Assembly (NCBI GenBank): GCA_030530875.1
Contig: JAUMUD010000013.1
Coordinates: 1-53,771, forward strand
Source of the DNA: Corynebacterium sp.
GTDB taxonomy: Bacteria > Actinomycetota > Actinomycetes > Mycobacteriales > Mycobacteriaceae
Length of the DNA: 53,771 nt
Direction of reading: 5' to 3'
Part shown: piece after piece, positions 1 to 53,771 of the stretch
Position numbering within the stretch: the stretch's first letter is position 1
Layout: every line of letters begins with the position of its first letter
Position numbers and translations under genes: made by a program
The notes under the pieces: model-generated
What the model was told of the DNA's origin: nothing
The model's input: the letters and a program-made list of their open reading frames with translations, nothing else
Databases searched by the model: none

Positions 1-43
1 TTGATTCCGCAGGACCCGCGCTTCACAACATATGAATGAAGCA

Positions 44-84
44 AGGGTCCTGTTTTAATGTGTGCCACATTAAAACAGGACCCT
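44..84 (-). terminator. Strong hairpin after the small-exported-protein operon
   Basis: A perfect 19-bp inverted repeat (arms 44-62 and 66-84, 3-base loop) lies just past the stop of the minus-strand gene ending at 90. The arms carry an A-tract/T-tract within the stem, and there is no separate T-run beyond it. It is probably the terminator of the downstream operon. The 38-52 segment can alternatively pair with 10-24 (13 of 15 positions). Confidence 0.6.
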
Positions 85-89
85 AATAA

Positions 90-392
90 TTAGTGCGAAG
101 TGTCTGGCACTGGGAGGGGTGGAAGGATGCGGTAATAGATCATGAGGTTGATGGCATTGCCGGCAAGGAAGGCAAGCAGGGCGCCGAAGGGGGCGGCGAA
201 GAGGAGATTGCCGAGAATGGAGCGGGCGCTTAATTCCAAAACCCTGCCATCAGACATGCCAGTATAGGTCCAGATGCGGAACTGGATTGGCGCATTAATG
301 GCATGGGCCGCAGAGGACTGCTGAGCAGCCACGATACCAGTGGAAAGAGTTGCTGCCGCAGTAGCAGTAATTAGGAGCTTTTTGATTTTCAT
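90..392 (-). CDS. Small exported single-membrane-segment protein, array member 1
   Basis: A 100-residue protein with no recognised family. It has a basic N-terminus and hydrophobic core with a likely signal-peptidase site after AHA near residue 31. A short polar stretch follows, then one long hydrophobic segment at about residues 58-90 and a short proline-rich tail (LPPLPVP). Its start overlaps the stop of the preceding gene in an ATGA, so translation is probably coupled. It is the last gene of a four-gene operon that ends at the hairpin 44-84. The end of the membrane segment has IYYRILPPL where siblings have a Tyr-Asn motif. It is probably anchored in the inner or outer (mycolate) membrane; function unknown. 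Confidence 0.8.
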   Translation of the reverse strand: MKIKKLLITATAAATLSTGIVAAQQSSAAHAINAPIQFRIWTYTGMSDGRVLELSARSILGNLLFAAPFGALLAFLAGNAINLMIYYRILPPLPVPDTSH

Positions 393-673
393 CGGTTCAT
401 CACCGCCAGGTTAGCCGCACGGATGGATTGGATAATACCAAGGTCAACTAGCACGTTATACATCACAAATGGGGATAGCACCCAGATGAGGAAATTAGGA
501 ATAAAAACTATATTATAAAGGCTGGTGCCAATGGCCCCCGCATCAGAGCTTCGTGCGGAAGCTTGTGGGGCGAGCTTCATTGAATCAGGCGCAATGGCAG
601 GGGTAGAGGCAAAGACCAGGCTAAGGCCAAGTAATGCAGAGCCATAGCGCAGGGCGCGTGCTTTGGCTTTCAT
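389..673 (-). CDS. Small exported single-membrane-segment protein, array member 2
   Basis: A 94-residue protein. The signal peptide is visible (basic MKAKARALRYG, then a hydrophobic core, possible cleavage after AIA). The mature part is mainly one hydrophobic segment at about residues 53-78, ending in MYNVLVDLG and then a basic tail (IIQSIR). That ending closely resembles members 3 and 4, so the three look like diverged duplicates. The ribosome site GAAAGGA lies just before the ATG at 673, and the stop overlaps the next gene's start. No enzyme motif or metal-binding cysteine is seen. Function unknown. Confidence 0.8.
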   Translation of the reverse strand: MKAKARALRYGSALLGLSLVFASTPAIAPDSMKLAPQASARSSDAGAIGTSLYNIVFIPNFLIWVLSPFVMYNVLVDLGIIQSIRAANLAVMNR

Positions 674-696
674 CGTGGGTCCTTTCGTGGCGGTGA

Positions 697-993
697 TTAG
701 TGGATAAAGCTCGGGATTTCTTCCTCGCGGAGGCGCTGAACCAGGCCATAATCAGCCAAAGTATTATAGGACAGAGAAATGATGAGTCCCAGTACAGCCC
801 CACGAATGGCCAAGGTAGCAGCCGTGAGTAGATAGGGAATGACAAGAACAATGCCAGTGCCAATGGCACCCAGAACAACAGCCGGGGCAGCAAGGGCAGA
901 GATTGGTTCAGCCTGAGCCCGCGGGGAGGAAACACTAAGTACACCGGCAGCAAGGGCGAGGCTCATTGTGGCGGCGAGGAATTTCTTTTTCAT
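697..993 (-). CDS. Small exported single-membrane-segment protein, array member 3
   Basis: A 98-residue protein with a clear signal peptide (MKKKFLAATMSLALAAG, likely cleavage after RAQA). It continues with a long Ala/Ile/Leu/Val-rich stretch, residues about 36-75, that could form one or two membrane segments. It ends in SYNTLADYG followed by LVQRLR and an acidic tail. The ribosome site GGAGG stands well placed before the ATG. It lies 8 bases after member 4 and 23 bases before member 2, so it belongs to the same operon. No known family recognised. Confidence 0.8.
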   Translation of the reverse strand: MKKKFLAATMSLALAAGVLSVSSPRAQAEPISALAAPAVVLGAIGTGIVLVIPYLLTAATLAIRGAVLGLIISLSYNTLADYGLVQRLREEEIPSFIH

Positions 994-1001
994 CGTGCCT
1001 C

Positions 1002-1343
1002 CTACGCATCCCTAATTGAGCGATAAAGGCCACCATCGACCATGATGTTATACATGAACAGGGCCATTATGAGGTCCACAAGAATTCCACGAGGGGTCGA
1101 GGAACCTTCAGTGGCTAAGTCCCAGAGGTGTGCCCAGCCCAAGGTATCAATGAGGCTTGAACCGGTAGGCTTTTCCGAGCTACCAAAAACCGAGGAAAGA
1201 TTAGCGGCAAAACTCTTTTCCGAGCTTGCTGCGTCATCAGCCACTGCGAAGGGTGAGTTCAGAAATCCGCAGGTCAACGAGCAGATGAGGTAAAAAGATG
1301 CGAATCTTTTGGCGTAGCGTGGAAGGGTTCCTTGACCTTTCAT
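1002..1343 (-). CDS. Small exported single-membrane-segment protein, array member 4
   Basis: A 113-residue protein. I place the start at the ATG at 1343 because the only good ribosome site (AAGGAGT, 1351-1357) stands 7 bases before it; an in-frame upstream ATG at 1361 overlaps that site. The signal peptide ends near AVA. A Ser-rich, weakly charged region of about 45 residues follows, then a membrane segment ending MYNIMVDGG and LYRSIR, the C-terminus. This is the first gene of the downstream operon (1343 to 90), since a terminator lies upstream of it at 1421-1443. Unknown function. Confidence 0.8.
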   Translation of the reverse strand: MKGQGTLPRYAKRFASFYLICSLTCGFLNSPFAVADDAASSEKSFAANLSSVFGSSEKPTGSSLIDTLGWAHLWDLATEGSSTPRGILVDLIMALFMYNIMVDGGLYRSIRDA

Positions 1344-1420
1344 GAGGGACACTCCTTCCATAGCTAATGATGACTTAAGAATATCATATGCACCAACCCT
1401 TTTTCGGCTTAAAAGCCCAT

Positions 1421-1443
1421 AAAAAATGCCCGCCGAAGCGGGC
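1421..1443 (-). terminator. Rho-independent terminator between the two small-protein operons
   Basis: The 6-bp GC stem (1428-1433 with 1438-1443, loop of 4) is followed on the minus strand by six T residues (1421-1426). It lies 27 bases after the stop of array member 5 and separates members 5-7 from members 1-4. Confidence 0.8.
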
Positions 1444-1469
1444 TGTGTTAAGCGAAGGAAAATCGGGGA

Positions 1470-1745
1470 TTAGCTCGAACCGGGGAGAGCAGGAAGGGTA
1501 GGGATGATTGTGCGCAGGTAGTTATAGAGCGCAGAGCCAATAACAATATTGCCAGCGGAGCTCAGTGCCATGGGAACCAGGGTGAGGGTAAGAACAGAGG
1601 AGCCCACATTTTCACTGGAGGTCTGCACTTGGCTAGGGAGCGCATCAGCCTGGGACTGGGGTGCAGAAAGCCCAGCACACAGTAGGACTGCGGTCAAAAC
1701 AGCCGTAGCAAAACGGAGAGCCTTAGGTTTTTGAATTTTTGCCAT
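1470..1745 (-). CDS. Small exported single-membrane-segment protein, array member 5
   Basis: A 91-residue protein. The signal peptide (MAKIQKPKALRFATAV..., likely cleavage after QADA) is followed by a Ser/Gln-rich stretch and a single hydrophobic region at about residues 50-78. It ends with LYNYLRTII and a Pro-rich tail (PTLPALPGSS) that resembles the tail of member 1. It is the last gene of the upstream operon (2441 to 1470), ending at terminator 1421-1443. Ribosome binding upstream of the ATG is weak. Function unknown. Confidence 0.75.
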   Translation of the reverse strand: MAKIQKPKALRFATAVLTAVLLCAGLSAPQSQADALPSQVQTSSENVGSSVLTLTLVPMALSSAGNIVIGSALYNYLRTIIPTLPALPGSS

Positions 1746-1803
1746 GTACCCATCATGGGCAATGCAGCTCCGCTAATGCCCAAGGGGGCATGGGAGAAAA
1801 ATA

Positions 1804-2139
1804 TTAGTTCCCTGGCCCGTTAAGAGGCACAGCTGGGCGCTTAATAAAATTGACCTCATAGAGCAGCTGATAAATCACAAAAAGTGCTGCGCCAAAAGCG
1901 GCACCTTTAAGCGCATAGGAAGGAATAGTAAGGAAAAACTGCTTTAAGAGACTCTGAGAAGAATACGCAAGGAAGCGCTCATTGGTGCAGTCCGTGGTGG
2001 GGTAGAGGCCACCGAGCCCAGCACTAATCATGCAGGGTGGATTTTCATAAGCATCCGCTGGTGCCGATGTCATTAATGTGGGTGCCAGCAGGGTCGTCGA
2101 TAGGCTAAGAGCACAAAGCGTGCTAGTGAATTTTTTCAT
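1804..2139 (-). CDS. Small exported single-membrane-segment protein, array member 6
   Basis: A 111-residue protein with a signal peptide (MKKFTSTLCALSLS..., probable cleavage after PADA). It is the only member with two cysteines in the mature ectodomain (in NPPCMIS and TTDCTNE), which could form a disulfide. A hydrophobic segment at about residues 70-93 ends with IYQLLYEVN, a variant of the Tyr-Asn motif, then a Pro/Gly tail. Its ATG overlaps the stop of member 7 (ATGA), which indicates coupling. Function unknown. Confidence 0.8.
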   Translation of the reverse strand: MKKFTSTLCALSLSTTLLAPTLMTSAPADAYENPPCMISAGLGGLYPTTDCTNERFLAYSSQSLLKQFFLTIPSYALKGAAFGAALFVIYQLLYEVNFIKRPAVPLNGPGN

Positions 2140-2441
2140 CGCAGCCCCGCATTCATAAAGCTAAGCGCAGGGTTCTGTGTCAAAAACTGCGCACCGGCCG
2201 GGCTTTGGACCCACCAGAAAAGCAGATTATAGGTACCCGCCAAGCCAAGATAAAAGGCAATATAATTAAAGAGCCAATCATAATCAAGGAATGGCGAATA
2301 GGAAGAAAGCAGCACAGGATTAACCGCATGGGCTTGAGGCGTGCTTAGAACCGTGGCGCCGAGGCCTAAGGAAATAGTGCTGATGAGGGCAAGGGTGCGG
2401 ATGGATTTCCTGCGAAACCTAGGCTGAATGCGTGTTTTCAT
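2136..2441 (-). CDS. Small exported single-membrane-segment protein, array member 7
   Basis: A 101-residue protein and first gene of the upstream operon. It has a strongly basic N-region (RFRRKSIR), a hydrophobic core and a likely cleavage site after AHA. An aromatic-rich segment follows (many Tyr, Phe, Trp), containing TYNLLFWWV. The tail after the membrane segment is longer than in siblings. The ATG at 2441 has an AAGGGAT-like ribosome site about 12 bases upstream and a perfect TATAAT about 60 bases upstream. No known family recognised. Confidence 0.8.
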   Translation of the reverse strand: MKTRIQPRFRRKSIRTLALISTISLGLGATVLSTPQAHAVNPVLLSSYSPFLDYDWLFNYIAFYLGLAGTYNLLFWWVQSPAGAQFLTQNPALSFMNAGLR

Positions 2442-2500
2442 CCCGCGTGACTATCCCTTCAATTTCTATGCCCATGGCTGTGCAATACAGTGACTATCAA

Positions 2501-2506
2501 ATTATA
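2501..2506 (-). promoter_or_regulatory. -10 box TATAAT of the small-protein operon
   Basis: A perfect TATAAT on the minus strand, about 60 bases before the start of array member 7. No good -35 box is seen, which is common in corynebacteria. Confidence 0.5.
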
Positions 2507-2571
2507 GCCTGTGAAAAATATGCGCGCGGGGGAGTTGATCAAATATGTGGGTAAATATCTATTGGGTAGTC

Positions 2572-2577
2572 TACAAT
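2572..2577 (+). promoter_or_regulatory. Candidate -10 box TACAAT of the hom operon
   Basis: TACAAT lies 43 bases before the chosen hom start. Transcription from it would begin near 2584, which excludes the upstream in-frame ATG at 2576 and supports the start at 2621. Motif match only. Confidence 0.35.
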
Positions 2578-2620
2578 GGGTGACAGTTGTTCATCATCCA
2601 CAATATTTGGGAGTTTTCTC

Positions 2621-3943
2621 ATGGGACAAAACACAGATTCAAAGAAATCTGTCGGTGTAGCAATCCTCGGTCTGGGCACAGTAGGTAGTGAGGTTCTCCG
2701 CCTGCTTAATGCTCACGCAAATGACTTTTACCACCGCATTGGGGGCACAATTGAGGTAAAGGGCGTGGCTGTGCACGATCTGAACAAGGAGCGCCCTGGG
2801 GTGGATCCCGCTTTGCTTACCGACGACGCTGAAGCGCTCATTAACCGTGATGATGTTGATATTGTGGTTGAAGTTATCGGTGGCATTGACTACCCACGCA
2901 AGCTGGTTTTGGCAGCCCTTAATGCCGGCAAGTCTGTGGTGACTGCCAATAAGGCCCTGGTGGCAGCGCATTCTGAGGAACTTGCCGCTGCCGCTGATGC
3001 TGCTGGCGTTGACCTTTATTATGAGGCTGCTGTGGCGGCTGCTATTCCTGTTCTTGGCCCACTGCGCCGCTCCCTGGCTGGTGACCAGGTCAAGAGTGTG
3101 CGTGGCATTGTTAATGGCACCACCAACTTCATTTTGGATGCTATGGACTCCACCGGCGCAAGCTATGATGAGATGCTCGCGGAGGCCACCCGCCTGGGCT
3201 ATGCCGAGGCTGACCCAACCGCCGATGTTGAGGGCCATGATGCTGCCTCCAAGGCTGCAATTCTTGCATCCCTGGCCTTCCATACCCGCGTGAAGTACGA
3301 TGATGTCTACTGCGAGGGCATTTCTAAGATCACGGCAGCTGATATTGAGGCCGCCAAGTCCGCTGGTTTCACCATTAAGCTTCTGGCTGTTTGTGAGCGC
3401 TTTATTGATGATGATGGCATTGAGAAAATCTCTGCCCGCGTTCACCCAACCCTGGTTCCACGCAAGCACCCACTGGCCAGTGTGGCCAAGTCCTTCAATG
3501 CCATCTTTGTTGATGCTGAGGCTGCTGGTAATTTGATGTTCTACGGCAATGGTGCTGGTGGTAACCCAACCGCTTCTGCTGTTTTGGGTGACCTGGTTGG
3601 TGCCGCCCGCAATAAGGTGCATGGTGGTCGTGCCCCTGGTGAATCCACCTATGCTGATTTCCCAATTGCGAAATTCGGTGATGTTCATACCCGCTACCAC
3701 GTGGATATGGAAGTTGAAGACCGCATTGGTGTGCTGGCTGAGGTTGCTGATCTCTTTGCTGCTGATAATATTTCCCTTAGCACTGTGCGCCAGGAGGCCG
3801 GCAATAAGGAGCGCAATAGCGCACGCCTGATTGTGGTCACGCATAAGGCCAAGGAAGCAGCGCTTTCGGCAATAACTGCGAAGCTCGCTAAACTTGAATC
3901 TGTTAAGGCTGTTAACAGCGTAATCCGTTTGGAAGGTGAATAA
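2621..3943 (+). CDS. hom: Homoserine dehydrogenase
   Basis: Reduces aspartate semialdehyde to homoserine with NAD(P)H, at the branch point to threonine and methionine. The 440-residue protein has the dinucleotide-binding GLGTVGSEV near the N-terminus, the catalytic-domain stretches NGTTNFILD and EADPTADVEG, and a C-terminal ACT domain (DRIGVLAEVADLF) of the kind that mediates threonine feedback. The start is placed at ATG 2621 behind GGGAG. The upstream in-frame ATG at 2576 adds 15 residues not expected in the family. It lies 3 bases before thrC. Confidence 0.95.
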   Translation: MGQNTDSKKSVGVAILGLGTVGSEVLRLLNAHANDFYHRIGGTIEVKGVAVHDLNKERPGVDPALLTDDAEALINRDDVDIVVEVIGGIDYPRKLVLAALNAGKSVVTANKALVAAHSEELAAAADAAGVDLYYEAAVAAAIPVLGPLRRSLAGDQVKSVRGIVNGTTNFILDAMDSTGASYDEMLAEATRLGYAEADPTADVEGHDAASKAAILASLAFHTRVKYDDVYCEGISKITAADIEAAKSAGFTIKLLAVCERFIDDDGIEKISARVHPTLVPRKHPLASVAKSFNAIFVDAEAAGNLMFYGNGAGGNPTASAVLGDLVGAARNKVHGGRAPGESTYADFPIAKFGDVHTRYHVDMEVEDRIGVLAEVADLFAADNISLSTVRQEAGNKERNSARLIVVTHKAKEAALSAITAKLAKLESVKAVNSVIRLEGE

Positions 3944-3946
3944 AGA

Positions 3947-5005
3947 ATGCAACATTGGCCAGGTTTGATTGAGGCTTATCGTGAGTGGATGCCATTTAAT
4001 GATGACATTCGTGTTATTACCCTCAATGAGGGTGGCACCCCACTGATTCGTGCCAATGCACTGAGCGAACTCACCGGCTGCGATGTGTGGCTCAAGGTTG
4101 AGGGTGCAAACCCAACCGGTTCCTTCAAGGACCGTGGCATGACCGTTGCTGTCACCGACGCTGTTGCCCAGGGCAAGAAGGTGCTGATGTGCGCCTCCAC
4201 CGGCAATACCTCCGCCTCCGCTGCTGCCTATGCTGCCCGTGCTGGCATCAAGTGCTGCGTGCTCATCCCTGAGGGCAAGATTGCCCAGGGTAAGCTCGCC
4301 CAGGCTGTGATGTACGGCGCTGAAATCATTCAGGTTCGTGGCAATTTCGACGACTGCCTTGAGCTCGTGCGCAAGACCACCGCTGAGTACCCTGAGATCG
4401 CTCTGGTGAACTCCGTGAACCCAATGCGTATTGAGGGTCAGAAGACCGCTTCCTTCGAAATCATCGACTGCCTCGGCGATGCCCCTGATATTCACGCACT
4501 CCCAGTGGGTAATGCTGGTAATATCACCGCCTACTGGAAGGGCTATAAGCAGTACAAGGAGGCCGGTAAGTCCACCAAGCTTCCACGGATGCTCGGCGTT
4601 CAGGCTGCCGGTGCCGCCCCACTGGTGAAGGGCGAGCCAGTCCTCAACCCTGAGACCATTGCTACCGCCATCCGCATTGGTAACCCTGCTTCTTGGACCA
4701 CCGCCATTGAGGCCCGCGATGAATCCAATGGTGTCATCCGCGCTGCCACCGATGAGAAGATCCTCGAGGCCTACCGCTTCCTGACCTCCAAGGAAGGTGT
4801 CTTCGTTGAGCCTGCTTCCGCCGCTTCTGTGGCTGGCGTTATCGCCGCCCATGAGGAAGGCTGGATCGAGCCAGGCCAGCGCATTGTCTGCACCGTGACT
4901 GGCAATGGCCTTAAGGATCCAAATACCGCCCTTATCGGCATGCCTGAGCCAAAGCCAATTGATGTGGACCCACATGCTGTGGTAGTCGCCCTCGGCCTTA
5001 AGTAG
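3947..5005 (+). CDS. thrC: Threonine synthase
   Basis: A PLP enzyme converting O-phosphohomoserine to threonine. The 352-residue protein is the short class. The PLP-binding lysine is in [11 protein letters not shown] near residue 60, with the phosphate-binding loop [16 protein letters not shown] after it. It lies 3 bases after hom and 39 before thrB, so all three threonine enzymes are in one operon. Corynebacterium glutamicum, by contrast, pairs hom with thrB only and has a longer ThrC elsewhere (family knowledge). Confidence 0.95.
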
Positions 5006-5044
5006 GCAACCCTTTTAACATACGCAATAAGATCAAGGACTTGT

Positions 5045-5962
5045 ATGTTTACTGAACTTCCTGTTGGCACCAAGGTCAGCGTTAAGGTTCCGGCCTCCTC
5101 CGCGAACCTCGGCCCTGGTTTTGATACCTTGGGCATTGCGCTGAGCCTCTATGACACCGTCGAGGTGGAAGTCATTGCCGATGGCATCGAGGTTGAGGTC
5201 TTCGGTGAGGGTGCGGAATATCTCCCACGCGATGGCCGCCACCTGGTTGTGCGCGCTATTCAGAGTGCCCTGCGTGAAGCTCAGGTGAAAGCCCCTGGTC
5301 TTCGCGTGGTCTGCCACAATAATATTCCGCAATCCCGCGGTCTTGGCTCCTCGGCGGCTGCTGCCGTGGCTGGCGTTGCTGCCGGCAATGGTCTTGCCGG
5401 TAGGCCACTGACCGATGCCCAAATGGTGCAGCTTTCCTCCGCCTTTGAGGGCCACCCGGATAATGCCGCCGCCTCGGTTCTTGGTCAGGGCATTGTGTCC
5501 TGGACTGAGACCTTCGTCGATGGTACGGAACCGCAGTATAAGGCCGTGCAAATCCCTGTGGATTCACACATTCGCGCCACCGCCCTCATTCCGGATTTCA
5601 AGGCCTCCACGGAAGCCGTTCGCCGCGTGCTTCCATCCGATGTCACCCATATTGACGCCCGATTCAATGTTTCCCGCGTTGCTGTGATGACTGTGGCCCT
5701 GCAAAAGCATCCTGAACTCCTCTGGGAGGGCACCCGCGACCGCCTCCACCAGCCATATCGCGCTGATGTTTTGCCGGTCACGGCCGAATGGGTGAACCGC
5801 CTGCGCAATAAGGGCTATGCCGCCTACCTCTCCGGTGCCGGCCCAACCGCCATGGTTTTGCACACTGAGGACATTGACCCACAAATCCTCGACCAGGCCC
5901 GCGAATCTGGCATTCGTGTTCTCGAGCTCCACATCGCTGATGGTGTGGAGATTGAGAATTAA
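5045..5962 (+). CDS. thrB: Homoserine kinase
   Basis: A GHMP-family kinase that phosphorylates homoserine with ATP, feeding ThrC. The 305-residue protein shows the N-terminal [16 protein letters not shown], the ATP-binding loop [14 protein letters not shown] and the C-terminal [11 protein letters not shown]. The ribosome site AAGGA lies before the ATG. It is the last gene of the hom operon, followed by the terminator at 5988-6030. Confidence 0.96.
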
Positions 5963-5987
5963 TCTAGATTACTGGCGCTAGCCACAT

Positions 5988-6030
5988 AATCCCGAGTTTC
6001 AGCACATATCGCTGGACTCGGGATTTTCTT
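5988..6030 (+). terminator. Terminator of the hom-thrC-thrB operon
   Basis: A 10-bp inverted repeat (5988-5997 with 6016-6025) is followed by TTTTCTT. It lies 26 bases after thrB and before the convergent acyl-CoA synthetase gene. Confidence 0.8.
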
Positions 6031-6149
6031 ATATCCGCCCCTAGTGCCCATTGTTGCGCGGATTTTAATTCTTGCTTTTCGACAAAACCTATTGGCGCGC
6101 ACAGTACCGACGCTGTCACGCTGGCACACTGTCACACTGTCGCACTGAC

Positions 6150-7910
6150 TCATTCATCCAGGGAAATACGGATGACATTAAAATAGCCGTGGGCATCATT
6201 GGCACGCAGATCAATCTTGTCGAATTTACCCACGCTGGTTTTATCCACGCGTTTCACAAAGCTCCAGTATTCAGGAATCATCCACTGCGGGAAAATATCC
6301 TTCATACGTTTAGCAAGGATCAGTGCAAGGTCGGCGTCGCCCTCAAAACCTTCATTGAGGCGCACAACCGCCAGTGGGCGTTCACCCCAGGTCGGGTCAG
6401 GATGACCGATAACCGCGCATTCATAGACCTCTTCATTGGCCATAATGAGATTTTCTAGGGGCACGGAATAAATCCACTCGCCACCACTGCGAATCACATC
6501 CCGAATGCGGTCCTCAACAGTCAAGAAGCCATCATGTGTAACAGAACCCACATCGCCAGTGGCGAACCAAATATCGCCCGTCTTTTCATCTTTAATAAAG
6601 GAGTCCTCAGCATATTCGAGGTCCTCACCATTAAAGGAATCAACCGAATCGGAGCGGTAATACTGCTTGGTGACCCATGGGCCGCGCACATAAATTTCAC
6701 CATGATTACGGTCAGTACCAGTCACAATGCTGCCATCATTGACCACACGGTAATCAACAGAAGCAGGGAAGCGGCCCTGACTAATGCGATAATCCCAGCG
6801 CTGTTCACCATGAAGCCCAGCTGGTGGGCGTGCCACTGTGCCAACCGGGGACATCTCCGTCATGCCCCAACAATGAATCACATCCACACCAAAGGACTGC
6901 TCCCAGCGGCGAATAAGATTTGGTGGGGCAGGGGCGCCACCGGCAAAAATTTCACGCAAGCTCATGCGTGTCGGAGGATTGTTTTCATAGTGGGAATATA
7001 GTGAAGTCCACACACTTGGCATGCCAGCGGCCATCACTGGATGGGTAGAGGCAATGACCTCAGCAAGGACCTCAGGTGAATTTTCCTCAGCAATAAAAAC
7101 CAGAGGGGCACCGCACATAAATGCAGCTAGAGGTACACCCCAGGATAAAACATGATAAATCGGCACCGTGGCCAGGAAGGTACTTCCCTGCGAAATTGCA
7201 AAAGAATCAGTGGTGCGCAAATACAGCGAATGAAGATAAAGAGAGCGGTGTGAAAAGAGCACACCCTTTGGTGCGCCAGCAGTACTGGTGGAATAACATA
7301 ATGCAGCAGCTGTATTCTCATCAAGAGCTGGCCATTCATAGGTGGAAGGCTTGGAATCAAGCAGCTCTTCATAGCGATGAAGTTGCACGCGACTTGGGAA
7401 AAATCCGGAATGCAGGTACCCGGAAATAAAGACAATATCTTTGACACATGCACAGTGGCGCACAATACGGGCAAGGCGTGTGGCCAATCGTGGATCGGCG
7501 AAAATTACCTTGTCCTGGGCATGATTAATGATAAAAATAAGCTGCTCATCAGAAAGCTGAATATTGAGCGGATGAAAAACTGCACCCTTGCACGCAGAAG
7601 CGAAGAGAATTTCAAGATGCTCGGAGCAATTAAACATAAAAGTTGCTACGCGGGCATCGCCAGTCGCACCCAAATCTTCATCCAAAACATGGGCTAGGGC
7701 AGCAGTACGTGCACCAATTTCACGAAAACTCTGGCTTTCAATTTCTAAATTGAAACTCTCAGTCGATGAATCTGAACTGGTCTTTTCCTGCTTTTTGGCA
7801 GCTCTATTATCACTACGAGCGGTTTTAATGGTAGTCTCAGAGTTAACGGTGCGCCCGTATTCAAATATCCGCGCCACTGACAGCGGAATCTCCTGCATTG
7901 TGCTGTGCAT
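6150..7910 (-). CDS. Acyl-CoA synthetase / fatty-acid-CoA ligase (AMP-binding family)
   Basis: An adenylate-forming enzyme that activates a carboxylic acid, probably a fatty acid, to its CoA thioester. About 586 residues. The ATP-binding motif appears as YSTSTAGAPKG, followed by the family stretches HCWGMTEMSP and WFATGDVG and the hinge region DRIRDVIRSGGEWI. The start is uncertain: I use ATG 7910 (MHSTMQEIPLSV, as in FadD relatives), but a TTG at 7931 is also in frame and neither has a good ribosome site. A charged insert (about residues 35-50) follows the N-terminus. It stands alone, convergent with thrB and divergent from rho. Substrate cannot be told. Confidence 0.88.
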   Translation of the reverse strand: MHSTMQEIPLSVARIFEYGRTVNSETTIKTARSDNRAAKKQEKTSSDSSTESFNLEIESQSFREIGARTAALAHVLDEDLGATGDARVATFMFNCSEHLEILFASACKGAVFHPLNIQLSDEQLIFIINHAQDKVIFADPRLATRLARIVRHCACVKDIVFISGYLHSGFFPSRVQLHRYEELLDSKPSTYEWPALDENTAAALCYSTSTAGAPKGVLFSHRSLYLHSLYLRTTDSFAISQGSTFLATVPIYHVLSWGVPLAAFMCGAPLVFIAEENSPEVLAEVIASTHPVMAAGMPSVWTSLYSHYENNPPTRMSLREIFAGGAPAPPNLIRRWEQSFGVDVIHCWGMTEMSPVGTVARPPAGLHGEQRWDYRISQGRFPASVDYRVVNDGSIVTGTDRNHGEIYVRGPWVTKQYYRSDSVDSFNGEDLEYAEDSFIKDEKTGDIWFATGDVGSVTHDGFLTVEDRIRDVIRSGGEWIYSVPLENLIMANEEVYECAVIGHPDPTWGERPLAVVRLNEGFEGDADLALILAKRMKDIFPQWMIPEYWSFVKRVDKTSVGKFDKIDLRANDAHGYFNVIRISLDE

Positions 7911-7995
7911 GCTTTCTACTTTAGCGCGCAAAGCGGAGGTGCTCGATTTTCCCCCTTCTCATACCAAATCAAATTTTTTTTGTGGAAGGAAATCT

Positions 7996-10068
7996 GTGAC
8001 AAACCCAGAAAACCTTAATTCCCTTCGTCTACCCGAGCTTCGCGAGATTGCAGCAGGCCTTGGTATCACCAAGATTTCTGCCCTCCGTAAAGGCCCACTG
8101 ATTGAGCTCATTCAAGCAGCTCAGAATGGGGCGGGCTCTGATGCACCATCTTCTCGTTCTGATTCGACCACTAAGACCCGTCGTACTCGTTCCAATAGCC
8201 AGGCTTCTGAGGAGCCAGCTTCTAACGAGGATGAAGCACCACGCCGCAACCCACGTCCTCGTCGCCGTATGCTGCGCTCCACCACTGAGGAACTCGACCA
8301 GGTTGCACCAACCCTGACCGATGATCGCCCAAGCACCGTCACTGTCATCGGTGCAAGCAATGACTCCGCTGAGAATAACGAGTCTGCAAATGACCAAGTC
8401 AGCGATAATAATGATTCCGATAATGAGCAGGGTGAGCGCCGTTATCCTGAGTCCCGCTCCCAGGCACGCCGTCAGCGCCGCTACCGCCAGCGCCAGGCAC
8501 TGCGTGAGCGCAATGAAGCTCAGAAGGCTGAGCGTGCCCGCGTAAATTCCGAGGACTCCGCTGAGGACCTCGAAGAGCGCCGTAATGATGATGAGCGCGC
8601 CGAGCGTCGTTCTAATCGTGCAGAACGCGATGAGCGTAATGAGCGCGCAGACCGTCGTTCCAATCGTGCAGAACGTGACGAGCGTTCTGAGCGTAATGAG
8701 CGCCGTAATAATCGCGAGGATCGTGAAGACCGTCGCAATAACCGCGCAGAACGCGATGAGCGCAATGAGCGCCGTAATAATCGCGAGGATCGCGAAGAGC
8801 GTCGCAATAACCGCGCAGAACGCGAAGAGCGTAATGAGCGTCGCAATAACCGTGAGGACCGCGCTGAGCGCGCAGAGCGCACTGAGAATGCCGAGCCACG
8901 CGTAGAAAGCCCGGAGGATTTCCAGGATATCGCCGGTATTCTCGACATTGTCGATAATGGCATTGCTTTTGTGCGTACCACTGGTTACCGCGAATCCAAG
9001 AATGACGTTTTTGTCTCCCAGCAGATGATTCGCCGTTTTGGCCTTCGTCGCGGTGACGCCATTCAGGGCCAGGTGCGTACCCGCCCAGAGCCAAGCAATA
9101 ACCGCAATAATAACCGCCAGCGCCGCCACAATGCCCTTGTGCGCGTGACCTCGGTTAATGGTCTTGACCCAGAGACCGCACGTACTCGTCCAAAGTTCAG
9201 CTCCTTGACGCCGCTCTATCCTAACCAGCGTCTTCGTCTTGAGACTGAGGCCAAGGTACTCACCACCCGTGTGATTGACCTGGTTATGCCAATTGGTAAG
9301 GGTCAGCGTGCACTCATCGTATCCCCACCAAAGGCCGGTAAGACCACCATCTTGCAGGACATCGCTAATGCGATTACCACCAATAACCCTGAGTGCAAGC
9401 TCATGGTTGTCCTGGTTGATGAGCGCCCTGAAGAAGTTACCGATATGCAGCGCTCCGTCAAGGGCGAGGTCATTGATTCCACCTTCGACCGTCCACCAAG
9501 CGAGCACACCACTGTGGCAGAGCTCGCCATTGAGCGCGCAAAGCGCCTGGTTGAGCTCGGTCATGACGTGGTTGTCCTGCTGGACTCCATTACCCGTCTG
9601 GGCCGTGCATATAACAACTCCAGCCCAGGCTCCGGCCGTATTCTTTCCGGTGGCGTGGACTCCAATGCCCTCTACCCACCAAAGCGCTTCCTGGGTGCTG
9701 CTCGTAATATCGAGGATGGCGGTTCGCTCACCATCATCGCCACCGCCATGGTGGAGACCGGTTCCGCTGGTGATACCGTGATCTTCGAGGAATTCAAGGG
9801 TACCGGCAATGCGGAGCTCAAGCTCGACCGCCGCATCGCCGAGCGCCGTGTCTTCCCAGCAGTGGATATCAACCCATCCGGCACCCGTAAGGATGAACTG
9901 CTTCTTAACCCTGAAGAGGCTAAGATTGTTCACAAGCTGCGCCGTCTGCTTTCCGGCATGGAAAGCCAGGCCGCTATTGACCTCCTGGTCAAGCAGCTGA
10001 AGAAGACCAACAGCAATGGCGAATTCCTGATGCAGATCGCCAAGACTACCGCTATCGAGGAGGATTAA
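7996..10068 (+). CDS. rho: Transcription termination factor Rho
   Basis: A hexameric RNA-dependent ATPase that ends transcription. 690 residues from a GTG start at 7996, behind AAGGAAA. The order is an N-terminal Rho helix-turn domain ([18 protein letters not shown]), a disordered Arg/Asn/Glu/Asp-rich insertion of about 240 residues, the RNA-binding fold, then the ATPase domain with Walker [10 protein letters not shown] and Walker [17 protein letters not shown]. The insertion contains 23-residue tandem repeats (8698-8880). Long inserted Rho proteins are typical of high-GC Gram-positives. It overlaps prfA by one base (TAATG). Confidence 0.95.
8698..8880 (+). repeat. 69-bp tandem repeat inside rho
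   Basis: Units of 69 bases start at 8698, 8767 and 8836 (the last diverges after about 30 bases). Each encodes a 23-residue unit beginning ERRNNRED. Related but looser repeats lie just upstream ([11 protein letters not shown]). Confidence 0.85.
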
Positions 10069-11141
10069 TGGCAAGCCAGGTCTCCGCAGTAGACGATATT
10101 CTGGCTGAATACCAGGGCCTTGAAGCCCAGCTTGCAGACCCAGAGCTGCACAATGATGCAGCCAGGGCCCGCAAAGTAGGTAAGCGCTACTCTGAGCTTC
10201 AGCCCATTATCAAGGTCAATGATGAGCTCGTCGCCGCCCGCGATGATCTCGAGGCCGCCAAGGAAATGGCCTATGAGGATCATGACTTCCAGGAGGAAGT
10301 TGATCGTCTGGAAAAGCTCGTAGTTGAGCTCGAGGAAAAGCTCGCTGACCTGCTGGCCCCACGCGATCCTCATGACAGTGATGACATTGTCATGGAGATT
10401 AAGTCCGGTGCCGGCGGTGAAGAAGCAGCCCTCTTTGCTGGTGAACTCGCCCGCATGTATCAGCGCTATGCTGAGCGCCACGGCTTTGTCACCGAAATCC
10501 TCGACCTTAACGAGTCCGACCTGGGTGGCGTGAAGGATATGACCATGACCATCCGCTCCAAGCAGCCATCCCGCGATGGCGCTTGGTCGGTCTTCAAGTT
10601 CGAGGGTGGCGTGCACCGCGTGCAGCGTATCCCAGTAACTGAATCCAATGGTCGTATTCAGACTTCCGCCGCTGGTGTGCTGGTTTACCCAGAACCCGAT
10701 GAGGTCGCCGAGGTCGAAATCGACGAGAAGGACCTGCGTATTGATGTCTACCGTTCCTCCGGTAAGGGCGGTCAGGGCGTTAATACCACCGACTCCGCTG
10801 TGCGTATTACCCACCTGCCAACCGGCATTGTGGTGACCTGTCAGAAGGAGCGCTCCCAGATTCAGAACAAGGCCCGCGCTATGCAGGTGCTGGCCGCCCG
10901 CCTCCAGCAGATGGCTGAGGAGCAGGCTGAAGCTGAGGCCGCTGAGGGTCGCGCCGCACAGATTCGCACCATCGACCGCTCGGAGCGAATCCGCACCTAC
11001 AACTGGCCGGAAAACCGCATCACCGACCACCGCATTGGCTATAAGGCCAATAACCTGGACTCTGTCCTCAACGGTGAGCTCGATGACCTCTTTACCGCTT
11101 TGCAGGCTGCCGATCGTGCCGCTCGTCTCGAAAATAGCTAA
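10068..11141 (+). CDS. prfA: Peptide chain release factor 1
   Basis: Recognises UAA and UAG stop codons and releases the nascent peptide. 357 residues, normal length. The catalytic GGQ is in [10 protein letters not shown] at about residue 231, and the stop-codon-reading tripeptide is PVT (in RIPVTES), the usual RF1 form in actinobacteria. Its start overlaps the rho stop by one base. Its 3' end overlaps prmC, whose product methylates the GGQ glutamine. Confidence 0.96.
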
Positions 11142-12054
11142 AGCTGAAGCCATCCTTGCCGATGCAGGGGTGGCTTCTCCTTTATTTGACGCCCAAACCA
11201 TCGCCGCGCATATCCTCGGCATTGACCGCATGAGCCTGCGCTTCGCTGATGATTTCAGCCCTGAACAGCAGTTGCTTTTCGACGACTACGTTCAGCGCCG
11301 TGCGGCTCGTGAGCCCCTCCAGCACATTCTTGGTACCGCTCCTTTCGGTCCGCTGGACCTCAAGGTTGGCCCCGGTGTCTTCATCCCGCGCCCAGAAACC
11401 GAGCAGCTCGCCGACTGGGCGGCTACCACGGCTTTGGAAATCGCCAGGTCAAAGGCTGGTCGAGTTAAAATTGTGGACTTCTGCACCGGCTCGGGTGCCA
11501 TTGCGTGTTATATCGCGAATGTGCTGAACGAGCATCGCGTGCCAGCAGAAATCTATGCTGTGGAGCTTTCGCCGGCTGCCATTGAGTACGCTAAGGCCAA
11601 TGTCTCAATGGTTGAAAAATTGGCTCGGGAGAATTTTGGGTTTGGGTATGGAAATGGTCCTGCTGAACCCTCGGCAAAAGTGGTAATTTTACACGGAAGT
11701 GTAGATGACCTTGGCCTATTGGAGGCCAATGGGGTGGAAGCGCATAGTCTTGATTTGATTGTGTCTAACCCGCCTTATGTGCCGGAGGGCAGTGCGGTCG
11801 ATGAGGAAACTACCCATGATCCCCATAATGCGGTCTTTGGTGGAGATACCGGCATGGACCTGATGCCTGCGCTATTTTCCCAGGCCAGACGCTATGGCAG
11901 GTTAAATTCTCCGATTCGTATTGAGCATGATGATACGACAGGGCCATTGATGCTTGCTTTGGCAGCCGAGTCCGGGATTGGTTCCGGCCAGATTATTTCG
12001 GATTGGGCGGGCAAACCGCGTTTCTTTGACGGTGTGGTTAGTTCTCCTGATTAG
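11116..12054 (+). CDS. prmC: RF1/RF2 glutamine-N5 methyltransferase
   Basis: Methylates the GGQ glutamine of release factors with S-adenosylmethionine. About 312 residues. The SAM-binding motif is [15 protein letters not shown], and the catalytic NPPY is in [12 protein letters not shown]. The start is placed at GTG 11116, overlapping prfA by 26 bases; the frame stays open further upstream inside prfA, so the true start is not certain. The C-terminal third has a few extra residues and changes in base composition compared with the neighbours. Confidence 0.92.
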
Positions 12055-12069
12055 TCCGGGAACCGTGAG

Positions 12070-12075
12070 TATAAT
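12070..12075 (+). promoter_or_regulatory. -10 box TATAAT before sua5
   Basis: A perfect TATAAT after prmC. Six bases later is a GTG (12082) that opens a 26-codon frame, so the transcript may be leaderless for that short frame. A second promoter-like TATAAG lies at 12119-12124. Confidence 0.5.
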
Positions 12076-12081
12076 GGACGA

Positions 12082-12162
12082 GTGACCTTGGCCGGTCAGA
12101 CTAAAATAGCCGCAGAATCTATAAGACTAAACCGAGGTGTTTGCGTTGAGTCGCATCTTTGA
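12082..12162 (+). CDS. Possible 26-residue leader peptide upstream of sua5
   Basis: GTG 12082 lies 6 bases after a perfect TATAAT. The frame runs 26 codons to TGA at 12160-12162 and overlaps the chosen sua5 start (12146) by 17 bases. Its product is basic and includes the uncommon codons ATA (twice), AGA and CTA. No homolog is known to me and it may be chance. It is listed because promoter, spacing and overlap all fit a leader peptide. Confidence 0.3.
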   Translation: MTLAGQTKIAAESIRLNRGVCVESHL

Positions 12163-12796
12163 TTGTAGTGATCCAGAAAGCCGTGAACTTGGCCTTCAGA
12201 CCGCCCAGAATGCGGTCGCAGGTGGCCGTTTGATTGTCATGCCGACTGATACGGTTTATGGCATTGGCTGTGATGCCTTCAATAATGATGCGGTCGCACG
12301 CCTTCTTGCCGCCAAGCACCGTGGCCCAGATATGCCAGTGGCTGTGCTTGTTGGCTCCTGGGACACCATCACCGGTTTGGTTGCTGAATACCCAGCCGCC
12401 GCACGCACCCTTGTTGAGGCCTTCTGGCCGGGTGCACTCTCCTTGATTATCCGCCAGGCCCCAAGCCTGCCATGGAATCTGGGTGATACCCGCGGCACTG
12501 TGATGCTTCGCATGCCACTGCACCCAGTGGCAATAGAGCTTCTGCGCAAGACCGGCCCAATGGCAGTATCCTCCGCAAATATCTCCGGTATGCCTTCGGC
12601 TACGACTGCCCAAGCAGCTGAGTCCATGCTGGGCGATACTGTGAACTGCTATCTTGATGCTGGTGAATCCACCATCGGCGTTCCATCGACCATTGTGGAT
12701 CTCTCCGGTGATTTTCCAAAGATCCTGCGTGAAGGTTCCATTACTGCAGAGCAAATCGCCGAGGCTCTTGGCTGTACCCCAGAAAGCCTTCGTTAA
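12146..12796 (+). CDS. Threonylcarbamoyl-AMP synthase (Sua5/YrdC)
   Basis: Makes threonylcarbamoyl-AMP from threonine, bicarbonate and ATP for t6A modification of ANN-reading tRNAs. About 216 residues. The YrdC-domain hallmarks are VMPTDTVYGIGCDA, AAKHRGPDMPVAVL and SSANISGMPSA. I prefer TTG 12146 (MSRIFDCSD, as in relatives) because GAGGTG lies 6 bases upstream; GTG 12137 is also in frame but lies inside that site. The 3' end overlaps wecA by one base (TAATG). Confidence 0.92.
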   Translation: MSRIFDCSDPESRELGLQTAQNAVAGGRLIVMPTDTVYGIGCDAFNNDAVARLLAAKHRGPDMPVAVLVGSWDTITGLVAEYPAAARTLVEAFWPGALSLIIRQAPSLPWNLGDTRGTVMLRMPLHPVAIELLRKTGPMAVSSANISGMPSATTAQAAESMLGDTVNCYLDAGESTIGVPSTIVDLSGDFPKILREGSITAEQIAEALGCTPESLR

Positions 12797-13968
12797 TGGG
12801 TGTACCTCTCCGTGAGTTAGGCATGGTAGTGCTCACGGCCTGTGTGGTGACATATCTCGCCACCGGCCTTGTGCGCTACCTCTTTATGCGTTATGGCCAT
12901 ATGGCCGCTATCCGTGAGCGCGATGTGCACACTGTGCCAAAGCCACGTCTTGGCGGTGCCGCAATGATGCTTGGCTTCCTTGCCGCCGTCTTGGTGGCGG
13001 GGCAGTTGCCAGCGCTCACCCGTGGCTTTAAGCCCGTGACCCCGGAAATGTCCGCAGTTGTGTGGGCAGCGGTGGTCATTGTGATTGTGGGTGTCATTGA
13101 CGATATATTCGAACTTGATGCCCTAACCAAACTCATCGGCCAATTAGTGGGCGCCGTGCTCATGAGTATTTTGGGTCTGACCTGGACCCTGTTGTATTTC
13201 CCGATTAGCGGTGGCACCACGGTCATTCTTGACCAATTCCAGTCAACAGTCTTGACTACCATCTTCACAGTCACCCTCATTAATGCCATTAACTTCGTCG
13301 ACGGCCTTGATGGTTTGGCCGCTGGCCTTGGCATGATTGGTGGCCTGTCCATTCTGATCTTCTCCCTGGCTATTCTTCATGACCAGGGTGGTACGGTCTC
13401 CGCATACCCACCGGCAATTATTGCGGCCGCCCTTGTTGGTCTCTGCGCAGGCTTCCTGCCTCATAACTTTGAGCCCTCCCGCATTTTCATGGGTGACTCA
13501 GGCTCCATGCTCATTGGTCTGCTGTTGGCTGCGGCTTCCACCTCTGCCTCCGGCAAGATCAATATGAGCCTCTATGGCACCGCTGACTTCATTGCGGTTA
13601 TGAGCCCATTCCTCGTGGTTCTGGCAGCACTCAGTGTGCCACTGCTGGACCTTGTGATGGCAGTCTTTAGGCGCCTTGCTCGTGGCCAAAGTCCATTTGC
13701 CGCTGACAAGATGCACCTCCACCACAGGCTGTTGCGCCTGGGACACACCCACCGCCGCGTGGTCCTGGTCCTTTATGCCTGGGTTGGTGCTGTTTCCTTC
13801 GGTACTGTGGCCTTTACAGTCTTCCCAGCCACCTGGGCGCTTTGTGGCATGATAACCGCCATTATTTGCGCAGTCCTGCTTACTATCTATCCAATTCGTC
13901 GAGATAGGAAGCATGCACGCCTTGCTGCCACAGCAGCAGGGGAATATACACCTCGTCACCGCAGGTAA
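12796..13968 (+). CDS. wecA: Undecaprenyl/decaprenyl-phosphate GlcNAc-1-phosphate transferase
   Basis: An integral membrane enzyme of the MraY/WecA family that moves a sugar-1-phosphate to polyprenyl phosphate; in corynebacteria this starts linker synthesis for the arabinogalactan wall. The 390-residue protein has about 10-11 hydrophobic segments. Conserved cytoplasmic motifs are GVIDDIFELDALTK, NAINFVDGLDGLA, FMGDSGSMLIG and the histidine motif DKMHLHHRLL. It overlaps the sua5 stop by one base and is followed by a terminator at 13993-14022. Confidence 0.92.
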   Translation: MGVPLRELGMVVLTACVVTYLATGLVRYLFMRYGHMAAIRERDVHTVPKPRLGGAAMMLGFLAAVLVAGQLPALTRGFKPVTPEMSAVVWAAVVIVIVGVIDDIFELDALTKLIGQLVGAVLMSILGLTWTLLYFPISGGTTVILDQFQSTVLTTIFTVTLINAINFVDGLDGLAAGLGMIGGLSILIFSLAILHDQGGTVSAYPPAIIAAALVGLCAGFLPHNFEPSRIFMGDSGSMLIGLLLAAASTSASGKINMSLYGTADFIAVMSPFLVVLAALSVPLLDLVMAVFRRLARGQSPFAADKMHLHHRLLRLGHTHRRVVLVLYAWVGAVSFGTVAFTVFPATWALCGMITAIICAVLLTIYPIRRDRKHARLAATAAGEYTPRHRR

Positions 13969-13992
13969 ATATTGTCATTGCTTCTATAGTCA

Positions 13993-14022
13993 AAAATGCC
14001 GCTGCTTTAGCAGTGGCATTTT
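13993..14022 (+). terminator. Terminator after wecA
   Basis: 14-bp stem with one G-U pair (13993-14006 with 14009-14022), an A-tract before and a T-tract at the end of the stem. It lies 24 bases after wecA. Confidence 0.75.
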
Positions 14023-14058
14023 CTGTGTGGTGCGGAGCACAGGGGTGGGGAAATCACG

Positions 14059-14064
14059 TACTAT
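14059..14064 (+). promoter_or_regulatory. Candidate -10 box TACTAT for atpI
   Basis: TACTAT about 90 bases before the atpI start, in the 186-base gap after wecA. No clear -35 box. Motif match only. Confidence 0.25.
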
Positions 14065-14154
14065 GGCTACATACGCGGGTGCACGCACAGATCGTGACCG
14101 CAGTCTCTTTTATTCCAATTATCTCAATTCCCAATTCCGGATAGGAAAGAAAAT

Positions 14155-14631
14155 ATGGAATCCAACCAATCCAATAACCCAGAGTCGAATAAGCCATCCA
14201 ACTCGGGCGCTTCGGGGACCACTAATGCCGCCCAGGATGCTTTCCCAGTTCAGAGCGGGCGCACTCCGCAGCAGAAGTTCCGCGCGGCGATGATTTGGTC
14301 CCTGGTGGGCCTTGGAATTGTCGCAGTGATTATGTTGGTGCTGTGGACGCTGGTGCTTGGCATGGCAGGCTTCGTGGCCGCTGTGATCGGCGTCGCCTTT
14401 GGTGGAGGATTCGTCCTCATTACTCTCATTAGTTTTGTAGCTACGATGAAAAAACCTGCCAATCTTATGGCAGCAGTGGTACTAGGTAGTTGGTTGCTCA
14501 AAATGCTCATTGCGATCATTGTTTGTGCAGCTCTTCGCCATGCAAGCTTCCTTAATGGCAAGGCTTTTGCCATCACGGTTATCTGTGCATTGCTTGTCAC
14601 AATCCCCGCTGAGGTTAAAGCTACCCTCTAA
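14155..14631 (+). CDS. atpI: ATP synthase accessory membrane protein AtpI
   Basis: A 158-residue protein in the position of AtpI, which helps assemble the Fo c-ring. The first 40 residues are hydrophilic (Asn/Ser/Gln-rich). Four hydrophobic segments follow from about residue 46. The ATG is preceded by AGGAAAG. The 3' end overlaps the 5' arm of a terminator (14622-14646), so most transcripts may stop before atpB. Confidence 0.8.
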   Translation: MESNQSNNPESNKPSNSGASGTTNAAQDAFPVQSGRTPQQKFRAAMIWSLVGLGIVAVIMLVLWTLVLGMAGFVAAVIGVAFGGGFVLITLISFVATMKKPANLMAAVVLGSWLLKMLIAIIVCAALRHASFLNGKAFAITVICALLVTIPAEVKATL

Positions 14632-14646
14632 TGGGGGTATTTTTTT
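14622..14646 (+). terminator. Terminator overlapping the end of atpI
   Basis: A 7-bp stem (14622-14628 with 14633-14639, one G-U pair, 4-base loop) followed directly by seven T residues. The 5' arm lies inside the last codons of atpI. It separates atpI from atpBEFHAGDC. Confidence 0.75.
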
Positions 14647-14983
14647 AGGCTCACAGAGTGCCGGTTTTTGTGACCCAGGGAACTCAATTTTGTGGCATAG
14701 TAGACACTCATAGGGTAATGAAAACGAGCTGATAGGTGAGCACTACCCCCAAATGGGGGTATGTGCTTTAAATCATATATTTAGTATTTGTGCTGGTAGA
14801 GAGAATTTTGGCAATTTTCTGAAAGGGTTTGATCTGTAGTTTCGGGTCGCTGGGAACCTCTGAGGCCGTTTCTTCGTTAATATAGGCTTTGGGTTTATCC
14901 CCGGTGACCGCCTGTGATGATGTGCGACGGAGTTACACAGCGGTCCGGTTTAATTTCAGACGTCCATCGCACCACCTCTTGGG
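14647..14983 (+). promoter_or_regulatory. Promoter and structured leader of atpBEFHAGDC
   Basis: A 337-base gap without a gene. It holds a possible -10 TAGGGT at 14711-14716. A hairpin follows (7-bp inner stem 14744-14750 with 14755-14761, outer stem 14739-14743 with 14763-14767) with nearly the same stem and loop as the atpI terminator. A second imperfect hairpin is at 14906-14916 with 14936-14945. A small stem (14972-14976 with 14983-14987) covers the GTG at 14984. The long untranslated leader suggests post-transcriptional control. Confidence 0.5.
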
Positions 14984-16146
<1,163 letters not shown>

Positions 16147-16164
16147 TAACGAACGGACACTACT

Positions 16165-16728
16165 ATGACGACATTGTATTTGGCAGCAGGAGAGAGCAAT
16201 TTGCCCTTGCAGGGCGAATTTAATGCGCTGCTTCCTACGCCATACGACATGGTATGGTCCCTTGTTTGCTTTATCGTAGTTGTTATTGTCTTCTGGAAGT
16301 TCGTTCTTCCATTGTTCCGCAATGTTCTTGCAGAACGTGAAGACCGTATCAAGGGCGGCATCCAGCGCGCCGAGGCAGCTCAGGCTGAGGCCAATGAGGC
16401 CAAGCAGCGTTATGAGCAGCAGCTCGCTGAAGCCCATGGTGAAGGTAGCGTCATTCGCGAGAAGGCTCGTGAAGAGGCTAAGCGCTTCAAGGCAGATAAG
16501 GAAGCAGAAGCTCTCGCCGAGAGCAACCGAATTATTGAGGCTGGCGAAAAGCAGCTTGCCGCTCAGCGTGAGCAGGTAGTTGCCGAACTTCGTCGAGAAA
16601 TGGGTCAGCATTCCATCGACCTGGCCGAGCGTCTTATCGGAGAGCAGCTCTCCGATGATGTTAAGCGTTCTGGCACCATCGATGCATTCCTGGACCAGCT
16701 CGACAAGGTTAAGCCGGCAGGAAAGTGA
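16165..16728 (+). CDS. atpF: ATP synthase Fo subunit b
   Basis: A 187-residue stator subunit. After about 30 residues there is one membrane segment ([16 protein letters not shown]), then a long charged helix rich in Ala, Glu and Lys that forms the peripheral stalk as a coiled coil. It overlaps atpH by 4 bases (GTGA). Confidence 0.95.
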
Positions 16729-17534
16729 GCGACATGCACGCAGCGAGCCGCGAAGCACTAGAGGCATTGACCGCTGAGGTTTCCTTCAGCGATGTCGCTA
16801 GCGCCGCACAGACCGGTACCGAATTATTCGAAGTCGTCGAGGCCCTCGACGGCGACCGTGGCCTGCGCATTGCAGTGGCTGATCAAGCTGCGCCCGTCGA
16901 AAAGCGGATGGAACTGCTTAAGACCCTCTTTGCTAGCCGTGTTTCCGCAGCCACCCTGGCTGTCCTGGAAAAGGCAACCGCAAAGAACTGGTCCTATCCT
17001 CGTGAATACCGTGCAGGTCTCATCATCCTGGGTCGCCGCGCCATTCTTAGCGCAGCCCAGCTTGAGGGTCGCCTCCCACAGGTAGAGGAAGAGCTCTTCC
17101 GCCTTTCACGCCTCCTGTGCGATGAGCCACAACTGGTTTCATTGCTCAGCGACCGCAACGCCCCAGCACAGAAGAAGCGCGAGCTTTTTGCTAGCGTCCT
17201 CTATGGCAAGGTTACAAGCTTTACTGAGGCCCTTGCTCTGCAGGTGGTTGGTCGCCCAGAGAATAACGTGATTGATGATATCGAGGCACTGTCCAAGTTC
17301 GCAGCCGAGCTGCAGAACCGCGACATCGCCAAGGTACGCACCAGCGTTGCTCTGAATGAAGGACAGGAAAAGGCGCTGGCTGAGAAACTTGGCCAGATCT
17401 ATGGTCGTGCAATGAGCATCCATGCTGAGGTTGATTCCAGCCTCCTTGGTGGCATGATCGTTCACGTTGGTGATGAAGTTATTGACGGCAGTATCTCTGG
17501 CATGCTTGCTAAGATGCGTGCTCGTCTGGCCTAA
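16725..17534 (+). CDS. atpH: ATP synthase F1 subunit delta
   Basis: 269 residues, long for a delta subunit but usual in corynebacteria and relatives. It joins the b stalk to the top of the alpha/beta hexamer. The C-terminal signature [20 protein letters not shown] is clear. The start is GTG 16725 overlapping the atpF stop; ATG 16734 is a possible alternative. Confidence 0.94.
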
Positions 17535-17602
17535 ACCAGCCGGATAATTCGAGCGAATAATTCAGATAGTCCATTTATAAATTTATTGAGAGCAGGAAGA
17601 AC

Positions 17603-19249
17603 ATGGCGGAGTTGACGATCTCCTCCGACGAGATTCGTAGCGCGATCGCAAACTACACCTCGAGCTACTCGCCAGAGGCCTCCCGAGAGGAGGTTGGCGT
17701 TGTCATTTCTACAGCTGACGGCATTGCGCAGGTCGCAGGTATGCCATCAGTTATGGCAAACGAGCTGCTCGAGTTCCCAGGCGGCGTCATCGGCGTTGCT
17801 CAGAACCTTGATACCGACCACATCGGTGTTGTGGTTCTCGGTGCTTACGAGTCCCTGAAAGAGGGCGACGAAGTGAAGAGGACAGGCGACGTTCTGTCCA
17901 TCCCAGTTGGCGATAACTTCCTTGGTCGCGTTATTAACCCACTGGGCCAGCCTATCGACGGCCAGGGCCCAATTGCCGCAGAAACTGACCGTGTCCTGGA
18001 ACTCCAGGCACCAGGCGTTCTGCAGCGTCAGCCAGTTGGCGAGCCAATGCAGACTGGTATTAAGGCTATTGACGCCATGACCCCAATCGGTCGTGGTCAG
18101 CGTCAGTTGGTCATTGGTGACCGTAAGACCGGTAAGACCGCGGTCTGCTTGGACACCATTTTGAACCAGAAGGATAACTGGCTCTCTGGCGATCCTAAGA
18201 AGCAGGTTCGTTGTATTTATGTGGCCATTGGCCAGAAGGGTTCCACTATCGCCGCAGTGCGTAAGACCCTTGAGGACAATGGTGCGTTGGAGTACACCAC
18301 CATCGTGGCTGCTCCAGCTTCCGATTCCGCTGGCTTCAAGTGGCTGGCACCATTCGCTGGTGCTGCTCTTGGTCAGCACTGGATGTACGATGGCAAGCAC
18401 GTTCTGATCATTTATGATGATCTGACCAAGCAGGCTGAGGCCTACCGTGCCATCTCCCTTCTGCTTCGTCGTCCACCAGGACGTGAGGCTTATCCAGGTG
18501 ACGTCTTCTACCTCCACTCCCGTCTGCTTGAGCGTGCAGCTAAGCTTTCCGACGATCTGGGTGCAGGTTCCATGACGGCACTGCCAATCATTGAGACCAA
18601 GGCTAATGACGTCTCGGCCTTCATTCCTACCAACGTGATTTCTATTACCGATGGTCAGGTCTTCTTGGAGTCCGATCTCTTTAACCAGGGTGTTCGCCCA
18701 GCTATTAACGTGGGTGTTTCCGTTTCCCGTGTGGGTGGTGCCGCACAGACCAAGGGTATGAAGAAGGTTTCTGGTACCTTGCGTCTGGACCTCGCCGCTT
18801 ACCGTGACCTCCAGGCCTTCGCCGCCTTCGCTTCTGACCTTGATGCTGCATCCAAGGCTCAGCTCGAGCGTGGTCAGCGTCTGGTTGAGCTGCTTAAGCA
18901 GGCCGAGAACCACCCAATGAAGGTTGAGGACCAGATGGTTTCCATCTACCTCGCTTCTCAGGGTGAATTTGACGCCGTTCCTGTGGCTGATATCCGTCGC
19001 TTTGAGGGTGAGCTTCACGCTTACCTCCACACCAATATCCCACAGGTTTATGAGCAGATCGCTGGCGGTCAGCCATTCTCCGAAGAGTCCCAGGCAACCC
19101 TGGTCGAGGCCACCAAGGCCTTCAAGGGCGAGTTCGTGACCTCTGATGGTACCCGAATCATCCGCGAGGAAGCCGTTGCTCCAATGGCTGAGTCCGAGGT
19201 GAAGAAGAACCAGATCACGGTTTCTCGCAAGACCAACAAGGACCAATAA
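17603..19249 (+). CDS. atpA: ATP synthase F1 subunit alpha
   Basis: 548 residues. The non-catalytic nucleotide-binding subunit, with P-loop [10 protein letters not shown] near residue 175 and the signature [17 protein letters not shown]. The ribosome site AGGAAG precedes the ATG. The C-terminal extension is charged. Third subunit type of the F1 head, between delta and gamma genes. Confidence 0.98.
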
Positions 19250-19265
19250 GGACTAGGAATTAACC

Positions 19266-21667
<2,402 letters not shown>

Positions 21668-21668
21668 T

Positions 21669-22040
21669 ATGGCTGAGCTAAATGTTGAACTGGTAGCCGT
21701 CGAGCGTATGCTCTGGGAAGGCAAGGCCACCATCCTCACTGCCCAGACCACTGAAGGTGAGATTGGCGTCCTTCCGGGCCATGAGCCCATGCTCGGCCAG
21801 CTCGTGGGTCACGGTATTGTGACCATCCGTCCGGTCGATGGTGAGAAGCTCACCGCCGCTGTGACGGGTGGCTTCCTCTCCGTCTCCCGTGAAAAGGTGA
21901 CTGTTCTTGCCGATACCGCCGTGTGGGCCAATGAGGTCGACAAGGCACAGGCTGAGGCCAACCTCAAGTCCGATGACCCTGAGGTTGTCTCCGCTGCCCG
22001 TGGCCAGCTTGCCGCACTTGCTCGTGCGCAGGAAGCTTAA
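21669..22040 (+). CDS. atpC: ATP synthase F1 subunit epsilon
   Basis: 123 residues. The beta-sandwich domain ([15 protein letters not shown]) comes first, then a C-terminal helical part that may restrain ATP hydrolysis. One base separates it from atpD. Last gene of the operon before terminator 22113-22140. Confidence 0.95.
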
Positions 22041-22112
22041 GCCAAGCAGCGAACAAAGCCAATGGCCAATGGTCAAAGACCAAAGGTTAAAAGGCTAAAA
22101 ACAGTTTAGGTT

Positions 22113-22140
22113 AAAAGGAGTTCTTCGGAACTCCTTTTTT
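22113..22140 (+). terminator. Terminator of the atp operon
   Basis: 11-bp perfect stem (22113-22123 with 22128-22138) with a TTCG loop, ending in a T-run. Confidence 0.9.
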
Positions 22141-22176
22141 CATGCCCGCCTTAAGCGCATTAAGTTCATTGCGCGC

Positions 22177-22204
22177 AAAAACGTGCAAGTTGGCGCATGT
22201 TTTT
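22177..22204 (+). terminator. Possible second hairpin after the atp operon
   Basis: 10-bp stem with one G-U pair (22177-22186 with 22195-22204). The T-run is part of the 3' arm, so it may back up the terminator at 22113-22140. Confidence 0.35.
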
Positions 22205-22221
22205 AGCTCACGTTTTGAATT

Positions 22222-22249
22222 TTGTCTACTAGATAATTTCGTGTAAAAT
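22222..22249 (+). promoter_or_regulatory. Promoter before the DUF2550 gene
   Basis: TTGTCT (22222-22227), 16 bases, TAAAAT (22244-22249). This predicts a start near 22256 and an untranslated leader of about 38 bases. Confidence 0.5.
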
Positions 22250-22293
22250 TCCCAAAAAAGGAGACCGGCCTAGATCCCCTCGGGAGTTCACGC

Positions 22294-22734
22294 ATGATGA
22301 TTCTAGTGGTAATTATCTGCCTTATTCTGGCAGTGCTTATTCTTCTGGGTGCATGGCGATTTTTTGTTATTCGCCGTGCCGGAACTCCCGTGCGCATTAG
22401 GCACCTTCCCAAGCCGGATTTTCGTGGTTGGCGCCACGGCGTGATGATTTATCGCGGGGATGAAATCCACTTTTATCAAGTCCGCTCCCTTTCCCCATTC
22501 CCGGATCGCTGCTTTCTCCGCAATAAGGTGAGCCATGAAGGCCGTCGTACTGCAACTCCTGAAGAAATCGCCCGTATTGGCGATGGACTAGCCATTATCA
22601 CCGTCCATCAATCTGGCCAGGAATTTGAATTCGCACTCGATAACCAGGCCGAACTCGCATTTACCGCCTGGATTGAATCCGCACCATCTGATCAGCTCCG
22701 CCGCACTGTGCGCCGCTTTATGGAGCGATACTAA
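22294..22734 (+). CDS. DUF2550-type membrane-anchored protein
   Basis: 146 residues: one N-terminal membrane segment (about residues 2-21), then a soluble domain with many Arg and Asp residues and no catalytic motif I recognise. The family, as I recall it, is found directly after atpC in corynebacteria and mycobacteria; function unknown. GGGAG stands 7 bases before the ATG. It has its own promoter and a terminator separates it from the atp genes. Confidence 0.75.
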   Translation: MMILVVIICLILAVLILLGAWRFFVIRRAGTPVRIRHLPKPDFRGWRHGVMIYRGDEIHFYQVRSLSPFPDRCFLRNKVSHEGRRTATPEEIARIGDGLAIITVHQSGQEFEFALDNQAELAFTAWIESAPSDQLRRTVRRFMERY

Positions 22735-22788
22735 AAAGACTTAGCAATACTAAAAAGACCCAAAGAAACAACAAAGTTCCAAAGCTGT

Positions 22789-22794
22789 TAGTAT
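22789..22794 (+). promoter_or_regulatory. -10 box TAGTAT for leaderless nucS mRNA
   Basis: Seven bases separate TAGTAT from the nucS ATG, and no ribosome site precedes that ATG. A 13-base direct repeat (22728-22740, 22747-22759) lies upstream. Confidence 0.5.
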
Positions 22795-22801
22795 ATGCCT
22801 T

Positions 22802-23461
22802 ATGCGCTTGGTACTAGCTCGTTGTTCAGTAGATTATATTGGCCGCTTGGATGCACATCTGCCCATGGCAGATCGCCTGCTCATGATTAAGGCCGATGGC
22901 TCAATTTCTATTCATGCTGATGACCGCGCGTATAAGCCACTCAACTGGATGACCCCACCTTGCACCATCACTGAGGATGAGGGCCTGTGGGTAGTTGAGA
23001 ATAAAAAGGGGGAGCAGCTTCGCATCACCATTGATGAGATCTACTCGGAAACCGCCCGCGATCTGGGGGAGGACCCTGGTCTGATCAAGGATGGCGTGGA
23101 AGCGCACTTGCAGGAACTTCTCGCCGAACATATTGAAACCCTCGGCGAAGGCTACACCCTCATCAGGCGTGAGTATCCGACACCAATTGGCCCTGTCGAT
23201 ATTCTCTGCACCGATGAAAAGGGCGAAACTGTGGCCGTGGAAATTAAGCGCCGCGGTGGCATTGATGGTGTGGAACAGCTCACCAGGTATGTGGAACTTC
23301 TTAACCGCGACTCTGTTCTTGCCCCCGTTCATGGCGTCTTCGCCGCCCAGGAAATTAAGCACCAGGCTCGCGTCCTCGCTGAGGACCGTGGCTTGCGCTG
23401 CGTGACCCTCGATTATGATGCCCTGCGCGGCATTGAATCCGATGAGCTGACCCTTTTCTAA
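22802..23461 (+). CDS. nucS: Endonuclease NucS (EndoMS, mismatch-specific)
   Basis: Cuts double-stranded DNA at mismatches. In actinobacteria without MutS/MutL it provides mismatch repair with the sliding clamp. 219 residues. The N-terminal DNA-binding/dimer domain starts [16 protein letters not shown]. The C-terminal RecB-like nuclease shows [13 protein letters not shown] and [10 protein letters not shown] (catalytic Asp and Glu-x-Lys). The mRNA is probably leaderless. Confidence 0.95.
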
Positions 23462-23462
23462 A

Positions 23463-23726
23463 ATGGCTAAGCGTAAGAATAAGTGGTCCAAGCCCCATCG
23501 CCCACTCACGATGGGCATTCATGGTGGCGCCCGCACGGAAGAAGGCCCTTCTTGGGACTTCGGCCGCCCCTACCAAGTACATAATATCCCCGCCGCCCAA
23601 GCCCGCAAGCACTATATTTGCCCCGGCTGCAATAGTGATATCTTCCCCGGCGAAAGCCACATTGTCGCCTGGGCCGACCCTGAATTCCGCCGCCATTGGC
23701 ATAACCGCTGCTGGGATAGGCGTTAA
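23463..23726 (+). CDS. Conserved small protein with zinc-ribbon-like cysteines
   Basis: An 87-residue basic protein one base after nucS, so cotranscribed. C-terminal half: HYICPGCNSDIFPGESH then HWHNRCW, a Cys-x2-Cys...His-x2-Cys-like set that could bind zinc. Relatives in actinobacteria are, from memory, annotated as ATP/GTP-binding, but I see no nucleotide-binding motif. A link with NucS is only positional. Confidence 0.7.
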   Translation: MAKRKNKWSKPHRPLTMGIHGGARTEEGPSWDFGRPYQVHNIPAAQARKHYICPGCNSDIFPGESHIVAWADPEFRRHWHNRCWDRR

Positions 23727-23802
23727 GCGAAAAACAAACCAAAAGACATAGACACAAAAATTCCACATAAACCCAGTTCCACTTCCTAGGTTAGGACCCC
23801 TC

Positions 23803-24108
23803 ATGCTTATTGCTTTCTCTGTTGCGCCGACTAATACCAATAATTCCGATGCTGATATGGCTGATGTGGTGAGTGAGGCCATTCGCGTTGTGCGCGAATC
23901 GGGCCTTCCTCATGAGACCAATGCCATGTTTACCCTGATTGAAGGGGAGTGGGATGAGGTGATGGCTGTGGTGAAGAAGGCCACGGATGCTGTTCTTGCC
24001 CATAGCCCACGCGCAAGTCTTGTTATTAAGGCCGATATTCGTCCCGGACGGACGAATATGATCACTGATAAAGTGGAATCTGTTAATCGCATCCTAGGTC
24101 AGGCATAG
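23803..24108 (+). CDS. Thiamine-binding protein of the MTH1187/YkoF-like family
   Basis: A 101-residue ferredoxin-like fold protein (MLIAFSVAPTN... and SLVIKADIRPGRTNMI). Relatives bind thiamine or hydroxymethylpyrimidine. Known from family resemblance only, and no transporter genes lie nearby. It is 10 bases before the thioredoxin-like gene. Confidence 0.75.
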   Translation: MLIAFSVAPTNTNNSDADMADVVSEAIRVVRESGLPHETNAMFTLIEGEWDEVMAVVKKATDAVLAHSPRASLVIKADIRPGRTNMITDKVESVNRILGQA

Positions 24109-24118
24109 GAAGGACACC

Positions 24119-24943
24119 ATGGTTTTTGATCTCTCCACCCTCGCTCAGAAGAATGAGGGCAATGGCGATGAAAATACAATTTTTGTAAACCACGAGAATA
24201 TCGAAGCAGAGGTTCTGCACAAGAGCCGCGAACTGCCAGTAGTCATTCTTGTTGGTAGTGCACGTTCCGCAGCCAGTGAAGGTCTGCGCAAGGACCTAGG
24301 TACTCTTGCTGGTCAGGCCAATAATACCTGGCGTTTTGCCTATATTGATGCCGATAAATTTGGCGATATTGCACAGATGCTTGGTGTGCAAGCACTGCCA
24401 ACAGTTGTCGCTCTGTACCAGGCCCGCCCAGTGGCAAGCTTCCAGGGTGGCCAGTCCATGGAGAATCTCCAGCGCTGGACCGCAGCCCTTGTAGCCAAGA
24501 CCACCGGCGGTGCTGAAGGTGAAGCCGAGCCAGAGCCAGTAGCCGACCCACGCTTCAACCCAGCCCTTGAGGCCATGGAACGCGGTGACTTTGATGCTGC
24601 CATTGCTGTTTATGATGAGATCCTGGCCAAGGAACCAGCCAATAAGGAAGCCAAGGCCGGTCGCGATAATGCCGTCTTCCTTGGTCGCCTAAATGCCCAG
24701 GCCCAGGCGGGTACTGATCCACTTGCAGCCCTGCAGGCTAATCCGGAAGATATTCCAACCATTCTGGCTGCTGCTGATGCTTTGGTTGCCTCCGGCGCAC
24801 CAGAAGCTGCTTTTGACCTTCTCATTCAGCACATTAAGAAGACTGAGGCCAAGGACCGTCTCCTTGAGCTCTTTGCGCTCTTTGATGCTTCCGATCCACG
24901 CGTGATGGCAGCCCGCCAAAAGATGGCGAGTGCTCTGTTTTAG
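24119..24943 (+). CDS. Thioredoxin-fold / TPR protein (CnoX/YbbN-like)
   Basis: 274 residues. An N-terminal thioredoxin fold (VVILVGSARSAASEGLRKDL ... QALPTVVALYQ) is followed by TPR-like helices from about residue 140. The position of the usual CxxC reads SARS, so it is not a disulfide reductase. Such proteins act as co-chaperones in other bacteria. AGGAAGG precedes the ATG. Confidence 0.85.
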   Translation: MVFDLSTLAQKNEGNGDENTIFVNHENIEAEVLHKSRELPVVILVGSARSAASEGLRKDLGTLAGQANNTWRFAYIDADKFGDIAQMLGVQALPTVVALYQARPVASFQGGQSMENLQRWTAALVAKTTGGAEGEAEPEPVADPRFNPALEAMERGDFDAAIAVYDEILAKEPANKEAKAGRDNAVFLGRLNAQAQAGTDPLAALQANPEDIPTILAAADALVASGAPEAAFDLLIQHIKKTEAKDRLLELFALFDASDPRVMAARQKMASALF

Positions 24944-24989
24944 AGCGTGTGATCAGGCAATCGATGAATAGATGAATTATCCTGTAGTC

Positions 24990-25778
24990 ATGACTAATCG
25001 GGTTATTGACTTTGCCGGTGTATCCTTTATTCGTGGTGGCCGCACCATCATTGGCCCAGTGGACTGGGTAGTTAATGAAGGTGAGCGGTGGATTGTCTTC
25101 GGCCCGAATGGGGCTGGCAAGACCACCCTTTTTAGAATTGCAAGCACTAATGAATGGCCTTCTGAGGGCGAAGTTAGTGTTCTTGGTGGCAAGTTTGGCA
25201 AGACCAATCTTGCTGATCTTCGCTCCCTTATCGGCATGAGCTCCGCTGCTTTGGCGGAGCGAATCCCTGGGGCTGAAACAGTTAATGACCTCGTGCTCTC
25301 CGCCGGCTATGCCATTCTTGGTCGCTGGCGTGAGCAATATGATGAGGCCGATATTGCCCGGCGCGATTTGATGCTGCGTAATACGGGTATTACCCATCTT
25401 GCTGAGCGTACCTGGGGTACCTTGAGTGAGGGCGAGAAGAAGCGTGTTCTTATTGCCCGTGCTTTGATGGCTGATCCTGAGCTTTTGCTTCTTGATGAGC
25501 CTGCTGCTGGTCTTGACCTTGGTGCTCGTGAGGATTTGGTGGCCTATCTTTCCCGTTTGGCTAGGAATCCGCAGTCCCCAACGATGGTGATGGTTACTCA
25601 CCATGTGGAGGATATTCCTCAGGGCTTTACTCATGCTTTGATTCTTGGCATGGGTACTGTTGTTGCCCAGGGTCCGTTGGAAGAAACTCTTACTGCTGAG
25701 AATCTCTCACAGGCCTTTAATCAGCCTATCGCTGTTGAGCGAATTGATGGCCGTTTCTTTGCTCATCGTGCCCAGTAG
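24990..25778 (+). CDS. ABC transporter-type ATPase
   Basis: 262 residues. Walker A is GPNGAGKTT, the signature LSEGEKKRV and Walker B LLLLDEPAAGLD. No permease is next to it, so it is either a partner of a distant membrane protein or a soluble ATPase like ModF/YfmI types. The start is placed at ATG 24990; an ATG at 24972 is also in frame. TATCCT lies 6 bases upstream of 24990 with no ribosome site, suggesting a leaderless mRNA. Confidence 0.88.
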   Translation: MTNRVIDFAGVSFIRGGRTIIGPVDWVVNEGERWIVFGPNGAGKTTLFRIASTNEWPSEGEVSVLGGKFGKTNLADLRSLIGMSSAALAERIPGAETVNDLVLSAGYAILGRWREQYDEADIARRDLMLRNTGITHLAERTWGTLSEGEKKRVLIARALMADPELLLLDEPAAGLDLGAREDLVAYLSRLARNPQSPTMVMVTHHVEDIPQGFTHALILGMGTVVAQGPLEETLTAENLSQAFNQPIAVERIDGRFFAHRAQ

Positions 25779-25830
25779 GGCATAAGAAGCACTACTCGTA
25801 GCTTATAAAATCTTCATCAAATTAAGCTAT

Positions 25831-25858
25831 TTGATCTCAATCGAAGTTCGAGTATAAT
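25831..25858 (+). promoter_or_regulatory. Promoter TTGATC-N16-TATAAT
   Basis: A near-consensus promoter in the 158-base gap after the ABC ATPase gene. The terminator at 25881-25909 lies only about 20 bases past the expected start. Confidence 0.55.
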
Positions 25859-25880
25859 TCTTCTTGTCCAAAATCACGCG

Positions 25881-25909
25881 CCCACCTTCGTAACCCGGAG
25901 GTGGGTTTT
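25881..25909 (+). terminator. Terminator between the ABC ATPase and methyltransferase genes
   Basis: 8-bp stem with one G-U pair (25881-25888 with 25898-25905), then TTTT. Confidence 0.7.
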
Positions 25910-25923
25910 GGACTATTCGGCAC

Positions 25924-25929
25924 TATACT
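25924..25929 (+). promoter_or_regulatory. -10 box TATACT for a leaderless methyltransferase mRNA
   Basis: Seven bases lie between TATACT and the ATG at 25937. No ribosome site is present. Confidence 0.5.
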
Positions 25930-25936
25930 GGTTGCT

Positions 25937-27163
25937 ATGCTAAGCCCCGACGAAGTGCACTACCTCGCCAGCAATATTGACCATATCCGCGATATTCGCG
26001 CGGGCATGGATTCACTGGGTGATCGCCTTGCGGTGATGGGGCAGCTCAATAAAGAATTTGGTGATTATGCCAGGGCAGTAGCGGAGCTCTTTTATGCCTG
26101 GGAATCCGCTACTGGTAAATTCCCTAATCCACAAAGCTTGATTCTTTGCACGGACTCTGCCCAGCAGGCCACCCCATGGCCTGTGGCCTACTATCGTGCG
26201 TGCCGTATCGCTGAACTTGCTAAAACCAAAAATATCTCAGTGGTTACGGATGTGACCTGTTCTGTGGGTACTGAGTTGCTCGCCTTGCAAGAAGTCATCG
26301 AATCCGATGCTTCCGGGGTAGATGTTGAGTCTCTTAATCTGATTGGTTCCGACCTTGATATGGGCCGTGCGGCTATGGCGCGGGCCAATGGGGTTGATTA
26401 TGTGCTGCGGGCTGATGCGCTGGCACCGGCAGTGTTAGGACCACGCATTGTGATTGCCGATCCTGCTCGTCGTAGTGGTGGGCGGCGTATTGTGCGACCT
26501 GAGGATTTGATGCCACCACTGCCTGATGTGGTGGATACTTATGCGGGACAGCCACTTGCCATTAAGTGTGCACCGGGTATTGATTATTCCGAGTGGCAGG
26601 GCCTGGTGAGTGTTGTCAGTCTTGATGGCGGTGTGAAGGAAGCATGCCTGTATAGCCAGGAATTTCTTTCTTGTGAGCAATTGCAGGTGCGCGAGGCCGT
26701 GGTCATTAAGGACGGTGTGGTGCATGAGCAGATTACAAGCATGGAACCGGATTTTGATGCACCGGAGAAAAATGGTGTCCTCGGCCGCTATATTGTGGAG
26801 CCCGATGGGGCAGTGATTCGCGCCGGGCTGGTGGGGCATTGGGCCGCACGCCATGGGCTGTGGTTTTTGGATCCGCATATTGCTTTCCTGACAGGAGATT
26901 CCATTCCCGCAGGTCATTCCGGGTGGGAGGTAAAATCATGCGTGCCGCTCAAGAAGCTTAAGGCCGCCGTGCGTGAGGCCGGTTTTGATTCGGTGGAGAT
27001 TTTGGTGCGTGGTGTGAACCAGGACCCGGATGTATTGCGTAAGAAGTTGGGCTTGGGCAAAAAGAAATCTAAAAATCCTCGTCCCGGTGCGATTATCCTT
27101 GCACGCATTGGGAATAATGCCCAGGCCTACTTGTGTGGGCCGCGTGAATTTGTGGAAAAGTAG
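25937..27163 (+). CDS. SAM-dependent methyltransferase with THUMP-like domain
   Basis: 408 residues. The SAM-binding loop is TDVTCSVGTELLAL, followed by IGSDLDMGRAAMARANG and IVIADPARRSGGRR (DPPY-like position). Relatives are class I methyltransferases with a THUMP-like C-terminus, likely acting on RNA; the substrate is unknown. ATG 25937 is chosen because of the -10 box 7 bases upstream. The C-terminus is lysine-rich (KKSKNPRPG). Confidence 0.82.
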   Translation: MLSPDEVHYLASNIDHIRDIRAGMDSLGDRLAVMGQLNKEFGDYARAVAELFYAWESATGKFPNPQSLILCTDSAQQATPWPVAYYRACRIAELAKTKNISVVTDVTCSVGTELLALQEVIESDASGVDVESLNLIGSDLDMGRAAMARANGVDYVLRADALAPAVLGPRIVIADPARRSGGRRIVRPEDLMPPLPDVVDTYAGQPLAIKCAPGIDYSEWQGLVSVVSLDGGVKEACLYSQEFLSCEQLQVREAVVIKDGVVHEQITSMEPDFDAPEKNGVLGRYIVEPDGAVIRAGLVGHWAARHGLWFLDPHIAFLTGDSIPAGHSGWEVKSCVPLKKLKAAVREAGFDSVEILVRGVNQDPDVLRKKLGLGKKKSKNPRPGAIILARIGNNAQAYLCGPREFVEK

Positions 27164-27181
27164 ACAGGGGACTAGACAGAT

Positions 27182-27229
27182 TAGTTCATATAAGTTACGG
27201 TATGATAAGACCTAGCGTTAAATGAACTA
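27182..27229 (+). promoter_or_regulatory. etfBA promoter region with an inverted repeat
   Basis: An 8-bp inverted repeat (27182-27189 with 27222-27229) flanks a TATGAT -10 candidate (27201-27206). This could be an operator or a leader hairpin. Confidence 0.35.
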
Positions 27230-27256
27230 TTCCCAATAAAGAAAGGTGAACACCCC

Positions 27257-28039
27257 ATGCCCACTATTGTGGCTTTGGTTAAGCATGTTCCCGATACCTG
27301 GTCGGTAAAGACCCTCGATGAGAATAACCGCCTTCACCGTGAGGGTGCCGATGAGATCATCGATGAAATTAGCTCGTATGCTGTGGAACAGGCACTCCGT
27401 ATTAAAGAAGCTGACCCAAGCTACAAGGTGGTAGCACTCGCCATGGGTCCTGAGCGTGCTGATGAGGCACTGCGTAAGGCCATCGCTATGGGTGCTGATG
27501 AGGCAGTGCTGCTCACTGATGAAGCACTTGTTGGTTCTGATGCACTGGCCACCGCATGGGCACTGAATAATGCCATTAACACCATTGAGGATGTGCAGCT
27601 GGTTATTGCCGGTAATGCTTCCTCCGATGGTGCTACTGGTCTGGTCCCAGGCATTATTGCTGAATACCGTCAGGTGCCAGCCCTGACTCAGCTCTCCGAG
27701 CTTTCTATTTCCGACGGCACCATTCGCGGTACCCGCGTGGTCCCTGAGGGCACCTATGGTCTTGAGGCACCACTTCCTGCCATTGCCACTGTGAGCGATA
27801 AGGCTGATAACCCACGCTTCCCAGCATTCAAGGGCATTATGGCCGCCAAGAAGGCAGAGATTAAGCACCTCAGCATTGCTGAAATTGGTGTTGCCCCAGA
27901 GCAGGTTGGTGCTGCTCATGCCGCTACTGTTGTTAATTCCGCAACTCCTCGTCCCGAGCGCACTACTGGTGAGATTGTTCGTGGCGCACAGGCTGTTCCA
28001 CGCCTGGTCGAGTTCCTCAAAGAGAAGAATTTCATCTAA
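27257..28039 (+). CDS. etfB: Electron transfer flavoprotein subunit beta
   Basis: 260 residues. It pairs with EtfA to take electrons from acyl-CoA and other dehydrogenases, and binds AMP. Family features: VALVKHVPDT at the N-terminus and AMGPERADEALRKAIAMGAD. AAGGTGA precedes the ATG. It is 14 bases before etfA. Confidence 0.94.
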   Translation: MPTIVALVKHVPDTWSVKTLDENNRLHREGADEIIDEISSYAVEQALRIKEADPSYKVVALAMGPERADEALRKAIAMGADEAVLLTDEALVGSDALATAWALNNAINTIEDVQLVIAGNASSDGATGLVPGIIAEYRQVPALTQLSELSISDGTIRGTRVVPEGTYGLEAPLPAIATVSDKADNPRFPAFKGIMAAKKAEIKHLSIAEIGVAPEQVGAAHAATVVNSATPRPERTTGEIVRGAQAVPRLVEFLKEKNFI

Positions 28040-28053
28040 GAAGGGGATAGATA

Positions 28054-28959
28054 ATGGTTTATGTACTTGCTGATTCCTCCGCAGAACTCACCTCTGAGCT
28101 CATTACCGCAGCCCGCCCACTTGGCCCAGTGACCGCTGTCGTCATTGGTGAAAACTCCGCCAACTTCGCTGAACTCGGTGCTGAGCGCGTGGTTCGTGTC
28201 GCTGTTGCTGACCGCATTATTTTCCCAGCTGTCGACGCCCTGGTAGCACTGGCTGCCAATGAGCCAGCCCCAATTGTTGTGGCCGCTGGCCCAACCGGCA
28301 ATGAGATTGCAGGCCGCGTGGCTGTTCGCCTGAGCGCCGGTGTTCTCACCGATGTGGTCGCCATTAATGCTGATGGCACCGCAACCCAGTCCATCTTCGG
28401 TGACACCATTACTGTTAGCTCCGCTGCCGGTGGTGCAACTCCTGTTTACACTGTGCGTCCTGGTGCCGTGACCCCTGAGCCACAGGCCGCTGCCGGTGAG
28501 GAACTCACCATCGGAGCTGCCGCACCAAGCGCCCTCGAGCCAACTGTCACCAGCTTCACCCCAGCCACCCCATCCAAGCGCCCAGAGCTTTCCACCGCTA
28601 AGGTCGTTGTGGCCGGTGGCCGTGGTGTTGGTGGACGTGAAGGTTTCGATGAACTGGTCGAGCCACTGGCCGATGCCCTCGGTGCCGCTGTTGGTGTGAC
28701 CCGTGACGTGGTCGATGAAGGCCACTATGACGGCAAGTACCAGGTCGGTCAGACCGGTGTCACTGTTAGCCCAGACCTCTACATCGCCCTTGGTATTTCT
28801 GGTGCTATCCAGCACAAGTCCGGTATGCAGACCTCCAATACCATTGTGGCCATCAATACCGATGAAGATGCCCCAATTTTTGAAATTGCGGACCTCGGTG
28901 TGGTTGCCGATGTTCATGAGGTCGTCCCAGCCCTGCTTGAGGCTATCAAGGAATCCTAA
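28054..28959 (+). CDS. etfA: Electron transfer flavoprotein subunit alpha
   Basis: 301 residues, carrying the FAD. The C-terminal FAD-binding part shows [34 protein letters not shown] and [14 protein letters not shown]. Directly followed (8 bases) by the cysteine desulfurase gene, so the operon probably includes it. Confidence 0.95.
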
Positions 28960-28967
28960 AATTCCTC

Positions 28968-30098
28968 ATGTATTGTGATTACGCGGCCACCTCCCCAATC
29001 CGGCAGGTGGCCATTGATACATGGGCAGAAAATGCCCACTACCTTAACCCCGCCGGCCAATATAAGCTCGGCCGAGATGCCCGCCGCGTACTCGAAACCG
29101 CCCGCGAGGAAATCGCAGCCCTGCTTGGGGCAGAGCCCATTGAGGTGATTTTCACCGCCTCCGGCACAGAGGCCGATAATATGGCCCTTCTTGGCATGAG
29201 CACAGGAGATAGCAGCAGCCATATTATTGCTTCCCCTATTGAGCACCCCGCTATTCGTGAGAGCCTCGCGCACCGGGCTAGCCAGGGTACGCAGCTAAGC
29301 TACCTTGATGTGGACTCCACTGGCATTGTGTCCGTGGATAATCCCGTGCTCGATACCCAGGCTTCAGTGGCCACCATGATGTGGGCCAATAATGAGACCG
29401 GCGCCATCCAGCCAGTCCAGGAATTTGTGGCACGTGCACAGGCAGCCGGCACTCCTACCCATATTGATGCGGTGCAGGTAGTCGGCCATTTGCCGATCAA
29501 TTTCTCCGAGCTTGGGGCCACAACCCTTGCAGCAAGTGCCCATAAATTTGGTGGTCCGCGCGGTGTGGGCTTCCTGCTGGCCAAGCGCACCGCACCACTG
29601 CATGCGGTTCTTTTTGGTGGCGGCCAGGAGCGCCGCCTGCGCCCAGGCACGGTGGATGTGGCTGGTGCAGCAGCTACTGCAGCAGCACTGACTGAGGCCT
29701 ATGCCAATCACGAGGCTGAGAATGCACATATCCGCACCCTTCGAAATACCCTGCGTGAGAGAATTCAAAAGAGCATTCCTAATGTCATTATCCACACACC
29801 AGAGGGTGATGATTCAAGCCTGCCTGGCCACCTTTATGTCTCCTTTATCGGTGCTGAGGGCGATAGTCTCATTATGCTTCTTGATGCCGCCGGCATTGCT
29901 TGTTCCACAGGTTCGGCCTGCTCAAGTGGTGTAAACCGTGCCAGTGAAGTGCTTCTTGCCCAGGGTGTGAGTGAGAAGGACGCCCGCTCCGCGCTGCGCT
30001 TTAGCCTTGGCCGTAATAACACCACCGAAGAAGTGGAGAACCTGCTTAACCTTCTTCCGGATATTGTGGAACGTGCCCGCCTTGCCGGAATGGCGTAA
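28968..30098 (+). CDS. Cysteine desulfurase (NifS/IscS type)
   Basis: A PLP enzyme taking sulfur from cysteine. 376 residues. The PLP lysine is in ASAHKFGGPRG and the catalytic cysteine in STGSACSSGVN. It lies between etfA and mnmA, which fits a sulfur donor for tRNA thiolation. No scaffold gene iscU lies beside it. Confidence 0.93.
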   Translation: MYCDYAATSPIRQVAIDTWAENAHYLNPAGQYKLGRDARRVLETAREEIAALLGAEPIEVIFTASGTEADNMALLGMSTGDSSSHIIASPIEHPAIRESLAHRASQGTQLSYLDVDSTGIVSVDNPVLDTQASVATMMWANNETGAIQPVQEFVARAQAAGTPTHIDAVQVVGHLPINFSELGATTLAASAHKFGGPRGVGFLLAKRTAPLHAVLFGGGQERRLRPGTVDVAGAAATAAALTEAYANHEAENAHIRTLRNTLRERIQKSIPNVIIHTPEGDDSSLPGHLYVSFIGAEGDSLIMLLDAAGIACSTGSACSSGVNRASEVLLAQGVSEKDARSALRFSLGRNNTTEEVENLLNLLPDIVERARLAGMA

Positions 30099-30166
30099 AC
30101 TGTACGAATTACGAGTGAGGGAAACCTCAAAGTTTAATTCTCACCCAGATTTATCGCGGAGGTATG

Positions 30167-31288
30167 ATGCGTGTTCTTGCTGCCATGAGTGGTGGCGTTG
30201 ATTCGGCAGTAGCAGCAGCCAGGCTGGTCAAAGCCGGCCATGAGGTTGTAGGCGTACACCTAGCACTGAGCCAAGATGCTCAGGTGGTGCGCGCTTCTTC
30301 CCGTGGTTGCTGCTCCTTGGAGGACTCTGCTGATGCACGACGCGTCTGCGATAAGCTCGGCATTCCCTTCTATGTGTGGGATTTTTCCGATCGCTTCAAG
30401 GCTGATGTCATTGATGACTTCATCCATTCTTATGAGATTGGTGAGACCCCAAATCCCTGCCTGCGCTGCAATGAGAAAATCAAATTCGAGGCTCTCCTTG
30501 AGCGTGGTGTAGCCCTGGGCTTTGATGCCGTAGCCACCGGCCACTATGCCACCATCACCGAAGATGGCTATCTGCGCCGTGGCATTGACCCAAATAAGGA
30601 TCAGTCCTATGTCCTTGGAGTGCTAAGCGCCAAAGACCTCTCCCGCTGCATCTTCCCATGCGGCGATACCCCAAAGCCACAAATCCGTGAAGAGGCTGCA
30701 GCCATGGGCTTTTCCGTGGCATCCAAGCCGGACTCCTATGACATCTGCTTCATTCCTGATGGCAATACCCAGGCCTTCCTGGGCAAGCACATTGGTCTTC
30801 GACCAGGCATGATTGTGGACCAGGAGGGTCATAAGCTCAAGGAGCATGAGGGCACCTATGAGTTCACCATTGGTCAGCGCAAGGGCCTCGATATTCGCGT
30901 TCCTGCGGCTGATGGCAAGCCACGCTATGTCACCAAGATTGACGCCAAAACCAATACCGTGACCGTCGGCCCAAAGGCAGCACTGAGCATTGGCACCATC
31001 TATGCCGATCGCCTCAAGTACCTGCACCCAGCAATGGAGCAGCTGGCTAAGGCCCCATTGCACTGCCAGGTCCAGGTACGCGCCCATGGTGGTCTTGCAG
31101 ATTGCACTGCAGAGATTCGCCCGAACCCCGAGGACCCAGAGAACCCAACCCTGGTTCTGGAGCTCGATGCACCCCTTCGTGGTGTTGCCCCTGGTCAGGC
31201 AGCCGTGCTCTATCTTCCTGATCCCGAGGGCGATATTGTTCTGGGTAGCGGAACCATTGCTGACACGAAATCGGTAGAGTATAATTAA
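30167..31288 (+). CDS. mnmA: tRNA-specific 2-thiouridylase
   Basis: Adds sulfur to wobble U34 of tRNA Lys, Glu and Gln. 373 residues. The PP-loop is [11 protein letters not shown], with catalytic cysteines in NPCLRCN and [13 protein letters not shown] 30167 is chosen over 30164 because GGAGG (30158-30162) is 4 bases away instead of 1. The 3' end contains a promoter for the next gene. Confidence 0.96.
31257..31285 (+). promoter_or_regulatory. Promoter for leaderless ybjQ inside the end of mnmA
   Basis: TTGCTG, 17 bases, TATAAT (31280-31285). The ATG of the next gene starts 6 bases later. Confidence 0.65.
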
Positions 31289-31291
31289 TTC

Positions 31292-31621
31292 ATGATTATC
31301 AGCACAACAAATCACGTCGACGGCTATCAGGTCGTTGAATATATGCGCGTTATTAGCGGCGAGACTATTTTTGGTATGAATGCCTGGCGTGATCTGGGCG
31401 CATCCATTCGCAATATTATCGGTGGTCGTGCCGAGGGCTGGGAACAGGAAGTTGCTAGTGCCCGCGAAACCGCTCTTAGTGAGCTCTTTGAGCGCGGCCA
31501 GCAGCTTGGCGCCGATGCTGTTATCGGTGTGAAGCTCGACTTCACCGCCATGGGCACCGATAATGGCATGGTCATGGTGACCGCCACCGGCACGGCAGTT
31601 CGCCTCGCACCAAGCATCTAA
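31292..31621 (+). CDS. YbjQ/UPF0145 family protein
   Basis: 109 residues. It matches the heavy-metal-binding-domain family (TTNHVDGYQVVEYMRVISGE ... GADAVIGVKLDF), which forms pentamers in solved relatives. Function is not established. Its mRNA is probably leaderless, from a promoter within mnmA. A bidirectional terminator follows. Confidence 0.85.
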   Translation: MIISTTNHVDGYQVVEYMRVISGETIFGMNAWRDLGASIRNIIGGRAEGWEQEVASARETALSELFERGQQLGADAVIGVKLDFTAMGTDNGMVMVTATGTAVRLAPSI

Positions 31622-31660
31622 ACCATCGCGGTTTCTGCCTATAATTCAAGGCTTTTAAGA

Positions 31661-31697
31661 AAAAATGCGGTACAGAATAATTCTGTACCGCATTTTT
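31661..31697. terminator. Bidirectional terminator between ybjQ-like and exonuclease genes
   Basis: 17-bp perfect stem (31661-31677 with 31681-31697), A-run on one side and T-run on the other, between convergent genes. Confidence 0.9.
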
Positions 31698-31700
31698 GGA

Positions 31701-32390
31701 TTAGAGGCGCTCAGCGATTGGCCATTGGCGGGTGACCGTTGCAGCCCGCTCAGGGTGTTCACGCTGGAAATATTCAATCAAGGAACGCTGGGCCGCATCA
31801 TAGCCCACCGCCTGGAATTCCATCAGTTCCGCTTCATCCATAGCCACCAAATCAGGGTAAGCATTGGCCTGGAACCACGCAATGCGGGCAGCTGCCAAAG
31901 AATCGGCAGTGGAATTATGAGCATTATCCAAAGTAATTCCGTAGTGCTCACACAGGGTAGTGAGCTTACGGCCACCACGACGACGAGGCTCCTTAATACG
32001 GTCAATCACCAATGGGTCAAAGACTAGGCCTTCCACGCGGAAACTTGGGTCCAGAGCATGGAGCACCGTGAGATCATAGGCAGCATTATAAACAATCAAG
32101 GTCTGGCCATTAGCCCAACCAGCACGGATGCGCTCGATAGTTTCTTTGAGCACCTCATCATGGGGGCGACCATTGGCCTGAGCATATTCAGTGCTAATGC
32201 CGTGAACATCAGCAGCCTCCTGGGGGATAGGCACCCCAGGGTTCGCCAGAGCATTCCACGTATCAACATTGGAATTATGAATGCTAACCAAAGAAGAGGT
32301 CACAATCCTGGCTTTATAAGGATCGACACCGGTTGTTTCCAAATCGAAGGACAGCATTGAGGCGGAATTGAAATTGCTCATGAGTTTCAT
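31701..32390 (-). CDS. DEDDh 3'-5' exonuclease (DnaQ-like)
   Basis: 229 residues. Motif I is SFDLETTG, motif II lies around NAAYDLTVLHAL, and motif III is HNSTADSLAAARI with the DEDDh histidine and aspartate. Relatives include DNA polymerase III epsilon and standalone exonucleases. TATCCT lies 5 bases upstream of the first ATG; ATG 32381 is an alternative. Divergent from ligA, with which it shares a 43-base promoter gap. Confidence 0.9.
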   Translation of the reverse strand: MKLMSNFNSASMLSFDLETTGVDPYKARIVTSSLVSIHNSNVDTWNALANPGVPIPQEAADVHGISTEYAQANGRPHDEVLKETIERIRAGWANGQTLIVYNAAYDLTVLHALDPSFRVEGLVFDPLVIDRIKEPRRRGGRKLTTLCEHYGITLDNAHNSTADSLAAARIAWFQANAYPDLVAMDEAELMEFQAVGYDAAQRSLIEYFQREHPERAATVTRQWPIAERL

Positions 32391-32395
32391 TTTAG

Positions 32396-32401
32396 AGGAT
32401 A
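32396..32401 (-). promoter_or_regulatory. -10 box TATCCT for the exonuclease gene
   Basis: Five bases before ATG 32390 on the minus strand; fits a leaderless mRNA. Confidence 0.4.
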
Positions 32402-32420
32402 CCGCCGGCCAACTTTGCCC

Positions 32421-32426
32421 TAAAAT
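32421..32426 (+). promoter_or_regulatory. -10 box TAAAAT for ligA
   Basis: Seven bases before GTG 32434; fits a leaderless mRNA. No ribosome site is seen. Confidence 0.45.
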
Positions 32427-32433
32427 AGATTGA

Positions 32434-34755
<2,322 letters not shown>

Positions 34756-34766
34756 GCAAATACACC

Positions 34767-34804
34767 TGAAGGAGGTCGCCATAGGGCGGCCTCCTTCAGC
34801 ATTT
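34767..34804. terminator. Terminator between ligA and the BspA-like gene
   Basis: 14-bp stem with one G-U pair (34767-34780 with 34785-34798), then GCATTTT. Genes on both sides converge here. Confidence 0.8.
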
Positions 34805-34834
34805 TAAAGAAAACTCAAAATACGAGAGCTAGGT

Positions 34835-36040
34835 CTAGTGGGGCAGCACAGCCATGGCTGCCGCACCAATACCACCAAGAATCAGCAAAATAATTGCAAT
34901 AATTCCCAGTGTTCCAAGACCCTTGGATGGGGCCGCAGTATTATCGCTGGCCTTAGGCGTAGAAGCATTGTCGCCCTGCTTTTGTGTTGAGTTCTGGCCT
35001 TGGGACTGGGACTCCGAACCAGAACCCGCTGCGCCAGAATTACCTGTATTGCCTGAATTACCGGAATTGCCCGTATTACCAGTGTCAGTGTTCGCGCCGG
35101 GCTGGTCCTTGTGCTGGTCAGGGTCGTAGTCCTTATACACAGTGGAGGCTTCGGCTTCTCGCTTGCCCTGGTTATCTGGCCAAGAACGGAAATCCGGATA
35201 TGCGCTTACGGCATTGGCAAACATGTCCTTGGCAGATTGCAGGGCATGAGTATCCCACTTGCTCACATCCGGATTAGCCACATCAGTGCCACAGAACATC
35301 TTTCGCGCGCTCACCAGGCTACGGGTATTCCACGCAGCGACATTGGGATCAGCCGAATCAGCATCAACAAACATGCTGTCCATATTGGTCACCTTGGAGG
35401 TGTCCCACTTGCTCACATCAGGGTTGGCATTAGCGGCGCTATTGAACATGCCACTCATGTTGGTGACATTGCTCGTATCCCAGGTGCTGACATCCGGGTT
35501 GCCCTTAATCCCGAAGAGGAGATTGCTCATATTCTTCACGGCACTGGTATTGAGCAGCTCTGTTCCACGAATATCACCCTTGTATGGGAGGAAGAAGGAC
35601 CTGACTGTGCCATTAATGAATTCCTCCATGGTGTGGTACTCGAGGAAGAGATTGGAAGAATCCTCTGGAAGAGACAGGCCAGGACCGAAGGTGATAGAGG
35701 TGGCACTCGGATCGGAGGTGCTGTTGAGCTTCAGGATAAGTTCACGGAACTTCTGATTATCAATGGTGCCGGTGCCAGAAAGCACATAATTGCGCCCATC
35801 GGTGCTGGTTGCAGTCACACTACCTTGGGCCTCACCCAGGTCAATACTTTGACTATCGGCTGCCGCCACCGGAAGCAATTCGGAGAAGAGAGGGGTAGTA
35901 GTGCTCAGTGGTAGCACCACGCTAAGACTGCACGCAATAAGAGAAATACGAGATTTTGATCCAGCCGCGGGCAATACTCCCTTGATCTTTGAGGTCCGTT
36001 TTTGATTACCCCAAAGGTAGCATATTTGATTATTGCCCAT
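34835..36040 (-). CDS. BspA-like (DUF285) repeat surface protein
   Basis: About 401 residues. A signal-like hydrophobic stretch, then four to five repeats of about 26 residues with the pattern NPDVSxWDTSxVTNMxxMF, typical of BspA-like surface proteins that bind host molecules. An Asn/Gly/Ser/Thr linker follows (TGNTGNSGNSGNTGNSG), then one C-terminal membrane segment (GIIAIILLILGGIGAAAMAV) without an LPxTG motif. The start is uncertain: ATG 36091, ATG 36040 and TTG 35974 are in frame. A -10-like box at 36019-36024 favours the last. Confidence 0.82.
   Translation of the reverse strand: MGNNQICYLWGNQKRTSKIKGVLPAAGSKSRISLIACSLSVVLPLSTTTPLFSELLPVAAADSQSIDLGEAQGSVTATSTDGRNYVLSGTGTIDNQKFRELILKLNSTSDPSATSITFGPGLSLPEDSSNLFLEYHTMEEFINGTVRSFFLPYKGDIRGTELLNTSAVKNMSNLLFGIKGNPDVSTWDTSNVTNMSGMFNSAANANPDVSKWDTSKVTNMDSMFVDADSADPNVAAWNTRSLVSARKMFCGTDVANPDVSKWDTHALQSAKDMFANAVSAYPDFRSWPDNQGKREAEASTVYKDYDPDQHKDQPGANTDTGNTGNSGNSGNTGNSGAAGSGSESQSQGQNSTQKQGDNASTPKASDNTAAPSKGLGTLGIIAIILLILGGIGAAAMAVLPH
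36019..36024 (-). promoter_or_regulatory. Possible -10 box TATGCT for the BspA-like gene
   Basis: Minus-strand TATGCT about 45 bases before TTG 35974. Usable only if translation starts there. Confidence 0.3.
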
Positions 36041-36053
36041 TAATTGACGCCGT

Positions 36054-36078
36054 GCAACAAGTTGCATCACATTGTGAT
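36054..36078. promoter_or_regulatory. Two abutting palindromes upstream of the BspA-like gene
   Basis: A 12-bp palindrome GCAACAAGTTGC (36054-36065) is followed directly by the 13-bp palindrome ATCACATTGTGAT (36066-36078). The pair looks like a tandem operator. Confidence 0.45.
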
Positions 36079-36201
36079 TTGTCGAGTTCACATGGTTTGT
36101 GTAGCATTAGCCTTAATATCGAAACTGTGGCCATAAAGCTTCGGTTGGATATTAATTGTCCCATTTTGAATAGCTTTAACCTTATTTAAAGGAGGTGATA
36201 T

Positions 36202-36453
36202 TTGAAGATGTTCGCTTCAGTAATCGAGATTCTGCGGTACCGCAGTTTAAAGCATTATCTGATCACGCGAGGCTATGCAAGTCTCATCATCACAGTGTTC
36301 TTGCTGCCGTATAACACCGAGAGCTTTACCGCTGGTAGGGCTGGTTGGTTTTGGCTAGTTGAGCACTGGTGGTATGTGCTTGGATGTGCAGCTACGACCT
36401 TAGCCTTAATGGCGATAGTCGAATGGGTTGCCAGAAGGCTTCTTTTTCGCTAG
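36202..36453 (+). CDS. Small two-segment membrane protein
   Basis: 83 residues from TTG 36202, with the best ribosome site of the window (AAAGGAGGTGAT, GGAGG at 36191-36195) 6 bases before the TTG; ATG 36208 would be 12 away. Two hydrophobic stretches (around residues 25-38 and 55-76) and a basic end (RRLLFR). No family recognised. It stands alone between the BspA-like gene, which diverges from it, and the terminator at 36520-36545. Confidence 0.65.
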   Translation: MKMFASVIEILRYRSLKHYLITRGYASLIITVFLLPYNTESFTAGRAGWFWLVEHWWYVLGCAATTLALMAIVEWVARRLLFR

Positions 36454-36519
36454 TGCCGTAGCTAATGGAGTAAATGAAAGGAAGTGAATAAGAGCCGTGA
36501 GCTTTTATTCAAAACAAGG

Positions 36520-36545
36520 GCCTCGTCCGCTTTTGCGGACGAGGC
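36520..36545. terminator. Bidirectional terminator
   Basis: 11-bp perfect stem (36520-36530 with 36535-36545, loop TTTT) between the convergent 83-residue gene and the ACT-domain gene. Confidence 0.8.
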
Positions 36546-36571
36546 TTTAAGTGTTTTGTGGCCAGATTTAT

Positions 36572-37240
36572 CTAGCGCGTGATCATCGCGCCAATGATGG
36601 TGCCGAGGTTGCCGAGATGCTGAACCTCAGAGGCGAGCAGGTCTGGGCCACCAGGGCGGCCGACCACAAGCACGAGATTGGTATTGGCGATAGGGGCAAT
36701 GGCAAGAGCGGCATCCAGCAGAGCCCAGGATTCAGGAATCCAGCTTTCGCGCTCAGGATCAAGGACGCGAGCCTTCTCCGGACGCTCAATAATAGGGCTT
36801 TCGCCATTATCTTCAGGAGCTGAATCCGAAGCAGCAATGCGCTTCGAGGAGTCGTCGGAAAGCTCAAGAGCGATGGCCCAACCACTGGTCATGGTGCGTG
36901 GGACGTGATCCACCAGCTCCTTCATTGCGCGTGCGCGACTGCCACGGGCATTAGCAACTCGACTAAGCATGGCGATTTGCTCGCGTCTATCCACCGTGCC
37001 GGAGAATGGGCGAATGGAATCAACCTCGACGCCATTAACCTGCTGAGCAGCGGTAATAAGAGTATCCGGCAAAATGGAGCTCGGAATATTGACCACTATA
37101 TCGTCCATGGCGGTGTTATCAGGGAAAACCTCAATAACATCAACGGACTGTATATTGGCATCTACTGTGCCGAAAGCATCAGCGAGGCGACCTAAACTAC
37201 CAGGGGTATCGGGTAGGAGTACGCGAATGAGATAGGACAT
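36572..37240 (-). CDS. ACT-domain amino-acid-binding protein
   Basis: 222 residues. The N-terminal ACT domain (MSYLIRVLLPDTPGSLGRLA) resembles regulatory domains that sense amino acids. The C-terminal half holds a GAF-like region with LVLVVGRPGGPDLLASEV and no enzyme motif. ATG 37240 is set by AGGAAGG 7 bases upstream. Such genes are found near ligA and gatC in corynebacteria. Divergent from gatCA. Confidence 0.85.
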   Translation of the reverse strand: MSYLIRVLLPDTPGSLGRLADAFGTVDANIQSVDVIEVFPDNTAMDDIVVNIPSSILPDTLITAAQQVNGVEVDSIRPFSGTVDRREQIAMLSRVANARGSRARAMKELVDHVPRTMTSGWAIALELSDDSSKRIAASDSAPEDNGESPIIERPEKARVLDPERESWIPESWALLDAALAIAPIANTNLVLVVGRPGGPDLLASEVQHLGNLGTIIGAMITR

Positions 37241-37381
37241 GGACTGCCTTCCTATACTTCTAAATATTTTTAATACTAATTTGCATATATAATTGCACAC
37301 TCTATAGTACAGCAGGTATAGGGCCTGTGGGGAGAGGGAAGCGGTACTTTTTTAGGCCGTGCAGGAATGGGGCGTGTCCTG

Positions 37382-37387
37382 TACAAT
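37382..37387 (+). promoter_or_regulatory. Candidate -10 box TACAAT for gatCA
   Basis: Located 53 bases before gatC in the 200-base gap shared with the ACT gene. Motif match only. Confidence 0.35.
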
Positions 37388-37440
37388 TAATAAGTTAGAT
37401 TGCAAACTGAATCCGACAACATAACGAAGGATTAATCCCC

Positions 37441-37743
37441 GTGTCTGAGATTTCTCGTGACGAGGTTGCGCACCTCGCTAAGCTTGCGCGTTTGGCATTG
37501 AGCGAAGAAGAGCTCGACCAATTTGCTACCCAGATTGATAGCATTGTGGCCAGCGTGAGTGCTGTGTCTAAGGTCGCAGCTGAGGGTGTTGTACCTATGT
37601 CGCACCCACATTCCATTACTACTAGGATGCGCCCTGATGTTGAGGAGAAGACCTTGACTCAGCAGCAGGCCCTGGACCAGGCTCCTGCCAAGAAGGATGA
37701 CCGCTTCCAGGTCCCACAGATTCTCGGGGAGGAGAGCAATTAA
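37441..37743 (+). CDS. gatC: Asp-tRNA(Asn)/Glu-tRNA(Gln) amidotransferase subunit C
   Basis: 100 residues. A small clamp subunit of GatCAB, which turns Glu-tRNA(Gln) and Asp-tRNA(Asn) into the correct forms. Motif [23 protein letters not shown] start. Overlaps gatA by one base (TAATG). Confidence 0.95.
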
Positions 37744-39239
37744 TGAGCGATAATAAGTACCTCGTTGGTAATGGTGGCAGCGAACTGACCGCCATGACCG
37801 CTGCTGACCTGGCTTCTAAGATTCACTCCGGTGAGGTCTCCAGCCAGGAAGTTACCCAGGCTCACCTTGACCGTATTGCTGAGGTTGATGGCGATATTCA
37901 TGCCTTCCTGCATGTTGGTGCCGATGAGGCTCTGGCTGCTGCTAAGGCTGTGGATGAGTCCCTGGCTAAGGGTGAGGCTCCTGCTTCTGCTCTGGCTGGT
38001 GTTCCACTGGCTCTGAAGGACGTCTTTGTTACCACTGATGCTCCTACCACCTGTGCCTCCAAGATTCTTGAAGGCTATGTGGCTCCTTATGATGCCACTG
38101 TGACCAAGCGCATCCGTGAGGCTGGTATCCCAATTCTGGGTAAGACCAATATGGATGAGTTTGCTATGGGTTCCTCCACTGAGAACTCTGCCTATGGTCC
38201 AACCCATAACCCATGGGATCTTGAGCGCACCCCTGGTGGCTCCGGCGGCGGTTCCTCTGCTGCTCTTGCCTCTGGTGAGGCCCCACTGGCTATTGGTACT
38301 GATACCGGTGGTTCCATCCGTCAGCCAGCATCCCTGACCAATACCGTTGGTGTGAAGCCAACCTACGGCACTGTTTCTCGTTATGGTCTGGTTGCCTGCG
38401 CTTCCTCCCTGGACCAGGGTGGCCCAACGGCTCGTACCGTTCTGGATACCGCACTGCTGCACGAGGTTATCGCTGGCTATGACCGCTTTGACGCCACCAG
38501 CGTGAACCGCCCAGTTGCCCCAGTAGTTGAGGCTGCTAAGGCCGGCGCTAATGGGGATCTTAAGGGTGTGAAGGTCGGTGTGGTTAAGCAGTTTGACCGC
38601 GATGGCTACCAGCCTGGCGTTCTGGAGAATTTCCACAAGTCTGTGGAGACCTTGACTGCCCAGGGTGCTGAAATTGTTGAGGTTGACTGCCCTCACTTCG
38701 ACGATGCTCTGGCTGCTTATTACCTCATTCTTCCATGTGAGGTTTCCTCTAACCTCGCCCGCTTTGACGGTATGCGTTATGGTCTGCGCGTTGGCGACGA
38801 CGGCCACCACTCCGCCGAAGAGGTTATGGCTATGACCCGTGCCGCTGGCTTCGGCCCTGAGGTTAAGCGTCGTATCATCCTTGGTACCTACGCTCTGTCC
38901 GTGGGTTACTATGACGCCTACTACCTTCAGGCTCAGCGTGTTCGCACCCTGATTGCTGAGGACTTTAAGAAGGCCTATGAGCAGGTTGATGTCCTTGTTG
39001 GCCCAACCACTCCTACCACCGCCTTCAAGCTCGGCGAGAAGGTCTCTGACCCACTGGCCATGTACAACTTCGACCTCTGCACCCTGCCACTGAACCTCGC
39101 TGGTGTCTGCGGCATGTCCGTGCCTGCCGGCCTGGCTTCTGATACCAACCTCCCAGTTGGCCTGCAGATCATGGCTCCTGCCTTTGAGGATGACCGCCTC
39201 TACCGCGTGGGCGCTGCTTTCGAGACTGCGCAGAAGTAA
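37743..39239 (+). CDS. gatA: Asp-tRNA(Asn)/Glu-tRNA(Gln) amidotransferase subunit A
   Basis: 498 residues. The amidase subunit releases ammonia from glutamine. The Ser-cisSer-Lys triad is visible: Lys in LALKDVFVT, serines in [11 protein letters not shown] and [12 protein letters not shown]. Overlaps gatC by one base. gatB is about 8.6 kb downstream, not in this operon. Terminator at 39302. Confidence 0.97.
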
Positions 39240-39301
39240 GAGCTTGGTTGCTGGGCTGGGCTGCCCGTCAGGGTAGCCGGGCTGCTGGCTTGAGCGTTTC
39301 G

Positions 39302-39343
39302 ACGGGAAACTTCCGGATTATCCGGGGTTTCCCGTTTTCTTTT
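39302..39343 (+). terminator. Terminator after gatCA
   Basis: 9-bp stem (39302-39310 with 39327-39335) with a smaller hairpin inside (39313-39317 with 39321-39325), then TTTTCTTTT. Confidence 0.8.
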
Positions 39344-39615
39344 AGTGGCCTAAGACTGCACTTTGCTTGTGCATAATATGTTTCGATAATGTATAACGAA
39401 TAATCGTGGAAAAGTTATAGGATTTGCGTTTATGGCCTGGTCAGGGGCTATGAGTTCTTTTATAAATGGCCCCCTCTGGGTATAATGCGTTTTACGCTAG
39501 AGATCTTTCCCGGTCAAAACTATGGATTCATGGGTACGTATAAAATTACGCAAAAACCGTAACTATATCGGGGTGTGATAGGGGTCGTCGCAAAGCAAAA
39601 AGATGCTGGTGCGTT
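39344..39615. other. Gene-free AT-rich stretch
   Basis: About 270 bases before the convergent Excalibur gene. A lone TATAAT (39481-39486, plus strand) and an 18-codon frame (39522-39578) are the only signs. I find no convincing gene. Confidence 0.4.
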
Positions 39616-40233
39616 CTATTCGCAGGCGATGCCATCGCCATCGCGGTCAAGTGCGCGACGATAACCCGGCGAGCCCTCATAGATCGGTGCCGCACCAGCC
39701 GCACGCGCCTCCGCGCAGCTGGCGAAGTAAACGCGGCTTGGGGCAGGAGCGGGTGCCGGAGCCGGAGCCGGTGCTGGCGCAGGGGCAGGGGCTGGTTGCT
39801 CTACGGGTGCAGGCTGTTCCGCTGGTGCTGGTGCAGGCTGCTCTACAGGTGCGGGTTGTTCCACTGGTGCGGATACGGGATGCTCGGCTGGTTGCTCGGC
39901 GGGAAGCTCAGCTGGCGGTGGTGGCAGGAGGGGTGCTGGTTCCTCGGAGCTGCTTGCTTCGGTGCTTGTTGGCTCCGTTGTTGTTGGCTCAGTGCTGCTG
40001 CTGGTCTCTTCGCTGGTGCTGGTAGTGGTCGATGTGGAGCTCGAGGTCGAGGTGGAAGTTTCCGGGGTAGTGGTTGGTGTAGGGGAGAAGTCGAGCTGGG
40101 AGGCGAGGTTGATGTCGTCGATACGCGACTGAAGGAAGCTGCCGGCCTTGGCATGAAGTATGCCCAGAGCAGCGACGAGTAGAAGGACAATGAGAAGAAT
40201 GAAAATCAGCGCACCGCGCTTTGCTTTACCCAC
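39616..40233 (-). CDS. Excalibur-domain membrane protein with low-complexity linker
   Basis: 205 residues. GTG start with GAGGAA upstream. N-terminal membrane anchor (GALIFILLIVLLLVAALGIL), then about 55 Ser/Thr/Glu-rich residues, a proline-rich stretch with VEQPAPAPAEQPA-type repeats, then a C-terminal Excalibur domain (FASCAEARAAGAAPIYEG ... DRDGDGIACE). Excalibur domains bind calcium through DxDxDG and occur on cell-surface proteins. Probably wall-facing; function unknown. Confidence 0.88.
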   Translation of the reverse strand: MGKAKRGALIFILLIVLLLVAALGILHAKAGSFLQSRIDDINLASQLDFSPTPTTTPETSTSTSSSTSTTTSTSEETSSSTEPTTTEPTSTEASSSEEPAPLLPPPPAELPAEQPAEHPVSAPVEQPAPVEQPAPAPAEQPAPVEQPAPAPAPAPAPAPAPAPAPSRVYFASCAEARAAGAAPIYEGSPGYRRALDRDGDGIACE

Positions 40234-40300
40234 GACTATTCCTCACATGTAGCAGAACTGCGACTATAGGACAATAGTATAGAGGGCAGATGAGTGCATT

Positions 40301-40327
40301 AAAAAACCACCGCACAGAGGCGGTGGT
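40301..40327 (-). terminator. Terminator of the paralogous membrane-protein pair
   Basis: 8-bp stem (40306-40313 with 40320-40327) followed by six T on the minus strand, after the gene ending at 40345. Confidence 0.85.
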
Positions 40328-40344
40328 GGAAGAACTAGTAAGTC

Positions 40345-40677
40345 TTAGTTCTTGTCGTTGACGAAATAGGCAGCAACTGCGGCGAGACCAGCGGTAATAA
40401 GAACCGAAGGAATCTTGCCCAACTTGTTGTCCAGGATGTGTGCGCCGAAGGAGGCAGCAATATAACCGGCAAGAAGGCCAGCAGCCTTGACTGGGCCGGA
40501 CTTCTTGAGCCAGCACCATGCGCTATAGCCGCCGATAATGCCAACAATGGAACCGCCGACTGGACGAACACCAGTCTGCTCAGCAACAACCCAGCTGCTG
40601 ATGAGGCCAGTAGCCACAATTGGGGCAGTGGTGACCTGCTTTGGGTCCTTCAGATTTTGCTTCTTATTTGAAGACAT
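40345..40677 (-). CDS. Small membrane protein, paralog of the next gene
   Basis: 110 residues with about three hydrophobic segments. It shares PIVATGLISSWV, QTGVRPVGGS, CWLKKSGPVKA and a C-terminal AYFVNDKN with the gene at 40695. A GAGGAGAT ribosome site precedes it. No function known; probably corynebacterial. Confidence 0.8.
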   Translation of the reverse strand: MSSNKKQNLKDPKQVTTAPIVATGLISSWVVAEQTGVRPVGGSIVGIIGGYSAWCWLKKSGPVKAAGLLAGYIAASFGAHILDNKLGKIPSVLITAGLAAVAAYFVNDKN

Positions 40678-40694
40678 AAGATCTCCTCGATGTA

Positions 40695-41012
40695 TTAGCG
40701 GCGGTCGTTAAGGAAGTGGGCTGCCAGGGTAGTAAAGGTTGCACAGGAAAGAACTGCTGGCCATGCACCAATTTTCTTGGATAGGGCACGGGAGCCATTT
40801 ACGGATCCTGCATAAGCGCCCAAAAGAAGAAGGGCGCGGATGGGGCCGGACTTCTTCAACCAGCTAAGAAGGCTCAGGCCACCAAGGGCACAAAGATGAA
40901 ATCCACCAATGGAACGAATACCGGTTTCACGGCCCAGCAGCCAACCACCGATAATACCGGTGGCCACCAGCGGGGCAGTGGAACGCTCAGCTTCTGGTAC
41001 AAAATCACTCAT
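40695..41012 (-). CDS. Small membrane protein, paralog of the neighbouring gene
   Basis: 105 residues, about three hydrophobic segments. Parallel motifs: PLVATGIIGGWL, ETGIRSIGG, SWLKKSGPIRA and a C-terminal AHFLNDRR. First gene of the pair; 17 bases before its sibling. TACAGT lies 6 bases before the ATG, suggesting a leaderless mRNA. Function unknown. Confidence 0.8.
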   Translation of the reverse strand: MSDFVPEAERSTAPLVATGIIGGWLLGRETGIRSIGGFHLCALGGLSLLSWLKKSGPIRALLLLGAYAGSVNGSRALSKKIGAWPAVLSCATFTTLAAHFLNDRR

Positions 41013-41018
41013 ACTTCA

Positions 41019-41024
41019 ACTGTA
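41019..41024 (-). promoter_or_regulatory. -10 box TACAGT for the membrane-protein pair
   Basis: Six bases before ATG 41012 on the minus strand. Confidence 0.35.
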
Positions 41025-41131
41025 CTCTTTGATTACCTTTTGGGCAGCGAAACTCGGTAATGCTACACCCATCTTTTTCATGCATAGTACTTAAACAGCA
41101 CTTATGGCGAAATGGGTTTTATCTCACAGAA

Positions 41132-41306
41132 GCAACTTGCTAAGCTGAGGAAGTCCAGAAACAGGTCCAAAGGAATGTGGTGAAAGACCACAACTGACGC
41201 GCAGCGGTATTGGGCGCGGAAACCTCCTCTCCACAATGTGGAACCACTGGCGCATGCTGGGAAGGTCGGGGGTGGAGCCCTAAGTCCGAAGACTTTGCCT
41301 GTTGCA
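41132..41306 (+). ncRNA. Cobalamin riboswitch
   Basis: The order of conserved elements is right: AGG and GGAA near 41162-41174, GTGGTGAAAGACCAC (41177-41191), the CGCGCAGCGGTA core (41199-41210), then AAGTCCGAAGAC and GCCTG near 41282-41300. The ends pair (41132-41136 with 41301-41305; 41159-41164 with 41298-41303). It lies upstream of a BtuCDF-type importer. Segment 41224-41230 (CTCCTCT) is complementary to the ribosome site AGAGGAG at 41343-41349, a plausible kissing contact that hides the site when cobalamin is bound. Confidence 0.85.
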
Positions 41307-41390
41307 GTATGTTAGCGCCTTCGCGTTCTAGGGTGCTCTAACAGAGGAGACACCCATATCCACGTCCATATCCAAACCCACAACACGGCG

Positions 41391-41419
41391 CAGACATATG
41401 CATGGCAGACATATGTCTG
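41391..41419. repeat. Repeated CAGACATATG and a 14-bp palindrome at the permease start
   Basis: CAGACATATG occurs at 41391-41400 and 41406-41415. The second extends to the perfect palindrome CAGACATATGTCTG (41406-41419). Confidence 0.6.
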
Positions 41420-42399
41420 TCTGTATCATCCTATGCCTCATTGGCATCGCCATTTCCTTCGTATTTTCCCTCGGTATTGGCAGCGTCCACTATTCCTGGC
41501 AACAAGTACTCGATGCCCTAAGGACTAATAGCGGGGATGAAAATCCCATCCACACCATCATCTGGCAACTGCGTACCCCGCGTGCCATTGAGGCGCTGAT
41601 TATTGGTGCTGGTCTTGCCATTGCCGGTGTGGATATTCAAGCACTGGTGCGTAACCCTCTTGCCGAACCATACTTGCTTGGTATTGCCGCCGGTGCCAGC
41701 GTGGGTGCCACGGCTGTGCTCGTATTCGGTGTCTTTAGCGGCCTCTATGCGCTGTGCTTTGGCTCGCTCATCGGCGCCATTATTGCAAGCATCACCGTTT
41801 ATGCCATTGCCCGCATGCATGGGGATCTTGATCCACTGCGCCTCATTCTTAGCGGCGTTGTTCTTTCAGCCGCCTTTTCCGCCATTGCCAGCTTCCTTGT
41901 TTTCCGTGGTCCCGATGCCAGGGCCGCTGAATCTGTGATGTTCTGGATGCTTGGCTCGGTCGCCGGTGCCTCCTGGGCCAAAATCCCCATTGCACTTTTT
42001 ATTGCCCTTGGTGCCCTCATCATTCTCTTTATTCTTGGCCCGAAAATGGATGCCATTGCCAGCGGCGATGACACTGCCTATTCCCTTGGTGTGGACCCGC
42101 ACCGCATGCGCATTGTGCTCTTTATCATCCAAGCAGTTCTGGTTGGCACCATGGTTGCCATTGCCGGTGGCATTGGATTTGTGGGTCTGGTCATTCCGCA
42201 CCTTGCCCGCCACATTGTCGGCGGTGTCCACCGTCGTCTGCTTCCCGTGGCTGCCGTTATGGGCGCACTCTTCCTGCTCTGGGTGGATATCATTGCCCGC
42301 ATTGCCGCACCACCCCAGGAAATCCCACTCGGTGTGGTCACCGGCATCATCGGCGCACCACTCTTCCTCCTCCTCATGGGGCGCAGGAGGAATGGCTAA
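41398..42399 (+). CDS. Cobalamin-type ABC transporter permease (FecCD family)
   Basis: 333 residues with about 9-10 membrane segments and the family signature GGIGFVGLVIPHLARHIVGG. Together with the next two genes it forms a B12-type importer, as judged by the riboswitch upstream. The start is uncertain: ATG 41398 and ATG 41413 have no ribosome site, whereas AGGAG (41345-41349) is 6 bases before an in-frame ATA at 41356. The C-terminus overlaps the ATPase start by one base. Confidence 0.9.
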   Translation: MHGRHMSVCIILCLIGIAISFVFSLGIGSVHYSWQQVLDALRTNSGDENPIHTIIWQLRTPRAIEALIIGAGLAIAGVDIQALVRNPLAEPYLLGIAAGASVGATAVLVFGVFSGLYALCFGSLIGAIIASITVYAIARMHGDLDPLRLILSGVVLSAAFSAIASFLVFRGPDARAAESVMFWMLGSVAGASWAKIPIALFIALGALIILFILGPKMDAIASGDDTAYSLGVDPHRMRIVLFIIQAVLVGTMVAIAGGIGFVGLVIPHLARHIVGGVHRRLLPVAAVMGALFLLWVDIIARIAAPPQEIPLGVVTGIIGAPLFLLLMGRRRNG

Positions 42400-43232
42400 T
42401 GCCACAAGCATCAAAGGAGAAAAGGCAGGAACAAGACACAAAGCAGCAAGTACGTTCGGATCTGAAGTCACTATCGCTAAGCACCACGGGGCTTAATATC
42501 CTGCATCCTTCCGGTAAAGGTGTGATTCTGCACGACCTGAATTTCACAATCCCGGCCGGGTCGCTCACCATGCTCATTGGCACCAATGGCATTGGTAAAA
42601 CAACCCTGCTGCGTGCGCTGGCAGGATTGGATAAATCCACGGGCCGCATCAGTTATGGCACCACGGAATTATCCACGATTAGTGTGCGTGAGCAGGCCCG
42701 TTACCGTGCCTATATTGGTCAGGAAGAAAGTATCGCGCCGGGTTTCAGTGTCTATGAGAGTATCGGCCTGGCCAGGATTCCATTCCCACGGGATAAGGCC
42801 AAAGATGACAAACTCATCAATCATGCGATCAAGGCCTTGGAACTTGATGACTTGGCCCATCGCCCATTGGGCAGTCTTTCCGGCGGGCAAAAGCGTCGTG
42901 CACTCATTGCCCGAGCACTTGCGCAGGATGTACCCCTCATTATTCTTGATGAGCCACTTAATCACCTGGACATTCACCATCAAATCCATCTGGTCAACAC
43001 CTTGCGTGCCACTGGCCGCACTGTCATTATGAGCGTCCACGATTTGGACCTTGCCTACCAGTGCGCCGACCACATCATGCTCATTGACGAGGACGGTCTG
43101 CACTTTGGCAGCCCCGAGGAAATTGCCACCGCACCGCGCCTAAGCAGTGCCTTTGGTGTGTCCCTTAATCGTGCCCGCACCTTCCCCGAGGAACACCTCA
43201 TTATCAGCTACCCCACGCAGCACAAGGCATAG
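42399..43232 (+). CDS. Cobalamin-type ABC transporter ATPase
   Basis: 277 residues. Walker A is GTNGIGKTT, the signature LSGGQKRRA and Walker B LIILDEPLNHLD. The basic 25-residue N-terminus is unusual. It starts inside the permease stop (TAATG). Substrate inferred from the riboswitch. Confidence 0.9.
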   Translation: MPQASKEKRQEQDTKQQVRSDLKSLSLSTTGLNILHPSGKGVILHDLNFTIPAGSLTMLIGTNGIGKTTLLRALAGLDKSTGRISYGTTELSTISVREQARYRAYIGQEESIAPGFSVYESIGLARIPFPRDKAKDDKLINHAIKALELDDLAHRPLGSLSGGQKRRALIARALAQDVPLIILDEPLNHLDIHHQIHLVNTLRATGRTVIMSVHDLDLAYQCADHIMLIDEDGLHFGSPEEIATAPRLSSAFGVSLNRARTFPEEHLIISYPTQHKA

Positions 43233-43299
43233 AGCAAAACACCAACCACGAAAATCGAAAAACGCCAAATAGGAAAACACCACAAAGAAGGAGAAGCAA

Positions 43300-44367
43300 A
43301 TGAATAACAGGAATTTCAAGCTCACGAGCCTGGTGCTCTGTCTGCCACTGGCACTGGTCCTGGGTGCCTGCGGGGCAAATACACCTAATGATTCATCTAC
43401 GAAAGCAGATTCGGTTCCAAATGGTGCAGTCACCATCACCAATTGTGGTGAGCAGGTGCACTATGGCAGCACGTCGCGGCTCTTTGTGAATGACTCCAAC
43501 TTGATTGCGGATGTGTTGGCCCTGGGTGGTGAATCCAAGGTCGTGGCCGCAACGAAGACAAATCATGATGGGGAACTGCTGCGCCAGAAATTCGGCGATG
43601 CGGCAGTGGAGGCGCTACCAGTGATTGCGGAGGAGACCCCATCATTGGAGAGCATTATTGCGCAGAAGCCGGATATTTTCGTGGCCGGCTGGAGCTATGG
43701 CCTGAGTGAATCAAAGAATATCACCCCGGAAAGCCTGAGCCAGCAGGGGATTGGCACCTATATCCTTAGTGAATCCTGCCGCCAACAGGGAAGCAATGCC
43801 CGCGGCACTGTGGACCCATGGGAGGCCGTACGTGAAGATATTAGAAATCTTGGGGACATTATTGGTGACAAGGACAAAGAATCCAAAGTCCTAACGGACT
43901 TTGATAGTCGGTTGAGTGCACTTCAATCCAAGCCACAAGCCGAGAAGAAACCAGTAGGCTTCATCTTCGATTCCTCCTCGGATACAGTCTTTACCTCCGG
44001 TAATAAGGGTGGCCCTGCGGCAGTAGTAACTGCGGCGGGTTCCGATTTGGCCACCGCCAGCATTGATGACACCTGGGTATCCGTCCCATGGGAGCAAATC
44101 ACTGCTTCCGCCCCGGATTATTTCATCTTTGTGGATTATCCTGGCCAAAGCGTGGAGGATAAAGTCGCTGCCCTTGAATCCAACCCTGCCACCGAGGACC
44201 TTCCAGCGGTGAAGAACCACCGATATATCAAGCTGCGCTATTCCATGCTCACCAGCAGCGTGCTCAATATTGATGCCGCAGAGAATGTGCGTGAAGCACT
44301 TGAAAGCTGGAACCTGGTGCCACAGACCGGCATCACCCCGGCGCTGAACTTCGCTTGGCAGGTGTAG
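43300..44367 (+). CDS. Substrate-binding lipoprotein of the cobalamin-type transporter
   Basis: 355 residues with lipobox LVLGACGAN, a lipid-anchored Cys near residue 25, then a two-lobed helical-backbone metal-receptor fold as in BtuF/FecB (EETPSLESIIAQKPDIFVAG). Ribosome site GAAGGAGAAG. It is the third gene of the riboswitch-controlled operon. Confidence 0.92.
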   Translation: MNNRNFKLTSLVLCLPLALVLGACGANTPNDSSTKADSVPNGAVTITNCGEQVHYGSTSRLFVNDSNLIADVLALGGESKVVAATKTNHDGELLRQKFGDAAVEALPVIAEETPSLESIIAQKPDIFVAGWSYGLSESKNITPESLSQQGIGTYILSESCRQQGSNARGTVDPWEAVREDIRNLGDIIGDKDKESKVLTDFDSRLSALQSKPQAEKKPVGFIFDSSSDTVFTSGNKGGPAAVVTAAGSDLATASIDDTWVSVPWEQITASAPDYFIFVDYPGQSVEDKVAALESNPATEDLPAVKNHRYIKLRYSMLTSSVLNIDAAENVREALESWNLVPQTGITPALNFAWQV

Positions 44368-44411
44368 TGAGCCTATAACCCTTAAATAAGAGAGGGTAGG
44401 CGAAGAGAAAA

Positions 44412-44441
44412 AGAGGAGCAGTTCATCTGAACTGCTCCTCT
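44412..44441 (-). terminator. Minus-strand terminator after the 55-residue gene
   Basis: 14-bp perfect stem (44412-44425 with 44428-44441). Only on the minus strand is it followed by a T-run (TTTTTCTCTTC). Confidence 0.75.
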
Positions 44442-44493
44442 ACGTAGGCGCTGCTGCGGGGAAGTCACCAGCGCCAATCCCTGGCATTCTCCC

Positions 44494-44661
44494 CTAGTGA
44501 GGGCGAATGGCCAAAGAAGCCACTACGAGAATGGCTGCCGCTAGCCATGCAAGGAGCATGTATACGCCTAGATCCATGCAATAGGGTAGAAGCACACAAC
44601 CAAGGGCCGTGCACAAAAACCCGAAGGCTAGTGGCCGAAGGTAACGCTCATGATTATTCAT
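44494..44661 (-). CDS. 55-residue two-segment membrane protein
   Basis: ATG 44661 to TAG 44494-44496, with AGGTG 6 bases upstream. Two hydrophobic segments: AFGFLCTALGCVLLPYC and VYMLLAWLAAAILVVASLAI, with a basic start (MNNHERYLRP). A terminator with a T-run lies 50 bases downstream on the same strand. I know no homolog. It lies convergent with the transporter operon. Confidence 0.65.
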   Translation of the reverse strand: MNNHERYLRPLAFGFLCTALGCVLLPYCMDLGVYMLLAWLAAAILVVASLAIRPH

Positions 44662-44792
44662 GATCCTCACCTACTTCCTTTATCGGCTATAGGGCTACGA
44701 GAGTTACATGAAAAGTGATACCTTTTTGAGCACCCATATCTGGGAGTCCAAAAAAGTGAACTTACATCACTTTCCATATAACTGCTCGTGTA

Positions 44793-44869
44793 GTTACAAT
44801 GTAACGGATTTTCTTGGGATAACAAAGGTGAAAAGGCCGAAAATCCGAAATGTTCTTCAATTGTTATCC
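44793..44869. promoter_or_regulatory. Palindromes upstream of the MFS gene
   Basis: GTTACAATGTAAC (44793-44805) is a perfect 13-bp palindrome. A 9-bp inverted repeat (44817-44825 with 44861-44869, GGATAACAA/TTGTTATCC) follows. They lie in a 301-base gap without a convincing gene, 90-170 bases before the exporter start, as operator sites would. Confidence 0.45.
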
Positions 44870-44950
44870 ATTGGTGATGAAAAGTTATTTTCTATGGTGA
44901 AAGAACTCACATATCTTGTGCTTTTCATCGGAATAAGCCACTAAATTCGG

Positions 44951-44956
44951 TAGAAT
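44951..44956 (+). promoter_or_regulatory. -10 box TAGAAT for the MFS gene
   Basis: Six bases before GTG 44963; no ribosome site, so a leaderless mRNA is likely. Confidence 0.5.
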
Positions 44957-44962
44957 ATCCGG

Positions 44963-46360
44963 GTGACTAAAACTGAAGATAAAGCTAAAACACAAAAAAG
45001 CCTTGCTCATGCCTGGCGCGCGATGGGTGCGCTATGCCTGGGCTTCTTTATGATTCTTTTGGATTCCACCATCGTGTCGGTGGCTACTCCTGATTTGGTT
45101 AAAAATCTTAATACCACATTGAACTCCGTTGTGTGGGTGACCAGTATTTATTTGCTCACCTACGCGGTGCCACTTTTGGTTACTGGTCGTATGGGTGACC
45201 GCTTTGGTCAGCGCACCATGTACCAAGCTGGCATGGTGGTCTTTACTTTGTCTTCCTTGGCCTGCGCCTTGGCGCCAAATATTGGTCTGCTTATTGTCGC
45301 CCGTGCCATTCAGGGTCTTGGTGCGTCCTTGCTTACCCCGCAGACCATGAGTGTGATTAACCGTCTCTTCCCACCACATGCCCGTGGTGCCGCGATGGGC
45401 CTGTGGGGTTCGGTGGCTGGTTTGGCCTCCTTGACCGGCCCTATTCTTGGTGGCTTCCTTGTTACTGCCGTGGGTTGGCGCTGGATCTTCCTTATTAATG
45501 TCCCAATTGGTGTTATTGCTTTGATCCTCGTGGCTATGTGGGTGCCTAAGTTTGAGAATGTCTCCCGCAAGCTTGATATGCTCAGCGTCCTTGTATCCGT
45601 GGTTTCCGTCTTCCTCCTGGTCTTCGGCATCCAGCAGGGTGAGAGCCATGAGTGGGTCTGGTGGATCTGGGTCATGATTGTGGTTGGTATCCTCGGTCTG
45701 GTTCTCTTCGTCCGCCTGCAGCGTGGCAAGGAAGAGGCCCTTATGCCACTGGATCTCTTCAAGAACCGCAACTTCACCTTAGGCTCCTTCTCCATGGTCA
45801 CCATGGGCTTTGCCATTGCTGCTATGCCGCTGGTTCTGATGCTTTATCTCCAGAGCGGCATGCACCTTAGCGCTGAACACGCTGCCTACCTCACCATTCC
45901 TCAGGCTGTTGCCTCCGGTGTGCTTTCCCCAATGGTGGGCCGTATGGCGGACCGTACCCACCCACGTCTGCTCTCCACCATCGGTTTTGCTGGTATCAGC
46001 ATCTCCGTGGTTATCCTGCTGCTCATTATGGTTAGCGGTGTTCACTACCTGTGGATTCTTATCCCGAACTTCCTCATTGGTGTCTCTAGTGCCTTCATCT
46101 GGTCGCCTAACTCCGCTACCTCCATGCGCACTGTCCCAATGAACCGCCTTGGTGCAGCTTCCGGTGTCTACAACACCTTCCGTCAGTTTGGTTCCGTGAT
46201 TGGTGCCGCTATCATCAGCGTCGCCATGCAGATCAGCCTCAACCATTGGGCCTTCGGCAAGGCCATGGGCTACTCCCTCATTGTGGTTGTTGTTGCCCTG
46301 GTTGCCGGCCTTATCCTGGTTTCCGGCTTCCGCCCAGTCAAGCGTGAGGATATTCATTAA
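44963..46360 (+). CDS. MFS multidrug-type exporter (DHA2 family)
   Basis: 465 residues with about 13-14 hydrophobic segments. DHA2 features: LDSTIVSVATPDL at segment 1, GRMGDRFGQRTMY (motif A) and ILGGFLVTAVGWRWIFLINVP (motif C region). It exports drugs or antiseptics by proton antiport in related proteins; the substrate here is unknown. No regulator gene adjoins it. GTG start, probably leaderless. Confidence 0.9.
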   Translation: MTKTEDKAKTQKSLAHAWRAMGALCLGFFMILLDSTIVSVATPDLVKNLNTTLNSVVWVTSIYLLTYAVPLLVTGRMGDRFGQRTMYQAGMVVFTLSSLACALAPNIGLLIVARAIQGLGASLLTPQTMSVINRLFPPHARGAAMGLWGSVAGLASLTGPILGGFLVTAVGWRWIFLINVPIGVIALILVAMWVPKFENVSRKLDMLSVLVSVVSVFLLVFGIQQGESHEWVWWIWVMIVVGILGLVLFVRLQRGKEEALMPLDLFKNRNFTLGSFSMVTMGFAIAAMPLVLMLYLQSGMHLSAEHAAYLTIPQAVASGVLSPMVGRMADRTHPRLLSTIGFAGISISVVILLLIMVSGVHYLWILIPNFLIGVSSAFIWSPNSATSMRTVPMNRLGAASGVYNTFRQFGSVIGAAIISVAMQISLNHWAFGKAMGYSLIVVVVALVAGLILVSGFRPVKREDIH

Positions 46361-46392
46361 TCAGCCTCAGGCGCCGCGCAACTAGTAAAAAT

Positions 46393-46430
46393 TGCGAGTC
46401 ATTGAGTTATTCACCGATGGCTCGCATTTT
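46393..46430 (+). terminator. Terminator after the MFS gene
   Basis: 9-bp stem with one G-U pair (46393-46401 with 46418-46426), followed by TTTT. Confidence 0.75.
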
Positions 46431-46535
46431 CTTTATTCTTCATTTCGCCTGTGAATTCCAAGAGTGTTTTCTGCCGATAAAAACCACCAGATTGAGCCGA
46501 TTCACCTCACCTGGCTTAAAGTGAAAAATGTCACT

Positions 46536-46580
46536 AAATTGCATAGCTGTCGTATTTCTGGCAAAGAATCTATGCAATTT
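46536..46580. promoter_or_regulatory. 11-bp inverted repeat upstream of pfkA
   Basis: AAATTGCATAG (46536-46546) and CTATGCAATTT (46570-46580) are perfect inverted copies 23 bases apart, about 125 bases before the pfkA start. Their spacing fits two sites for one dimeric regulator. Confidence 0.45.
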
Positions 46581-46691
46581 TCGTAGTCATTACGTTTCAC
46601 AGGGTCGTGTCTAATGGGTGTAGAAAATAAAAAAATCTGCTTTTCTCGAACCTGTCCAAACAAGCACACGACGGGAAAATGTGGGAATGGC

Positions 46692-46697
46692 TATTAT
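46692..46697 (+). promoter_or_regulatory. -10 box TATTAT for pfkA
   Basis: Seven bases before ATG 46705; this fits a leaderless mRNA. Confidence 0.45.
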
Positions 46698-46704
46698 GGA
46701 AGTC

Positions 46705-47733
46705 ATGCGAATTGCGACACTAACCTCCGGCGGCGACTGCCCAGGCCTTAATGCTGTTATCCGCGGTATTGTTCGTACCGCTAGCCATCTTGGTTCCACT
46801 GTTGTGGGTTATCAGGACGGTTGGGTAGGTCTGATGGAAGACCGCCGTATTCAACTTTATGATGATGAACATATTGACCGTATCCTGCTGCGCGGCGGTA
46901 CCATCCTCGGTACCGGTCGTCTGCACCCGGATAAGTTCAAGGCTGGCATCGACCAGATTAAGGCCAACCTCGAGAAGGCCGGCATTGACGCCCTGATTCC
47001 AATCGGTGGTGAAGGTACCCTCAAGGGTGCTAAGTGGCTTTCCGATAATGGTATCCCAGTTGTTGGTGTGCCAAAGACCATTGATAATGACGTGAACGGC
47101 ACCGACTACACCTTCGGTTTTGATACTGCTGTTTCCGTTGCTACCGATGCTATTGACCGTCTTCACACCACCGCTGAATCTCACAACCGTGTGATGATCG
47201 TTGAGGTTATGGGCCGCCACGTTGGTTGGATTGCCCTGCACGCCGGTATGGCCGGTGGCGCACATTATATTGTTGTCCCAGAAGAGCCTTTCGATATGGA
47301 TGATATCTGCAAGGCCATGGAGCGTCGCTTCCAGATGGGCGAGAAGTACGGCATTATCGTCGTTGCTGAGGGTGCTCTTCCTAAGCCAGGTTCCCTGGAC
47401 TTCCAGGAGGGTGGCGTTGACCAGTTCGGTCACCAGACCTTCAATGGTATCGGCCAGGTTATCGGCGATGAGATTAAGAAGCGTCTCGGTCACGATGTTC
47501 GCACCACCGTTCTTGGTCACATCCAGCGTGGTGGTACCCCAACCGCTTATGACCGCGTTCTTGCTACCCGTTACGGTGTCCACGCTGCTCGTGCTTGCCA
47601 CGCTGGCGAGTTCGACAAGATGGTTGCTCTCCACGGTGAGCACATCGACCTTATTCCACTGGAAGAGGGCATTGGTACCCTCAAGACTGTACCAGCAGGT
47701 CGCATTAAGACTGCTCGTGCACTCTTCGGCTAA
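46705..47733 (+). CDS. pfkA: 6-phosphofructokinase
   Basis: Phosphorylates fructose 6-phosphate in glycolysis. 342 residues. N-terminus [18 protein letters not shown]; substrate motif [20 protein letters not shown]. The phosphoryl-donor position reads GGEGT, with Gly where PPi-using enzymes have Asp, plus PKTIDND; this combination is the ATP-dependent group III type. Upstream in-frame GTG and ATG codons add 3-8 residues, but ATG 46705 follows the -10 box and matches relatives. Confidence 0.95.
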
Positions 47734-47748
47734 TCTCTTTTAGCTTTT

Positions 47749-47790
47749 AGACGGCTCAGTCCTGGCATGCCTGGACTTGGCCGTCTTTCT
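47749..47790 (+). terminator. Terminator after pfkA
   Basis: 7-bp outer stem (47749-47755 with 47780-47786) with an inner hairpin, then a short T-run. Confidence 0.75.
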
Positions 47791-47819
47791 ACGTTATGGC
47801 AGACCGACAGTAATTTAAC

Positions 47820-47825
47820 TAGAAT
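47820..47825 (+). promoter_or_regulatory. -10 box TAGAAT for gatB
   Basis: Seven bases before ATG 47833; no ribosome site. Confidence 0.5.
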
Positions 47826-47832
47826 AAGACCT

Positions 47833-49314
47833 ATGCAATTTGAGGATGTTCTGACTAAGTACGAGCCCGTGATGGGCCTCGAAGTCCACGTGGAGCTCGC
47901 TACCGAAACCAAGATGTTTTCTGCTAGCTCCGCTCACTTTGGCGCCGAGCCTAATACCCATGTTGACCCAGTGAGCCTTGGTCTCCCAGGTGCTCTGCCA
48001 GTGGTTAATGAGAAGGGTGTTGAGTGGGCCATTAAGATTGGCCTCGCCCTCAACTGCAAGATTGCGGAATCCTCCCGCTTTGCTCGTAAGAACTACTTCT
48101 ATCCTGACCAGCCAAAGAACTACCAGATCTCCCAGTACGATGAGCCAATCGCCTATGATGGCTACCTTGATGTGGTCCTGGATGATGGCACTGAATGGCG
48201 TGTGGAAATTGAGCGCGCCCACATGGAGGAAGATACCTCCAAGCTCACCCACATCGGTGGTGAGGATGGTCGTATCCATGGTGCTACCAGCTCCCTGGTT
48301 GACTGCAACCGTGCAGGCATCCCTCTGATTGAGATTGTGACCAAGCCAATTATTGGTGCTGGCGAGCGTGCCCCGGAGGTTGCTCGTGCCTATGTTGGTG
48401 CTCTTCGTGAACTGGTGAAGGCCCTTGGTGTTTCCGATGCTCGTATGGATCAGGGTTCCATGCGTGTGGACTCCAATGTCTCCCTGCGCCCAATTGGTCA
48501 GGAGAAGTTCGGTACTCGTACTGAGACCAAGAATATTAACTCCCTGAAGTCTGTGGAGCAGGCTGTGCGCTACGAGATGGAGCGTCAGGCTGATGTTCTT
48601 GAGGCCGGCGAAGAGGTCTTCCAGGAGACCCGCCACTATCAGGAGATTGACGGCACCACCGCTAAGGGTCGTCCAAAGGAGACCGCTGAGGACTACCGTT
48701 ACTTCAACGACCCTGACCTCCCACCAGTTATCGCCCCACGCGAATGGGTGGAAGAAATCCGCGCAACCCTCCCTGAGCTTCCTTGGGTCCGCAAGGCTCG
48801 CATTCAGGAAGAGTGGAAGCTCTCCGATGCTGAAATGCGTGACCTGGTCAACGCTGGCGCCCTTGAGCTCTGCATCCAGACCGTTGAGGCTGGCACCACT
48901 CCTGATGAGGCTCGCTCCTGGTGGGTTTCCTACCTCACTCAGAAGGCCAATGCTCAGGAAGTAGCCCTTGAGGATCTACCAATCACCCCTGAGCAGGTTG
49001 CTCACGTGGTTTCCCTTATCAAGGAAGGCAAGCTCACCAATAAGCTCGCCCGTCAGGCTGTTGACGGCGTCCTTGCCGGCGAAGGCGATGTGGATGAGGT
49101 CATCAAGGCCCGTGGCCTTGAGGTTGTCCGCGATGACGGCGCTATTGAAAAGGCCGTGGATGAGGCTCTTGCTGCCAACCCTGATATTGTCGAAAAGATT
49201 AAGGGTGGCAATATGAAGGCCGGCGGTGCCATTGTCGGTGCTGTCATGAAGGCCACCAAGGGCAAGGCTGACCCAGCCCTGGTCAATAAGCTCATTGCTG
49301 AGAAGTGCAAGTAA
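47833..49314 (+). CDS. gatB: Asp-tRNA(Asn)/Glu-tRNA(Gln) amidotransferase subunit B
   Basis: 493 residues from ATG 47833. The kinase-like domain activates the tRNA-bound residue. Motifs: [47 protein letters not shown]; the C-terminal YqeY-like domain ends in [16 protein letters not shown]. Separate transcription from gatCA. ATG 47833 fits relatives and the -10 box. Confidence 0.97.
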
Positions 49315-49343
49315 TCAAGTAGTTCGAGCACACACCTAAAATG

Positions 49344-49380
49344 AGGAAGTCAGATCATTATGGTCTGGCTTCCTTTTTGT
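49344..49380 (+). terminator. Terminator after gatB
   Basis: 11-bp stem with one G-U pair (49344-49354 with 49364-49374), followed by TTTTTGTTT. Confidence 0.85.
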
Positions 49381-49408
49381 TTAGTATTCCTGTTTATTGC
49401 GCCTTCAC

Positions 49409-49414
49409 TATACT
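49409..49414 (+). promoter_or_regulatory. -10 box TATACT for the SRAP gene
   Basis: Eight bases before ATG 49423. Confidence 0.45.
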
Positions 49415-49422
49415 GAACACTA

Positions 49423-50163
49423 ATGTGTAATCACTACGACGCAGTTGTCGATCCCAATATCATCGCGAGTTTCATTCCGTTTCTGGATAATGACTCCATC
49501 GAGCATCTCATGCACACCCTGCACAAGCATGCGCGTGAGAGCACACGTGGTGAAAGTTACATGGAGCCACAGCGCAGGACTATCTGGCCAGGGCAGCCAG
49601 CACCGATTATTCGCAGGAGTACCAAGGCAGATGAGTCGAGAAAATATGAGGTTGAGGCCGCGCGCTTTGGGTTGATTCCGCATTGGTTGAAGCGCGAGGA
49701 AATTGCGGGATTTAAGGGCTCGACCTTTAATGCGCGCACCGAGACCATTGCCACTAAGCCGAGTTTCCGTGATGCTTTTAGGAAGAGTCAGTTCTGCATT
49801 GTGCCGGCACACCGCTTTTATGAGCCGGATTGGCGTAGTGGTAAATCGGTGGATACAGCAATTTATCGCAAGGATGATATGCCGCTTGGTATCGCGGGTT
49901 TGTGGTCCCAGGATCAGGCGGGGCAGTTGAGCTTTAGTATGCTCACCATCAATGCGGAAACACATCCGATTATGAAGAACTTCCACCGCCCGGAGAAAGA
50001 AAAGCGCAGCATCATTATCCTCCCACCGGCCTATTATGAAGCCTGGCTTAGTGTTGATGCCGCGCATGCGCATGAGTTCTTCGCGGAATTTCCACCAGAA
50101 CTATTTCAGGCCACCCCAGCTACGGGGTGGCCCGATACGGATACTATTCCGCTTATTTCTTGA
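49423..50163 (+). CDS. SRAP domain protein (HMCES/YedK family)
   Basis: 246 residues. The family crosslinks to abasic sites in single-stranded DNA through Cys2. Visible: the second residue is Cys (MCNHYD), then NARTET, CIVPAHRFYEP and the histidine in MKNFHRPE. Relatives in bacteria respond to DNA damage. Probably leaderless. The remains of a transposase follow directly. Confidence 0.92.
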   Translation: MCNHYDAVVDPNIIASFIPFLDNDSIEHLMHTLHKHARESTRGESYMEPQRRTIWPGQPAPIIRRSTKADESRKYEVEAARFGLIPHWLKREEIAGFKGSTFNARTETIATKPSFRDAFRKSQFCIVPAHRFYEPDWRSGKSVDTAIYRKDDMPLGIAGLWSQDQAGQLSFSMLTINAETHPIMKNFHRPEKEKRSIIILPPAYYEAWLSVDAAHAHEFFAEFPPELFQATPATGWPDTDTIPLIS

Positions 50164-50187
50164 ACTGCTTGCTAAAAGCCGAAGTGA

Positions 50188-50390
50188 AATCACCCACGAC
50201 CTACTGAAGGAACAAAATCCGGGACACTATTCAATAGCATCCCGGACATACCGAGCACCAACAACATATTTGAAAATCTCAACGGGCGTATTCGAAAAAT
50301 GCTAGGCGCGCATAAAGGAATAACCCTCGAGATACAGTTACAACATATCTGCTGGTGGGATTCAATCCTACCAAATAACAGACCTTTGTT
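50188..50390 (+). pseudogene. Transposase C-terminal remnant (IS1249-like)
   Basis: One open frame from a stop at 50185-50187 reads GTLFNSIPDIPSTNNIFE, then LNGRIRKMLGAHKGIT and HICWWDSILPNN. This has the pattern of the C-terminus of IS1249-type DDE transposases (TTN-IEG, R--LR-HRG, FWWCYMH). There is no start codon and the N-terminal domain is absent. It abuts the C-terminus of the helicase gene on the other strand. Confidence 0.6.
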
Positions 50391-50399
50391 GTTGGTGTA

Positions 50400-52775
50400 T
50401 TACTGCGGTTCGGCGAGTTCGTCCAGCGGTTCGGCGAGTTCGTCCAGCAGTTCGGTGAGGTAGGAGTTGCGGTGGGTGCTGGAGGTGATGAGCAGATAGT
50501 CGCGGGCACGGGAGGTGGCCACGTACATCAGTGAGCGCTCAGCGCGGGCCATATCGGGGTCGTCCATATTGATGGCTGGTGGGATATAGCCGGCATCCAT
50601 GATGATGACATGGCTAAATTCCAAGCCCTTGGCATTATGCATGGTGATGACCGGAATGGTGTTTTCATCAGGCACATCACTTGGATCCTTGACAGGGGCC
50701 ACGGCAATGCCATGCTTGGCCAGATTGCGGCTGATGAGTTCCAGGCGTTCTTTGGTGCGGATGAGGATGGCGATGCTGAGGGATTCAGGGGTGCTGGCAT
50801 TGGCGCGGGCCTCCTGAATGAACTTCGCAACCAGGTTGGCCTCATCGGCGGTGGACTTGCATTGGCGGACAATCGGCATTGGGCCGGTGCGCAGGGACTC
50901 ACAGTCAGTGACACTTTCCGCTTCACCGGTGGAGCCAAAGAATGTGGCATTGCCCAGCATCATATTGGCCAATTCGAGGTTTTCCGCAGTGGTGCGGTAG
51001 TTCACCGTAAGACGGCGGGAGCGGCGGCCGGCGGTTTCAATACCCAGATGGGAGAGGGTAATTGGGCGGCGATAAATGCGCTGATGGCCATCCTCAGAGA
51101 TGAAGATATCATTCGGGCCGACGGGGACCATCTTGCGGATGAGCTTCCAGTGGCCAACATGGAAATCCTGAGCCTCATCGATAATGATGTGGTCGATAAG
51201 CCGCTTGGTGCCACTAATTCGGCCGGTGGCAATGAGGCTATCAATGAGTTCAGAAGCAAAGATGGCGCGTGCCTCCCAGCCAAGTTTGCCACTTTGGGCA
51301 AGGTGGATACGGAAGCCATTAAAGACCTTCCAGAGTTCCAGGCGTTCCTTGCGGCTAAGGCGCTTGCCACGGCCACGACGAGGGGCACGCAGGTAGTCGA
51401 TCTTTTCCTTCACATCATTCTGTAGGAGCACATAGACCCATTCATCGCGCAGGAAGTGCGGATCAAGCAGATCATTGGGAAGCTCAGGGGCATATTTGTG
51501 CACCATGTCCTTGAGCAGTGCGCGCTCCTCACTGTCATTGATGGCGCTTGGGCGATCTGTGGCATCCACCCCAGTCAGGGCATTCCAGGCCTCACGGTAG
51601 TTTTGGGCAGAGCCTAGGTTCAGGACCTTGGTGACCAGATCATCAATATTGGTGACCAGCACGCCATCATCGCCAAGTTTTTCCGTGGTGTAGGTAGGGG
51701 AGTTTTCATCCAAGGAGCGCAGCATCTTTTTCAGGGATGCGGCAAGGGAGCGAGTGAAGGTAGTAAGCACAATGCGCTTATAGGTGGGCTCATTGGAATT
51801 AAGGCCATAGTGGAGGTTGCGGGTGCGGTGAACGGCCACCACGGTCTTACCAGTACCGGCACCACCAAAGACGCGGGCGGAGCCGCTGAAGTAATTTGTG
51901 GCCACGCGCTTTTGGGTATTGTGCAGGTAGACGCGCCACTGGTTGAAGTCGCGGGATTCAAGGGCGCGCTTCAAATCATCCTCATCCGCAGCAATAACAA
52001 AGTCATTGGCAAAGATTGGGTTGCTCAGAGCCTTGGAGATAATCTCATCGCGGGAGGCATTGGGATCAGGAGCGGTGAACTCGAGTTCCTCACGGATCTG
52101 CTTGATGCTGCGGCTAACAGCCAGGGCAAAGTAGCAATAGCTTTGCCAGTGTGGCAGTGGTCGGATGTACTCGTGGAGCTGGTGGACAGTCTGGGTGGCA
52201 AGGACCTTTTCCGAGACACGAATAGGCAGACCCAGATCTTCGAGCAGACTTTCCGGAGTATGGCCATTGAGGCGAATAGTCATACCAGAATGAGAGCGCA
52301 GGATTTTCTTGCGCATCTCCGGTGAGATGAGGTCATCACGATCTGCTGGTAGTTCTTCGTTGTCCTCATCGTGTTGGGTTGGTTCTTCTTCGGTGGTCTT
52401 AGTTGGCTGTGCCGGCTGGTTGCTCAGCAGGGAAACAGCATCCTCATCGGTCTCGCGGACAATATCAAAGGAGCCATTGCTGCCATTGATCACGAGCTTG
52501 GACACATGAGCAAGCTCGACAAGTTCATCCTTATTGCCAAGGCGGATACCCAGGAACTTGTCGATAGCACCATCACTACGGCGCTCCACCCAAGCAAGAA
52601 TGTACTGCTCGCCACTGACACCGGGCAGGGAATCAGCACTCGGGAGACGATAAACTTCAAAGTTCTTCTCCCTGGTTGGGCCAATATCGAGCGGGGCTGG
52701 TGGCGTACCTTGGAGGATATCCCGGAAGATACAACTACCAGCGGCCTTGGCTGAGTTAGAAACAATCAAGTTCAT
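50400..52775 (-). CDS. UvrD-like superfamily I helicase
   Basis: 791 residues. The N-terminal ~100 residues may be a small RelE-like fold, judged only from the pattern EQYILAWVERRSDGAID. Then come an acidic linker and the helicase with Walker A FGGAGTGKTVVAVHR at about residues 310-325, Walker B IIIDEAQDFH and motif VTMHNAKGLEF (VITMHNAKG). The tail has two LDELAEP copies from a 21-base repeat. It is 54 bases behind a larger gene whose 5' end is outside the window. Such pairs occur in defence islands; the role here is inferred. Confidence 0.85.
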   Translation of the reverse strand: MNLIVSNSAKAAGSCIFRDILQGTPPAPLDIGPTREKNFEVYRLPSADSLPGVSGEQYILAWVERRSDGAIDKFLGIRLGNKDELVELAHVSKLVINGSNGSFDIVRETDEDAVSLLSNQPAQPTKTTEEEPTQHDEDNEELPADRDDLISPEMRKKILRSHSGMTIRLNGHTPESLLEDLGLPIRVSEKVLATQTVHQLHEYIRPLPHWQSYCYFALAVSRSIKQIREELEFTAPDPNASRDEIISKALSNPIFANDFVIAADEDDLKRALESRDFNQWRVYLHNTQKRVATNYFSGSARVFGGAGTGKTVVAVHRTRNLHYGLNSNEPTYKRIVLTTFTRSLAASLKKMLRSLDENSPTYTTEKLGDDGVLVTNIDDLVTKVLNLGSAQNYREAWNALTGVDATDRPSAINDSEERALLKDMVHKYAPELPNDLLDPHFLRDEWVYVLLQNDVKEKIDYLRAPRRGRGKRLSRKERLELWKVFNGFRIHLAQSGKLGWEARAIFASELIDSLIATGRISGTKRLIDHIIIDEAQDFHVGHWKLIRKMVPVGPNDIFISEDGHQRIYRRPITLSHLGIETAGRRSRRLTVNYRTTAENLELANMMLGNATFFGSTGEAESVTDCESLRTGPMPIVRQCKSTADEANLVAKFIQEARANASTPESLSIAILIRTKERLELISRNLAKHGIAVAPVKDPSDVPDENTIPVITMHNAKGLEFSHVIIMDAGYIPPAINMDDPDMARAERSLMYVATSRARDYLLITSSTHRNSYLTELLDELAEPLDELAEPQ
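50406..50447. repeat. 21-bp direct repeat at the end of the helicase gene
   Basis: Two perfect 21-base copies (50406-50426, 50427-50447), plus a partial third copy, encode LDELAEP twice. Confidence 0.85.
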
Positions 52776-52829
52776 GGTGTGGAGCCTTTACTTATTATGT
52801 GTCTACATTGCTTGATGCTTGGCTGCTTG

Positions 52830-53771
52830 CTACTGTTTGGCCTTCGTGAGCAGGTCAACGAGCTTGTCGCGCAGCTCCGGGCTGGCGGCATCATCCGTTG
52901 GGCTGGTGAGAATGGTCCAGCCTTCCTGGTTGAAGGCTTCGAGCAGGGCATCGGTGATGACACTATTGTCCTTGGTGCAGACAGCAATCTTCTCATCGAG
53001 CCAGACCATATCAATCGGGGTTTCATCCTGAGCAGTCAGGGATTCACCAAGACGCGGCAGCGGAAGCTGGTGCTTGATGACCTCCTGGGCAAGGGAACGC
53101 TCAAGGTCAGAGGCACACTCAGAAAGAAGCTCACGGGCACGGGCATCAATGACCACAGGTGGCTCCGGGGTTGTGGTAGCCAGGGCCAGAATGATTTTCT
53201 GTGAGATATCCTGGTCAAGCTTCTCATCATCAGGGTTGACAAGGACAGTCCAACCAAGCTCATTAAGCTTCTTCAGATAATCCGGGTCATAGGCCGGGCT
53301 AAAGGCCGTAATCCAGGCAAGCTTATAGGCAGGCCAGGCAGCCTCAATGGTATTGTCCTCAAGTTCGAAGCCCCACTCGAATTGTGGAAGACCAGTCTTC
53401 ACACAATGAGCCCAGAGCTCCTTTTCGACATCAAGCACGGCCTCATTGAAAAGACGCAGCCAGGAATCATCACAGGTGATTTCCTCGCCATCAACCACAG
53501 GATATGGGGAAGTCTCCAGTGGGCTGACATCCGGGGTCTGATCGTCCACGAACTGCTCATGGAGATGTTGCTCATTTTGTGGCTCCTGGGAAACCAACTC
53601 AGCAACAGTGGCCGGATTAGCATCCTCAGCAGCAACGGCAGTGAGCAGAATCGGGGCACCAACCAAGGCACGAAGATTAAGCACATTGGACCAACTGAGC
53701 CAGGTTTGCCAATCAGCGAGGAAAGACTGGATTTCCTGGAAGTTGTTTTGTGCGTTTTCGCTTTGTGCGTT
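52830..53771 (-). CDS. C-terminal part of a large protein, cut by the window edge
   Basis: The frame is open to the edge; 313 residues are visible and the start lies outside. A GTG at 53684 is in frame, but the coding frame continues above it (SFLADWQTWLSWSNVL), so it is not the start. The visible part contains two copies of one domain (about residues 100-195 and 210-305): each has a helix, LPQFEWGFEL or LPRLGESL, a tryptophan-lysine core (AAWPAYKLAW, MVWLDEKIAV) and GWTVLVNPDD or GWTILTSPTDD. It could be the tail of a large DEAD/DEAH helicase with degenerate restriction-nuclease-like folds. I am not sure of the family. Confidence 0.6.
   Translation of the reverse strand, partial: NAQSENAQNNFQEIQSFLADWQTWLSWSNVLNLRALVGAPILLTAVAAEDANPATVAELVSQEPQNEQHLHEQFVDDQTPDVSPLETSPYPVVDGEEITCDDSWLRLFNEAVLDVEKELWAHCVKTGLPQFEWGFELEDNTIEAAWPAYKLAWITAFSPAYDPDYLKKLNELGWTVLVNPDDEKLDQDISQKIILALATTTPEPPVVIDARARELLSECASDLERSLAQEVIKHQLPLPRLGESLTAQDETPIDMVWLDEKIAVCTKDNSVITDALLEAFNQEGWTILTSPTDDAASPELRDKLVDLLTKAKQ

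Follow-up and report, generated by a model that had tools for sequence, protein, structure and literature searches.

The window (the whole 53,771-nucleotide stretch of DNA analyzed, from a Corynebacterium genome that we call G000) holds seven minus-strand open reading frames in a row, G1 to G7, at positions 90–2441 (Table 1). The small consecutive genes of the original prediction, encoding 91–113 residues each, are thus present. The neighboring gene hom we take to encode homoserine dehydrogenase, and the names lysA, thrC, ppk2, groEL2, comEC and holA are likewise our assumptions from the look of the open reading frames.

Table 1. The seven-gene array and adjacent features in the window
Feature	Position	Strand	Description
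G1	2136..2441	-	101 aa exported protein; E 1e-28 to its G058 orthologue, H1
G2	1804..2139	-	111 aa exported protein; overlaps G1 by ATGA
G3	1470..1745	-	91 aa exported protein; C-terminal end LYNYLRTIIPTLPALPGSS
Hairpin and T-run	1428..1443	-	terminator-like; after G3, possible end of first operon
G4	1002..1343	-	113 aa; YN family, subtype A
G5	697..993	-	98 aa; YN family, subtype B
G6	389..673	-	94 aa; YN family, subtype A, tail longer
G7	90..392	-	100 aa exported protein; overlaps G6 by ATGA
19-bp inverted repeat	44..84	.	downstream of G7, possible terminator, at contig edge
hom (presumed homoserine dehydrogenase)	2624..3943	+	conserved right-hand neighbor, divergent from array

A signal peptide had been predicted on each protein and, by eye, all 7/7 N-termini look like one, with a basic start, a hydrophobic core and an A/S-x-A signal-peptidase site (putatively AHA, ADA, SQA, AVA, AQA, ASA and AHA from G1 to G7). 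Cleavage at these by-eye sites would leave mature chains of 54–81 residues; their last residues are R, N, S, A, H, R and H. The expected layout of a short polar ectodomain followed by a single C-terminal segment breaks down for G5, the mature part of which is almost wholly hydrophobic and looks two-segment by eye. The G2 ectodomain carries two Cys, and both are retained in H2 (H1–H7 denote the counterparts of G1–G7 in a second genome, G058). G4 has an alternative start, an upstream ATG at 1361 that would give 119 aa. The proposed division into two operons is plausible in view of the ATGA overlaps of G1 with G2 and of G6 with G7 and of the hairpin after G3, but the hairpin is weak support, because the terminator scan returned 6 terminator-like sites against a mean of 2.8 in shuffles.

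The co-occurrence check in other Corynebacterium genomes recovered the whole array again in G058, where all seven genes lie between lysA and hom with order and strand kept (blastp E-values from 7e-38 to 1.5e-10) and share 33–54% identity with their counterparts. In six pairs dN/dS is 0.18–0.48, at dS values (1.3–3.6) that are near saturation; the G1 pair is saturated, and hom, taken as a control, gives 0.05. Because the array recurs in G058 with such ratios in six pairs, we conclude that all seven are genuine genes, conserved and kept by purifying selection. G7 and H7 are strongly conserved from APIQFRIW through the membrane segment. Among 201 Corynebacterium genomes, matches to G1 were found in two, G000 and G058, and strong matches to G7 also in two, with five further ones at E 0.005–0.05. 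A scan of genome contigs with G1 as the query gave no match.

The array had been described as belonging to no recognized family, and this description held: no model of Pfam, NCBIfam or PHROGs reaches its cut-off for any of the seven proteins. Weak matches to TM7S3/TM198, SCIN, SPIN, IsaB and the like were all under curated cut-offs and were discarded, as was a phage origin, since PHROGs gave no match at E values up to 0.1.

Part of the array falls into a family that we define here and call YN: after a hydrophobic C-terminal helix comes the motif Y-N-x-L-V-x-x-G-x-I, no more than about 30 residues from the end. Nothing on this family was found among the matches listed from the open-licence literature. 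G4, G5 and G6 carry the module, and hhalign against the family gives them 89%, 96.5% and 88%, respectively. Run on 646 ORFs of the window, a model of 31 members, from which the array was left out and in which same-genome paralogues were kept, finds G5 (E 8e-5) and G6 (E 0.008); G4 by itself has an E of 0.73, worse than a chance ORF at 0.44. The G4 orthologue H4 matches the paralogue C34a at a blastp E of 4e-9, and the H6 score was equalled by 8/400 shuffles. Across 34 members the motif keeps Y in 33, N in 33, V in 31, G in 24 and I in 22, counts that arise partly by construction, the members being profile-found and motif-aligned. These 34 are what is left of 39 proteins after removal of five, namely one sequence that was present in two copies and lacked a usable start, and three near-duplicates.

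How widespread is the module? A full-length profile (A1) reached E≤0.01 in 92/201 genomes, but many of its rows covered just the signal-peptide half, and we therefore used a C-terminal profile (A4). At E<1e-6 the latter gave 38 matches (26 of its own rows and 12 new) at 24 loci in 21 of the 201 Corynebacterium genomes, with two or three members at 12 of the 24 loci. In 30 other genera, covered by a 301-genome draw from 31 genera, it had no match at E≤0.01. As found here, then, the YN module appears so far to be seen in Corynebacterium alone.

We next consider the remaining four proteins, since the original prediction treated all seven as one expanded family whose copies took separate roles. 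The hhalign values for G1, G2, G3 and G7 are 0.7%, 16%, 9% and 36%, and their model scores were reached by 495, 84, 86 and 417 of 1000 class-preserving shuffles. G2, G3 and G7 do align in the family register, with YQLL of G2 opposite YN, but stay below significance, and G1 has no detectable relation. The sequence comparisons support kinship for G4, G5 and G6 only; expansion of a family into separate roles is supported for these three and for their paralogues elsewhere in the genome, and is not supported for the array as a whole.

In the lineage of G000 and G058, members of the family fall into two subtypes, A and B, which are neighbors at two places in the G000 genome and at three in that of G058: lysA–hom, comEC–holA and, in G058, a third place. 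For 12/12 members of the G000/G058 lineage the best paralogue is of the same subtype, although this test was not blind, as the labels were given by hand from tail shape and some similarities had been seen beforehand. The 12/12 result suggests that A and B are co-duplicated partners. The A/B pairs also lend indirect support to the hetero-oligomeric envelope assembly that had been put forward as one possibility.

The YN tail is not confined to small proteins. It also forms the end of a 5'-nucleotidase, where an LGSDS repeat precedes it (the N-terminal signal region of this protein lies outside the DNA covered), and of four other proteins, these four with signal-peptide-like starts. Because the same tail closes these proteins, it looks like an anchor module. 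For each of these five larger bearers the module score was reached by 0/1000 class-preserving shuffles; the five had been picked from matches to the same profile, so that the shuffles control for composition and not for selection. Two further candidate bearers were left out, L082 with 247/1000 shuffles as good and the frame at 6647–7255 of L053 with 28/1000. In the small members, GS[SA] occurs 25 times against 4.6 expected, a test inflated by the relatedness of the 30 members used (four more, of over 125 aa, were dropped). Small-xxx-small patterns are enriched (84 against 67.5 expected) and GxxxG is not (5 against 9.1).

We rejected a mycolate-free host, as G000 has ketosynthase frames of a size that we take to indicate Pks13 and FAS-I, together with seven esterase-family matches, six of which exceed 60 bits. 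Among the family-bearing genomes, a Pks13-sized frame is present in 20 of 21, the exception being a genome that is 53% complete.

One of the closest known parallels is PS2 (CspB), the S-layer protein of C. glutamicum. According to passages of PMC12021427, PS2 combines a disordered stretch with a hydrophobic anchor at the C-terminus, as do other putative mycomembrane proteins, among them a metallophosphoesterase. PMC12337289 cites the observation that PS2 is for the most part released when its last 27 residues are missing. The array proteins likewise combine a Sec signal peptide (by eye) with a hydrophobic segment (hydrophobicity computed) at the extreme C-terminus, the longer YN members have a Ser-rich stretch before the helix, and both are seen in Corynebacterium only. 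In contrast to PS2, they have no lattice domain or coiled coil, and the descriptions of PS2 compared here, passages of PMC12021427 and PMC12337289, mention no Y–N motif. The family also differs in its last residue, which is F in 4/34 members and P or K in 0/34; according to a passage of PMC12021427, however, a final F does not mark mycomembrane proteins in general. The A4 profile matched no PS2 chain in the PDB at E≤1. A PS2-like candidate of 548 aa (C25) was discarded: it had no PDB or Pfam match and its tail was equalled by 998/1000 shuffles. O-mycoloylated C. glutamicum proteins are similar in being exported, and their modified serines lie in Ser/Gly/Ala-rich stretches like those of the family, but the resemblance is weak, because no strict consensus is reported in PMC11066868; the GS[SA] excess is at most suggestive of such a modification.

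PorA and PorH (NF033925, NF033937, NF033938) share with the array small size, an envelope location and paired genes, but porins are without signal sequences according to passages of PMC12632848, whereas the array proteins have signal-peptide-like starts in 7/7 cases. No NCBIfam porin model is among the matches to the seven up to E 5. Moreover, G000 has separate small genes at its ppk2–groEL2 place, one of which matches PorH NF033938 at 24.2 bits (cut-off 30), while the PorA-like one matches no model. Since these genes exist, the array is most likely not PorA/PorH of G000, in agreement with the original prediction, and we rejected that identity; for the same reason we rejected the array as a porin replacement. 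Two genomes, G045 and G138, do have a single-copy YN gene next to ppk2, at the porA/porH position. Its neighbor in G138 is a porH that passes the model cut-off, and in G045 it adjoins porA/porH-like genes that do not. Eight other genomes examined have no YN gene beside ppk2 (in one, G183, the porin side is cut).

From these features we infer location and function as follows. Our preferred reading, held tentatively, is that the array encodes small Sec-exported, tail-anchored proteins, probably of the mycomembrane like PS2 and probably hetero-oligomeric. The signal peptide would be cleaved, the chain would pass through the inner membrane, and the tail helix would anchor the mature protein in the mycomembrane, much as PS2 is anchored there by its own C-terminal helix. 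O-mycoloylation could occur in the Ser/Gly-rich stretches that precede the helix. Partners A and B, with G1–G3 and G7 as further subunits, might form surface hetero-oligomers, either structural or channel-like.

A serious rival, possible if somewhat doubtful, is that the proteins simply reside in the inner membrane. They would then be ordinary type I microproteins, with a cleaved signal peptide, a periplasmic ectodomain, a stop-transfer helix and a short basic cytoplasmic tail, and would be small subunits of, or would regulate, the envelope machinery of that membrane. The strongly hydrophobic segments agree with this, and so does the charge, the tail being more positive than the ectodomain in 33/34 members, as with a C-terminus inside, at crude boundaries (automatic cleavage sites require A at −1, and those for G5 and G6 are not the ones chosen by eye). 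Yet the 5'-nucleotidase bears the same tail behind a Ser/Gly-rich repeat, like the mycomembrane-anchored proteins proposed in passages of PMC12021427, and the single-copy members at the porin place of two genomes also argue against it.

We regard as improbable a new mycomembrane channel whose members have signal peptides and do PorA/PorH-like work as a helical A+B pore. The A/B pairs, the small size of the proteins and the porin-locus position in two genomes would fit, and PorA–PorH itself is proposed to be a hetero-oligomeric pore in a passage of PMC12632848. However, a porH-like gene and probably a porA are already present in the genome (below model cut-offs), the array has no sequence relation to the NCBIfam porin models, and by eye the helices are hydrophobic and not obviously amphipathic. 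Finally, it is likewise improbable that no single system exists and that G4–G6 lie beside unrelated, fast-evolving exported peptides that share their design by chance, as the isolation of G1, the non-significance of G2, G3 and G7 and the scarcity of strong G1 and G7 matches might suggest, for the seven-gene order is kept in G058 despite the divergence, and the best hhalign alignments (made without a control) set TYN of G1, IYQ of G2, LYN of G3 and AIN of G7 at the family YN.

The mycomembrane reading can be extended, though in its full form we consider the extension rather unlikely: the tail would be a genus-wide mycomembrane sorting or anchoring signal, used by proteins from the ~60-residue array members to the 5'-nucleotidase, and the A/B pairs would form hetero-oligomeric complexes of the mycomembrane, which may be channels and which the lineage of G000 and G058 would have multiplied at two or three loci. 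The route and retention of proteins in the mycomembrane are poorly characterized, according to passages of PMC12632848. A tail defined by sequence, and found alike on a large enzyme and on tiny paired proteins, would offer a handle on whether a signal of this kind, and not lipidation alone, directs proteins to the mycomembrane, and the tail module might let mycomembrane proteins be predicted from sequence in Corynebacterium.

The seven small array ORFs, G1–G7, are real genes. In a second Corynebacterium genome, G058, lysA is followed by all seven, in the same order and on the same strand, and then by hom. Their orthologues, H1–H7, are recovered by blastp with E-values ranging from 7e-38 (G7) to 1.5e-10 (G5). 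The hom genes of the two genomes are 94% identical, and the array orthologues are 33–54% identical over aligned codons. With dS near saturation, dN/dS is 0.37 for G2, 0.48 for G3, 0.21 for G4, 0.44 for G5, 0.18 for G6 and 0.19 for G7, compared with 0.05 for hom; for G1 and H1, dS is saturated. The array proteins evolve fast, yet they are under constraint. The original prediction of an array of seven small exported-type proteins is borne out in part, the whole set being kept in G058.

By eye, all seven proteins have A/S-x-A signal-peptidase sites, and cleavage there would leave mature chains of 54–81 residues with the hydrophobic segment close to the end. ATGA overlaps link G1 to G2 and G6 to G7; together with the hairpin and T-run after G3, they fit two operons, G1–G3 and G4–G7. 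The window starts at a contig edge of the 2.19-Mb assembly (67 contigs); its relatives assign it to Corynebacterium. Its first bases recur, reverse-complemented, at the end of another contig, which looks like an assembly break at repeated sequence adjoining the array.

Coordinates of the array and of features observed at other loci
Feature	Locus	Position	Strand
G1–G7, seven ORFs filling the span, divergent from hom	window	2441-90	-
Hairpin with T-run	window	3' of G3	
Reverse complement of contig C25 end, same assembly	window	1-55	
Palindrome in which divergence from C25 begins	window	44-84	
Protein of ~180 residues	L089 (G058, contig C34)	49-609	+
Protein of ~180 residues	L089 (G058, contig C34)	5793-6395	-
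Small exported protein, 67 aa	L090 (G058, contig C24)	6580-6377	-
Long YN member	L043	7048-7656	-
Long YN member	L044	2331-2777	+
Long YN member	L048	7067-7663	-
Several small ORFs in the ppk2–groEL2 interval	L256 (G058, contig C18)	5831-7419	-
Protein of 548 residues	L007 (G000, contig C25)	10029-8386	-

No array protein matched Pfam, NCBIfam or PHROGs at curated cut-offs. Among 201 Corynebacterium genomes, matches to G1, and strong matches to G7, are confined to G058 and the genome studied here, G000. A model of 17 members from other species scored G6 above all 400 shuffles, G5 above all but one and G4 above all but three; H4 and H5 likewise beat all 400, and H6 all but eight. Over the 646 ORFs of the window, a larger model built without the array ranked G5 first (E 8e-5) and G6 second (0.008); G4 (E 0.73) was outranked by a chance ORF. 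The best link for G4 runs through its orthologue H4, whose match to the paralogue C34a has an E-value of 4e-9. On this sequence evidence, we assign G4, G5 and G6 to the YN family, which is unnamed in the libraries searched. The proposal that all seven form one expanded family is not supported; hhalign probabilities with the larger model are high for G4 (89%), G5 (96.5%) and G6 (88%) and lower for G7 (36%), G2 (16%), G3 (9%) and G1 (0.7%).

What members have in common is the C-terminus, a hydrophobic helix followed by Y-N-x-L-V-x-x-G-x-I and a short tail. A 26-row profile of this region, A4, gave 38 matches at E<1e-6, 12 of them outside the profile rows, at 24 loci in 21 of the 201 Corynebacterium genomes; at E<=0.05, 48 genomes had matches. 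In a draw of 301 genomes (31 genera) from the taxonomic family, no match at E<=0.01 fell outside Corynebacterium. Half of the loci (12 of 24) lie on the upstream side of hom: eight fall in the lysA–hom gap, one is the window itself (lysA being past the contig edge), and in three genomes (G167, G097, G037) the members are no more than about 2 kb upstream of hom. Of the 21 relatives in which lysA can be seen, 20 have a lysA–hom gap of 125 to 5138 bases, and eight of these 21 loci encode, on the array strand, at least one small protein matching the family model. In a set of 80 loci, five have members (C. pygosceleis, C. marambiense, Corynebacterium sp. 13CS0277, a C. glucuronolyticum MAG and the MAG S11A_Sa_2_sub). 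In C. pygosceleis, C. marambiense and G160, the long members encoded upstream of hom have ectodomains of repeated GSS-containing units, whose number varies between species.

Two subtypes can be distinguished by their tails. Subtype A (G4, and G6 with an extension) continues into a brief basic terminus (for instance EPLRR or RSVRR), and subtype B (G5) finishes in IPxF-type residues. One A member adjoins one B member at a second G000 locus (L145, contig C31) and its G058 counterpart (L090), both between comEC-like and holA-like genes, and at a third locus in G058 (L089). With orthologues left out, the best paralogue was of the same subtype for all 12 lineage members (7/7 A, 5/5 B). This pattern is most simply explained by joint duplication of an A–B pair, as expected of partners. 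In the array the order is A–B–A (G4–G5–G6), so pairing need not be strictly one-to-one. At L089, the pair is flanked by two proteins that appear related by eye, both containing NFGSS and ending in TSS. L090 has a third small exported protein beside the pair; the ORFs listed for the corresponding place in G000 include no equivalent.

The C-terminal module is also found on larger proteins. A 5'-nucleotidase in G135 (Pfam PF02872, 122 bits), whose N-terminus lies outside the DNA examined, matches A4 at E 1.9e-4 and ends in an LGSDS repeat, a helix and YNWAVQQGWIRPIQLP. Four further proteins, at L125, L126, L131 and L132, combine the module with signal-peptide-like starts. All five outscored every one of 1000 class-preserving shuffles, a test that three look-alikes failed; as the five had been picked with that same profile, it controls composition, not selection. 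Since the same tail is common to an enzyme and to tiny proteins, it may serve to place proteins, and the small ones may be mostly anchor. Elsewhere in G000, the protein at L007 has a signal-peptide-like start, a TTEPATTEP-type linker and a C-terminal hydrophobic segment, a layout reminiscent of the S-layer protein PS2; it has no Pfam or PDB match, and its module match is not significant.

As to location, we tentatively place the array proteins in the mycomembrane. According to PMC12021427, PS2 and other putative mycomembrane proteins combine a signal peptide with a disordered stretch and a hydrophobic anchor at the C-terminus; a metallophosphoesterase, possibly the same protein as the G135 enzyme, is among them. 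PS2 minus its last 27 residues is released, as cited in PMC12337289. The YN family was found only in Corynebacterium; PS2 is said to be likewise. In G045 and G138, a YN member adjoins ppk2 at the porA/porH place, where PorH is confirmed in G138 (NF033938, 56.7 bits) and below cut-off in G045; eight other genomes read have no YN member there. In G058, the small ORFs at L256 look porA/porH-like by eye and outnumber those of G000; of three scanned, one weakly matches PorH models, below cut-off, and two match none. A Pks13-sized ketosynthase frame is present in 20 of 21 family-bearing genomes, the set to which this count was confined; the exception is 53% complete. Across 30 members, GS[SA] appears 25 times where 4.6 would be expected, and no shuffle out of 1000 exceeded 15; kinship inflates this excess, and G5 and G6 lack the motif. 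Such Ser/Gly stretches would be compatible with O-mycoloylation, for which PMC11066868 gives no strict consensus. That the array proteins instead reside in the inner membrane seems to us somewhat less probable, though a strong contender. In 33 of 34 members the tail carries more positive charge than the ectodomain, as with ordinary inner-membrane proteins, and 30 of 34 violate the F/P/K terminal rule; both count against a mycomembrane location. Within the helix, small-xxx-small spacing is enriched (84 versus 67.5, a level that 3 of 1000 shuffles attain); GxxxG shows no enrichment.

Taken as a whole, the array most likely encodes anchored, probably paired, envelope proteins. It is worth following up because the tail module can be tested with simple fusions.
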